Shown: piece after piece, positions 1-40,266 of the stretch
Layout: each line of letters begins with the position of its first letter
How positions within the stretch are numbered: the first letter of the stretch is position 1
Assembly: GCA_030452225.1 (NCBI GenBank)
Contig: JAKDMP010000003.1
Coordinates: 1-40,266, forward strand
Source of the DNA: Gammaproteobacteria bacterium
GTDB lineage: Bacteria > Pseudomonadota > Gammaproteobacteria > JAKDMP01
DNA length: 40,266 nt
Direction: 5' to 3'
Notes under the pieces: model-generated
What the model saw: the letters and a program-made list of their open reading frames with translations, nothing else
Database searches by the model: none
Told to the model about the DNA's origin: nothing
Program-made: the position numbers and the translations under genes

Positions 1-158
1 TGTCCTCGTTGCCGAGAATCGTGACCTTGCGTAATTTCGCATTGCATCCAACGGACAAATCCGGCTCGGGTGCCGAACTTTCCTTTACCGTCACGGCTGA
101 AACCTATCGTTATCGCAGCGATTTGAACGGCGGCGATTCAAAGGATGGGAAACAATGA
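1..158 (+). CDS. pilO: PilO C-terminus (partial), type IV pilus inner-membrane alignment protein
   Basis: Only the last 51 codons are present; the gene begins before the window. The frame opens at base 3 and ends in TGA at 156-158. The visible tail (…LPRIVTLRNFALHP…, then AELSFTVTAETYRY) has the alternating beta-strand character of the PilO ferredoxin-like C-terminal domain, which ends with a strand of the type LxxxxTxxTYRY. In the family, PilO pairs with PilN in the inner membrane and links the PilM ring to PilP and the PilQ secretin. The stop overlaps the pilP start as ATGA (155-158), which supports one operon pilMNOPQ. Identification rests on the short tail plus the certain pilP-pilQ context. 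Confidence 0.8.
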   Translation, partial: SSLPRIVTLRNFALHPTDKSGSGAELSFTVTAETYRYRSDLNGGDSKDGKQ

Positions 159-694
159 GATTGAACACGCTTCATCATTGCCGATTTGTGTTGGCGGGCG
201 CGTTGGCGCTGACCGGTTGCCTGGTTTTGTCGGGCTGCAGCGACGGCAACATGGATGAGCTGCACACCTGGGTTGCCCAGGTCAAGGCACGCCCCGGGCC
301 GCCGCTGAAACCGATCCCGACCATGCGGCCGTATCAGCCTTACACCTATCCCCAGACGGACTTGCGCTCACCTTTTGTCGAAGTCGCCCCCCAAAGGGTG
401 AGCAAGATACACCCCGATCTGGAGCGGCCAAAAGAGTATCTGGAACGCTTTCCCCTGGACGCGCTCAAGTTTGTCGGGGTCATCACCTTTGGCGGTACGA
501 GATATGCACTGATCCGGGACCCCGAAGGCGTGGTTCACCGCGTCAGCGCAGGGCATTATCTGGGCCAGAACAATGGACGAATCGAGACCATTCTGGGCGG
601 CAAGGTCGAACTTGTCGAAATTGTGCCCAATGGCACCGGCGGCTATATGCGGCGTCCAGCGTCGCTCAAGCTCGCCCAATCAAGCGGAGACTAG
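155..694 (+). CDS. pilP: PilP, type IV pilus inner-membrane lipoprotein
   Basis: This 179-residue protein has a lipoprotein signal peptide followed by the PilP pattern: a proline-rich disordered linker (about residues 45-75, with PPLKPIPTMRPYQPYTY) and a compact C-terminal beta domain (about 95-170, with FVGVI, YALIRDPEGVVHRVSAG and NGRIETI). In the family the lipid anchors PilP to the inner membrane, the linker binds PilN/PilO, and the beta domain docks on the N0 domain of PilQ. Two lipobox-like motifs are adjacent: LALTGC (Cys22) and LVLSGC (Cys28). The second is more likely used because the first would leave a short hydrophobic core. It overlaps pilO by 4 nt and is 1 nt upstream of pilQ. 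Confidence 0.95.
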   Translation: MRLNTLHHCRFVLAGALALTGCLVLSGCSDGNMDELHTWVAQVKARPGPPLKPIPTMRPYQPYTYPQTDLRSPFVEVAPQRVSKIHPDLERPKEYLERFPLDALKFVGVITFGGTRYALIRDPEGVVHRVSAGHYLGQNNGRIETILGGKVELVEIVPNGTGGYMRRPASLKLAQSSGD

Positions 695-695
695 T

Positions 696-2843
696 ATGAA
701 ACGCATCTTTCCAAGGCACGGTACGGCAATGCTTTGCGCCGCTGCGATGTTGATTGGCGGGAGTTTGTCCGGGGCATGGGCTGCGCCCTCCACCACGCGC
801 ACCCTGAATTCAATCCAGACGATTTCGCTTGGCGGCGGCAAGGTCGAAGTGGATCTCGAGCTGAGTGCTCCACCGCCCCAGCCAATCAGCTTCAGCGTCA
901 ACCAACCGGCCATGATCGTCCTGGACCTTCCCGGGACTGCCTCGGCTCTCGAAAAGTCAAGCCAGATCGTGAACGTCGGGGGCATCACGCGCATCGATAC
1001 CGCCTCGACGTCGGGCAAGACACGGGTTGTTATCCATCTGACCGATATGGTCGGCTACCAGACCGAAGCCAAAGGGGATCACATTTACCTCACACTGGGG
1101 GGCGCTACCCATCAAGTTGCCGCGGGCAAGGCCGGCGCGCAACAAACCTTTGGTCCGGTTTCGGGCGCCAGCCCCGGCGCCGCTCCACAGTCCGGCGCCA
1201 TTACGGACGTGACTTTCCATCGTACGCCCGGGGGCGCGGGGCGAATTGAAGTTACGCTCTCCGGCGCCTCGGTTGCGGGAAACGTCAAACGCGAAGGGGA
1301 TCGGGTCATCGTCACTTTTCCCGAGACGGATGTCCCGGCACGCCTGGTCGAGCGCCTGAACGTCACCGATTTTGCCACGCCGGTTACCGCGGTGACGACT
1401 CGAAATACGCAAGCGGGCGCGCGTGTGACAATTCAGACCAGCGAGCCGTTCGAACAACTTGCCTATCAGGCGAATAATACCTTTGCGGTCGTGTTGAAAC
1501 CGGATTCCGCGCAGCAAAAGGCCGCTGCGACGATTGCCGAAAAGCAGTACACGGGGGAAAAACTCACCCTGAACTTCCAGAGCATTCCGGTGCGCTCGGT
1601 ACTCCAGATTCTGGCCGAATTCACGGGCAAAAACATCGTGGTCTCCGGAAGCGTCAACGGCAACATCACTCTGCGGTTGCATGATGTTCCCTGGGACGAG
1701 GCGTTGGATATCATTTTGAAAACCCAGGGCTTGGCCATGCGCAAGGTGGGTGACGTGATCATGATTGCGCCGGCGGTCGAATTTGCCAGGCAGGAAAAAG
1801 CGCGCCTGCAGGCGCAGAGCCAAGTAAACAAACTCGTTCCGTTGCGTACCGCTTACCTGCAGGTCAATTACGCCAAGGCGGCCGATTTGGCGGCCCTGAT
1901 ACAGGCACAGAAGAACTCCCTTCTATCCGACCGGGGTACCGTGACTACCGACAAGCGCACCAATACCCTCATTGTGCGGGATACTCCCAGTCATATATCC
2001 CAAGTGCGCAAGCTGGTCAGTGTGTTGGACATTCCCGTACAACAGGTGCTCATCGAGTCGCGTATCGTCATCGCCCAGAACACCTATGAACGCGATCTTG
2101 GCGTTCGTTTCGGTGCGACGGGCGTGGCCGTCGGTGATAGCAGCACCATCGTAACCACCGGCAGCCTGGACGGCACGAGTACCATGCTCAATGGAAAAAC
2201 CGGGGGCGCGCCCGGCCCTTACCCGGTTCCCCCCGACCTGAACGATCGGCTCAATGTCAATCTGCCGGTAAGCCCTGCCGCGGGTCAATTCGCCATTTCC
2301 ATCCTCAATAGTGCGTTCCAGCTGGATCTGGAATTGTCCGCGATGCAGGCCGAGGGCAAGGGCAAGGTGGTTTCCAGCCCGCGGGTCATTACCGCCGATC
2401 AACAGACGGCAACCATCGAGCAGGGCGTGGAAATCCCGTACCAGAATGCCAGCTCCAGCGGCGCCACGGCGGTGCAATTCAAGAAAGCGGTGATGAGCCT
2501 CGAGGTGACGCCCCAAATTACACCGGACGAGCGCATTTTGATGGCCATAGAAGTGCACAAGGACAGCGTGGGCAAATTCGTGCCCACCGCCAACGGGGGC
2601 CAGGTCCCGAGCATCGACACCCGTACGGTCACCACGAGCGTGCTGGTCAACAATGGCGACACCGTGGTGTTGGGCGGAATTTATGAAATCGAGCAGTCGC
2701 ATTCCACCAACAAGGTTCCGATTCTTGGCGACATTCCGATTCTCGGCTATTTGTTCCGCAGCACCACGACGGTGAACAACAAGAAGGAATTGTTGATCTT
2801 CGTGACGCCGAAGATACTCTCTTCGGAATTGTCTCGACGTTGA
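696..2843 (+). CDS. pilQ: PilQ, type IV pilus outer-membrane secretin
   Basis: The reading frame is open from 573, but the start is placed at ATG 696, just after the pilP stop (692-694), because it gives a proper Sec signal peptide (MKRIFPRHG…LSGAWA-AP, cleavage near residue 29) and 715 residues. Domains in order: two AMIN-type beta domains (about 35-135 and 170-268), the STN/N0 domain (about 289-349, with LQILAEFTGKNIVVSG), an N1/KH-like domain (about 379-452, with RTNTLIVRDT), and the secretin barrel (about 545-710, with VVSSPRV, VNNGDTVVLGGIYE, KVPILGDIPILGYLF and ELLIFVTPKIL). PilQ multimers form the outer-membrane pore for pilus fibre passage and for DNA uptake; comEC lies in the same window. 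AMIN domains bind peptidoglycan in this family. Confidence 0.97.
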   Translation: MKRIFPRHGTAMLCAAAMLIGGSLSGAWAAPSTTRTLNSIQTISLGGGKVEVDLELSAPPPQPISFSVNQPAMIVLDLPGTASALEKSSQIVNVGGITRIDTASTSGKTRVVIHLTDMVGYQTEAKGDHIYLTLGGATHQVAAGKAGAQQTFGPVSGASPGAAPQSGAITDVTFHRTPGGAGRIEVTLSGASVAGNVKREGDRVIVTFPETDVPARLVERLNVTDFATPVTAVTTRNTQAGARVTIQTSEPFEQLAYQANNTFAVVLKPDSAQQKAAATIAEKQYTGEKLTLNFQSIPVRSVLQILAEFTGKNIVVSGSVNGNITLRLHDVPWDEALDIILKTQGLAMRKVGDVIMIAPAVEFARQEKARLQAQSQVNKLVPLRTAYLQVNYAKAADLAALIQAQKNSLLSDRGTVTTDKRTNTLIVRDTPSHISQVRKLVSVLDIPVQQVLIESRIVIAQNTYERDLGVRFGATGVAVGDSSTIVTTGSLDGTSTMLNGKTGGAPGPYPVPPDLNDRLNVNLPVSPAAGQFAISILNSAFQLDLELSAMQAEGKGKVVSSPRVITADQQTATIEQGVEIPYQNASSSGATAVQFKKAVMSLEVTPQITPDERILMAIEVHKDSVGKFVPTANGGQVPSIDTRTVTTSVLVNNGDTVVLGGIYEIEQSHSTNKVPILGDIPILGYLFRSTTTVNNKKELLIFVTPKILSSELSRR

Positions 2844-2879
2844 TGCAAGCGCGGAGCGGTCTTTGAAATGGAGAAGAGC

Positions 2880-4661
2880 ATGAAATGCAAATTCGGAGTC
2901 ATCGGTGCGCTGGGAATTTCGCTCCTGATTGCCGGTTGCGGTGGAGGTAGTCTGAACGGAGGCGATGAGCCGCCGCCCCCGATCGAGTCGGCAGTCCAGC
3001 TTGGCAGCGTCGTCGGCGGCGCGTTCCAGGCAGGGGTACTGGAAATAACTACTCCACAATTGTCGGCGGGCGGCTCGACGACCGTCTCGGCAGCGTTGCA
3101 ATACACCGATGGTACGCCGTACACGGGCTCCGCCACCATCACGTTTACTTCTTCCTGCTACCAGAACGGACTGGCAACTTTTACGGTCGACGGCGAGGCA
3201 ACCAACGCTGTGACCACGGCCACCGGACAGGCAAATATTACTTATTCGGCCAAAGGTTGCAGCGGGTCGGATACGATCACCGCGACGACCAGCATTGACG
3301 CCGACACCCTGACCGCCACCGGCGTTGTCACGGTGGCGCCGGCCAGCGTGGGATTCATCCAGTTCGTTTCCGCCACCCCCGATATCATCTCCTTGAATGG
3401 CACCGGGGGGCCGCAGACCTCGACGGTGATTTTCCAGGTCACAAACTCTTCCGGCGGACCCGTACCCGGAGCCAGAGTGGAGTTTTCACTCGACACAACG
3501 GTCGGCGGCATTACCCTGGCGCCCTCGAGCGCCACCACGGGCAACAACGGCCAGGCGCAAACGATTGTAAGGGCGGGAACGCAGCACACCACCGTGCGCG
3601 TGACGGCCACCGTCCACACCGACGACGGCAGAACCATCTCCACCCAGTCGCCGGGGATCGTCATCAGCACCGGTATTCCGACGCAGAAGCATTTCTCGCT
3701 TTCCCTCTCGAAGCATAATCTGGAAGGCTTCAATACCGACGGCCTGACCTCGAGCGTGCAGGTCATTCTTTCCGATCGGTTCGGCAATCCGGTTCCGGAT
3801 GGCACCCAGATCGCATTTACCACCAATGGCGGGCAGATCGGTCCATCGTGTACTACCCTTGGCGGTAGTTGCTCGGTACCTTGGACGAGCGCCAATCCAC
3901 GCCCCTCAAACGGCCCTCTGTCCGTCATCGGGCATGCGACGATTCTTGCCTATGCCACCGGCGAGGAGAGTTTTACCGACGTCAACGGCGACGGCATCTT
4001 CAACGTCGCGAACGGAGTAGCGGATACGTTCAGTCTGGTCCCGAATCCGGGGGCGCCGAACAATCCCGGCGACAATTTCTACGGCATGCCGACGGCGGAC
4101 GAAATTGGAGAGGTGTACCTGGACCAGAATCAGAACGGGGCATACGATCTGGGGGAATTCTTCTTCGACTTCAACCATGACAGCGTGCGCAACAACCCCG
4201 GCTGGGAGCTGGCCGCCAAGGGCGCTCGTCAATATCACGGTTACGGTTGCGAGGGGCCGGTCCCGGTCCCGGATCCGAACAACCCGGGTGCAACGATCCC
4301 GGTCCAATGCGGAACCTCGACGGTGGGCGTGGGGCTGGAGGATTGCATCGTAATGACGACTTCGGCCGTCGTTATCAGCGGGCCGGGCAACCTCAATCCC
4401 GGCCAGAGCGTCACGTATTCCGTGTCGGATTTGAACGGCAACGTACCGCCGGCGGGCATGCAGTTTACCATCCTTGCCAATGGCGCCGACGCGAGCGTCC
4501 TGCAGGAGGAGGTGCCCGATATCGGGGGTTGCCCCATACCGCCCGCCGCCTACACGATCAATGTCACCGTTTCCGCTACGTCCCAGCCGGGAAGCTTTCG
4601 AATCCAGGCCGTATCCCCCCAAGGGCTCGTGAGTTACAGCAACGCGATCACCGTGAACTGA
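2880..4661 (+). CDS. Multi-domain Ig-like (invasin/Big-type) lipoprotein with EF-hand-like loops
   Basis: I do not recognise this as a named pilus gene. ATG 2880 is chosen over ATG 2868 because GGAG at 2870-2873 sits 6 nt upstream; the protein is 593 residues. It starts with a lipoprotein signal (SLLIAGC, Cys20), then a Gly/Pro-rich tether. Several Ig-like beta domains follow, with bacterial Ig phrases such as LSAGGSTTVSA, DGTPYTGSATITF, PVPGARVEFSL, NNGQAQTIVRAG, DRFGNPVPDGTQIAF and NPGQSVTYSV. Between the third and last Ig domains, residues 367-438 carry three Asp/Asn loops of EF-hand or dockerin type: DVNGDGIFN (367), DQNQNGAYDLGE (415) and DFNHDSVRN (430). Several cysteines suggest disulfides outside the cytoplasm. 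It is 36 nt after pilQ and runs in the same direction, so it is probably co-transcribed. A calcium-dependent adhesin or pilus accessory role is an inference from position and motifs. Confidence 0.8.
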   Translation: MKCKFGVIGALGISLLIAGCGGGSLNGGDEPPPPIESAVQLGSVVGGAFQAGVLEITTPQLSAGGSTTVSAALQYTDGTPYTGSATITFTSSCYQNGLATFTVDGEATNAVTTATGQANITYSAKGCSGSDTITATTSIDADTLTATGVVTVAPASVGFIQFVSATPDIISLNGTGGPQTSTVIFQVTNSSGGPVPGARVEFSLDTTVGGITLAPSSATTGNNGQAQTIVRAGTQHTTVRVTATVHTDDGRTISTQSPGIVISTGIPTQKHFSLSLSKHNLEGFNTDGLTSSVQVILSDRFGNPVPDGTQIAFTTNGGQIGPSCTTLGGSCSVPWTSANPRPSNGPLSVIGHATILAYATGEESFTDVNGDGIFNVANGVADTFSLVPNPGAPNNPGDNFYGMPTADEIGEVYLDQNQNGAYDLGEFFFDFNHDSVRNNPGWELAAKGARQYHGYGCEGPVPVPDPNNPGATIPVQCGTSTVGVGLEDCIVMTTSAVVISGPGNLNPGQSVTYSVSDLNGNVPPAGMQFTILANGADASVLQEEVPDIGGCPIPPAAYTINVTVSATSQPGSFRIQAVSPQGLVSYSNAITVN

Positions 4662-4683
4662 TACCTGCCGCTTGCGTGATCGC

Positions 4684-5241
4684 ATGGCGGATGCATCCAT
4701 CTCCACGGCCCGGCGCCATGCGGGCAAGCGCTTGGCCCTTGTCGGTCTGCCGGGCAGCGGCAAGACGACGGTCGGGCGGCTGCTTGCCCACAGGCTGGGC
4801 TTCGGGTTTTGCGATTGCGATGCCAGGTTCGAGACGGATACGGGTTGGACCATCGGCGCATGGGTTGCCGAAAACGGCTGGCCGGCTTTCCGTGCCCGCG
4901 AAAGCGATCTCCTGCTCGCCGTGTTGAAGCGCGACCAATGTGTAATCGCCACCGGAGGCGGCGTGGTGGAATACGAGAAGAACCGCTCGGCGCTGGCCGG
5001 GCGTTCCAGGGTGGTTTGGCTCGACGCGCCGATCGCCGTACTGCAGTCGCGGCTTTCCTCGGCGCCGGCCCGACCGCTTTTGGGAGGCAAGCCGAATCGG
5101 CTCCTGGCCGATCTCGCGCGGCAGCGTGAGCCGCTGTACCGGGAAATTGCCGATTTTGTCGTCGCGGCCGGCAGTGAGGGCCCCGAGGGCGTTGTGGACC
5201 GCGTCGTCCATGGTCTCAACCTGTCCCGTGACCGGGCATGA
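4684..5241 (+). CDS. aroK: Shikimate kinase
   Basis: AroK phosphorylates shikimate at the 3-hydroxyl with ATP, the fifth step of the chorismate pathway, in the cytoplasm. Visible motifs are the P-loop GLPGSGKT near the N-terminus, the substrate-binding CDCDARFE segment (DxD), FRARES (Arg for shikimate), the IATGGGVV glycine loop, and the LID arginine in ARPLLGG. The start is set at ATG 4684 (185 residues, near the family's usual 170-190); an in-frame TTG at 4672 is an alternative, and neither has a strong Shine-Dalgarno. It overlaps aroB by ATGA and follows the pilus operon, the pil-aroK-aroB order common in gammaproteobacteria, here with the Ig lipoprotein inserted. Confidence 0.95.
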   Translation: MADASISTARRHAGKRLALVGLPGSGKTTVGRLLAHRLGFGFCDCDARFETDTGWTIGAWVAENGWPAFRARESDLLLAVLKRDQCVIATGGGVVEYEKNRSALAGRSRVVWLDAPIAVLQSRLSSAPARPLLGGKPNRLLADLARQREPLYREIADFVVAAGSEGPEGVVDRVVHGLNLSRDRA

Positions 5242-6332
5242 GCGGTTTCGAGTTGGCAGTCGAGGGAATCGATTACCCGGTATGGGTCGGCGCACGTGAA
5301 GAGATCGATGACAGGTTGAATCGGCTGATTGCGGGCCGGGACCTTCTGGTGGTGACCGACGGCAACGTCGCCTCCGTTCATCTGGAATCGTTTCGGGCCT
5401 CGTTTGCGTCCGCTGCACGCCTGGAGACGCTCGTGCTGCCTCCCGGAGAAAGTGAAAAGACCCTGGCCGGGTTCGAGCGGATCATCGCCGCGCTGGTCGC
5501 CGGCAGATTTCACCGCGACGCCGTGGTGGTGGCGCTGGGCGGCGGCGTGGTGGGAGACACGGCAGGTTTTGCCGCCGCCTGTTATCAGCGCGGGGTGGAC
5601 TGGATTGCCGTGCCGACGACCTTGCTTGCGCAGGTGGACGCTGCGCTTGGCGGCAAGACCGCCGTCAACCATCCGGCAGGCAAAAACCTCGTGGGCGCCT
5701 TCCACGATCCGGTGGCGGTATGGATCGACCCCGCGACACTGGCCAGCTTGCCGCCACGCGAACTCCGCGCCGGCTTCGGTGAAGTGGTCAAATACGGACT
5801 GGGTTTCGATGCCGGTTTTTTTGCGTGGCTGGAAGATCATGCCGAAGCGCTGGGCATGGGCGAGCAGGCCGGGTTCGCCGCGGTGGTTGAGCATTGCGCG
5901 CGCATCAAGCTCAAAATCGTGGCGGCGGATCGCACCGAACACAGCGAACAGGGCGGGCGTGTATTGCTCAATCTCGGTCATACCCTGGGACATGCGCTGG
6001 AAACCGCACTGGGCCACGGCTATTGGTTGCACGGCGAGGCGGTGGCCGTCGGGCTTGTGGTTGCTGCGGAACTTTCCCGCGCCCGCCGCAGGATTGACCC
6101 CGATTTGCCGACACGGCTTCGCCGCTTGTTGCACGCGCTGCATTTGCCCGCGGCAATTCCTGATGCGCTCGAAACGGAGTCGCTCATGCAGGGCCTTGCG
6201 CTCGACAAGAAGATCGCAGGGGGCAGGCTGCGCTTTGTCGGGCTGGAAGCACCGGGGCGTGCAGTGGCCTGGAACGATGTGGCCGCGGATGAGCTCGAGC
6301 AGGCCATCGATGCCGCCCGTACCCGCCCATGA
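5238..6332 (+). CDS. aroB: 3-dehydroquinate synthase
   Basis: AroB converts DAHP to 3-dehydroquinate with NAD+ and a divalent metal, the second step of the shikimate pathway. Its 364 residues match the usual length. Recognisable family segments are LPPGESEKT, the NAD-binding ALGGGVVGDTAGFAA, VPTTLLAQVDAALGGKTAVNH, and the metal ligand regions GFGEVVKYG (Glu), NLGHTLGHALE (His) and GYWLHGEAVAVG (His). The ATG lies inside the aroK stop (ATGA), so the two are translationally coupled. The damX and dam genes that often follow aroB in enterics are absent; pyrF follows after a 182-nt gap. Confidence 0.97.
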   Translation: MSGFELAVEGIDYPVWVGAREEIDDRLNRLIAGRDLLVVTDGNVASVHLESFRASFASAARLETLVLPPGESEKTLAGFERIIAALVAGRFHRDAVVVALGGGVVGDTAGFAAACYQRGVDWIAVPTTLLAQVDAALGGKTAVNHPAGKNLVGAFHDPVAVWIDPATLASLPPRELRAGFGEVVKYGLGFDAGFFAWLEDHAEALGMGEQAGFAAVVEHCARIKLKIVAADRTEHSEQGGRVLLNLGHTLGHALETALGHGYWLHGEAVAVGLVVAAELSRARRRIDPDLPTRLRRLLHALHLPAAIPDALETESLMQGLALDKKIAGGRLRFVGLEAPGRAVAWNDVAADELEQAIDAARTRP

Positions 6333-6369
6333 AGGCGTGCAGCGGGCGCCTGACTGGATTGATCCCATA

Positions 6370-6431
6370 GGGCACACAGAACGCAGAGCTTGCCGAGTGC
6401 GAGTATTCGCCTCCGTGCGTTCTGCGTACCC
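6370..6431. repeat. Imperfect inverted repeat in the aroB-pyrF gap
   Basis: The arms 6370-6385 and 6416-6431 pair at 14 of 16 positions around a 30-nt loop, with a 9-bp perfect core (CAGAACGCA against TGCGTTCTG). No T-run follows, so a classical Rho-independent terminator is unlikely. It may be an mRNA 3'-end stabiliser or a dispersed palindromic repeat copy. It lies 37 nt after the aroB stop. Confidence 0.5.
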
Positions 6432-6481
6432 GCCGGTGAACCATGAGCGGATACAGGTTCAAGGTTCTTCCGTCATTGCCT

Positions 6482-6487
6482 TACAAT
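6482..6487 (+). promoter_or_regulatory. Candidate -10 box (TACAAT) upstream of pyrF
   Basis: TACAAT matches the sigma-70 -10 consensus at five of six positions and lies 27 nt before the pyrF ATG. The best upstream hexamer (TTCAAG, 18 nt away) is a poor -35. This is a weak call. Confidence 0.3.
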
Positions 6488-6514
6488 TTGCAGTGCTGGT
6501 TCGGGAATTTAGCC

Positions 6515-7222
6515 ATGACGACGACAGTCGATGCGCGTGAAAGACTGATTTTTGCGCTCGATGTGCCCACGATCGAGGAAGCCGAGGCTCTGGTCGGTCG
6601 GCTGGGTGATGCCGTCGTGTTCTACAAAATCGGGTTGGAGTTGTTCACGGCGGGAGACGCCGCGGGTTTCGTGCGTCTCCTCAAGCAGGCGGGCAAAAAG
6701 GTGTTTGTCGATCTCAAGCTGTTTGATGTGCCGGCAACGGTGGGGCGTGCGGTGGCGCGGCTGGCCGAACTCGAGGTGGATTTTTTGAGCGTGCACGGCA
6801 ACCAGGCGATGATGGAAGCCGCCGCCGCAGCCAGGGGATCGAGCAGGGTGCTGGCGGTGACGGCGCTTACCAGCCTCGACGAGGGCGATATGCGCGATCT
6901 GGGGTTCCCGTGCGAAATTCTCGAACTGGTGGCCTCGCGTGCGCGCCGCGCCATGGAAGCAGGGCTCGACGGAGTCATTGCTTCCGCGCGCGAGGCCGCC
7001 ATGCTGCGCGCCGAATTGGGCTCGCGGCTGATGGTGGTCACGCCCGGCATCCGGCCCGTCGCCAACCGCGAGGAGGACGATCAAAAGCGCGTCATGACGC
7101 CCGCCGAAGCCATTCGGGCGGGTGCGGATCACCTCGTCGTCGGCCGGCCGATCCGCGACGCGGCCGACCCGTCTGCCGCCGCCGAGGCCATCGTGGCCGA
7201 AATAGCGGCCGCATTGTCTTGA
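6515..7222 (+). CDS. pyrF: Orotidine 5'-phosphate decarboxylase
   Basis: PyrF decarboxylates OMP to UMP, the last step of de novo pyrimidine synthesis. The frame is open from 6443, but ATG 6515 gives the standard N-terminus (RERLIFALDVPTIEEA) and 235 residues, the family length. The catalytic signature VFVDLKLFDVPATVG holds Asp66, Lys68 and Asp71, the charged Asp-Lys-Asp network of the active site. The phosphate-binding end reads VTPGIRP and then VVGRPIRDAADP. Its stop overlaps the hemE TTG start by 4 nt, so both are probably on one transcript although they belong to different pathways. Confidence 0.95.
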   Translation: MTTTVDARERLIFALDVPTIEEAEALVGRLGDAVVFYKIGLELFTAGDAAGFVRLLKQAGKKVFVDLKLFDVPATVGRAVARLAELEVDFLSVHGNQAMMEAAAAARGSSRVLAVTALTSLDEGDMRDLGFPCEILELVASRARRAMEAGLDGVIASAREAAMLRAELGSRLMVVTPGIRPVANREEDDQKRVMTPAEAIRAGADHLVVGRPIRDAADPSAAAEAIVAEIAAALS

Positions 7223-8268
7223 GTTCGCGCCACGACTTCATTCGCGCGCTCAGGCGCGAGCCGGTCACGCGCCGCCCCGTGTGGTTGATGCGCCAGGCGG
7301 GGCGCTACTTGCCGGAATACCGGGCGCTACGCCAGCACGCCGGCGGTTTTCTCGACCTGCTGAAAAATCCCGACAACGCCTGCGAAGTGACCCTTCAGCC
7401 GGTGCGCCGCTTCGATCTCGATGCGGCGATCCTGTTCGCGGACATCCTCACCATTCCCGATGCGATGGGGCTCGGCCTCGAATTCGTGGCCGGCCGTGGA
7501 CCGCTGTTCAGGCGCTCCATTTCCCGCCTGACCGAGGCGCGTGCTCTGCCCGTCCCCGACCCGCAGACCGATCTGGCCTATGTGCTGGATACGGTGAAAA
7601 TCGTGACGCAGGAACTCGATGGTCGCCTGCCGCTGATCGGTTTTGCCGGCGGCCCCTGGACGCTCGCCGCCTACATGCTCGAGGGGGGCGGTGGGGCGCG
7701 CGAATTCCCCCGTGCCCGCGCAGTGGTCAATGCGCAGCCGGAATTGGTCGAGGTTCTTGCGGCGAAACTGGTACCGGCAACGATCGCTTATCTCCTCGCC
7801 CAGGCGCGGGCCGGGGCCGAGGCCCTCATGCTGTTCGAAAGCTGGGCCGGGCTGCTCGCGCCGGAGGGTTTCCGTCGCCATGTTCTGGCGCCGCTCGAGG
7901 AGATTGTGACCGTCGTCAAGGCGGACCCCGCTGCGCAGGACAAACCCATGATTCTCTTCGCGAAGGGCGCGGGCCAGCATGCCGCGGCGCTCGGCGGGCT
8001 CGGCGCAGAAGCTTTGGGCGTGGATTGGACCGTGAGCCTTGCAGACGTTCGCCGCGCGACCAACAACCATGTGGCGTTGCAGGGCAATCTCGATCCTGCG
8101 GCCCTGCTTGCGCCGGAAGATGCCTTGCGTGCCGCCGTGCGAGCCGTAATTGCGGACTTCGGTCCGGGACCCGGCCATGTGTTCAATCTCGGCCATGGCG
8201 TGACGCCCGATGTCGATCCGGAGAGGGTCGGGGCGTTGGTCGATGAAGTGCATGGTGCGCCGGTCTGA
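7219..8268 (+). CDS. hemE: Uroporphyrinogen decarboxylase
   Basis: HemE removes four carboxylates from uroporphyrinogen III to make coproporphyrinogen III in heme synthesis. The start is TTG 7219 (TTGA overlap with the pyrF stop), which gives MSSRHDFIRALRREPV and 349 residues, matching the family N-terminus and length; no ATG or GTG fits. Signatures present are PVWLMRQAGRYLPEYR, the substrate-binding ILFADILTIPDAMG with its conserved Asp, GFAGGPWTLAAYM, and the C-terminal FNLGHGVTPDVDPE. A TTG start coupled to the upstream stop suggests translation depends on ribosomes leaving pyrF. Confidence 0.95.
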   Translation: MSSRHDFIRALRREPVTRRPVWLMRQAGRYLPEYRALRQHAGGFLDLLKNPDNACEVTLQPVRRFDLDAAILFADILTIPDAMGLGLEFVAGRGPLFRRSISRLTEARALPVPDPQTDLAYVLDTVKIVTQELDGRLPLIGFAGGPWTLAAYMLEGGGGAREFPRARAVVNAQPELVEVLAAKLVPATIAYLLAQARAGAEALMLFESWAGLLAPEGFRRHVLAPLEEIVTVVKADPAAQDKPMILFAKGAGQHAAALGGLGAEALGVDWTVSLADVRRATNNHVALQGNLDPAALLAPEDALRAAVRAVIADFGPGPGHVFNLGHGVTPDVDPERVGALVDEVHGAPV

Positions 8269-8271
8269 CCC

Positions 8272-8277
8272 TATAAT
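8272..8277 (+). promoter_or_regulatory. Candidate -10 box (TATAAT) for the SDR-GH15 pair
   Basis: A perfect TATAAT follows the hemE stop and lies 30 nt before the SDR start codon. No good -35 hexamer is found 16-18 nt upstream, so an activator or chance match is possible. Confidence 0.4.
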
Positions 8278-8307
8278 CGGGCTCGTACTTATTGAACAGG
8301 GAACCTC

Positions 8308-9096
8308 ATGGAAATGGATTTGAAAGACAAAAGGGCATTGGTGACCGGCGGAAATTCGGGGATCGGCAAGGCCATCGCCGAAGCATTCGCCGCGGCGGGC
8401 GCCCGCGTCGCCATCAACTATGTGGCTCACCCCGAGGCGGCCAAGACGATGTGCACGGCGATCAATCGCGGGCGCAGGGAGGAATCGGCGATTGCCATCG
8501 AGGCCGATGTGTCCGATCCGTCCGCCGTCGAGGCCATGTTTGCCGAAGTGGACACACACTGGAACGGCGTGGATATTCTCGTCAACAACGCGGGTATCGA
8601 CGGGGCGCGCAACGTCGGTTGGGAGGCGGAGCCCGATGCGTGGCGAAAGACGGTCGAGATCAACCTGTTCGGTGCGTTCTACTGCGCACGCGAGGCCATG
8701 CGGCGCATGGTGGCGCAAAAGCAGGGCGTGGTGATCAACATGAGTTCGGTGCACGAAGTCATCCCCTGGGGCGGCTATTCCGCCTATGCCGCCAGCAAGG
8801 CGGGCGTTTCCATGCTGACGAAAACGCTGGCCCAGGAGGCCGGCGAGCATGGCGTGCGCGTAGTGGCGATTGCGCCCGGCGCGGTCAAGACGCCCATCAA
8901 CCGCTCGGTGTGGTCCGACCAGAAGGGGCTTGCCGATCTCCTCGACAAGATCCCGGCAGGCGATCTCGGCTTGCCGGAAGATATTGCCCGCATGGCGCTC
9001 ATGCTCGCCTCCGATGCCAGCCGCTATGTGACGGGCACCACGGTGTTCGTGGACGGCGGCATGACGCTTTATCCCTCGTTTCGACACGGCGGCTAG
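8308..9096 (+). CDS. SDR oxidoreductase, glucose 1-dehydrogenase-like
   Basis: A 262-residue classical short-chain dehydrogenase. The Rossmann signature TGGNSGIG is at residues 13-20, NNAG follows LDILV-type strand 4 (VDILVNNAGI), the catalytic Ser is at 146/147 (NMSSVHE), and Tyr160-x3-Lys164 (YAASK) completes the triad. IAPGAVKTPIN and the C-terminal VTGTTVFVDGGMTLYP resemble Bacillus-type glucose 1-dehydrogenases (NAD(P)+, glucose to gluconolactone). AGGGA at 8298-8302 lies 5 nt before the ATG. It is followed after 13 nt by a GH15 enzyme that releases glucose, which supports a sugar substrate, but SDR specificity cannot be read from sequence alone. Confidence 0.85.
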   Translation: MEMDLKDKRALVTGGNSGIGKAIAEAFAAAGARVAINYVAHPEAAKTMCTAINRGRREESAIAIEADVSDPSAVEAMFAEVDTHWNGVDILVNNAGIDGARNVGWEAEPDAWRKTVEINLFGAFYCAREAMRRMVAQKQGVVINMSSVHEVIPWGGYSAYAASKAGVSMLTKTLAQEAGEHGVRVVAIAPGAVKTPINRSVWSDQKGLADLLDKIPAGDLGLPEDIARMALMLASDASRYVTGTTVFVDGGMTLYPSFRHGG

Positions 9097-9109
9097 AAGG
9101 AGACCGGAT

Positions 9110-10969
9110 ATGGCCGAGATGCGTGAGTACCACCCCGACAAGATGCCCGACTACAAACCGATCGAAGCCTACGGCCTGATCGGGGACTGCCGCAGCGCAG
9201 CGCTGATCGGCGACGATGGTTCGCTGGACTGGGCCTGTTTCCCGGACTTCGACAGTCCGACAACCTTCGCGGCGCTCCTGGATCCGGAGAAGGGAGGCCG
9301 CTTTGCTCTCCGGCCGACCGAGCCATTTCGCGCGTACCAGGAGTATGAGGTCGGCACCAATGTACTGATTACCCATTTCTTGACCGCCGGCGGGTCGGTA
9401 CGCGTGCGTGATTTCATGCCCATACTCGAGGAAAGGCGCCGCCCCTCCTCGGAAGTTCATCGCCAGATCGAAGGCGCAGCCGGCCGCGTGCCGATGACAC
9501 TGGTGTTCGAGCCGCGTTTCAATTACGGCAAGGACGTGCCGCACTTCGAGCCGCTGGAACATGGCGTGCTTGCGCATCATGACCACGAGGACTGGGAACG
9601 CGAGCACTCTTTGTCGCTCGCCTGTCCGTTTGACCTCGTTGTTGACGAGCGCGGGGCCCGTGCCGGGTTCGAAGTCTCCGCCGGCGAGCAATTCTGGGTA
9701 GTGGCGGATTACGACAGCCATCGGCCGCACCCGGTCGTTGCCTATGGTTCCGAACGGCGCCTGCATCTGACCCGCTCTTATTGGCGGCACTGGGTATCGA
9801 GAATGGTGTACCAGGGCAATTATCGCAAAAGGGTGGAACGCAGCCTGCTGGTCTTGAAGTTGCTCAATTCCAGCGTGAGCGGTGGATTCATCGCCGCGCC
9901 CACCACGAGCCTGCCCGAATGGATCGGCAGTGGGCGCAACTGGGATTACCGTTACGCGTGGGTGCGCGATTCCGCTTTCATCATGCACGCGCTGTTCAAC
10001 GCCGGCTACGTCAAGGAAGGTACCGCATACTTTGACTGGATCCTGGAGAGTTGCCTGAGCACCGATGACGGCCTGAAGATCATGTATTCCGTCCATGGGG
10101 AAACGGATCTCCCTGAAAGCGAACTGCCGCTGCGCGGCTACCTGGACTCCCGGCCGGTGCGCATCGGAAATGCCGCTTCCAATCAGTTTCAACTCGATAT
10201 TTACGGCAGCCTGATCGAGGCAGCCGTGCACTACCAGCGCGCGGGAGGCGTGTTGACGATGGTCGAAATGGAACGGCTCTCGGGGATTGTCAACCATGTA
10301 CGCGAAAGCTGGCGCAAGCCGGATGATGGGATCTGGGAGGCGCGCGGGCAACGCCAGCACTACACGTACTCCAAGGTGTGGGCCTGGGTGGCGCTCGATC
10401 GCGGCTGGCGCGCGGCGCGCAGGCTGGGGTTGAATGTACCGTGGAAAGAATGGCGCAACGAAGCCGAGAAAATTCGCGAGGAAGTCCTCGAAAAGGGCTA
10501 CAACAAGAAGCTGGGGGCCTTTACGCAATACTACGGTGGCGAAATTCTCGACTCGGCCGTTTTGTGCATGCCGATCGTGGGCATCATCGATGCCGACGAT
10601 CCCCGTTTTCATTCGACGCGCGAGGTAATCTGCCGGGAATTGGCTGCCGGCCCTTATCCCTTGCTGTATCGCTACAATCCCGAAATCGCCAAGGACGGTG
10701 TCGGCGGCCCCGAAGGCGCCTTCCTGATGCCGTCATTCTGGCTGGTGGAAGACCTCGAGCTGGCGGGGATGCACAGGGAGGCGGCAGCGACGCTGGAGAA
10801 ACTGCTGCGTCTCGCATCGCCGCTGGGCTTGTACAGCGAGGAGATTCATCCGGAGAACCGGCGCCTGCTGGGCAACTTTCCCCAGGGATTCAGCCATCTG
10901 GGGATGATCAACGCGGCGCTGCGGCTGGAATCCCGAGACCTGGTGCAGCGTGTGCGCGCCCATGTCTGA
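9110..10969 (+). CDS. Glycoside hydrolase family 15 protein (glucoamylase/trehalase-like)
   Basis: A 619-residue protein with no signal peptide, so probably cytoplasmic. The N-terminal beta domain opens with the bacterial GH15 phrase YGLIGDCRSAALIGDDGSLD and CFPDFDSPTTFAALLD. The (alpha/alpha)6 domain has WIGSGRNWDYRYAWVRD (271-287), the likely general acid Glu410 in DGIWEARG, SKVWAWVALDRG, and the likely general base at Glu577/578 in YSEEIHPENRRLLGNFPQGFSHLG (positions 576 onward). Members cleave glucose from alpha-glucans or trehalose by inversion; the residues visible do not decide which. AAGGAG at 9097-9102 lies 7 nt before the ATG. It forms a probable two-gene operon with the SDR, suggesting glucose release followed by oxidation. 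Confidence 0.9.
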   Translation: MAEMREYHPDKMPDYKPIEAYGLIGDCRSAALIGDDGSLDWACFPDFDSPTTFAALLDPEKGGRFALRPTEPFRAYQEYEVGTNVLITHFLTAGGSVRVRDFMPILEERRRPSSEVHRQIEGAAGRVPMTLVFEPRFNYGKDVPHFEPLEHGVLAHHDHEDWEREHSLSLACPFDLVVDERGARAGFEVSAGEQFWVVADYDSHRPHPVVAYGSERRLHLTRSYWRHWVSRMVYQGNYRKRVERSLLVLKLLNSSVSGGFIAAPTTSLPEWIGSGRNWDYRYAWVRDSAFIMHALFNAGYVKEGTAYFDWILESCLSTDDGLKIMYSVHGETDLPESELPLRGYLDSRPVRIGNAASNQFQLDIYGSLIEAAVHYQRAGGVLTMVEMERLSGIVNHVRESWRKPDDGIWEARGQRQHYTYSKVWAWVALDRGWRAARRLGLNVPWKEWRNEAEKIREEVLEKGYNKKLGAFTQYYGGEILDSAVLCMPIVGIIDADDPRFHSTREVICRELAAGPYPLLYRYNPEIAKDGVGGPEGAFLMPSFWLVEDLELAGMHREAAATLEKLLRLASPLGLYSEEIHPENRRLLGNFPQGFSHLGMINAALRLESRDLVQRVRAHV

Positions 10970-10994
10970 GTACTGCCGGGCGTTGTGATGCCTG

Positions 10995-11333
10995 TCAGCC
11001 GACGGCAGGCGTGGTCGTCAGCGGCGGTGCCTTGCGCGGGTCGGTCCAAACCGTGTGAATCACGATGCTGCGCTCGAAATAGACCGTGTAATCGGGGTAC
11101 ACCCAGCGGATGATGGGAGGTTTCAGAGGGCCTTGCGCGGTCGCCGGATCGGGGGGCATGATGCGTTGGGGGTCGCCGAACCGGGCACGCACTTCGGCCA
11201 TGGTCATCCCGCGGCTCGGAGAAGCCTGTGCCGCCCCGGAGGAGGCGGCGTAAACGCCCGGCGCAGGCAGGAGCGCTATCGTAACGGCGCAGAGCAGCAG
11301 GGAGGCGAGGGGCAATCCAAAATGTTTCGACAC
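10995..11333 (-). CDS. Small secreted protein with SmpA/BamE-like domain
   Basis: The start is set at GTG 11333 rather than the upstream TTG 11360 because AAGGAG lies 10 nt before the GTG and the resulting N-terminus (MSKHFGLPLASLLLCAVTIA) is a clean signal peptide, cleaved near VYA-AS. The 112-residue product then has MTMAEVRARFGDPQ and IIRWVYPDYTVYFERSIVIH, the pattern of short BamE/OmlA-fold proteins (a helix starting MxxxxVxxxxGxP, then beta strands). There is no lipobox Cys, unlike true BamE, so this is a periplasmic relative rather than the Bam lipoprotein. Its function is unknown. It converges with the GH15 gene and diverges from lolC. Confidence 0.75.
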   Translation of the reverse strand: MSKHFGLPLASLLLCAVTIALLPAPGVYAASSGAAQASPSRGMTMAEVRARFGDPQRIMPPDPATAQGPLKPPIIRWVYPDYTVYFERSIVIHTVWTDPRKAPPLTTTPAVG

Positions 11334-11473
11334 GGGGCAAAATCTCCTTCGAGCTGGCAAAAGCCGGCGCTCTCAATTGCTTCGGCAGGAAAACTATAGC
11401 ATTTTGAGCACAATTTGACGATGCTCCGCGTAGAATGCCCGCACGACCTTCGCATTTTCAGGCTTGTTCAGGC

Positions 11474-12721
11474 ATGTTGCGTCCTTTGCCCCTGGCCATC
11501 GCATTGCGGTATCTGCGTGTGCGGCGCCGCAGCCGTTTCGTATCCATCGTGGCGGCGGTAGCGGTGGGGGGGGTGGCCCTGGCCGTTGCGGCCCTGATTA
11601 TCGTGCTCTCGGTCATGAACGGCATGCAGGGGACGATCACCCAGCGGCTATTGAGCGTCAATGCCGAGGTGAATGTTTCGGCGCACGGGGGGCAGGCGCT
11701 GTCGGACGTGAAAGAGCTTGCGACCCGTACCGCGGCGCTGCCGGAAGTGATCGCCAGTGCCCCCTACACACAGCGCCAGGTGGTGCTGGGTCACGGTGAA
11801 GCCCTGACCGGTGCGCGCCTGCGCGGCATCGTTCCGGAGGAACGCGACCGCGTGAACACGTGGCAAGACCACATGCTGATCGGCTCTCTCGAGGGGTTGG
11901 CAATGGAACGCTATGGCGTGATACTCGGGCGCGACCTGGCCGTGGCGCTCAATGTCTTTCCGGGCGACAAGGTGGCGGTGATCGTCCCGCGGGGCCTGGT
12001 CACGCCGATCGGCTTCATTCCACGCATGCGCCGTTTCACGGTCGTGGGGGTGTTTTCGGCGGGTTCGCCGCGAGCCGATTCCGGCCTGGCCATCACCAAC
12101 CTGGCCGCGATCAATACCTTGTTCGGCCTGTCGGGGCCGGCCAGCCTGAAGTTGAAACTCGCTGATCCCCTGCGGGCCGGCGCCGTGGCGCAAAAACTGC
12201 AAGCGCTGTTGCCGGAAAACCTCGAGGTGAACTCATGGGAAAGGCAGCATCAGAGCCTGTTCCAGGCACTCGCCAATGAACAGCGGATGTTGTTCGTGCT
12301 GGTAGCGTTGGCGGTGCTGATTGCCGCCTTCAACGTGCTGGGCGTGCTCAGCGTGCTGGTGGCGGACAAGCGCGCCGAGATTGCCGTACTCACCAGCCTC
12401 GGGCTCACGCCGCGCGGTGTGTTGACGAGTTTCCTCGCGCTGGGAGGCCTGATCGGCGCTTGCGGCATCGGGCTCGGGCTGCTGATTGGCTTGCTGGTTG
12501 CCTTCCATGTCAACGAAATCGTGTCGAGCCTGGGGCAGTGGCTGGGGCATCCACTGTTTGCTTCCGGCTCGGTCCGGATTGTCGGCCTGCCCTCCGAAGT
12601 AATGGCCGGGCAGGTGGTGGGCGTCGTGGTGCTGGCCGCGGTGCTCGTGCTGATTGCAGCCTGGCTGCCGGCAAGGCGCGCGGCCCGCATGAGCCCGGTG
12701 GAGGCCCTGAGTGGCGGCTGA
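11474..12721 (+). CDS. lolC: LolC-type lipoprotein-releasing permease
   Basis: Inner-membrane subunit of the LolCDE ABC transporter, which extracts outer-membrane lipoproteins and passes them to LolA. ATG 11474 (415 residues) is preferred to ATG 11435 because it begins MLRPLPLAIALRYLR, matching the family start. One N-terminal transmembrane helix ends in IIVLSVMNGMQGT (family motif VLSVMNGFE), then comes a periplasmic domain of about 220 residues, then three C-terminal FtsX-type helices (LVALAVLIAAFNVLGVLSVLV onward, in segments) with AEIAVLTSLGLTPRGV as the cytoplasmic coupling helix and the terminal PARRAARMSPVEAL. The gene overlaps lolD by 11 nt. C and E paralogues are separated here by order only; assignment to C rests on being first. 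Confidence 0.9.
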   Translation: MLRPLPLAIALRYLRVRRRSRFVSIVAAVAVGGVALAVAALIIVLSVMNGMQGTITQRLLSVNAEVNVSAHGGQALSDVKELATRTAALPEVIASAPYTQRQVVLGHGEALTGARLRGIVPEERDRVNTWQDHMLIGSLEGLAMERYGVILGRDLAVALNVFPGDKVAVIVPRGLVTPIGFIPRMRRFTVVGVFSAGSPRADSGLAITNLAAINTLFGLSGPASLKLKLADPLRAGAVAQKLQALLPENLEVNSWERQHQSLFQALANEQRMLFVLVALAVLIAAFNVLGVLSVLVADKRAEIAVLTSLGLTPRGVLTSFLALGGLIGACGIGLGLLIGLLVAFHVNEIVSSLGQWLGHPLFASGSVRIVGLPSEVMAGQVVGVVVLAAVLVLIAAWLPARRAARMSPVEALSGG

Positions 12722-13421
12722 TGCGAGGGGTGCGATCGTGCTCTCGGCACGCAGCCTGAGCCGCGATTATCCGCAGGGCAGTGAGCGCCTTGCCGTGCTG
12801 CGCGGCATCGATCTGGATCTTGCCGCGGGCGAGCGGGTGGCCGTCCTGGGCGCGTCCGGCAGCGGCAAATCCACGCTGCTGCACCTGCTTGCCGGCCTCG
12901 ATCGACCGAGCGCCGGGCATGTCACGCTTGCGGGCGTGCGGCTCGACGAGCTCGATGTCACCGGACGGGTGAAGCTCCGCAATCGGTCGCTGGGTTTCGT
13001 TTACCAGTTTCACCATTTGCTGATGGAGTTTTCCGCCCTGGAGAATGTTGCACTACCGCTGGTGATAGCCGGCGTCCGGCAACGGCGCGCGCGGCGCGAA
13101 GCCGAGCGGCTGCTCGAGCGCGTGGGTCTTTCCAGGCGGCGGCATGCCCGGCCTGCGAAACTCTCGGGTGGCGAGCGCCAGCGCGTGGCCATCGCGCGCG
13201 CGCTGGCAACGCGCCCGCCCGTTGTGCTCGCCGACGAGCCTACCGGCAACCTCGATGAGGAAACCGGTGCCGAGGTGTATGCGCTCATGCTGGAGATCAA
13301 CCGGGAGTTCGGCACGGCCTTTCTCATCGCGACGCATGATGCGGTCATCGCGCGCGGTGCCGGGCGTGTGCTGCGCCTGGATCACGGCCGCTTGGGCCCA
13401 TCGCCGCGGGACAGCGCATGA
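12711..13421 (+). CDS. lolD: LolD, ATPase of the lipoprotein-releasing transporter
   Basis: A 236-residue ABC ATPase. GTG 12711 lies inside the end of lolC with GGAGG at 12700-12704, 6 nt upstream, which decides the start. Visible motifs: Walker A GASGSGKST, the Q-loop in LGFVYQFHHLL (the FVYQFHHLL phrase is typical of LolD), signature LSGGERQRVAIARAL, Walker B VVLADEPTGNLD, and the H-loop ATHD. It supplies ATP hydrolysis for LolC/LolE. It overlaps lolE by ATGA, so lolC-lolD-lolE is a tightly coupled operon. Confidence 0.96.
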   Translation: MAADARGAIVLSARSLSRDYPQGSERLAVLRGIDLDLAAGERVAVLGASGSGKSTLLHLLAGLDRPSAGHVTLAGVRLDELDVTGRVKLRNRSLGFVYQFHHLLMEFSALENVALPLVIAGVRQRRARREAERLLERVGLSRRRHARPAKLSGGERQRVAIARALATRPPVVLADEPTGNLDEETGAEVYALMLEINREFGTAFLIATHDAVIARGAGRVLRLDHGRLGPSPRDSA

Positions 13422-14638
13422 TATTCAGCATCGCCTGGCGGTTCCTGTTCGCCCGCGGGCGACAGGCGACCCTGCTCGCAGGGGTGGCGGTGGGCGGGCT
13501 GACATTGGGCGTGCTGGTGCTCACGACGGTGTTGAGCGTCATGAACGGCTTCGAGTCCACCCTGTCCGGCAAGCTGGTGGCGCTATCGGGGGAAGTGACG
13601 GTCAACCCTCCCGCCGGCACGGACTGGCGGGACTTGGCCGGGCGGCTTGAGCAACAAGAAGGAGTGGTGGCGGCCGCACCGCGTCTCACCGGCGAGGCCC
13701 TGCTGATGGCGGGGGGCGCGCTGGCTCCGATTGCCCTGCAGGGCATCGACGCCGATGCCGAAGCCCGCGTCTCGGCAGTCGACAAACATCTTTCCGGCCG
13801 CCGGCTCGCGGCACTCGTCCCCGGATCGCACAGGTTGATCGTGGGCGAGGCGCTGGCCGAGCAGCTCAAGCTCGAGATCGGCGACGACGTGACCCTGCTC
13901 ACGGCCGCCCCGAGCGCGGGAAACCGGATTTTCGAGCCGGCGCTGGCGCGCTTCCAGGTGGCGGGAATCTATCATCTGGGCATCTATCAGCTGGAGCTGC
14001 ACAAGGCCTATGCGGCGCTCGGCGATGTCCGCGCACTGTTTCCGCAGGCCGGCGCGCCAAGCATCGTGCTGCGAAGCGCCGCACCGCTGGCCGCCCCCGA
14101 ATTGTCTGCCCGCCTGCGCAGCAGGCTCGGCGCCGGTTATGCAGTGAGCGACTGGACGGAGCATCAGGCCGCCTTGTTCGCCACCATCGGTCTCGAAAAG
14201 CGCATGCTTTTCGTCGTGCTCGCCGCGATTCTTGCCGTGGCGGCGTTTGCCGTGGTGGCCACGCTGTTGGTGGCCGGGCTCGACCGCGAAGCGGACATTG
14301 CCGTGTTGAAAACCCTGGGCCTGGTACCGCGCCGCATAGCCGGCGTCTTCCTCGCACAGGGGTTCCTGCTCGGTGCCGTGGGCACGGCCCTGGGGCTGGG
14401 GCTGGGCGCACTGCTGGCGGTGAACGTCAACAATCTCCTGGGCGCCCTGGATCAGCTTTTCGACACCCGCCTGTTGCCGCCCTCGATCTATCTCATCAGC
14501 GAGTTGCCGGCCGAATTTCGCTGGCCCGATCTGGTCGTGACAGCGGCGGTGGCCATTGTGCTGGCCCTCGCGGCGGCGGTGTATCCCGCCCTGCGCGGGG
14601 CGCGCACCGCGCCCGCCGATGCATTACGCTATGAGTGA
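13418..14638 (+). CDS. lolE: LolE-type lipoprotein-releasing permease
   Basis: Second FtsX-family permease of LolCDE, 406 residues, paralogous to the product of the first gene. It shares the N-terminal helix with TTVLSVMNGFESTLSGK, the periplasmic domain (about 60-250), and three C-terminal helices with the coupling segment EADIAVLKTLGLVPRRIAG and the ending RGARTAPADALRYE. In the family LolE and LolC form the heterodimer that opens to the outer leaflet of the inner membrane. The start ATG overlaps the lolD stop (ATGA). The assignment to E rather than C is by position. Confidence 0.9.
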   Translation: MIFSIAWRFLFARGRQATLLAGVAVGGLTLGVLVLTTVLSVMNGFESTLSGKLVALSGEVTVNPPAGTDWRDLAGRLEQQEGVVAAAPRLTGEALLMAGGALAPIALQGIDADAEARVSAVDKHLSGRRLAALVPGSHRLIVGEALAEQLKLEIGDDVTLLTAAPSAGNRIFEPALARFQVAGIYHLGIYQLELHKAYAALGDVRALFPQAGAPSIVLRSAAPLAAPELSARLRSRLGAGYAVSDWTEHQAALFATIGLEKRMLFVVLAAILAVAAFAVVATLLVAGLDREADIAVLKTLGLVPRRIAGVFLAQGFLLGAVGTALGLGLGALLAVNVNNLLGALDQLFDTRLLPPSIYLISELPAEFRWPDLVVTAAVAIVLALAAAVYPALRGARTAPADALRYE

Positions 14639-14650
14639 CAAGAATTGATA

Positions 14651-14665
14651 CAGGCTTGAAGCCTG
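14651..14665. repeat. Short perfect inverted repeat after lolE
   Basis: CAGGC-TTGAA-GCCTG can form a 5-bp stem with a 5-nt loop, 12 nt after the lolE stop and 26 nt before comEC. There is no T-run, so read-through into comEC is likely. Confidence 0.35.
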
Positions 14666-14691
14666 CATAACAACTGCGGGAGGGATTCAGG

Positions 14692-17049
14692 TTGGGCTGG
14701 ACCGGATTGACCGGCGCCCGGCGGCTTGTCGCCGTCGTGACGAAATGCATGGCCGGGCGCGGGCCTGTGCCGCCATGGACGTGGCTGGCCGCGGCCTGGC
14801 TTGCCGGCGGCGCCCTGTCGCTTGCCGGGCATCATCTTTTCGCGATTCCGTGGTTGCTGGGAGCGGCGGGCGTGGCCTTGCTGAGCGCGCTTTGGGATCG
14901 CCGTGCGGTGCTGCTTGTGACCGCCGTGCTGGGCGCCTTGTGGGTGACCTGGTCGGCGGGCGAAGCCATGTCGGAGCGTCTGGCGCCGTCCTTGGCAAAG
15001 GATACGCTAGTCGTGACGGGCAGCGTGGCGAATCTGCCACGCATCGAGGGGCGGAGAATACGTTTTCGCTTCGCGGTTGATTCGGCCAGGAACGCCAAGG
15101 GTCAGCCGGTTCCCTGCCCGCGGTTGATCGCCCTGAGCTGGTATTACCCGCCTTCCGGAACCACCTTGCGCACCGGAGAGCGCTGGCGGTTTGCCGTGCG
15201 CCTCAAGCGGCCACGCAGTCTCGCCGATCCGGCCGTATTCGACTACGCGGGCTGGGCGCTCGCCCATGGCATCGGTGCGGGCGGCTATGTGTACGACGAT
15301 CGCGGCAAGCGCGTTGCGCCGGCTGCCCCCGGGCTGAATATCCTGCGCGCACGGATCGCGACGGACATTGCCTCTGCCTTGCCGGACAGCCCTTACGTGG
15401 GCTTGGTGGCCGGACTGGCCGTGGGCGAGCGCGGCGAGGTGAGCGAGGCGCAATGGCAGACGCTGCGCGATACCGGCACGATTCACTTGTTGTCCATCTC
15501 GGGGCTGCATCTCGCCTTCGGCGCCTTTCTGGTGTATTTCATCGCCTTGTTCGGGCTGCGGCGGCTCTCGCCGCTTGTGCGGCGCATGCCCGCCCGCATT
15601 CCCGCCGCCGGCCTGGCCGCCCTTGCGGCGATCGGCTATGCGGCGCTCGCCGGCTTCGCGATGGCCACCGAGCGCTCGCTGATCATGCTGATCCTGCCCC
15701 TGTTCACGCTCTCCCTGCGCCGGCGTGTACGCATCGCCGATACCCTGGCGCTGGCGGCGGTTGCCGTGATCCTGATTTCGCCCCTGGCGTTGATCACGGC
15801 AAGCTTCTGGCTGTCTTTCGGCGCCGTGGCAGCGCTCGTCTACGGCCTGACTTCGGCGCACCCGGCCTGGGGACTGATCCGCGCGCAAATCGTGGTGTCG
15901 CTCGGCATCGCGCCGCTGCTGGTGGCGTTTTTCGGCCAGGTATCGCTGATCGGGCCGCTGGCCAACCTGATCGCGATTCCCTATGTGAGCTGGCTCGTGG
16001 TTCCCGTCGATTTGCTCGGCGTGATGGCGAACCTCGTGCACGGCGGCTGGGGGGCGCCTCTGTTTCAACTCGCCGCCCTGTTGCTGTCCTGGTTGTGGCC
16101 GGTGCTCGAGTGGTTCGCGGCCTTGCCGCACGCCACATTTTCCCTCGGCGCCACGGGGTGGATGGCCACCGCCGCCGCGCTCGTCGGAGTCGTTTTTCTG
16201 ATCGCACCGCGCGGGCTGGGCCTGAGGTTGGCCGGGGCGGCCTTGTTGCTGCCGTTGCTGATGCCGGCCGTGTCGCGGCCGTCGCCAGGCAATTACCGCG
16301 TCACCGTGCTCGACGTGGGCCAGGGCCTGGCGACCGTGGTGACGACCGCGCATCATACCTTGCTGTTCGATACGGGACCTTCCTGGTGGGGCGGGAACAA
16401 TGCCGGACGCACGATCGTGGTGCCGTTTTTGCGCGCCCATCGCCTGGGCCGACCCGATCGGGTGATCGTCTCGCACGGCGACGAGGATCATTCCGGTGGG
16501 CTCCCTGCCATTCGGCGCCTGTGGCCGGATGTGGCGGTCCTGACCAGCGCCCCGGAGCTGCATGGCGAGCCTTGCCTGGCAGGGGAGCATTGGCGCTGGG
16601 ACGGGGTGCGTTTTGCCATTCTCTCCCCGCAACCCCATGCCGGCGGTTCGGACAACAATCGTTCCTGCGTGCTCAAGGTCAGCGGTGCCGGCGGCAGGGC
16701 CCTGTTTCCGGCCGATATAGAGGCGGAGCGCGAGCGCTGGCTGCTGCGGCATGACGGTGCCCGCCTGCAGGCCGACTTGCTGGTCGCGCCGCACCATGGC
16801 AGCGCGAGTTCTTCCACGGCCGGATTCGTACGCGCCGTGCACCCGGATTACGTCGTCTTTTCGACCGGCTTCCTCAACCGCTATCATTTCCCGCGAACGC
16901 CGGTGGTGGCGCGCTACCGCCATGTTGGCGCCCGCTTGGTCAATACCGCGCATGCCGGCGCCGTGACGTTTGCGGTGACCAGGGACGGGGGCGTGAGGTT
17001 GATTTCGCGCTATCGCCCGGAACACGCTCGACCCTGGACCGACCACTGA
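14692..17049 (+). CDS. comEC: ComEC/Rec2 DNA-uptake channel protein
   Basis: ComEC is the inner-membrane channel that takes one DNA strand into the cytoplasm during natural transformation. The start is TTG 14692, supported by GGAGG at 14679-14683 (8 nt spacing), giving 785 residues. Order: N-terminal membrane helices and a soluble OB-like (DUF4131) region (about 1-230), the Competence domain with GLVAGLAVGERGEVS and IHLLSISGLHLAFGAFLVYF followed by many hydrophobic helices (to about 530), then a metallo-beta-lactamase-like domain from VTVLDVGQGLA with H595-G-D597-E-D599-H600 (SHGDEDHSGG) and VAPHHGSASS. The nuclease-domain ligands look intact. With pilOPQ in the same window, natural competence is plausible but not shown. 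Confidence 0.95.
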   Translation: MGWTGLTGARRLVAVVTKCMAGRGPVPPWTWLAAAWLAGGALSLAGHHLFAIPWLLGAAGVALLSALWDRRAVLLVTAVLGALWVTWSAGEAMSERLAPSLAKDTLVVTGSVANLPRIEGRRIRFRFAVDSARNAKGQPVPCPRLIALSWYYPPSGTTLRTGERWRFAVRLKRPRSLADPAVFDYAGWALAHGIGAGGYVYDDRGKRVAPAAPGLNILRARIATDIASALPDSPYVGLVAGLAVGERGEVSEAQWQTLRDTGTIHLLSISGLHLAFGAFLVYFIALFGLRRLSPLVRRMPARIPAAGLAALAAIGYAALAGFAMATERSLIMLILPLFTLSLRRRVRIADTLALAAVAVILISPLALITASFWLSFGAVAALVYGLTSAHPAWGLIRAQIVVSLGIAPLLVAFFGQVSLIGPLANLIAIPYVSWLVVPVDLLGVMANLVHGGWGAPLFQLAALLLSWLWPVLEWFAALPHATFSLGATGWMATAAALVGVVFLIAPRGLGLRLAGAALLLPLLMPAVSRPSPGNYRVTVLDVGQGLATVVTTAHHTLLFDTGPSWWGGNNAGRTIVVPFLRAHRLGRPDRVIVSHGDEDHSGGLPAIRRLWPDVAVLTSAPELHGEPCLAGEHWRWDGVRFAILSPQPHAGGSDNNRSCVLKVSGAGGRALFPADIEAERERWLLRHDGARLQADLLVAPHHGSASSSTAGFVRAVHPDYVVFSTGFLNRYHFPRTPVVARYRHVGARLVNTAHAGAVTFAVTRDGGVRLISRYRPEHARPWTDH

Positions 17050-17068
17050 GGCCCCATCCCGAGGGGCC
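17050..17068. terminator. Possible weak hairpin at the end of comEC
   Basis: GGCCCC (17050-17055) and GGGGCC (17063-17068) form a 6-bp G/C stem with a 7-nt loop directly after the comEC stop. No U-tract follows, so termination would be inefficient or Rho-assisted. Confidence 0.35.
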
Positions 17069-17144
17069 CAAGCTGCGTAATCCGGCCGGCTGTGCGACAA
17101 TTTCCGCTTGTGATTGCTTTATTTTCGAGCGGAAGGGAAAGCGG

Positions 17145-17831
17145 ATGATTGAACTTTTTCGCGAAGGCGGCTGGATCATGTGGCCGATCCTGCTCTGTTC
17201 CGTGGTCGCGCTCGGTATCGTCCTGGAACGTCTTTGGGTCCTGCGCGTCAGCCGGGTTTGTCCGGAGCATCTGCTGGCCGAAGTGTGGTTGTGGGTCAAG
17301 GCGGGCAAAATCGACGAAAAGAAGGTGGAAGCGTTGCGGCGCAGCTCCCCGCTTGGCCAGGTTCTGGCCGCCGGGCTCTCCCGCCATGAGGCGAGCCGGG
17401 ATCTGATGAAAGAGGCGGTGGAAGATACCGGTCGGCACGTCGTGCACGAACTCGGCCGCCATCTGAATACCCTGGGCACCATCGCCGCGATTTCACCCCT
17501 CCTGGGCCTGCTCGGCTCCGTACTCGGCATCATGCGGGTGTTCTCCGGCATTTCCGCTACCGGCGCCATCACCAGCCAGGTGCTGTCGGGCGGTATCGCC
17601 GAAGCCTTGATCACGACCGCCGCCGGGATCATGATCGCCGTTCCTTCGCTCATTCTTTACCGCTATTTTCGCGGCAAGGTGGATGACCTCGTGGTGCGCA
17701 TGGAAGCGGATGCGATTCGACTGATCGAGACGCTCGGCAAGCTCCATGCCGAGGGAAAGGAAGCTGCCCGCCCGCGCAAAAAAACCACGCGCAGCAGCCC
17801 TGCAGCGAAAAAGGGCAGGCGCGTGGCGTGA
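17145..17831 (+). CDS. exbB: ExbB/TolQ/MotA-type proton-channel protein
   Basis: A 228-residue inner-membrane protein with the ExbB layout: N-terminal helix (IMWPILLCSVVALGIVLERL), a cytoplasmic region with EAVEDTGRHVVHELGRHLN, then helices two and three (TLGTIAAISPLLGLLGSVLG and GIAEALITTAAGIMIAVPSL). The conserved TPLLGLLGTVxGM-type motif and the Thr/Ala-rich third helix are visible. It is an ExbB rather than TolQ by its place next to exbD-msbA-lpxK. The tail (about 205-228) is strongly basic (RPRKKTTRSSPAAKKGRR). A GGAAGGGA stretch precedes the ATG. It probably powers an energy-transduction complex with ExbD; no tonB gene is in view. Confidence 0.92.
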   Translation: MIELFREGGWIMWPILLCSVVALGIVLERLWVLRVSRVCPEHLLAEVWLWVKAGKIDEKKVEALRRSSPLGQVLAAGLSRHEASRDLMKEAVEDTGRHVVHELGRHLNTLGTIAAISPLLGLLGSVLGIMRVFSGISATGAITSQVLSGGIAEALITTAAGIMIAVPSLILYRYFRGKVDDLVVRMEADAIRLIETLGKLHAEGKEAARPRKKTTRSSPAAKKGRRVA

Positions 17832-18253
17832 ACCTTCGCCCGCATGCCCATCAGTCTGAGGATGTGGAACTGAGCATCGTTCCGCTGGTTGACGTCATGT
17901 TGATGCTGCTTGTTTTTTTCATGCTGACGACGACCTTCGTTCACTTTGGACGCATTCACGTCACCCTGCCCGAAGCCAGCGTGCAGCAAAGTTCCGAGAA
18001 GGCGCCGATTGTGGTGACGATCACGCGTGACGGAAACTTTCTGGTGAACGAGCGCGCTCTGGTGAATTCCCGACCGGAGACGCTGCGGGCGGCTCTGGCC
18101 AGGATCGCCGGCGAAAATCGCGGCATTCCGATTCTGGTGCGTGCGGACAAGCGCTCGCATACCCAGGCCATCGTGACGGTGATGGATGTGGCGGGCGCAC
18201 TTGGCTTCAAGCGCATCAACATCCTGACCGCCCAACGGGACAACCAGCCGTGA
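17828..18253 (+). CDS. exbD: ExbD/TolR-type energy-transduction protein
   Basis: A 141-residue single-span protein starting at GTG 17828 inside the exbB stop (GTGA). The cytoplasmic N-terminus leads into the helix VPLVDVMLMLLVFFMLTTTF with the essential proton-carrying Asp22, followed by a periplasmic domain ending in GFKRINILT, as in TolR/ExbD. With ExbB it converts proton flow into motion passed to a TonB-like partner. It overlaps msbA by GTGA. Confidence 0.93.
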   Translation: MNLRPHAHQSEDVELSIVPLVDVMLMLLVFFMLTTTFVHFGRIHVTLPEASVQQSSEKAPIVVTITRDGNFLVNERALVNSRPETLRAALARIAGENRGIPILVRADKRSHTQAIVTVMDVAGALGFKRINILTAQRDNQP

Positions 18254-20001
18254 GTGAAGACCACCACGCGGCGATCAAGGTATACAAGCGCCTGCTTGGC
18301 TACGCGAAGCCTTATTGGCCGCTATTTTGCGTGGCGCTGGTCGCCATGCTGGTTTATTCGCTCTCCCAGGCCGCCTTTTCGTACCTCATGAAGCCGCTAA
18401 TGAACGGCGGGCTTGTGGAAGGCAATCCGCACGTCATCATGATTGTGGCGGGCGAAATTGCGGCACTCTTTGTGGTTCGGGGTATTGCAAGTTTCGTCCT
18501 GAATTACTCCATGAGCTGGATCGGGCGGCAGGTTATCCGGCATCTGCGCGGGGATCTTTTCGACAAGCTGCTCCGGCTGCCGACCCGTTTTTTCGATACC
18601 AGCGCGACGGGAATATTGCTGTCCAAGTTGACCTACAACACCGAACAGGTGGCCGAATCCACCACCAACTCGGTCAAGGTCATCATCAACGACTCGGTGA
18701 CGGTGCTGGTATTGCTGGCCTGGATGTTCTACCTCAACTGGGTACTCAGCGCGCTGGTGCTGGTCGTGGTGCCGGCGATTGCCTGGCTGACCCGTTACGT
18801 CAGCCGCCGTTTTCGTCGCGTTTCGACCCGCATCCAGGACAGTATGGGCGAGATTACGCGCACGAGCGAGGAGGTGATTGCCGGCCACCGCATGGTCAAG
18901 CTCTACAGTGCCGAAACGGCCGAACGCGCGCGTTTCGACAAGGCCAATGACTGGAACCTGACGCAAAATCTGAAGCTGGCCTTTACCAATTGCGCTGCCA
19001 ACCCCCTGATTCAGATTATCGCCGGTTTCGGGCTCGCACTGGTGATTTATGTCCTGGCGCTCAACCCCGTCGGCGCGGCCAATACGGTCGGCGATTTCAC
19101 CTCTTTTCTGGTTGCGGCGACCCTGCTGCTTCCACCCCTGCGCCGTCTGACCAATGTGAACGCTGCCATCCAGAAAGGCGTTGCCGCCGGAGAAAGCATT
19201 TTCCATTTGATCGATCTCGACGAGGAACGACGCGATGCCGGCAAGCCATTGGAGCGGGTGCGCGGGCGCATCGAGTTCGAACGGGTCGGTTTTGCCTATC
19301 ATCCGCGCAAGGGCGAGGTGCTCAAGTCCCTGTCCTTCTGTATCGAGTCGGGCGAGATGATCGCCCTGATCGGGCGTTCCGGGAGCGGCAAGAGTACGCT
19401 TGCGAGCCTCGTGCCGCGCTTTTACGATGTAACGGCAGGGCAAGTCACGCTGGACGGAGAAGACATCCGCGGCTTGCGGTTGTCGGACCTGCGTCGCCAG
19501 ATAGCCATGGTCACGCAGGACGTGGTCCTCTTCAATGACACGATTGCGGGCAATATTTCCTATGGCGCCGCGGGCGAGGTGGATGCGGAAGCGATTCGCG
19601 AGGCCGCCCGCGCTGCGCATATCCTCCAGGACATCGAAGCCCTGCCGGACGGCTTTGACACCTTGGTCGGCGAGCGCGGGATCCTGCTTTCCGGCGGGCA
19701 GCGCCAGCGCGTGGCCATTGCCCGTGCGCTGATGAAGAATGCGCCGATCCTGATTCTCGATGAAGCGACCTCGGCACTCGATAACGAATCCGAACGGCAG
19801 GTACAGCGCGCACTCGACGAATTGATGCAGGGGCGCACCACGCTGGTGATCGCCCATCGCCTGTCCACCATCGAGCGTGCCGATCGCATTCTCGTACTCG
19901 AGAACGGCCGTATCGTGGAAGAAGGCAGCCACGACGAACTGATTGCGCACAGCGGTGTGTACGCCGGTCTGCATCGATTGCAGATACGCAGTACGGCTTG
20001 A
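18250..20001 (+). CDS. msbA: MsbA, lipid A-core flippase (ABC exporter)
   Basis: A 583-residue half-transporter, the usual MsbA length, beginning at GTG 18250 (GTGA overlap with exbD). Six transmembrane helices fill about 1-320, with RLPTRFFDTSATGILLSKLT as the coupling region. The ATPase has Walker A GRSGSGKST (Lys381), Q-loop MVTQDVVLFNDT, signature LLSGGQRQRVAIARAL, Walker B ILILDEATSALD and H-loop IAHRLST. MsbA dimers flip lipid A-core across the inner membrane. The neighbour lpxK makes its substrate and kdsB the Kdo donor, which supports this over another lipid exporter. Confidence 0.96.
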   Translation: MSEDHHAAIKVYKRLLGYAKPYWPLFCVALVAMLVYSLSQAAFSYLMKPLMNGGLVEGNPHVIMIVAGEIAALFVVRGIASFVLNYSMSWIGRQVIRHLRGDLFDKLLRLPTRFFDTSATGILLSKLTYNTEQVAESTTNSVKVIINDSVTVLVLLAWMFYLNWVLSALVLVVVPAIAWLTRYVSRRFRRVSTRIQDSMGEITRTSEEVIAGHRMVKLYSAETAERARFDKANDWNLTQNLKLAFTNCAANPLIQIIAGFGLALVIYVLALNPVGAANTVGDFTSFLVAATLLLPPLRRLTNVNAAIQKGVAAGESIFHLIDLDEERRDAGKPLERVRGRIEFERVGFAYHPRKGEVLKSLSFCIESGEMIALIGRSGSGKSTLASLVPRFYDVTAGQVTLDGEDIRGLRLSDLRRQIAMVTQDVVLFNDTIAGNISYGAAGEVDAEAIREAARAAHILQDIEALPDGFDTLVGERGILLSGGQRQRVAIARALMKNAPILILDEATSALDNESERQVQRALDELMQGRTTLVIAHRLSTIERADRILVLENGRIVEEGSHDELIAHSGVYAGLHRLQIRSTA

Positions 20002-20029
20002 GGCGCGCTTCCGGTCCCCGGACGGCCCA

Positions 20030-21058
20030 ATGAAAGGCAAACGGCGCAAATCTCCGGCCGAGTGGCTATCCGCCCGCTGGTACGGGACCCGGCCGGCGTG
20101 GTTCCTGTGGCCCCTCGCCGTCCTGTTTCGTCTCCTCGCATGGCTGCGCCGGAGCTTGTACCGGCTTGGCCTGTTTCGGACCCGGCAGGTTGCGGCCCGG
20201 GTGGTGGTGGTCGGCAACATCACGGTGGGCGGCAGCGGCAAGACGCCGCTGGTCGCATGGCTGGCGCGCGAGCTTTCGGCCGCGGGCGTAAAAACCGGCA
20301 TCGTAACGCGCGGTTATGGAGGCAACCGCAACGACGTTCGCCTGATCCGCACCGATGCTTCGGCCGATGAGGCGGGCGACGAACCCTTGTGGCTGGCGCG
20401 TGAAACGGCGGTTCCCGTGGTCGCGGGGCGGGACCGCGCGGCGGCGGCCAGGTATCTTGTCGAGAGCCATCGTCCCGACGTGGTTGTCTCCGATGACGGG
20501 TTGCAGCACTATCGGTTGGTCCGCGACGTGGAGATTGCGGCCATCGATGCGCGGCGTGGATTCGGAAACGGGGCCCTCCTGCCGGCCGGGCCGTTGCGTG
20601 AAATGCCTTCTCGGCTCGAACGGGTGAATGCAGTCGTTCTCAAGGGGCGCGGACAGGTTGCATTACCGCCCGGCGTGACGGTATTCAACATGCTCCTGAG
20701 TGTATCCCGCGCGCTGCCCGTTGGCGGAGGCGAGTCCGTTCCCTTGGCGCACTTTCGTGGCAAACCCGTGCATGCCGTGGCGGCGATTGCCGATCCGGAA
20801 GGTTTTTTTGTTGTACTGGAAGCGGCCGGCCTCGAGGTCGAACGTCACCCGTTGCCCGATCACGCGCCGATCGACTCGACCCTCGAGATGCTCGGCACGG
20901 GCCGGCCCATTCTTCTCACCGACAAGGATGCGGCGCGGCTCGCCGAGCGGCCCGTCAACGCCTGGCGGGTGCCGCTTGCGATAGGATTTTCCGGGGAGGA
21001 TGCCGCAGGCTTGCTGGCACTCGCCGGCGGGCCGCATTTTTTCATGGAGGAAAGCTGA
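20030..21058 (+). CDS. lpxK: Tetraacyldisaccharide 4'-kinase
   Basis: LpxK phosphorylates the 4' position of the lipid A disaccharide precursor at the inner membrane. ATG 20030 gives 342 residues. The N-terminal hydrophobic helix ([18 protein letters not shown]) associates with the membrane; the P-loop is [19 protein letters not shown]; further family segments are [46 protein letters not shown] and the late LLTDKDAAR. It starts 28 nt after msbA and shares one base with the next gene (TGATG). Confidence 0.95.
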
Positions 21059-21246
21059 TGGATTCCAAACTGCTTGACATACTCGTCTGCCCGCTCTGCA
21101 AGGGCCCGTTGCAGTACGACAGGAAGGCCGGAGAGTTGATCTGCCGTGCCGATCGTCTGGCCTTTCCAATTCGCGATGACATCCCCGTCATGCTCGAAGA
21201 GGAAGCGCGCAAGGTAGAACTCGAAGAGCTGGACAAATACAAGTGA
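21058..21246 (+). CDS. ycaR: Trm112/YcaR family small protein
   Basis: A 62-residue protein of the UPF0434/Trm112 family, typically encoded between lpxK and kdsB in gammaproteobacteria. It has [18 protein letters not shown] (a CPxC knuckle) and the conserved [17 protein letters not shown] ending. Only one Cys pair plus Cys31 (LICRADR) is visible. In eukaryotes Trm112 stabilises methyltransferases; the bacterial role is not settled. It overlaps lpxK by 1 nt and kdsB by 4 nt. Confidence 0.92.
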
Positions 21247-21998
21247 GCGTACGGGTCGTCATTCCCGCACGCTACGGCTCCAGCCGCTTGCCCGGGAAGC
21301 CGCTGGTCGAAATAGCGGGCAAGCCGCTCGTTTGCCATGTTTGCGAGCGGGGACTGGAAAGCCGGGCCGAAGAGGTCTGGCTGGCAACCGACGACGAACG
21401 TATTGCCGCGGCAGTCGAGGACATGCCCGTTCGCGTGGCGCTGACTTCCGGTGTGCACGCGTCGGGTACCGATCGCATCGCCGAAGTCGCCGCGCGCGAG
21501 AATTGGGAAGACGAGGATATCGTGGTCAACCTGCAGGGCGACGAGCCCCTGATGCCCGCGGATGCCATCGATGCCGTGGCCGCCTCGCTGCAGGCTAACC
21601 CGGAAGCCGAGATGGCAACCTTGGCCGTGCGTTTGTATGAAGCGGAATTGTTTGCCGACCCTCATGTGGTCAAGCTGGTCACGGATACGAACGGCGATGC
21701 GCTTTATTTCAGCCGTGCCCCGATTCCTCGCCCGCGAGAAGCGGATCGCGAGTTGCCCGCCGAAGCGCTGCGGCATGTCGGCTTGTATGCCTATCGCGTC
21801 GCCGCTCTTGCTCGACTGGCTGCCGAACCGCCGTGTGCGATGGAACGCGAAGAGGGCCTCGAGCAGTTGCGCGCTCTGTGGCTGGGCATGCGCATCCGCG
21901 TCGAGGTGGCGGACGAGATCCCGATGACCTCGGTGGACACGGCGAAGGACATTGCGCGCACCGAACGATGGCTCGATGGGCAAACCCCCGAAACCTGA
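21243..21998 (+). CDS. kdsB: 3-deoxy-manno-octulosonate cytidylyltransferase
   Basis: KdsB makes CMP-Kdo from CTP and Kdo for LPS inner core. The 251-residue protein starts at GTG 21243, in the stop of the preceding gene (GTGA). Motifs are the nucleotide-binding [38 protein letters not shown] with the metal-binding Asp, [20 protein letters not shown] and [14 protein letters not shown]. It ends the exbB-exbD-msbA-lpxK-ycaR-kdsB run; the next 559 nt contain only repeats. Confidence 0.96.
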
Positions 21999-22005
21999 CA
22001 ACGGA

Positions 22006-22034
22006 GTCGCAGGAGCGGCCCATATGCCCGCGAC
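22006..22034 (+). repeat. REP-like palindrome (copy a)
   Basis: The sequence has the AGGAGCG…CGCGAC pattern of proteobacterial REP elements; GTCGC and GCGAC at the ends can pair, with an inner GGC/GCC step. It starts 8 nt after the kdsB stop and may act as an mRNA 3' stabiliser. Confidence 0.55.
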
Positions 22035-22050
22035 CGGGGCGACGACATTG

Positions 22051-22076
22051 GTCGCAAGCAAGCTCTCGCTCCCGCC
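22051..22076 (-). repeat. REP-like palindrome (copy b, inverted)
   Basis: Read on the minus strand it gives GGGAGCGAGAGCTTGCTTGCGA, i.e. the GGAGCG…GCGA pattern in the opposite direction to copy a, 16 nt away. Such head-to-tail or inverted pairing is typical of BIME clusters. Confidence 0.5.
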
Positions 22077-22119
22077 GGAAACTCTCCCGGCAGTAGAGTT
22101 AGGGCGTCTCTGATTGATT

Positions 22120-22285
22120 CGTCATTCCCGCGAAAGCGCGACTGCGAAGGCGGAACGCCGGAGCGAACATGTGCGAAGCACATGTCCTGAGGGGCGAGCG
22201 ACGCAAGTCGCGAGTAATCCATCTTCTTGATTGGGCTGGATTCCCGCCGCAGCCTGCCCCCGCGAAGGCGGGGGCGGGAATGACG
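22120..22285. mobile_element. MITE-like element with CGTCATTCCCGC terminal inverted repeats
   Basis: A perfect 12-bp inverted repeat (CGTCATTCCCGC at 22120-22131, GCGGGAATGACG at 22274-22285) bounds 166 bp without coding capacity. Inside are two further hairpins: ACATGTGC-gaa-GCACATGT (22167-22185) and GCGAC-gcaa-GTCGC (22198-22211), and a G/C-rich region next to the right end. Repeats ending in GTCATTCCCGC are widespread in proteobacterial intergenic DNA. No clear target-site duplication is visible. Confidence 0.6.
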
Positions 22286-22351
22286 GACAATGAATTGTTC
22301 AGAAATGCCTTTGTAGATACTCTGTTCCAAGTCAAGCCCACTCAAAAGCGA

Positions 22352-22428
22352 GCAGGGCGGACAAGCCTGCACAGCAGGCGCATCCATCGAATCCACACCG
22401 GCGGATGCGCTGTGCTTATCCGCCCTGC
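22352..22428. repeat. Long imperfect palindrome with GCAGGGCGGA arms
   Basis: The left arm (from 22352, GCAGGGCGGACAAGC … GGCGCATCC) matches the reverse complement of the right arm (ending 22428, GGATGCGCTGTGCTTATCC then GCCCTGC), with a 5-nt insertion in the left arm. It resembles the dispersed GGGCGGATAAGC-GCATCCGCC type palindromes of gammaproteobacteria. Confidence 0.55.
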
Positions 22429-22430
22429 AG

Positions 22431-22456
22431 CAGGAGCGGACGTCCCGGGCGCGATA
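22431..22456 (+). repeat. REP-like palindrome (copy c)
   Basis: CAGGAGCGGACGTCCCGGGC followed by GCGAT fits the AGGAGCG…CGCGA pattern and directly abuts the preceding palindrome. Confidence 0.5.
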
Positions 22457-22480
22457 CGACGTTGGAATGTGTTCATGCCC

Positions 22481-22505
22481 ATCGCGACGGGGCCGTCACT
22501 CCTGC
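22481..22505 (-). repeat. REP-like palindrome (copy d, inverted)
   Basis: On the minus strand it reads GCAGGAGTGACGGCCCCGTC then GCGAT. GACGG and CCGTC form the stem. Orientation is opposite to copies c and e. Confidence 0.55.
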
Positions 22506-22522
22506 CCGGGCCCTTAATCGGG

Positions 22523-22546
22523 TGTAGCAGCAAGCTTGCTCGCGAT
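22523..22546 (+). repeat. REP-like palindrome (copy e), next to the rne 3' end
   Basis: TGTAGCAGCAAGCTTGCT followed by CGCGAT holds the 12-bp palindrome AGCAAGCTTGCT and the CGCGA end. It lies 11 nt past the rne stop codon and may serve as a 3' end structure for the minus-strand transcript. Confidence 0.5.
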
Positions 22547-22557
22547 TTTTCCGGCGT

Positions 22558-24918
22558 TCAGCCCCTGTCGTCGTGACCCGCGGACTCGCTGTTCCTTTCC
22601 TGCTCAAACAGGGCGGCCAGGCGCGGCGTTTCCTCGGTCGGCGGCCCCTTCCTCTCGGCCCGGCCCGCATGGGGCTTGCCCGGAGCCTGTCCCGGATCGG
22701 TTTGGGCCGCAGAGGTGACGAGCGACTTGCCGGCGGCTTTCTCGTCTTGCATGCTCTGCGCCTTCCCGGAACCCTGGTCGTCGGATGGCCGTTCGTTGGA
22801 CTGGCTGTTCCCATTGCCGGCGCTGCGGCGCCTGCGCCCGCCGCGGCGGCCACGGCGCGTTCGGGAGCGCCCGGAGCCTTCGTTGCCGGCGGTCGATCGG
22901 GTCTCACTGCCTGCTCGGGATGACGCTGATTCCTCGGCCTTTGCAGTGGCGCTGCCTTGTGCGGGGGGCTGCTTTTTGTCGTTGGGTTTTCGTGCGGCCT
23001 GCTTCCGGTTGCTGCTTCCGGCCGGATCCCCGGACGGTGCGTTGCGCGCACGGTTCCCGCCGGCGCGTTGCGCCCCGCCGCGCGAATCGCGCTTTGCGTT
23101 GTTCGAAGCCGGGCGTTGCCTGCGGCTGCGGGTAGCGTTTTCGCCGCGTTGGCCGGAGTCGCTGCGACGGTTGCGGTTCACGCTGGATCGTTTGCGTTGT
23201 GCGGGTGCCGCAGAACCGGATCCGCTTGTATCCTGCTCCTGCGATGCCAGCCTTCCCAGCAACCGCGTGAACCAGCCATTGCGCGAGCCTGCCTTGGCCT
23301 TGGCCTCGGGGGCGGGAGCGGGCGGCGGGGTTGCCGGCCGCAGGGCGCTGACGGCGGGCTGCTCGGCCGGTGCGGGCTTGCCCGGCATGGCGGGCGCTTC
23401 GGGTTCTTCCGCCAGTTCGTGCGAGGGCAGCACCTGGGCGCCAAGCTGGTCGCTGCGGATTCTTTCCACCCGGTAGTTGGGCGTGTCCATGTGGGGGTTG
23501 GGAATGATCACGATGCCGATACACAGCTGGTTTTCTATTTCCACCAGATCCGTCCGCTTCTCGTTGACGAGAAAGGTGGCGACGCTTACCGGCAACTCCG
23601 CCGTGATTCGGGCGGTTCGTTCCTTCAGTGCTTCCTGTTGAATGTGGCGCAGGATCGAGATGGCGAGCGATTCGACCGAACGGATCATGCCCTTGCCGGA
23701 GCAACGCGGGCAGGGTTCGAATACCGCCTCGGAAAGCGCCGGGCGCAGCCGTTGGCGCGACATCTCCAGCAGGCCGAAGCGCGAGATGCGCCCGATCTGG
23801 ATGCGCGCCCGATCGAGGGCGAGCGACTGGTGCAACTTGTTTTCGACCTCGCGCAGGTTGCGGGCGTTGTTCATGTCGATGAAATCCACCACAATCAGGC
23901 CGCCGATGTCGCGCAACCTGAGTTGGCGCGCAATCTCCTCGGCGGCTTCGAGATTGGTGTTGAGCGCGGTCTCGTTGATGTCGCTGCCCTGGGTGGCGCG
24001 CGCCGAGTTGACGTCCACCGCGACCAGCGCTTCGGTTTGATCGAGTACCAGGGCGCCGCCGGACGGCAGGCGAACCTGGCGCTGGAAGGCGGCATCGATC
24101 TGGCTTTCGATCTGAAAGCGGGTGAACAGCGGAAGCCGATCCTCGTGCCGCTTGAGCTTGCCCAGATGCTGCGGCATGACCATCTCGACAAATCCGCGCG
24201 CTTCCTCGAGTACGTCGGCATCGTCAATGACGACCTCGCCGATATCCTTTGAAAAGTGGTCGCGCAGCGCGCGGATGATGACGTTCGATTCCTGGTAGAT
24301 CAGGAAGGGCGCCGAACGGTCGTCGGCCGCATGGCAGATTGCCTCCCAGATGTTCTTGAGGTAATCGAGGTCCCACTGGAGTTGTTCGAGGCTGCGCCCG
24401 CCCCCGGCGGTACGCACGATGACGCCGGCGCCCTGTGGCAGGACGAGCTCCGAAAGCAGGCTGCGGGTCTCGTCGCGATCGGCGCCCTCGATTTTGCTCG
24501 ACACGCCCCCGGCACTGGGGTTGTTGGGCATGAGTACGAGATAGCGGCCGGCAAGACTGACGAAGGTCGTGAGTGCTGCGCCCTTGGTGCCGCGCTCTTC
24601 CTTGGTCACCTGGACAATGACTTCCTGGCCTTCCCTGACGGCATCCTTGATGGTCAGTCGGGTACCGGATTCGGATTTGCTCTGGTGGTAGGCCGGCGCA
24701 ATTTCGCGCAGCGGCAGGAAGCCGTGGCGCTCGGCCCCGTACTCGACGAAGCAGGCCTCGAGGCTGGGTTCCACCCGCGAGACGCGGCCCTTGTAAATAT
24801 TGTCCTTCTTCTGGCCGTGGCCGGGGACTTCGATATCCAGATCGTACAGCGTCTGGCCATCGACGATTGCGACGCGCAGCTCTTCGGGCTGGGTCGCATT
24901 GATCAACATACGTTTCAT
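22558..24918 (-). CDS. rne: Ribonuclease E
   Basis: A 786-residue RNase E/G family endonuclease, the core of mRNA decay and rRNA/tRNA processing. The catalytic half (1-500) starts MKRMLINATQPEELRVAIVD, has the S1 domain (about 37-125), the 5'-sensor/RNase H-like regions, the metal ligands Asp302 (AVDVNSAR) and Asp345 (VVDFIDMNNARNLREVE, positions 343-359) and the Zn-link Cys403/Cys406 (CPRCSGKG). These are shifted by one from E. coli Asp303/Asp346/Cys404/Cys407. The C-terminal half is low-complexity with arginine-rich RNA-binding stretches (GRSRTRRGRRGGRRRRS) and is shorter than in E. coli. The tail marks it as RNase E, not RNase G. Its long leader and divergent rluC match the enteric arrangement. 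Confidence 0.96.
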   Translation of the reverse strand: MKRMLINATQPEELRVAIVDGQTLYDLDIEVPGHGQKKDNIYKGRVSRVEPSLEACFVEYGAERHGFLPLREIAPAYHQSKSESGTRLTIKDAVREGQEVIVQVTKEERGTKGAALTTFVSLAGRYLVLMPNNPSAGGVSSKIEGADRDETRSLLSELVLPQGAGVIVRTAGGGRSLEQLQWDLDYLKNIWEAICHAADDRSAPFLIYQESNVIIRALRDHFSKDIGEVVIDDADVLEEARGFVEMVMPQHLGKLKRHEDRLPLFTRFQIESQIDAAFQRQVRLPSGGALVLDQTEALVAVDVNSARATQGSDINETALNTNLEAAEEIARQLRLRDIGGLIVVDFIDMNNARNLREVENKLHQSLALDRARIQIGRISRFGLLEMSRQRLRPALSEAVFEPCPRCSGKGMIRSVESLAISILRHIQQEALKERTARITAELPVSVATFLVNEKRTDLVEIENQLCIGIVIIPNPHMDTPNYRVERIRSDQLGAQVLPSHELAEEPEAPAMPGKPAPAEQPAVSALRPATPPPAPAPEAKAKAGSRNGWFTRLLGRLASQEQDTSGSGSAAPAQRKRSSVNRNRRSDSGQRGENATRSRRQRPASNNAKRDSRGGAQRAGGNRARNAPSGDPAGSSNRKQAARKPNDKKQPPAQGSATAKAEESASSRAGSETRSTAGNEGSGRSRTRRGRRGGRRRRSAGNGNSQSNERPSDDQGSGKAQSMQDEKAAGKSLVTSAAQTDPGQAPGKPHAGRAERKGPPTEETPRLAALFEQERNSESAGHDDRG

Positions 24919-25192
24919 TTCTTGTAAATACCCGTTACGGGGCGCTCACCAGGCGGCATGGCCGGCTTTCAGCGTGACGGGAAGACAGTTTGCGCTTGGC
25001 TCGGCGGCGGCTTCGATGCCCCGCCTTGTGAATTGCCTTGGCCCCGCTCAGCGCTTCGCAACCATGCAATCGGCATGGGAGCGCCTGTGATTGAATGACC
25101 GCCGGTCGAACCGGCGCGTTGCAAAATCCTGCCTTGGAAGTACCGTTGGCCCTTGCCGCCCGGAACCCAAGGCAAGTTGCCCATCCGGCAAC
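24919..25192 (-). promoter_or_regulatory. Long 5' leader of rne with a stable hairpin
   Basis: About 270 nt separate the predicted start of transcription from the rne ATG. It holds a perfect 7-bp hairpin with a 3-nt loop at 25100-25116 (RNA strand CGCCGGT-TCG-ACCGGCG). In E. coli the rne leader is a structured element through which RNase E limits its own mRNA; the same role here is inferred. Apart from this leader and the promoter I see no gene in 24919-25231. Confidence 0.55.
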
Positions 25193-25198
25193 GACGTT

Positions 25199-25227
25199 AC
25201 TATAACAGAGGCGGCATAGGGAAACAA
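25199..25227 (-). promoter_or_regulatory. Sigma-70 promoter for rne
   Basis: On the minus strand, TTGTTT (25227-25222), a 17-nt spacer and TATAGT (25204-25199) form a good sigma-70 promoter. It lies next to the rluC start and points away from it. Confidence 0.6.
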
Positions 25228-25231
25228 GTTT

Positions 25232-26251
25232 TTGAAGGATAAACAGGCGTTTGCAAACGGCGACGCGCATCAGGGCGTGCGCCGCCTGAAGGTTGGTGAA
25301 GAGTTTGCCGGACAGCGGCTGGACAATTTCCTTGCGCGGGAACTCAAGGGGGTACCGCGCGGGCATGTTTACCGTTTGCTCAGGACCGGGCAGGTGCGGG
25401 TCAATGGCGGGCGCCGCCGGCCCAAATACCGGCTTGCCGACGGGGACGAGGTGCGCCTGCCGCCGGTGCGGCTGCCCGAGCGCGAGCCCTCGACCGGCCC
25501 CTTGAAGCGTACCGAAGCGCTGCTCGCCTCCGGCATCCTGTTCGAGGACAAGGTTCTCCTGGCGGTGAACAAACCGCCGGGCATGCCCGTGCACGGCGGC
25601 AGCGGCCTCAACGGCGGCTTGATCGAGGCGCTGCGCACCTTGCGCAAGGAGCCGGAGCTGGAACTGATCCATCGGCTGGATCGGGACACCTCGGGTTGCC
25701 TGCTCATCGCGCGCAGGCGGAGCGCTCTGCGCGCCCTGCATGCCGCCCTGCGCGAGGGCAAGGTCGACAAACGCTACCTCGCCTTGTTGGTGGGCCGCGT
25801 GGACCAGCCCTTCGTGGCCGACGCGCCGCTCGAGCGCTACGTAAAGCGCGGCGGCGAGAGACACGTGACCGTGAGCCGCGAAGGCAAGGCCGCAAAAACG
25901 TTCTTCGAGCCGCTGGCAAGCGGCGAGCGGGCAAGCCTGGTGCTTGCGCGTCCCGCAACCGGCCGCACCCACCAGATCCGCGTGCATGCACTCGAAGCCG
26001 GTCATCCGGTCGCGGGCGATTCCCGCTACGGCGACAAGGCTGCCAACCGGCAGTTGCGTGACCTCGGTCTCCGGCGTTTGGGCCTGCATGCCGCCAGCCT
26101 CTGCTTCGAGCATCCCCAGACCGGCGAAAACCTGTCGATTGAGGCCCCCTTGCCCGACGATCTCGCCGCCGCCATCCACGCTCTGACCGCCGGCGCTGAG
26201 AACCAAACCCTGCGATTCATCCGGTCTCAAGGGCCCGGCATCCCTCCATGA
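25232..26251 (+). CDS. rluC: 23S rRNA pseudouridine synthase RluC
   Basis: RluC isomerises specific uridines in 23S rRNA (955, 2504 and 2580 in E. coli). The 339-residue product has an N-terminal S4 RNA-binding domain (about 20-85, RLDNFLARELKGVPRGHVYR and GQVRVNGG) and the catalytic domain with HRLDRDTSGC, where Asp150 is the nucleophile, then RTHQIRVHALEAGHPVAGD. TTG 25232 is taken as start because no ATG or GTG stands before residue 16; AGGG at 25218-25221 is 10 nt upstream. GTG at codon 16 would also retain the S4 domain. The gene is divergent from rne, as in E. coli. Confidence 0.92.
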   Translation: MKDKQAFANGDAHQGVRRLKVGEEFAGQRLDNFLARELKGVPRGHVYRLLRTGQVRVNGGRRRPKYRLADGDEVRLPPVRLPEREPSTGPLKRTEALLASGILFEDKVLLAVNKPPGMPVHGGSGLNGGLIEALRTLRKEPELELIHRLDRDTSGCLLIARRRSALRALHAALREGKVDKRYLALLVGRVDQPFVADAPLERYVKRGGERHVTVSREGKAAKTFFEPLASGERASLVLARPATGRTHQIRVHALEAGHPVAGDSRYGDKAANRQLRDLGLRRLGLHAASLCFEHPQTGENLSIEAPLPDDLAAAIHALTAGAENQTLRFIRSQGPGIPP

Positions 26252-26263
26252 GGCCGTTGCGCA

Positions 26264-26863
26264 ATGACTGGATTGATTCAGAACATCATTGAGCAGAGCG
26301 GTTATTTCGGCATTTTTGCCCTGATGATTCTCGAAAATGTCTTTCCGCCCATTCCGTCGGAAATCATTGTGCCGTTCGCCGGCTACGTCGCCGCGCGTGG
26401 GGATCTGAGCGCAATCGGCGTCGTCATCTCGGCCACGCTCGGCTCGGTTTGCGGCACATTCATCTGGTATTTGCTGGCGCGCTGGTTCGGCGAAGAGCGC
26501 CTGCGCCGACTGGTCGCCAGGCATGGGCGCTGGATCACGATGAATCAACGCGACATCACCCGCGCCAGCAAGTGGTTCGAGCGCTTCGGCGCCTGGGCGG
26601 TTTTCCTCGGCCGGCTTGTTCCGACCGTTCGTACGCTGATCTCCATCCCGGCCGGCCTCGTTTGCATGTCGCCGCTCAAGTTTTTCCTGTGCACACTTGC
26701 CGGCTCGCTACTGTGGGTGTGCGTGCTGACTTGGCTGGGATTGCAACTGGATGAGCACTATGACCGTGTCGAGGCATGGCTGTCACCGGTGACCACTGCG
26801 GTGATCGCGGTGATTGTCATCACCTATATCTGGAGGGTCATCCGCTACAAGCCCGACGAGTGA
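26264..26863 (+). CDS. DedA family membrane protein
   Basis: A 199-residue polytopic protein of the DedA/SNARE-associated family. It shows the re-entrant family motif LENVFPPIPSEIIVPFAGY (residues 23-41) and the signature RFGAWAVFLGRLVPTVRTLISIPAG with the conserved Arg and Pro residues, followed by helices KFFLCTLAGSLLWVCVLTWLG and TAVIAVIVITYIWRV. Family members are implicated in flipping undecaprenyl phosphate or phospholipids and in pH/drug tolerance. It starts 12 nt after rluC and is likely co-transcribed. Confidence 0.92.
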   Translation: MTGLIQNIIEQSGYFGIFALMILENVFPPIPSEIIVPFAGYVAARGDLSAIGVVISATLGSVCGTFIWYLLARWFGEERLRRLVARHGRWITMNQRDITRASKWFERFGAWAVFLGRLVPTVRTLISIPAGLVCMSPLKFFLCTLAGSLLWVCVLTWLGLQLDEHYDRVEAWLSPVTTAVIAVIVITYIWRVIRYKPDE

Positions 26864-27035
26864 TCGCCGCGGGGAGGCTGCTGAGCTTTAGATCGGTCAG
26901 GGAGCATCAGGAGGTCAAGTTGCAGACTTGCGTAACTCTGCCGGTCGCATGTCGTAAAAGTTTGTCCGCTCCTTGTTAAACGAACTTCTGAGGCAGGACA
27001 TTATTGATCCGGCAACTAAACAGTAGTAACTTTCC

Positions 27036-27110
27036 GTTCGTGCTGAGTGTAGCGCAGCGAAGTCGAAGCAGGCCTTCGACTCCGGTCTGCGACCTACGCT
27101 CAGGCCGAAC
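27036..27110. repeat. Palindromic repeat with GTTCG…CGAAC arms (dedA/DUF2269 convergent gap)
   Basis: The arms GTTCGTGCTGAGTGTAG… and …CTACGCTCAGGCCGAAC are imperfect reverse complements; the centre is GTCGAAG-caggc-CTTCGAC (27062-27080). It belongs by pattern to the dispersed proteobacterial repeats reading TTCGTGCTGAGC…GTCGAAG. The rest of the 305-nt gap 26864-27168 shows no gene. Standing between convergent genes, it could end both transcripts. Confidence 0.6.
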
Positions 27111-27168
27111 TGAGGACAGGAGCGCTCACACACGGCCAGCGTCAAGTTCATACCAATTAATTACCGGC

Positions 27169-27627
27169 TCAATAGGCGGGTTTTGCCACCATAAGGTAAA
27201 CATTGATGAGGGGAAGGATGACGGCGATGGTTCCGAAGACCATCCACAGGATGTTGAGCCGCCAGTACCGTGGGGGAATTTCGCCGCCGCTACGGAAGAT
27301 GCGTGCCATTCGGGCCTGGAGTATCTCCACGGAAATCAGTATCGCCAGCCATATGACGCCGGAGCCGACGAACAGCATGATGCCCAGGTCGAGCCAATCT
27401 GTATGATCATAATCACCGGCCATTGCGGTGCCGGTGATGGCAAGCAGGGCGGCGCCGGTTGCGGTGAAGGCGATATCCGTAACCATGACCAGGCGCTGGC
27501 CGAACGCGACGATTACCGGGTTGCGGGTGCGGTCGGCCAACCCCTTCCATAGGGCCGTGACAATGATATTGCCGAGGAAAACAACGGCGCCCAGCACGTG
27601 CAGGGCCTTGAGCAATTCGTATGACAT
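27169..27627 (-). CDS. DUF2269-like integral membrane protein
   Basis: A 152-residue protein with four hydrophobic helices: LLKALHVLGAVVFLGNIIVTA, VMVTDIAFTATGAALLAI, WLDLGIMLFVGSGVIWLAIL and LNILWMVFGTIAVILPLINV (quoted in part). The opening KALHVLGAVVFLGNI…WK pattern, ADRT and the RYWRLNILW stretch resemble DUF2269 proteins, whose function is unknown. The conserved His9 near the first helix is a possible heme or metal ligand (inference). It is the second gene of an operon 31 nt after the DUF962-like gene. Confidence 0.75.
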   Translation of the reverse strand: MSYELLKALHVLGAVVFLGNIIVTALWKGLADRTRNPVIVAFGQRLVMVTDIAFTATGAALLAITGTAMAGDYDHTDWLDLGIMLFVGSGVIWLAILISVEILQARMARIFRSGGEIPPRYWRLNILWMVFGTIAVILPLINVYLMVAKPAY

Positions 27628-27658
27628 CCAGTTTTTTCTCCGATTGCTCGAGGCGGTA

Positions 27659-28009
27659 TCAGCGTGCGTTCCGCAAGGCGCGGAACCAGCCGCCGGTCAC
27701 CACGAAGCGTGGAAACGTAAGCCACTGCTCAAAGAACAGCCGCGTGAGTGCATTGCCCGGCCCGGTAAAGGGGTCCGTAGGATTGGGTTCGGACTTGTGA
27801 CCACGCCCCTGGAGGGCCAGGGACAGGAGCATGGTGAATGCCCCGGCCGCCGCAATGATCCAGGCTTGCCCAAGCAGAGCGACGACGAGGGCGATGTTGC
27901 CCGCCAGAAACAGGGGCACCAGCAGGACATGAAGGATCAGATTGGCCTTCGACTGGTGATACTCCGAGTAACCGTTCAACTGTGTTTGCAGCACTTCTCT
28001 CAAATTCAT
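27659..28009 (-). CDS. DUF962/Mpo1-like small membrane protein
   Basis: ATG 28009 is chosen because GGAGG lies 7-8 nt upstream; the frame is open further but without a start signal. The 116-residue product has NGYSEYHQSKANLILHVLLVPLFLAG, a second helix (WIIAAAGAFTMLLSLALQ), then GHKSEPNPTDPFTGPGNALT and FFEQWLTFPRFVVTGGWF (quoted in parts). The pattern HxxxxNxxLH, then GHxxE…P…F…EQ…TFPRFV is that of bacterial DUF962/YGL010w proteins, related to the yeast Mpo1 2-hydroxy fatty acid dioxygenase, which uses His residues to bind iron. Whether this short version is an enzyme is unknown. It is first in the TetR-controlled operon. Confidence 0.75.
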   Translation of the reverse strand: MNLREVLQTQLNGYSEYHQSKANLILHVLLVPLFLAGNIALVVALLGQAWIIAAAGAFTMLLSLALQGRGHKSEPNPTDPFTGPGNALTRLFFEQWLTFPRFVVTGGWFRALRNAR

Positions 28010-28053
28010 GACTTCTCCTCCATGTGTATTCGGGACGATTCCTTGACACCGAC

Positions 28054-28070
28054 CCCTTGCAGAGCAAGGG
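28054..28070. promoter_or_regulatory. Hairpin in the leader of the DUF962-DUF2269 operon
   Basis: CCCTTGC-aga-GCAAGGG is a perfect 7-bp stem with a 3-nt loop, about 20 nt into the predicted minus-strand leader and 44 nt before the start codon. It could set mRNA stability. Confidence 0.45.
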
Positions 28071-28085
28071 CGTCCAGAGCCAATG

Positions 28086-28102
28086 TTTACGCTGTTAAGT
28101 TT
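28086..28102. promoter_or_regulatory. TetR operator-like site 1
   Basis: TTTACGCTGTTAAGTTT matches site 2 at 14 of 17 positions in direct orientation, 27 bp apart. It overlaps the -10 of the minus-strand promoter. Half-sites TTTAC and GTTAA are imperfectly palindromic. Confidence 0.5.
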
Positions 28103-28125
28103 AGCATTAATCTTTACATTGTCAA
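28098..28125 (-). promoter_or_regulatory. Sigma-70 promoter for the DUF962-DUF2269 operon
   Basis: On the minus strand a perfect TTGACA (28125-28120), a 16-nt spacer and TAAACT (28103-28098) form a promoter. Both elements lie within the operator-like repeats, so a bound TetR protein would block it. This short stretch is clearly more A/T-rich than its surroundings. Confidence 0.6.
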
Positions 28126-28129
28126 GTTT
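28112..28129. promoter_or_regulatory. TetR operator-like site 2
   Basis: CTTTAC-att-GTCAAG (28112-28126) is a palindrome with 5 of 6 matching pairs, and the longer TTTACATTGTCAAGTTT (28113-28129) repeats site 1. It overlaps the -35 of the minus-strand promoter and a possible plus-strand promoter (TTTACA, 16 nt, CACAAT) for the regulator, suggesting autorepression. Confidence 0.55.
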
Positions 28130-28144
28130 TATGGCACAATGCCC

Positions 28145-28759
28145 ATGATGAGCAAAACCCACAGACCGGCACGCCCGTACCATCACGGCAACCTGCGCGA
28201 GGCGCTCGTGGAGGGCGCGGAGGCGCTGCTGAATGAAAGCGGCACGGAGAAATTCAGCCTGCGCGCGGTGGCGCGGCGAATCGGGGTTTCACCGGCGGCG
28301 CCCTATGCGCATTTTGAAAATCGCCAGGCGTTGCTTGCAGCGGTAGCCACGCGCGGTTTCAAGCGGCTGAGTGCATACCAGAAGCAGGCGGAAAATCGCT
28401 CGCAGGGCAGTGCCGAGTGGATGCACAGTCTGGCCCGGGGGTATGTCCGTTTTGCGGTGGATCATCCGATCCTGTTCCGCCTCATGTTCAGCGCCGAACT
28501 GGATGGTGTCGACGATGAAGCGCTGTGGGCGGCGGCGGATCAAAGCTATGCCTTCATCCGGACTGCCGTCGCCGACCGATTGTCACAAGCGGCTGATCGC
28601 CGCATGAATGCGGGCGCGGGCAGCCGGGGGGCATGGGCGCTGGCGCATGGCCTGGCCATGCTGATCGTGGATGGCAAGGTGGACTGGCCGCCCACCGAAT
28701 CGGTCCGGGACGCGATGATCAATGAAATAGCGGGCGTCTATTCGTCGGGTCTGCTGTAG
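28145..28759 (+). CDS. TetR family transcriptional regulator
   Basis: A 204-residue regulator. The N-terminal helix-turn-helix domain reads HGNLREALVEGAEALLNESG, then FSLRAVARRIGVSPAAPYAH and FENRQALLAAVA, the standard TetR recognition region. The C-terminal part (LARGYVRFAVDHPILFRLMF and onward) is of the TetR_C_33/WHG type. ATG 28145 is chosen; ATGs at 28139 and 28148 are in frame, and no Shine-Dalgarno is seen, so the mRNA may be nearly leaderless. It is divergent from the DUF962-DUF2269 operon, and the two operator-like sites in the gap make it the likely repressor of that operon. The ligand is unknown. Confidence 0.88.
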   Translation: MMSKTHRPARPYHHGNLREALVEGAEALLNESGTEKFSLRAVARRIGVSPAAPYAHFENRQALLAAVATRGFKRLSAYQKQAENRSQGSAEWMHSLARGYVRFAVDHPILFRLMFSAELDGVDDEALWAAADQSYAFIRTAVADRLSQAADRRMNAGAGSRGAWALAHGLAMLIVDGKVDWPPTESVRDAMINEIAGVYSSGLL

Positions 28760-28826
28760 CGAGGTACCCGGCACATCGGCGTTGGCTTGTTTCTACCGGC
28801 AGTTCAGGCGGCTGTGGCCGCGGCTG

Positions 28827-29057
28827 AGGTTGGCCGGCACTGCCGCCGGGCTCGCCATCGTCACTGAAACGATACTTTTGCCCCGGCCGCCGGGCCCGGC
28901 AGTTGGGGCTGGCCGAATGGTGGTCAACCGATTCCAGAAAAGTCATGGCCTGTGCTTCATCCGCTATCGACGCAGCCCGGGCGAGAAAGCGGCTCCTGCG
29001 AATGATGGTCTCGTGACGAGTGGTTTTTTGCCGAGCGTGAATGGGTTTTTCAGGCAT
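28827..29057 (-). pseudogene. Truncated IMPACT/YigZ family gene
   Basis: The minus-strand frame from ATG 29057 encodes about 77 residues matching the start of the IMPACT (UPF0029/YigZ) family: IIRRSRFLARAASIADEAQA, FLESVDHHSASPNCRA, then YRFSDDGEPGGSAGQP. The family continues with a GRPIL…VVVTRxFGGxKLGxGGL core and a second domain to about 200 residues. Here similarity stops after GQP, the frame runs on in Pro/Gln-rich sequence to 28719, and no trace of the remainder is seen before the tetR stop at 28759. It is therefore a 3'-deleted remnant. It lies downstream of maf in the same direction. Other bases in 28760-29096 show no gene. Confidence 0.7.
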
Positions 29058-29096
29058 GCAGGCAGTTTGTCATTACAATTTGTGCAGCCTGGCAGA

Positions 29097-29675
29097 TCAG
29101 GGCAGGGCGTAACCGTGTTCGCGCAGGAGGCGCGCCGTGGCAATGAGCGGCAGGCCGGCGAGGGCGGTCGGGTCTTCGGTTTCGATGCGTTCGCACAGGG
29201 CGCTGCCGAGACTTTCGAGCTTGAGTCCGCCGGCGCAGTCGATCGGGTTTTCCTTTGCTACATAGCGACGAATTTCGTCCCGGTCCAGGGGGCGCAAATG
29301 GACGCGACTCTCGTCGAGATGAGTGACGGGCGTGTCGTTGCCCGATATGAGCAGGGCGATGGCGGTGTAGTAGGTGAGGATGCGCCCCGAGAATTGCTCG
29401 AGATACTGTTCTGCCGTACCGGTGTCTGCGGGTTTGCCGACTGGCTGACCGTTGAATGAGGCAAGCTGGTCGCCGGCCAGGATCAAGGCGTCCGCGCGCT
29501 GCCCGGCGGCGGCGCGGGCCTTGGCACAGGCGAGGCGCAGGCCGGCGTCTCCCGGCGTTTCGTTTGCCCGGAGACTCTCGTCCACCTCGGGGGCGAAGGT
29601 TTCGAACTCCACGCCCAGCCGGCCGAGGAGTTCGCGCCGGTATGGCGAGGTGGAGGCGAGTATCAGTGTGGGCAC
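29097..29675 (-). CDS. yceF: Maf/YceF family nucleotide pyrophosphatase
   Basis: A 192-residue Maf-like house-cleaning pyrophosphatase; the YceF subgroup hydrolyses m7GTP in E. coli. GTG 29675 is used as start because it gives the family N-terminus VPTLILASTSPYRRELL; GTG 29690 is an alternative and the frame opens further upstream. Motifs: SxSPRRxxLL-type substrate loop (STSPYRRELL), EVDES, ETP, KARA, the catalytic Asp in LILAGDQLASFNG, KP and DCAGGLKLESLG. Placement divergent from yceD-rpmF-plsX matches E. coli, which supports YceF over YhdE. Confidence 0.92.
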   Translation of the reverse strand: MPTLILASTSPYRRELLGRLGVEFETFAPEVDESLRANETPGDAGLRLACAKARAAAGQRADALILAGDQLASFNGQPVGKPADTGTAEQYLEQFSGRILTYYTAIALLISGNDTPVTHLDESRVHLRPLDRDEIRRYVAKENPIDCAGGLKLESLGSALCERIETEDPTALAGLPLIATARLLREHGYALP

Positions 29676-29682
29676 GGCCTCT

Positions 29683-29712
29683 TTGACCACCGGTGGGCTT
29701 CCACAATACGAT
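29683..29712 (+). promoter_or_regulatory. Candidate promoter of yceD-rpmF-plsX-fabH
   Basis: TTGACC (29683-29688), an 18-nt spacer and TACGAT (29707-29712) fit sigma-70 with five and four matches. Transcription would begin about 29719, almost at the yceD ATG, giving a very short leader. Confidence 0.45.
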
Positions 29713-29720
29713 AACGAGTT

Positions 29721-30245
29721 ATGGATATGACGCCATGGAGCCGGCTCGACCTGGAAGCACTCGCCGATACCGGAGGGCATCTCGAAGGGCGGTTCGATGC
29801 GGCCGCGCTCGACCCGCGCCTGGCGGGCGCGCTCGACCGCGACGAAGTGACCGGGGAGGTGCGTTATGCGCTGGATTTTCAGCGGCTCGCCAACGGCGAA
29901 GTTGGGGTGCGCGGAGCGATTCGGGCGCGCCTGGGGGCGTGCTGTCAGCGCTGCCTGGAGCCGTTCGAGCTGCAGGTGTCGGCCGGCCCGCGTCTGCAGG
30001 TGTCGTCCACGGATGAGCGCGCGGAACCCGAGGAAGGCTGGGAGCCGGGCGACCCCGATCCGTCGCCGACGCTGGGGGCCCTGATCGAGGATGAACTGTT
30101 GCTTGCGTTGCCGCTCTCACCGCGCCACCCGGAAGCGGATTGCCCGGTGAGCGCCGCGGCCGGCGCCGTCCCCAAGACCGATACGCAACGGCCCTTTACC
30201 GGTCTGGCGCGTGCGCTGGCGGAGCGGGACGGACGCAAAGACTGA
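29721..30245 (+). CDS. yceD: YceD/DUF177 family protein
   Basis: A 174-residue acidic protein of the DUF177 family that precedes rpmF in most bacteria. It shows the family's beta-rich core and the cysteine motif [14 protein letters not shown] (C-x2-C), an acidic middle ([15 protein letters not shown]) and the [16 protein letters not shown] phrase ahead of a third Cys (DCPV). The family has been linked to 23S rRNA/ribosome assembly; plant relatives act on plastid 23S rRNA. ATG 29721 is used, 29727 also possible. Confidence 0.92.
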
Positions 30246-30345
30246 GGATCTGCGCCTGGACGGCGACGATAATTGGCCCCCTTGTCGCTTGCGCAGCCCT
30301 TACGCGTTACAATATGCGGCATTTGACGCACTCCCCCGAATACCC

Positions 30346-30531
30346 ATGGCCGTTCAACAGAATCGCAAAACGAGCTCCAAGCGCGACCAGCGCCGCTCCC
30401 ACGATGCCCTCAAAGGGCCGACGTTGTCCCGTGATCCCACCACCGGCGAGCTGCATCGCCGCCATCATTTGAGCGTGGATGGCTATTATCGCGGCCGCAA
30501 GGTGGTCGACGTCGCTACGCCCGAAGACTGA
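30346..30531 (+). CDS. rpmF: 50S ribosomal protein L32
   Basis: A 61-residue basic protein starting at ATG 30346 with [20 protein letters not shown], then [21 protein letters not shown] and GYYRGRKV, the proteobacterial L32 sequence without zinc cysteines. The frame is open upstream but only this start fits. A TACAAT hexamer at 30308-30313 may give a separate promoter, though no good -35 is seen. It lies between yceD and plsX, the common order linking ribosome and lipid synthesis. Confidence 0.96.
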
Positions 30532-30596
30532 GCCTGTCTCGGCCTTTATCCGCAACCCGGCCAAGCATCGAAACCGTCTTAAAGCCAATCTGAATC

Positions 30597-31634
30597 ATGC
30601 CGGCTCATGACAGGTCGATAAGCATTGCCATTGACGCCATGAGTGGCGATCATGGCCCTTCGGTGATTGTTCCGGCCGCTCTCGATGCGTTGAACGAGTA
30701 CCCACGGCTTTCCATCCAGCTTGTCGGCGACGAGCGCGCGCTCCGGGCCGTGCTGGATGACGCAGGCTCGGCGTTGCGCGAGCGCATCGAAATCAAGGCG
30801 GCGAGCGAAGTGGTGGCGATGGACGAATCGCCCCGCCACGCCCTGCGCTCGAAGCGCGATTCCTCCATGCGCGTCGCGATCAGGCAGGTCAAGACCGGTG
30901 CGGCGCAAGCCTGCGTGTCCGCCGGAAACACCGGTGCGCTGATGGCCACGGCACATTTCGTGCTCAAAATGTTGCCGGGCATCGACCGCCCGGCGATCTG
31001 TTCTGCGATCCCCACTGTCACCGGGCATGTCTACATGCTCGATCTGGGGGCCAACGCCGATTGCACTCCCGAGCATCTGCTGGAATTCGCGGTGATGGGT
31101 TCGGCGCTCGTCTCCGCCGTGGACGGAACTGCGGAGCCTCGCATTGGTCTTCTCAACATAGGCGAGGAGGAAATCAAGGGCAATGGTCGCGTGAAGCATG
31201 CCGCGCAGATGTTGTCGGCCTCCGGGCTCAACTATACCGGCTACATAGAAGGCAACGACATTACCTCGGGCAAGGTCGATGTGATTGTCAGCGACGGCTT
31301 CGCCGGCAACGTTGCGATCAAGTCCATCGAAGGCACGGCAAGTTTCATTGCCCTCATGCTGCGCGAGGAATTCCGTCGCCACCCTATCGCCAAATTGGCG
31401 GGGCTGATGGCCTGGCCCGTCTTGCGTCGCCTGAGTCGCCGACTCAATCCGGGCAGCTACAATGGCGCGAGTTTCCTCGGGCTGCGCGGTATTGTGGTAA
31501 AAAGTCATGGTAGTGCGGATCGCCTGGGCTTCAAGACGGCCATTCGTGCGGCGATACTCGAAGTGGACCAGAATGTCCCAGAGCGGATTAGCCACATGCT
31601 GGCCGAGACGCATACCCCGGAGCTTGAGGCATGA
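30597..31634 (+). CDS. plsX: Phosphate acyltransferase PlsX
   Basis: PlsX turns acyl-ACP and phosphate into acyl-phosphate for phospholipid synthesis. The 345 residues include ISIAIDAMSGDHGPSVIVPA, the RSKRDSSMRVAIRQVKTGAA region, CVSAGNTGALMA, MLDLGANADCTPEHL, GLLNIGEEEIKGN, VDVIVSDGFAGNVAIK and YNGASFLGLRGIVVKSHGSA, all typical. It is peripheral to the inner membrane in the family. It overlaps fabH by ATGA. Confidence 0.97.
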   Translation: MPAHDRSISIAIDAMSGDHGPSVIVPAALDALNEYPRLSIQLVGDERALRAVLDDAGSALRERIEIKAASEVVAMDESPRHALRSKRDSSMRVAIRQVKTGAAQACVSAGNTGALMATAHFVLKMLPGIDRPAICSAIPTVTGHVYMLDLGANADCTPEHLLEFAVMGSALVSAVDGTAEPRIGLLNIGEEEIKGNGRVKHAAQMLSASGLNYTGYIEGNDITSGKVDVIVSDGFAGNVAIKSIEGTASFIALMLREEFRRHPIAKLAGLMAWPVLRRLSRRLNPGSYNGASFLGLRGIVVKSHGSADRLGFKTAIRAAILEVDQNVPERISHMLAETHTPELEA

Positions 31635-32599
31635 GCTACGCGCGAATCATCGGCACCGGCAGCGCCCTGCCGGACCGCGTTTTGACCAATGCCGATCTCG
31701 AACGCATGGTCGACACCAATGACGAGTGGATTCGCACGCGTACCGGCATCGAAAGACGCCATATCGTCTCCGAGAACGAGACCACCGCCGATCTGGCCGA
31801 GACCGCCGCACGCCGGGCGCTCGATGCGGCAGGCGTAAGGCCCGAAGAGCTGGACTTGATCATCGTCGGCACGACGACGCCCGACTACATTTTCCCGAAC
31901 CTCGGCACGCTGGTACAGGATCGCATTGGTGCGAACGGCTGCGCGGCGGTGAGCTGCGAGGCCGCCTGCGCGGGTTTCCTCTACGCGCTCGGGATCGCCG
32001 AGAAATTCATCCGCGTGGGCGAGTCCGAGCGCGTGCTGGTCATCGGTGCGGAGACGCTTTCGCGCTTTACCGACTATACCGATCGCTCGACCTGCGTGCT
32101 TTTCGGCGATGGGGCCGGCGCCGTCGTCCTGGCGCCCGACGAGAAGCACGGTATCCTGCGCACGCAGCTCTACGCCGATGGCAAGTACCGCGATTTGCTG
32201 TATTTCCCCTCGGGTGTATCCAGGGGTTTCAACGATCTGAAATCCGGCAAGGACTTCGTCAAGATGCAGGGCAACGAAGTGTTCCGCGTGGCCGTGCGCG
32301 AATTCATCAGGGCGGCAAAAAATATTTTCGCCGCCACCGGCATGAGCCCCGACGAACTGGACTGGTTCGTGCCGCACCAGGCCAATCTTCGCATCATCGA
32401 AGCCGTCGCCAAGCGGGTCGGCATACCGATGGACAAGGTCGTCGTCACCATCCAGGAGCACGGCAACACCTCCGCCGCCTCCGTGCCGCTGGCCCTCGAC
32501 GTGGCCGTGCGCGACGGGCGCATCAAGCCCGGCCAGACGCTCCTGTTCGAAGCCTTCGGCGGCGGGTTTACCTGGGGGTCGGCCCTCCTGCGCTACTGA
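31631..32599 (+). CDS. fabH: 3-oxoacyl-ACP synthase III (KAS III)
   Basis: FabH condenses acetyl-CoA with malonyl-ACP to start fatty-acid synthesis. Its 322 residues carry the triad Cys113 (EAACAGFLYAL), His249 (VPHQANLRI) and Asn279 (EHGNTSAASVP), plus GTGSALPDRVLTN at the start and FGGGFTWGSALLRY at the end. It is coupled to plsX by ATGA. The fabD-fabG-acpP genes that often follow are not here; a repeat region and an unrelated transporter come next. Confidence 0.97.
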   Translation: MSYARIIGTGSALPDRVLTNADLERMVDTNDEWIRTRTGIERRHIVSENETTADLAETAARRALDAAGVRPEELDLIIVGTTTPDYIFPNLGTLVQDRIGANGCAAVSCEAACAGFLYALGIAEKFIRVGESERVLVIGAETLSRFTDYTDRSTCVLFGDGAGAVVLAPDEKHGILRTQLYADGKYRDLLYFPSGVSRGFNDLKSGKDFVKMQGNEVFRVAVREFIRAAKNIFAATGMSPDELDWFVPHQANLRIIEAVAKRVGIPMDKVVVTIQEHGNTSAASVPLALDVAVRDGRIKPGQTLLFEAFGGGFTWGSALLRY

Positions 32600-32617
32600 T
32601 AAAACTCCAATTTATGC

Positions 32618-32655
32618 GTCATTCATGACGTTGCGAAGCGACGATCCGGAATGAC
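32618..32655. repeat. Short GTCATTC…GAATGAC inverted repeat
   Basis: GTCATTC (32618-32624) and GAATGAC (32649-32655) enclose 24 bp. The arms resemble the ends of the element at 22120-22285, so this may be a degenerate or minimal copy. It begins 18 nt after fabH. Confidence 0.4.
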
Positions 32656-32699
32656 AGGGCGTCAATTGATCGGCGCTGTCTAATTCACAGCTACGCGCT

Positions 32700-32970
32700 G
32701 CGTCGTTGGGCGCGCCGAGAAGCGCAGCCCGGCGCGAGAGAAAGGGCGACGTGTTTGAGGGCGAAGCCCGAGTTGTCGCCCGGCTCGTGGCGGGCGAGCA
32801 TCGCAGGGGAGCCGGAGTGCCGGCAGGCACGCAGGCCGCGCTCGTCGGCGCGCTGCTTTTGGTTACTTTTGGCGAAACAAAAGTAACCCCGCCCGGAGGG
32901 CAATCAAGCCGGCAAGATGCCGGCGCTCCGGATAGTTGCTTTCTCGGCGCGCTCCGCGGCGCAGGAATGT
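32700..32970. mobile_element. Large palindromic intergenic repeat element
   Basis: About 270 bp hold a series of hairpins: CGCGCCG/CGGCGCG (32711-32736), GGGCGAC…GTCGCCC (32744-32781) with an inner GGGC-gaa-GCCC, and a perfect 11-bp stem GGTTACTTTTG-gcgaaa-CAAAAGTAACC (32861-32888). The mix of GGGCGACGTGTTTGAGGGC and GGTTACTTTTGGCGAAAC phrases recalls a dispersed repeat I know from many beta- and gammaproteobacterial genomes, often mis-called as small proteins. Boundaries are approximate. The 434-nt gap 32600-33033 contains no gene that I can support. Confidence 0.6.
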
Positions 32971-33033
32971 CGGTATAGAGGCGGCCCGGCTTTCTGCTAA
33001 GCTTGCGACCTTGACCGATCGGGGCCCGGACGC

Positions 33034-34341
33034 ATGAGGCAACTCGCGTGGCTGAAGCGATTCTTCAGGCCGCTTCACATGCAAATCCTCGCGGCCCTCG
33101 TCCTCGCGGTGATTGCCGGCCAGTTGAGCGGCACGGATGCCGGCCTGTTCGGCGTCACGTTTTATTCCATCTACGACTTTTTCGGGCGCCTGTTCCTCAA
33201 CGCGCTGCAGATGCTGATCGTGCCGCTGGTGGCGGCCTCGATCATCACCGGTATGTCTTCGATCGGGAAATCGGGGCGTCTGGGAGGCGTCGGCGCGAAG
33301 ACCCTGATCTTTTATATCGTCACCACCTTGCTGGCCGTGCTGGTGGGGTTGGCCCTGGTCAACGCCGTGCAACCGGGCCTGTCAAACGGCCGGCCCGTGG
33401 GCGAGCAGCTCTCGCTCGATGCGAGCAGCGCCCAGGTGGCGCACAACATCAAATCCGGCAGCGCATCGGACGTGGTGGACGTCTTTATTCGCATGGTGCC
33501 GCCCAATATCCTCGATGCGGCGACCAGCAACAACGCGATCCTCGCGGTCATCTTCTTCAGCATCCTGTTCGGCTTTTTCATGACGCGGGTATCGGGAAAG
33601 CCCGGCGAGACCTTGCGGAATTTCTGGCAGGGCGTCTTCGAGGTGATGATGAAGATGACTCACTGGGTCATGCTGTTCTCGCCGATCGGGGTATTCGCGC
33701 TCGTCGCCAAGGTGGTTGCCGAAACCGGTTTCGCCGCGGCACTGCCGCTGGTAATTTTTGCCTTGACGGTCGTGGCCGCCCTTCTGGTGCAATCGCTCCT
33801 GGTTTTGCCCGGCCTGTTGTATTTCATTGGCCGCGTCAACCCGTGGAAGATGTACCGGGCCCTCTCGCCGCCGTTGTGGATCGCCTTTTCCACGGCCTCC
33901 TCGAACGCCGCCTTGCCCTCGAACATGGAGTGCACGGAAAAGAACGTGGGGGTGTCCGAGCGCATCACCAACTTCGTGCTGCCGCTCGGGGCGACCGTCA
34001 ATCAGAACGGCTCGGCCCTGTACGAGTGTGTGGCCGCCCTGTTTCTGGCCCAGGCCTACGGCGTGGAGCTGACCTTCGCCACGCAGTTCACGGTGGTGGT
34101 CCTGGCATTGGTCACCTCGATGGGCGTGGCGGGCGTCCCGGCCGCCTCGCTGGTGGCCATAACCCTGATCATGAGCGTAATCGGCGTGCCTCTGGAGGCG
34201 ATCGGCGTATTGTTTGTGTTCGACCGCATCCTCGACATGATGCGCACGGCCGTCAACGTCTTCGGCGATTCCGCCGGCGCGGTTGTGGTGGCGCGCCTGG
34301 AAGGCGAGACGGACTTCAAGGTTTCCACCGTGCCGGGCTGA
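33034..34341 (+). CDS. Dicarboxylate/amino acid:cation symporter (SLC1/DAACS family)
   Basis: A 435-residue transporter with the SLC1 fold. Helices start at about 17; HP1 reads FSTASSNAALPSN (285-297, family serine-rich SSSxTLP); TM7 holds GATVNQNGSALYE (319-331) where the family usually has NMDGT; HP2 contains TSMGVAGVPAAS; TM8 ends with FDRILDMMRTAVNVFGD, keeping the Asp, Arg and Asn that bind acidic substrates. These point to Na+ or H+ coupled uptake of glutamate, aspartate or C4-dicarboxylates. The NMDGT to NQNGS change affects a sodium-site Asp. Start ATG 33034 lacks a clear Shine-Dalgarno. Confidence 0.92.
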   Translation: MRQLAWLKRFFRPLHMQILAALVLAVIAGQLSGTDAGLFGVTFYSIYDFFGRLFLNALQMLIVPLVAASIITGMSSIGKSGRLGGVGAKTLIFYIVTTLLAVLVGLALVNAVQPGLSNGRPVGEQLSLDASSAQVAHNIKSGSASDVVDVFIRMVPPNILDAATSNNAILAVIFFSILFGFFMTRVSGKPGETLRNFWQGVFEVMMKMTHWVMLFSPIGVFALVAKVVAETGFAAALPLVIFALTVVAALLVQSLLVLPGLLYFIGRVNPWKMYRALSPPLWIAFSTASSNAALPSNMECTEKNVGVSERITNFVLPLGATVNQNGSALYECVAALFLAQAYGVELTFATQFTVVVLALVTSMGVAGVPAASLVAITLIMSVIGVPLEAIGVLFVFDRILDMMRTAVNVFGDSAGAVVVARLEGETDFKVSTVPG

Positions 34342-34435
34342 CGGCGCGGGATGCAGGCACACAGCAGCCGGCATCCGACCCGGCTCGGACCCGCTGAACG
34401 TCGTCTTGCCAGCGTTCGGCTTGGTAAAAGAGGCC

Positions 34436-34460
34436 CGTGGGGGCGAGCTTGCTCGCGACG
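34436..34460 (+). repeat. REP-like palindrome (copy f)
   Basis: CGTGGGGGCGAGCTTGCT followed by CGCGACG matches copy e of the 22 kb cluster (AGCTTGCTCGCGA), with GCGAGC/GCTCGC pairing. It lies in the 154-nt gap between the symporter and rpe. Confidence 0.55.
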
Positions 34461-34495
34461 GTTCGCGCGTTAAAATGGCCCATTGATGTCCCGGG

Positions 34496-35212
34496 ATGGC
34501 TGCGCCCATGAGCGAGTCCGTTTCCGACCTCTGGATTACGCCGTCGGTGCTCTCCGCCGACCTTGCCCGGCTGGGCGAGGAGTCGGCTGCGGTGCTGGCC
34601 GCGGGGGGCGATCGTATCCATTTCGACGTGATGGACAACCATTACGTTCCCAACTTGACCTTTGGCGCGCCGGTGCTCAAAGCCCTGCGCGATTATGGCA
34701 TTACCGCGCCGATTGATGCGCATCTCATGGTCAAGCCCACCGACCGGTTGATCGGGGATTTTCTTGAGGCCGGCGCCGCGACGATCCTGATTCATCCCGA
34801 GGCAACCGAGCACGTGGATCGGAGCCTGCAGAAAATCCTGGACGGCGGCGCCGCGGCTGGGCTCGTACTTAATCCGGCGACGCCGCCGGATGTGCTTGAT
34901 TTCGCGATGTGGCGGCTCGACTGGATTCTCGTGATGTCGGTCAATCCCGGGTTCGGCGGCCAGAAGTTCCTGCCCGAGAGTCTGCGCAAGATCGGCATGC
35001 TGCGCGAGAAGATCGAGAAATCGGGCCGCGATATTCGTCTCGCGGTGGACGGTGGCGTGGACGCTGAAAATATCGCCGCGATTGCAGGCGCAGGCGCCGA
35101 CACCTTCATCAGCGGCTCCGCGGTTTTCGGAAGCAGTGACTACAAGGCGACGATCGGCGCCATGCGCGAGGCACTTGCCGGGGTCGCGGCGGCCGGCCGG
35201 GAGACGCGCTGA
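34496..35212 (+). CDS. rpe: Ribulose-phosphate 3-epimerase
   Basis: Rpe interconverts ribulose 5-phosphate and xylulose 5-phosphate. The TIM-barrel protein (238 residues from ATG 34496; ATG 34508 is also plausible) has [16 protein letters not shown], the metal/catalytic [43 protein letters not shown], the second catalytic Asp in [12 protein letters not shown], and the phosphate loop ISGSAVFG. It shares one base with the speD start (TGATG). In many gammaproteobacteria rpe is followed by gph and trpE; here it is paired with speD. Confidence 0.96.
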
Positions 35213-36036
35213 TGGCCGCTCCGGAAGTGGGGCCGTCCGGCAAGTTGCGTTTGCATGGTTTCAACAATCTCACCAAGACGCTGAGCTTCAATTTTTACGA
35301 TATCTGTTATGCAAAGACTCTCGCGCATCGCGCCGAATACATCGCCTACATCGATGAGGAATACAACGCCGACCGGCTTACCAACAGCCTGACGCAGGTC
35401 GCGCAGATCATCGGCGCGTCGGTGTTGAACATTGCACGCCAGGATTACGAGCCCCAGGGCGCCTCGGTGACCATGTTGATTGCCGAGGAGCCCGTCAAGG
35501 TGCCGATCGGCGAGGATCTGCAGCCCGAGGCGCCCGGTCCGCTGCCCGAGTCGGTGGTTGCGCATCTGGACAAGAGCCACATGACCGTGCACACCTATCC
35601 CGAGAGCCATCCGTCGGGGGATATCAGCACGTTTCGTGCGGATATCGACGTGTCTACCTGCGGGGAGATTTCGCCGCTCAGAGCGTTGAATTACCTGATC
35701 CACGAGTTCGAATCCGACATCGTCACGGTGGACTACCGCGTGCGCGGCTTCACGCGCGATGTGGACGGCTGCAAGTATTTTCTCGACCACGAAATCAATT
35801 CGATCCAGAACTTCATGTCCGACGACGTGAGCGACGAGTTCCAGATGATGGACATGAACGATTACCAGAACAATACCTTCCATACCCGCATGACCCTGAA
35901 AAACTTCGATCTCGACAATTACCTGTTCGGTACGGGCGTGGAAGATCTCGAGGAGGAGGAGGCGGAGCGGATTCGTGCGCGCATCGAAACGGAGATGGAG
36001 GAAATCTTTTACGGCCGCAACGTGGCGGACGACTGA
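35212..36036 (+). CDS. speD: S-adenosylmethionine decarboxylase proenzyme
   Basis: SpeD provides decarboxylated SAM, the aminopropyl donor for spermidine. The 274 residues match the enterobacterial-type long SpeD. The self-cleavage site is Lys121-Ser122 in [16 protein letters not shown], giving the pyruvoyl cofactor on the alpha chain, and the catalytic Cys150 is in [17 protein letters not shown]. The C-terminal end is very acidic ([18 protein letters not shown]). It begins in the rpe stop, so the two are coupled. No speE is visible in the window. Confidence 0.96.
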
Positions 36037-36142
36037 TCCGACAGTCTGAATTCGCCAGCCCGGAGAAGACCGGCATCCACGATTCTTTTTTGGGCTGCGT
36101 TTGCGCCCGAGCGGCGGCGGAAAATCAGCGAGTCAAGGCAGG

Positions 36143-36802
36143 CTAGAACCAGTAGGCGGTTGTCGTCATGACGCGCGAGGTCGCCTTCATCGCGAGACGA
36201 ACCGGTGCCGGCGGGCGCTTGCCGCCCCGTGCCTTGGCCGCCTGGCCGTGATGCGCTTCATCCACGCGCATTTGCTGCAGGACGCGACGCGACGCCTCGT
36301 CCTCTTGCGGCAGGCGTTCGAGCTGGCCGTCGAGGTGATCGACGACCTGCCTTTCGGTCTCTTCGAGAAAGCCGAGGCTCATGCGGTCGCCGCAACGCCC
36401 GGCGAGCGCGCCGATGGCGAAGGAACCCGCGTACCAGAACGGATTGAGCCGGCTGGGGGTCGTGCCGAGCGCCGTCAACCGTGAGCGGCACCAGATCAGG
36501 TGGTCGTTTTCTTCCTCGGCGGCCTTTCGCAGGTGGTCGGCAATAGCCGGATCCCTGGCCCCGGTGCTTTGACCATGATACAACGCCTGGGCGGCGACTT
36601 CGCCGCTGTGATTGACGCGCATCAGCCGCCCCGCTTCACGGCGCGCGGCCGATGAAATTTTCCCATGACTGCCGGCGCGGGGGCCTCCCGCAGGGTTCGT
36701 ACGGCCGCTGCCCCGCGGCGCGCCGTACAGGGTTCGAAGGACCCGGTCGACACCGACGAGGAGCCGATCCAGTGGCGACAAGTTTGTTTGCGTGCCCATC
36801 AT
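36143..36802 (-). CDS. coq7: Ubiquinone biosynthesis hydroxylase Coq7
   Basis: Coq7 is a di-iron monooxygenase that hydroxylates demethoxyubiquinol with O2. ATG 36802 overlaps the stop of the upstream gene (ATGA); ATG 36799 is equally possible. The product (219 residues) carries the diiron ligands: MRVNHSGEVAAQALYHGQ, AAEEENDHLIWC (ExxH), FLEETERQVVDHL and MRVDEAHHG (ExxH). It has an insertion rich in Gly/Arg near residues 25-45. An oxygen-dependent step implies aerobic respiration. It converges with speD. Confidence 0.94.
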   Translation of the reverse strand: MMGTQTNLSPLDRLLVGVDRVLRTLYGAPRGSGRTNPAGGPRAGSHGKISSAARREAGRLMRVNHSGEVAAQALYHGQSTGARDPAIADHLRKAAEEENDHLIWCRSRLTALGTTPSRLNPFWYAGSFAIGALAGRCGDRMSLGFLEETERQVVDHLDGQLERLPQEDEASRRVLQQMRVDEAHHGQAAKARGGKRPPAPVRLAMKATSRVMTTTAYWF

Positions 36803-38004
36803 GGAATTGTAGCGTTTGTGGCCTTGTGCAGGAGGCGCGCCAGGAAACTGGCCAGATGAACCACCTCGGTCGTACCGTCGCCCGTCAATCCTGCGGCAAG
36901 ATGAAGCCGGCAGCCGATGTTGGCGGTCACGACGCAATCGAACCGCGCCGACTGAATCGCCTCGACAAGGGGCTCGCGCAGATGTTCGGCGTCCGCCGGG
37001 CGATCGAGGAAATAGCTGCCTGCTGCGCCGCAACAGCCCATGGGGAGCCGGGTGACGGCTACGTTTGGGATTTGGGCAAGCGCGCGATCGAGCGCATCCG
37101 AACGCAGGATATTGCGCTGCGTACAGGGCGTGTGCAGGGCTATGTCGAGGGGTTTGTCATTGCGGATTTCGAGGCGTCCCGATTCGAGCGCATCCGCGAG
37201 CACTTCGGTGACATCGCGAACCTTTGCCGAGAAGCCGGCGTCGTCGCCAAACACTGCGTCGTACTCGGAAAGATGGGCCGTGCAGCCACTGGCCGTCGCG
37301 ACAATGCGTTCCTGCGAATTGAAGGCCCGCGTATTGCGCCGCGCAAGTCTCGCGGCGTGGCGGCGCTCGCCGCCGTGATGGGCGAGGGCTCCGCAGCAGG
37401 TCTGGCGTGCCGGCACTTCGATGCGGTATCCGGCGGAGGCAAGCAAGGCGGCACTCGAGGCCAGGGTTTCGGTGTCCGCCGCGCGTGCGATGCAGCCCAA
37501 AAACAGGGCGAGCGGCTCACCGTCCACCGGGCCGGCGGCAAGCTTCGGTGCAGGGCCGAGGGCCTCGACATAGGGTCGCAGCCGGGAGCGGCGAGTGAAG
37601 AGCAGCCGGGCGGGATGGCGCAGTGCGCGCAGCATGGCGCCCAACAGGCGCGGATGGCGGGTCGCAAATTGCAGTAGGCCCTGTCGCCAGCCGCCGGGTT
37701 TTCGTGCCCCGAGTTCGTTGCGGGCGCCATCGATCAAGCGACCGTACGGCACGTCCGCCGGGCAGACCGCCTCGCAGGCCCGGCAGGTCAGGCAGCCGTC
37801 CAGATGCCCGGTCACGGCCGGATCGGCTTCCAGGGTGCCTTCGGCCAGCGCCTCGATCAGCGCAATGCGCCCGCGCGGGGAATCGCCTTCCTCGCCCTTG
37901 AGCCGGTAGGTCGGGCAGTGTGGAAGGCAGACCTGGCACTTCACGCAACGGGCCGCAGCTTCTTCAAGTGAAACTTGCACAGGGGCTTCTAAAGCATTAA
38001 TCAA
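36799..38004 (-). CDS. GlcF-like (Fe-S)-binding oxidoreductase subunit
   Basis: A 401-residue protein with two [4Fe-4S] ferredoxin motifs (Cys20-23-26-30 in CVKCQVCLPHCP; Cys71-74-77-81 in CLTCRACEAVCP) and two CCG domains (RQTCCGALAHHGGE, then MGCCGAAGSYFLDRP). This is the layout of the glycolate oxidase iron-sulfur subunit GlcF and of related lactate or heterodisulfide reductase partners. No GlcD/GlcE flavoprotein is adjacent, so the electron donor is unknown. TTG 38004 is the furthest start; GTG 37980 (MQVSLEEAAARC) is also good. It is translationally coupled to coq7, suggesting electron transfer to the quinone pool (inference). Confidence 0.88.
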   Translation of the reverse strand: MINALEAPVQVSLEEAAARCVKCQVCLPHCPTYRLKGEEGDSPRGRIALIEALAEGTLEADPAVTGHLDGCLTCRACEAVCPADVPYGRLIDGARNELGARKPGGWRQGLLQFATRHPRLLGAMLRALRHPARLLFTRRSRLRPYVEALGPAPKLAAGPVDGEPLALFLGCIARAADTETLASSAALLASAGYRIEVPARQTCCGALAHHGGERRHAARLARRNTRAFNSQERIVATASGCTAHLSEYDAVFGDDAGFSAKVRDVTEVLADALESGRLEIRNDKPLDIALHTPCTQRNILRSDALDRALAQIPNVAVTRLPMGCCGAAGSYFLDRPADAEHLREPLVEAIQSARFDCVVTANIGCRLHLAAGLTGDGTTEVVHLASFLARLLHKATNATIP

Positions 38005-38016
38005 TCATTTATCATA

Positions 38017-38829
38017 ATGCCAAGTTCGGCTTGGAGTTTGCGTGTGTCGTTGTTGTTAGCAGCCATGCTTGCCACCAGCCTGGTTGGTGCAGGCGTCAAT
38101 CTCGGGCCGGCCGGGCTCGCCAGTTTTGCCAATTACAGCCTGATTCAGGATCCCGAGAAGCAACCGGAAAACCTGGGTTTCGGCGGCAAGTTTACGCTCG
38201 GCTACCTCGCCACGAACAGCATGACCTCATCCACCAGTTTCAATGCCGAGGTACTGCTCGGTTACAACACGCTGCTGTGGCAACACCGGTTGACTTTGCA
38301 GGCCGTCTATTCGAGCGTGGACTCTACCACCGTTGCCGAGCAATATTTTGGCGCCTGGCAGTCCAATCGCCTGTTGTCCGAGCGCAGCTACGTTTTTGGC
38401 TACGCCGGATATATTCATGATCGGTTCAGCGGTTACGTTTATCAGGGCTCGGCTGTGGTCGGTTACGGTATAAAAGCGCTCGAGACGAAGTCCCAGGAGC
38501 TGAAATTCGAGCTTGGTGCCGGCTGGACCCGCGCCAAGGAAAACGGCGGTTCGACTTTGAGTTCTGCTGCGGCGCGGTTGCGCGAGATTTACAGCTGGAG
38601 TTTTGGCGAGAGCAGTTCGCTGGCACAGAGCCTGACCCTGGAGAAAAGCAGCTTCAACCTGTATTCCAGGTTCGACACCAAAGTTACCGCCCAACTGATC
38701 GGTAATCTCGCTTTTGTCGTCGCCTATACCATCCAGCACAATTCGCACGTAACCCTCGGTAATCCGCATACCACCAGCATCACGTCGATTTCACTGCAGT
38801 ACGTTTTCGGCGGCATTTTCACGGAATAA
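38017..38829 (+). CDS. DUF481 family outer-membrane beta-barrel protein
   Basis: A 270-residue exported protein: signal peptide to about residue 25 (SLLLAAMLATSLVGAG), then alternating aromatic beta strands such as FTLGYLATNSMTSSTSFNAE, LLWQHRLTLQAVYSS, RSYVFGYAGYIHDRFSGYVY, KFELGAGWTR and the terminal ISLQYVFGGIF. This is the DUF481/YdiY pattern of small outer-membrane barrels, linked in E. coli to salt or acid induction. ATG 38017 is used; GTG 38044 has GGAG 7 nt upstream but would lose the only N-region Arg. It is divergent from the GlcF-like gene, with only 12 nt between start codons, and shares one base with the ferredoxin start. Confidence 0.8.
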   Translation: MPSSAWSLRVSLLLAAMLATSLVGAGVNLGPAGLASFANYSLIQDPEKQPENLGFGGKFTLGYLATNSMTSSTSFNAEVLLGYNTLLWQHRLTLQAVYSSVDSTTVAEQYFGAWQSNRLLSERSYVFGYAGYIHDRFSGYVYQGSAVVGYGIKALETKSQELKFELGAGWTRAKENGGSTLSSAAARLREIYSWSFGESSSLAQSLTLEKSSFNLYSRFDTKVTAQLIGNLAFVVAYTIQHNSHVTLGNPHTTSITSISLQYVFGGIFTE

Positions 38830-39146
38830 TGGCTTATTACCGCAGGCATCTGTTCATTTGCGTCAACGAGCGCGACACGGATCGGGTTTGCTGCGCGCAA
38901 CGCGGCTCCGTTGCGGTGCGGGCCCATGCCAAGCGCCGCCTGAAGGAGCTCGGCCTGAGCGGGCCGGGCAAGTTCCGGGCCAATGCCTGTGGTTGTACGG
39001 ACCGCTGCGAGGAAGGCCCGATCGCCGTGGTCTACCCGGATGCCGTCTGGTACAGCTATGAGGACGCCGAGGACATGGACGAGATCATCGATCGGCACCT
39101 CGTCGGCGGCGAGCCCGTGGAGCGCCTGCGCCTGCCGGACAGCTGA
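38829..39146 (+). CDS. (2Fe-2S) thioredoxin-like ferredoxin
   Basis: A 105-residue protein of the thioredoxin-fold 2Fe-2S ferredoxin family. Cys11 ([10 protein letters not shown]) and Cys21/22 (RVCCAQRGS) with Cys56 and Cys60 ([11 protein letters not shown]) give the usual C-x(9-12)-C…C-x3-C ligand set; Cys54 is extra. The segment [21 protein letters not shown] is also typical, as in cobalamin-cluster or NuoE-like ferredoxins. Its partner is unknown. It starts in the stop of the DUF481 gene (TAATG) and lies upstream of rplM. Confidence 0.88.
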
Positions 39147-39200
39147 CTTTCACAACTTCGGACGTCGGCGTTTCGAGCCCGCCCGATCCCTTTCCGTGCC

Positions 39201-39229
39201 TTGTCGTGGCGCTGATTTTGCTATACAAT
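39201..39229 (+). promoter_or_regulatory. Sigma-70 promoter for rplM-rpsI
   Basis: TTGTCG (39201-39206), a 17-nt spacer and TACAAT (39224-39229, in CTATACAATAG) form a good promoter about 37 nt before the rplM start. Confidence 0.6.
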
Positions 39230-39265
39230 AGCGGGCTCGATTCGATCTTCATGAGCACCCTTTCG

Positions 39266-39694
39266 ATGAAAACCCTCTCGGCCAGGGCCGAAACCGTGGA
39301 GCAGGGCTGGTACGTCGTCGATGCCGACGGGCAGGTGCTTGGGCGTCTTGCCGTCGAGCTCGCCCGCCGCCTGCGCGGCAAGCACAAGCCCCGGTTCACA
39401 CCGCATGTGGACACCGGCGACCACATCGTGGTTCTCAACGCGGAAAAGGTTCGCGTGACCGGGCGCAAGCGCAAGCAGAAGACCTACTACCGCCACACGG
39501 GCTACATCGGCAACCTGAAGTCGATCACCTTCGACAAGCAGATCGAAAAGGATGCGCGCCGTGTCATCGAGCACGCCGTGGAAGGGATGCTGCCGAAAGG
39601 CCCGCTGGGACGCGCCATGCTCAGGAAGCTGCGGGTCTACAACGGCGCCGAGCACCCGCACGCCGCCCAGCAGCCCGAAGAACTGAAACTGTAA
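39266..39694 (+). CDS. rplM: 50S ribosomal protein L13
   Basis: ATG 39266 gives 142 residues, the family length, beginning [20 protein letters not shown]; upstream in-frame starts (39206, 39251) would add a non-family tail. Signatures: [69 protein letters not shown] and [10 protein letters not shown]13 is an early-assembly 23S rRNA-binding protein. It is followed by rpsI after 12 nt; in E. coli L13 represses its own operon. Confidence 0.97.
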
Positions 39695-39706
39695 GGGACC
39701 ACATTC

Positions 39707-40105
39707 ATGGCAACCACCATCGAACAGGATTACGGCACGGGCCGGCGCAAGACCTCCTCGGCGCGCGTGTTCCTGCGCCGCGGCAGCGGCCAGGTGACCG
39801 TCAACCAGCGCTCGCTCGATCAGTATTTCGGGCGCGAGACCTCCCGCATGATCGTGCGTCAACCTCTCAAGCTCGTGGAGCGCGACGACAACCTCGATGC
39901 CTTCGTCACGGTTTCCGGCGGCGGCACCACCGGCCAGGCCGGCGCCATCCGCCATGGCATTGCCCGGGCGCTGGTGGAGTACGACGAGACGCTGCGTTCG
40001 CCGCTGCGCAAGGCGGGCTTCATTACCCGGGACGATCGCGAGGTTGAGCGCAAGAAGGTCGGCCTGCACAAGGCCCGCCGCGCGCCGCAATACTCCAAGC
40101 GCTGA
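39707..40105 (+). CDS. rpsI: 30S ribosomal protein S9
   Basis: A 132-residue protein with [18 protein letters not shown], the core [51 protein letters not shown] and the conserved end RRAPQYSKR, whose last Arg contacts P-site tRNA. AGGGA lies 9 nt before the ATG. It follows rplM in the same operon. Confidence 0.97.
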
Positions 40106-40112
40106 AATGCTG

Positions 40113-40128
40113 CCGCGTTCTGCCGCGG
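40113..40128. terminator. Small hairpin after rpsI
   Basis: CCGCG-ttctgc-CGCGG forms a 5-bp G/C stem 8 nt after the rpsI stop. No T-tract follows, so this is a weak terminator candidate. Confidence 0.3.
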
Positions 40129-40185
40129 ATTGAATCCGGGCGGAGTTTGTCATGACCCGTGGCGCTTCTTCGATCACTACATTGC

Positions 40186-40259
40186 TGGGGGATCGTCTAG
40201 CGGTAGGACTACGGACTCTGACTCCGTCAACCCAGGTTCGAATCCTGGTCCCCCAGCCA
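40186..40259 (+). tRNA. glnT-CTG: tRNA-Gln (anticodon CTG)
   Basis: A complete 74-nt cloverleaf: acceptor TGGGGGA (40186-40192) pairs with TCCCCCA (40249-40255), discriminator G, encoded CCA at 40257-40259. The anticodon arm is ACGGA-CTCTGAC-TCCGT with CTG at positions 34-36, reading CAG. The T-arm has GGTTCGAATCC. The 5' TGGGG acceptor end with its weak T1-A72 pair is typical of bacterial tRNA-Gln. Confidence 0.95.
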
Positions 40260-40266
40260 AACACGG

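Follow-up and report, generated by a model that had tools for sequence, protein, structure and literature searches.

The described systems closest to the repeats treated here are REPINs or BIMEs with their REPtrons, CGTC-1 palindromes and MITEs of the IS5 type. In the available text of Di Nocera et al. (2013, PMC3733652), CGTC-1 palindromes are defined by a CGTC tag, an 8-bp stem starting with AT, a 4-nt loop and head-to-head dimers; CGTC repeats seem to have no dedicated transposase, and REPtrons can be absent. In the later papers inspected for CGTC repeats, with subscription journals outside the coverage, these repeats came up only through a reference to Di Nocera et al., and no treatment of their mobilisation was seen. 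The usual IS5 target duplication is CTAG, as cited in the available text of PMC10379815, which itself reports an 8-bp exception.

The window analysed was a 40,266-nt stretch of contig JAKDMP010000003.1 from a gammaproteobacterium (GCA_030452225.1, an assembly of 2.315 Mb in 231 contigs, 96.9% complete). In this window kdsB (+ strand; profile TIGR00466, 246 bits) ends at 21998 and rne for RNase E (− strand; TIGR00757, 524 bits) ends at 22558, and these convergent ends bound a gap of exactly 21999–22557 (559 bp). A sequence-only reading had described a dense palindromic repeat cluster there, and the gap is indeed a real, dense and mostly ordinary repeat mosaic of known kinds. Four dispersed repeat types were found in it: two head-to-head pairs of GTAGGAGCG-family REPs, a single REP of that family, a GTAGGGYGGATAAGC REPIN preceded by a 40-nt leader and a 207-bp MITE. 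From left to right they run as D pair, MITE A, leader with REPIN B, C pair and single REP E, occupying nearly the whole gap with little sequence left over. The features were as follows.

22009–22033, + strand: D1, GTAGGAGCG-family REP with tag GCAG (sequence, family count, stem covariation)
22052–22075, − strand: D2, inverted partner of D1, head-to-head (sequence)
22099–22102, no strand: left 4-bp target duplication of A, TTAG; the right copy is TTTG at 22310–22313 (3 of 4 positions match)
22103–22309, + strand: A, MITE with IS5-like ends, its body a head-to-head CGTC-1 palindrome dimer (copy alignment)
22120–22285, no strand: the 166-bp element first described, the CGTC dimer between CGTCATTCCCGC and GCGGGAATGACG (inverted-repeat search)
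22140–22221, + strand: four-hairpin segment within the 5′ CGTC unit (copies, alignment, covariation)
22240–22285, − strand: expanded 3′ CGTC unit (similar 46–56-bp arms in genomes G046, G071 and G184 of other families)
22313–22350, + strand: leader of B (GTAGATACTCTGTTC...), conserved upstream of other B dimers
22352–22428, + strand: B, REPIN, inverted pair of GTAGGGYGGATAAGC..GCATCCRCC REPs at 22352–22388 and 22400–22428 (inverted-repeat search, pattern count, copies)
22430–22454, + strand: C1, GTAGGAGCG-family REP, tail-to-tail against B (sequence, family count, B–C joint count)
22482–22505, − strand: C2, inverted partner of C1 (sequence; one homologous C copy at G000:C109)
22524–22545, + strand: E, single REP GTAGCAGCAAGCTTGCTCGCGA (sequence)

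Thus all five REP-like units that had been reported in both orientations were recovered (D1, D2, C1, C2 and E). Searching the whole gap against its own genome gave at least 45 matches, with 40 of 193 candidates scored. Family counts in the genome, each against a reversed-pattern control, were 59 versus 2 exact matches for the GTAGGAGCG REP pattern, 28 versus 0 exact matches for the B REP pattern (GTAGGRYGGATAAGC..GCATCCRYC), 51 versus 0 for the CGTC hairpin pattern, and 38 versus 0 for the MITE end (GGAAnCTCTGATTnATTCGTCATTCC, up to two mismatches), two of these 38 being both ends of one element on contig C20. The motifs are therefore not unique in the genome, and the idea that the 77-bp palindrome is a unique sequence was rejected.

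The gap very probably combines non-autonomous mobile DNA of two kinds that are not related to each other, namely RAYT-copied REPINs/BIMEs and an IS5-like MITE moved by a DDE transposase. This reading draws on several observations: the units recur across the genome and are organised in pairs, stems covary, a RAYT gene is flanked by its cognate REPs, and the MITE has inverted ends and 4-bp duplications. It is unlikely that the gap is instead kept as a functional RNA or DNA device, i.e. a bidirectional transcription end, an mRNA 3′-end protection or a gyrase/IHF binding site. The site does lie between convergent gene ends and its DNA folds strongly (z = −6.24; none of 100 dinucleotide shuffles was equally stable), and REPs are described downstream of genes in the available text of PMC3733652, but dozens of other, unrelated sites carry these elements too. 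An ordinary terminator was rejected, as 0 terminator-like sites were found versus 0.6 in shuffles. A known RNA was also rejected: the Rfam scan gave sub-threshold hits only, the best being a weak resemblance to the nucleoid-associated naRNA4 over the B palindrome, whose 27.7 bits are far under the gathering score of 59.5. The gap probably has no specific local function other than as a place between convergent genes where such elements are tolerated.

The inner stems of the GTAGGAGCG REPs vary yet pair. Among the 47 of 59 REPs with a 9-nt inner part (the other 12, of other lengths, were left out), three complementary pairs were kept in 42, versus 12.8 when right halves were dealt at random, and four stem types were common. 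C, D and E are thus GTAG-1-like REPs, being tagged, multicopy palindromes with compensatory stems. The Y1_Tnp profile had three matches in the genome, two of them above the curated cut-off, and none of the three was seen beside GTAGGAGCG REPs. Since the assembly is in 231 contigs, a RAYT gene for this family may be missing from it. The GTAGGAGCG family is apparently an orphan, next to a REPIN with its own RAYT in one genome.

The “separate 77-bp palindrome” of the sequence-only reading was found at 22352–22428, but it belongs to a larger unit, an inverted REP pair with a conserved leader. B is an inverted doublet making one hairpin, and its REPs are tagged imperfect palindromes of GTAG type in many copies, the window copy carrying GCAG tags and being the one copy whose intergenic position was checked. 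In the loci examined, the leader, beginning GTAGATACTCTG, precedes 15 of 26 B dimers; of the 11 in which none was recognised, three lie at the RAYT locus. This RAYT gene lies on contig C25 (L038:238–810) and scored 195.5 bits with NF047646, the NCBI profile for REP-associated tyrosine transposase (cut-off 80). B-type GTAGGGTGGATAAGC REPs flank it on both sides (C25:113–261 and 872–977), so that B, as expected of a REPIN, has its matching RAYT gene set between REPs of the B type. The prediction of a RAYT-type transposase or other mobiliser elsewhere in the genome was thus borne out for B, but most likely does not extend to MITE A.

Two other Y1 genes were inspected. Contig C141 has another RAYT-like gene (L039, about 1275–770, − strand), which contains an internal TAG and lies amid a different REP type (GTAGGCCGGGATAAGC); it is likely a decayed REPtron. 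The Y1 gene on contig C110 (L037, 536–1237) was rejected as a RAYT, having 58.9 bits (below the cut-off of 80) and other flanking repeats. Stretches like GTGGTCTGTCCCCAATTTC are repeated downstream of it and GTGCCATTCGGGACAGACCA is found on its upstream side, possibly as terminal repeats belonging to this gene.

Of the 26 B dimers in the loci examined, 11 have a GTAGGAGCG-type tag no more than 22 nt behind them, versus 305 of 20,000 random stretches, indicating that B plus C is a recurrent composite. The gap had also been taken for a landing site for repeated insertion; the genome-wide repeats agree with this, but B and C were not independent landings. Beyond the leader and the C joint, the flanks of B copies are largely unrelated. 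A search of B against plasmid sequences gave no match.

For A, the sequence-only reading had proposed a 166-bp MITE-like element with 12-bp perfect terminal repeats and internal hairpins. That element was found at 22120–22285, but alignment of copies moved the ends outward to a mobile unit of 207 bp (22103–22309) and revealed 4-bp target duplications. A recurs over most of its length at five other places in the genome with 93–96% identity; a typical MITE copy is about 110 bp and has none of the extra segments of the window copy. Most copies carry the terminal inverted repeat GGAAnCTCTGA on both sides, and the ends of the window copy have diverged (GGCGTCTCTGA and TCAGAAATGCC). A second end was recognisable at 25 of the 38 MITE end sites in the loci examined, and these 25 copies formed the test set for duplications, the 13 other end sites being left out. 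The count of 25 includes the reverse row of L024, although this is probably a false pairing. Agreement was seen at 72 of 100 duplication positions, versus 46 by permutation (p < 1e-4, 25 copies, one offset tested), and exact 4-bp duplications in 8 of the 25, versus 1.2. The target consensus was YYAR (e.g. CTAG, CTAA, CCAA and TCAA), a palindromic target that inflates chance matches, for which the permutation controls. The A family thus has the 4-bp CTAG-like duplication of the IS5 group, and the flanks of its copies are unrelated right up to the duplications. The copies L066, L067 and L081 sit at contig ends; the assembly probably breaks at copies, so the MITE copy number is underestimated. 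Against plasmids A gave one match, of 27 bp only, to a Sphingomonas plasmid. One exact viral-contig match to the MITE end had neither CGTC stem nor second end and was judged to be chance.

The 4-bp duplications and IS5-like ends indicate that a DDE-type transposase, rather than a RAYT, most likely moved A, and the supposition that a RAYT mobilised the MITE is most likely wrong. A parent IS5 transposase gene with the same ends (GGAAnCTCTGATT, GGAAnCTCTGATTnATTC) was not found in the assembly, where the DUF772 profile had 0 matches and the DDE_Tnp_1 profile matched only one fragment (44 profile positions, at a contig start) that nothing ties to the MITE ends. We therefore call A “IS5-like” and not an IS5 derivative. 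Assemblies of this kind often miss insertion sequences, so a missing IS5 enzyme is weak evidence. It is very unlikely that one or more RAYTs move all palindromes of the gap, A included: the genome does have three Y1_Tnp matches, and A is palindromic with REP-like CGTC units, but it has 4-bp duplications, and its inverted ends, each of about 11 bp, lie outside these units. Moreover, the stretches read around the three Y1 genes showed no adjoining CGTC unit, and according to the available text of PMC3733652 CGTC units do not flank any RAYT/IS200 gene.

The body of A has the CGTC tag, the 8-bp stem starting with AT, the 4-nt loop and the head-to-head dimers of CGTC-1 palindromes as defined in the available text of PMC3733652. 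Exact 46-bp spacing was found in 13 CGTC dimers, and all 13 carry an outer CTCTGATT-type MITE arm, although these MITE copies are related and so do not count as 13 independent events. The A body being a CGTC-1 dimer, CGTC palindromes would spread in the present genome as a MITE body and not via a REP-type enzyme. The outer arm was not seen on CGTC units of other families (read at G046, G023, G055 and G071), so this link is established for the present genome only. An expanded CGTC arm (..CCGCAGCCTGCCCCCGCGAAGGCGGGG..; L007, L109, L110 and L112) occurs with 84–91% identity over 46–56 bp in other families of the class.

The nested segment, of about 80–82 nt, interrupts the 5′ CGTC stem, with GGGA of the stem on one side and ATCC on the other. 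The loci examined contain it at 18 places, two of them partial (L035, cut by a contig end, and L036) and two shortened or gapped (L034 and L070). Its four hairpins are kept in 14 copies (12 distinct), with 98.2% of pair cells standard. Three pairs changed on both sides, which 66 of 500 shuffles also reach; the covariation score was reached by 0 of 500. Among the best two candidates per genome in 368 other genomes of the class, the segment was not seen. Its travelling with the CGTC dimers is the most regular reading. We tentatively propose, as a possibility with somewhat less than even chances, that in this lineage a DDE transposase, making 4-bp duplications, spreads CGTC palindromes by moving an IS5-like MITE whose body they form, and that the four-hairpin segment is a further element entering CGTC units at one fixed stem point. 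How CGTC palindromes move was left open by Di Nocera et al.; given the clear ends and duplications of A, a DDE enzyme becomes an answer that can be tested, at any rate for this lineage.

Growth of the cluster by segmental duplication and recombination between repeats, not transposition, would suit the recurring B–C composites (11 of 26) and the insert-bearing CGTC units in dimers of several stem types, but is very unlikely given A copies with flanks unrelated up to the 4-bp duplications and B copies with flanks mostly unrelated outside the leader and C joint.

On the two-mobiliser reading, the GTAG-tagged REP pairs D, B and C and the single E would be REPINs/BIMEs that HUH/Y1 RAYTs copy in trans, in single-stranded form, the B type presumably being served by the product of the C25 gene. 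The tail-to-tail B–C joint would have arisen when a new REP landed at the tag of an older one. A putative DDE transposase, also acting in trans, would have inserted A just upstream of the B leader with a 4-bp duplication. The order of insertions in the gap is likewise a matter of reconstruction.

The surroundings of the gap differ in related genomes. In the family mate G001, kdsB is not beside rne, which is adjoined by a different gene. In G023 and G046 of the same class (L060 and L061), rne is adjoined by a gene that, from its sequence motif, we take to be low-molecular-weight protein phosphatase-like, and in G023 kdsB lies upstream of that gene. The phosphatase-like gene is absent from 21998–22558 of the window, and the kdsB–rne gap may mark its loss. 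KdsB searched against genome contigs gave one Saprospiraceae match (42%), useless as a sister gap. A phage search with 20500–24500 gave one 302-bp match (71%; query 3236–3537) within rne, and the gap was unmatched.

The repeats of the gap share with REPINs or BIMEs and their REPtrons, as described in the available texts of Bertels and Rainey (2011, PMC3116915) and Nunvar (2010, PMC2817692), the inverted GTAG-tagged REP pairs, the compensatory stems and a RAYT gene set between its cognate REPs; they differ in that B has a conserved 40-nt leader and is repeatedly joined tail-to-tail to a REP of a second family, for which no RAYT was seen. The GTAGGAGCG type is similar to REPs of Xanthomonas listed in a table by Nunvar (GTAGGAGCGCGCTCGCGCGCGA, in the available part of PMC2817692). 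With MITEs of IS5 type, A shares GGAA.. inverted ends, a 4-bp CTAG-like duplication, tens of copies and no coding capacity seen, whereas its body consists of CGTC palindromes and no autonomous partner was found in the assembly. An IS5-like MITE built of CGTC palindromes is a new variant, if a modest one. According to the available text of PMC5896051, QMITE2 of Coxiella burnetii is likewise a MITE containing a REP-class palindrome, but it holds a GTAG palindrome and has direct repeats of 7–11 nt, whereas A holds CGTC palindromes. As for the CGTC-1 palindromes themselves (PMC3733652, available text; including Neisseria dRS3), the A body shares their CGTC tag, ATTCCCGC stem with 4-nt loop, CCA-like tail and head-to-head dimers; unlike there, the dimers here are enclosed in a unit that resembles a transposon and has 4-bp duplications. 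What comes closest in that text is the case of H. neapolitanus, whose CGTC-1 dimers lie within 41-bp palindromes starting GGGaaGCTT.

Follow-up and report, generated by a model that had tools for sequence, protein, structure and literature searches.

Mpo1 is a fatty-acid-oxidizing enzyme of yeast, and the activity expected of an Mpo1-like protein is the Fe2+-dependent oxidation of 2-hydroxy fatty acids. Bacterial members of the family are widespread, with 400 DUF962-like relatives confirmed in genome contigs (a contig search with a single DUF962-like sequence gave no matches, and the relatives were found with an alignment as query). In the literature searched on DUF962, DUF2269, and Mpo1-like proteins with TetR, no functional study in bacteria was found, nor any report on the activity or regulation of bacterial Mpo1-like proteins. 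On the regulatory side, the closest systems are local repressors of the TetR_C_33 group (PF13305), which share with the locus described here their domain architecture, divergent layout, and paired TTNACN3GTNAA (putative) operators. They differ from it in their targets, which are DoxX-like, DUF2306, ABA4-like, lipocalin, FadH-type reductase, carotenoid dioxygenase, and other genes, versus an operon of DUF962-like and DUF2269 genes in the present case. This kind of regulator module is known, and it is the enzyme family under its control that is poorly characterized; the locus appears to be a genuine, well-delimited, and fairly ordinary local TetR switch on a little-studied membrane enzyme family.

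The locus lies in a 40,266-nucleotide stretch of gammaproteobacterial DNA (the window) and comprises the following features.

27169-27627, minus strand: DUF2269 gene, encoding a four-helix membrane protein of 152 amino acids (Pfam, 89.2 bits)
27659-28009, minus strand: DUF962-like gene (remote Mpo1 superfamily), encoding a membrane protein of 116 amino acids; ATG at 28009 with GGAGGAG ahead
28086-28102: putative operator 1, TTTACGCTGTTAAGTTT, with core TTTACGCTGTTAA at 28086-28098, covering the operon promoter in its -10/start region
28113-28129: putative operator 2, TTTACATTGTCAAGTTT, with core TTTACATTGTCAA at 28113-28125, covering the -35 box of each promoter
28098-28125, minus strand: predicted operon promoter TTGACA-16-TAAACT, a consensus match only (10/12); -35 TTGACA at 28125-28120, -10 TAAACT at 28103-28098
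28113-28140, plus strand: predicted tetR promoter TTTACA-16-CACAAT, a consensus match only (9/12); -35 TTTACA at 28113-28118, -10 CACAAT at 28135-28140
28148-28759, plus strand: tetR, encoding a TetR_N + TetR_C_33 regulator of 203 amino acids; ATG at 28148, possibly 28145

The two membrane protein genes lie 31 bp apart on the same strand as a two-gene operon, from which tetR diverges across a 138-bp intergenic region. The original prediction of a TetR-controlled divergent pair of small membrane proteins is correct as to the divergence of tetR, and control is strongly backed by comparative evidence on the operators, but the membrane protein genes are codirectional and tetR alone is divergent. 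The three-gene block is flanked by a dedA-type gene (ending at 26863) and a maf-like gene (29097-29780, minus strand). Downstream of the operon, positions 27036-27128 hold a dispersed repeat; the genome has four further partial copies of it, of which the closest is 85% identical over 80 bases. The fatty acid genes plsX and fabH, as read from translations, lie a few kilobases beyond the locus, and nothing links them to the tetR switch.

Both Pfam domains of the window TetR score above their cutoffs (TetR_N, 41.8 bits; TetR_C_33, 54.8 bits), and the protein is a TetR family regulator of the TetR_C_33 subfamily; a phmmer search of the PDB matched 3on2 (E = 4e-23). The 17-bp repeats ahead of its gene were found as originally described, identical at 14 of 17 positions with starts 27 bp apart, and when the flanking bases are included the repeat extends to a 21-mer (81%). 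Each holds an imperfect palindrome of the TetR type, TTNAC-N3-GTNAA, with five of six pairs palindromic in the operator 2 core. The pattern TTTACNNTGTNAAGTTT occurs at these two sites only in the whole genome of 2,315,070 bases, as does TTNACNNNGTNAA within the 40-kb window. Across 32 loci of TetR homologues, drawn from genomes of the class and from the neighborhoods of DUF962-like genes, 22 TTNACNNNGTNAA sites fall in the 4,480 bp upstream of tetR (taken as some 140 bp per locus around its start, on the upstream side) versus 0 in the remaining 109,651 bp. This specificity lends the operator claim good support, and the comparison argues strongly for the repeats as operators for this group of regulators; it also suggests that the window TetR itself binds them. 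Paired sites are 26 to 27 bp apart in the window and in four other loci (L063, L097, L209, and L247) and 29 to 32 bp apart in other loci, and the strict motif is absent from more distant TetR relatives on actinobacterial and rhizobial plasmids. It is exceedingly improbable that the repeats are a chance occurrence or leftover duplication rather than operators: the intergenic DNA is AT-rich and the promoter matches within it are near chance, but when the 138-bp region was dinucleotide shuffled 20,000 times, two TTNACNNNGTNAA sites never arose, and the same motif is found specifically upstream of homologues, on which grounds chance was rejected.

The promoter calls by themselves are not clearly above chance (2 found versus 1.0 ± 0.9 in shuffles). 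Repeat 2 spans both predicted -35 boxes, including the TTGACA of the operon, and repeat 1 spans most of the operon -10, in agreement with the original prediction; the likely tetR promoter had also been described as covered, which holds for its -35 but not for its -10, which falls outside both repeats. The tetR -10 ends about 5 bases ahead of the first possible ATG (window positions 28135-28150), and a tetR mRNA with almost no leader would follow from these coordinates.

A conserved neighborhood of all three genes in relatives, on which the original prediction had staked itself, was not found: no DUF962-DUF2269-TetR trio was present among DUF962-like, DUF2269, and TetR loci from up to 369 genomes of the class, or in 80 DUF962-like loci, and in the sets searched this counts against DUF2269 as a conserved member of the neighborhood. 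The divergent pair of TetR and an Mpo1-like gene, with paired sites between, recurs at least four more times. A homologous TetR is divergent from a DUF962-like gene in a gammaproteobacterial MAG (L097), in Rhodoferax (L108, with a DUF4345 gene first), and in an Alcaligenaceae bacterium (L146), and it is divergent from an Mpo1-like gene on a Klebsiella pneumoniae plasmid (L209, NZ_CP056276.1:120073-128396). All four regulators have the TetR_N + TetR_C_33 architecture. The sites are looser matches in L108, where they form an inverted pair with a spacer one base longer (4 bases), and in L146, where one runs into the start of tetR; L209 has two cores, both perfectly palindromic and spaced 27 bp apart.

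Of 72,556 plasmids searched, one alone gave a DUF962-like match, and the same record matched the window TetR better than any other. The pair on K. pneumoniae plasmid pRHBSTW-00867_2 (NZ_CP056276.1:123342-124411) consists of a TetR 43.8% identical and a divergent Mpo1-like gene product 42.6% identical to those of the window and, like the window, has two putative operators 27 bp apart; after it come a GNAT gene and insertion sequences in place of DUF2269. The plasmid is conjugative and from wastewater, and the pair sits among IS66, IS5, and IS1 elements; the module can therefore be mobile. Searches of phage and defense libraries gave no DUF962-like match, unnamed families only for TetR and DUF2269, and no defense system.

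In 77 of the 80 DUF962-like loci no such TetR adjoins the DUF962-like gene, and the pairing is thus a minority arrangement. Together with the nonconserved trio, this would fit an operon that is constitutive and only accidentally adjacent to a TetR regulating its own gene and other loci. Such a reading is very unlikely, as the putative operators overlap the operon promoter, a looser 14-bp form of the motif has just four isolated matches elsewhere in the genome, and four unlinked records repeat the pairing of a TetR with a DUF962-like gene, operators included. The hypothesis that the DUF962-linked TetRs, four or five in number, share one origin was rejected (approximately unbiased [AU] test P = 0.012 without the plasmid member and 0.024 with it), on long branches. 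They do not make up a single clade, and hence the arrangement is conserved but is not clearly that of one ortholog; with the long branches as a caveat, this suggests repeated pairing of TetR with DUF962-like genes.

The identity of the DUF962-like protein as Mpo1-like, also part of the original prediction, stands at the level of profiles but not of the single sequence, which scores 18.8 bits against the Pfam Mpo1-like family (PF06127), under the curated cutoff of 24. In a profile-profile comparison by hhalign, a 45-member alignment of DUF962-like relatives matched an alignment of 14 Mpo1-like proteins with a probability of 95.9% (E = 6e-9), versus 0.4% in a control against DUF2269. Y14, H18, H27, H71, and E74 are invariant in the 45 DUF962-like sequences, the same set is invariant in the 14 Mpo1-like sequences, and hhalign aligns the two sets with each other; the DUF962-like sequences carry the Mpo1-like signature Y-x3-H-x8-H and H-x2/3-E. 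In light of the profile comparison and the shared invariant residues, and despite the Pfam score, the protein appears to be a real but remote member of the Mpo1 superfamily with putative activity. Relatives in the same TetR arrangement score 25.9 and 26.0 bits, over the Pfam Mpo1 cutoff (the Klebsiella plasmid and Alcaligenaceae bacterium proteins), and 23.3 and 15.7 bits in two other cases. Some proteins matched by the Mpo1 profile are matched weakly by the DUF962-like profile as well (e.g., in genome G108), and two bona fide, over-threshold Mpo1-like genes sit elsewhere in the window's own genome. The AlphaFold2 model is all-helical (pLDDT, 94.9), and a structure search against the PDB returned nothing significant. 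With Mpo1 (2019 work, as cited in PMC13332142), the window protein shares the core Y-x3-H-x8-H ... G-H-x2-E of Mpo1-like proteins, alongside the remote profile similarity. Its difference from Mpo1-like proteins is that it belongs to a separate subfamily with TFPR and EQW motifs, of putative activity.

Members of this TetR group also stand divergent from genes for FadH-type reductases (assigned from the sequence itself rather than by Pfam), DUF2306 and ABA4-like proteins, and a carotenoid (cleavage) dioxygenase, and a fungal DUF2306 member is needed for an epoxidation (PMC12895699). The idea of a lipid signal gains mild circumstantial weight because these other regulators of the group face enzymes acting on hydrophobic substrates. 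Relatives of TetR_C_33 type also face SDR or FAD oxidoreductases, DoxX-like, lipocalin, DUF4345, and DUF2852 genes, and a TolC-like gene, and the hydrophobic-substrate theme is thus not exclusive. An operon that is controlled by TetR but whose DUF962-like protein is not an oxygenase, serving instead in a membrane stress or exporter-like response to a toxic compound rather than a lipid, is possible, if rather unlikely. It would accommodate the DoxX-like, DUF4345, DUF2852, and TolC-like targets, the commonness of small membrane proteins among targets in the gammaproteobacterial sample, and the subthreshold pairwise match to Mpo1, but it sits poorly with the 45 DUF962-like sequences, all of which carry, without exception, the complete Y/H/H/H/E signature that marks bona fide Mpo1-like proteins.

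The identity of the DUF2269 protein (PF10027) is secure, as originally predicted, with a full-length match above the cutoff (positions 2 to 150 of 150). Its AlphaFold2 model (pLDDT, 93.9) has four long helices, H10 is conserved in ≥90% of 25 homologues, and a structure search against the PDB found no solved fold at an E value of ≤0.001. DUF2269 is reported to be remotely similar (E = 0.15) to DUF989, the membrane part of the urate oxidase PuuD (PMC4562309), from which the window protein differs in having no cytochrome domain; because of this remote similarity, a redox role is possible, though only suggested. In no other sampled locus does DUF2269 lie beside a TetR_C_33 or DUF962-like gene. In one locus (L080, approximately 3578-4400), a close DUF2269 homologue (50%) adjoins a different, poorly matching TetR (29.6% over 54 residues); this pair was not counted, the shared operator not being seen there.

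The locus is probably an autoregulated, ligand-released TetR switch that would induce a membrane Mpo1-like oxidase together with DUF2269. In this switch, a TetR_C_33 repressor dimer would bind the two pseudopalindromic operators, identified by comparison, in the 138-bp region and, by masking both -35 boxes as well as the operon -10, would silence tetR itself together with the DUF962-like/DUF2269 operon. A small molecule, plausibly hydrophobic or lipid-like, may release TetR. The induced DUF962-like protein, given its family relation and His/Glu set, could then work in the membrane as an Mpo1 superfamily oxygenase that depends on Fe and oxidizes a lipid. DUF2269 might, speculatively, serve as a membrane partner, possibly heme or electron linked, in this genome's version of the module only. 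At the level of sequence, the regulator class, putative operators, promoter overlap, and recurring pair are well supported; a lipid ligand for TetR is conjectural. A wider and decidedly tentative proposal, which we consider doubtful, is that TetR_C_33 regulators with paired TTNACN3GTNAA operators have repeatedly become attached to small membrane oxygenases and redox enzymes with hydrophobic substrates (Mpo1-like, DUF2306, ABA4-like, carotenoid dioxygenase, and FadH type), with the window module providing inducible bacterial alpha-oxidation of 2-hydroxy fatty acids or similar lipids and DUF2269 as the redox partner. A dedicated repressor with well-defined operators offers a direct handle on the enzyme family, as the releasing ligand should point to the substrate, and this TetR group ties several small membrane families together through one operator type.

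DUF962-like relatives also occur in other settings. One that is 56% identical (L013:3870-4220, minus strand) is an apparent integron gene cassette, near an integron integrase gene, intI (5451-6419; TIGR02249, 489.6 bits), with attC-like folds carrying R-box motifs on both sides of the cassette. An attC scan of the window genes for an integron origin was negative, but it likewise failed to pick up the attC-like sites in L013, so its outcome carries no weight. In a Comamonas MAG (L096:3992-4783), a DUF962-like gene is followed by a gene for a DUF1304 membrane protein (145 bits).
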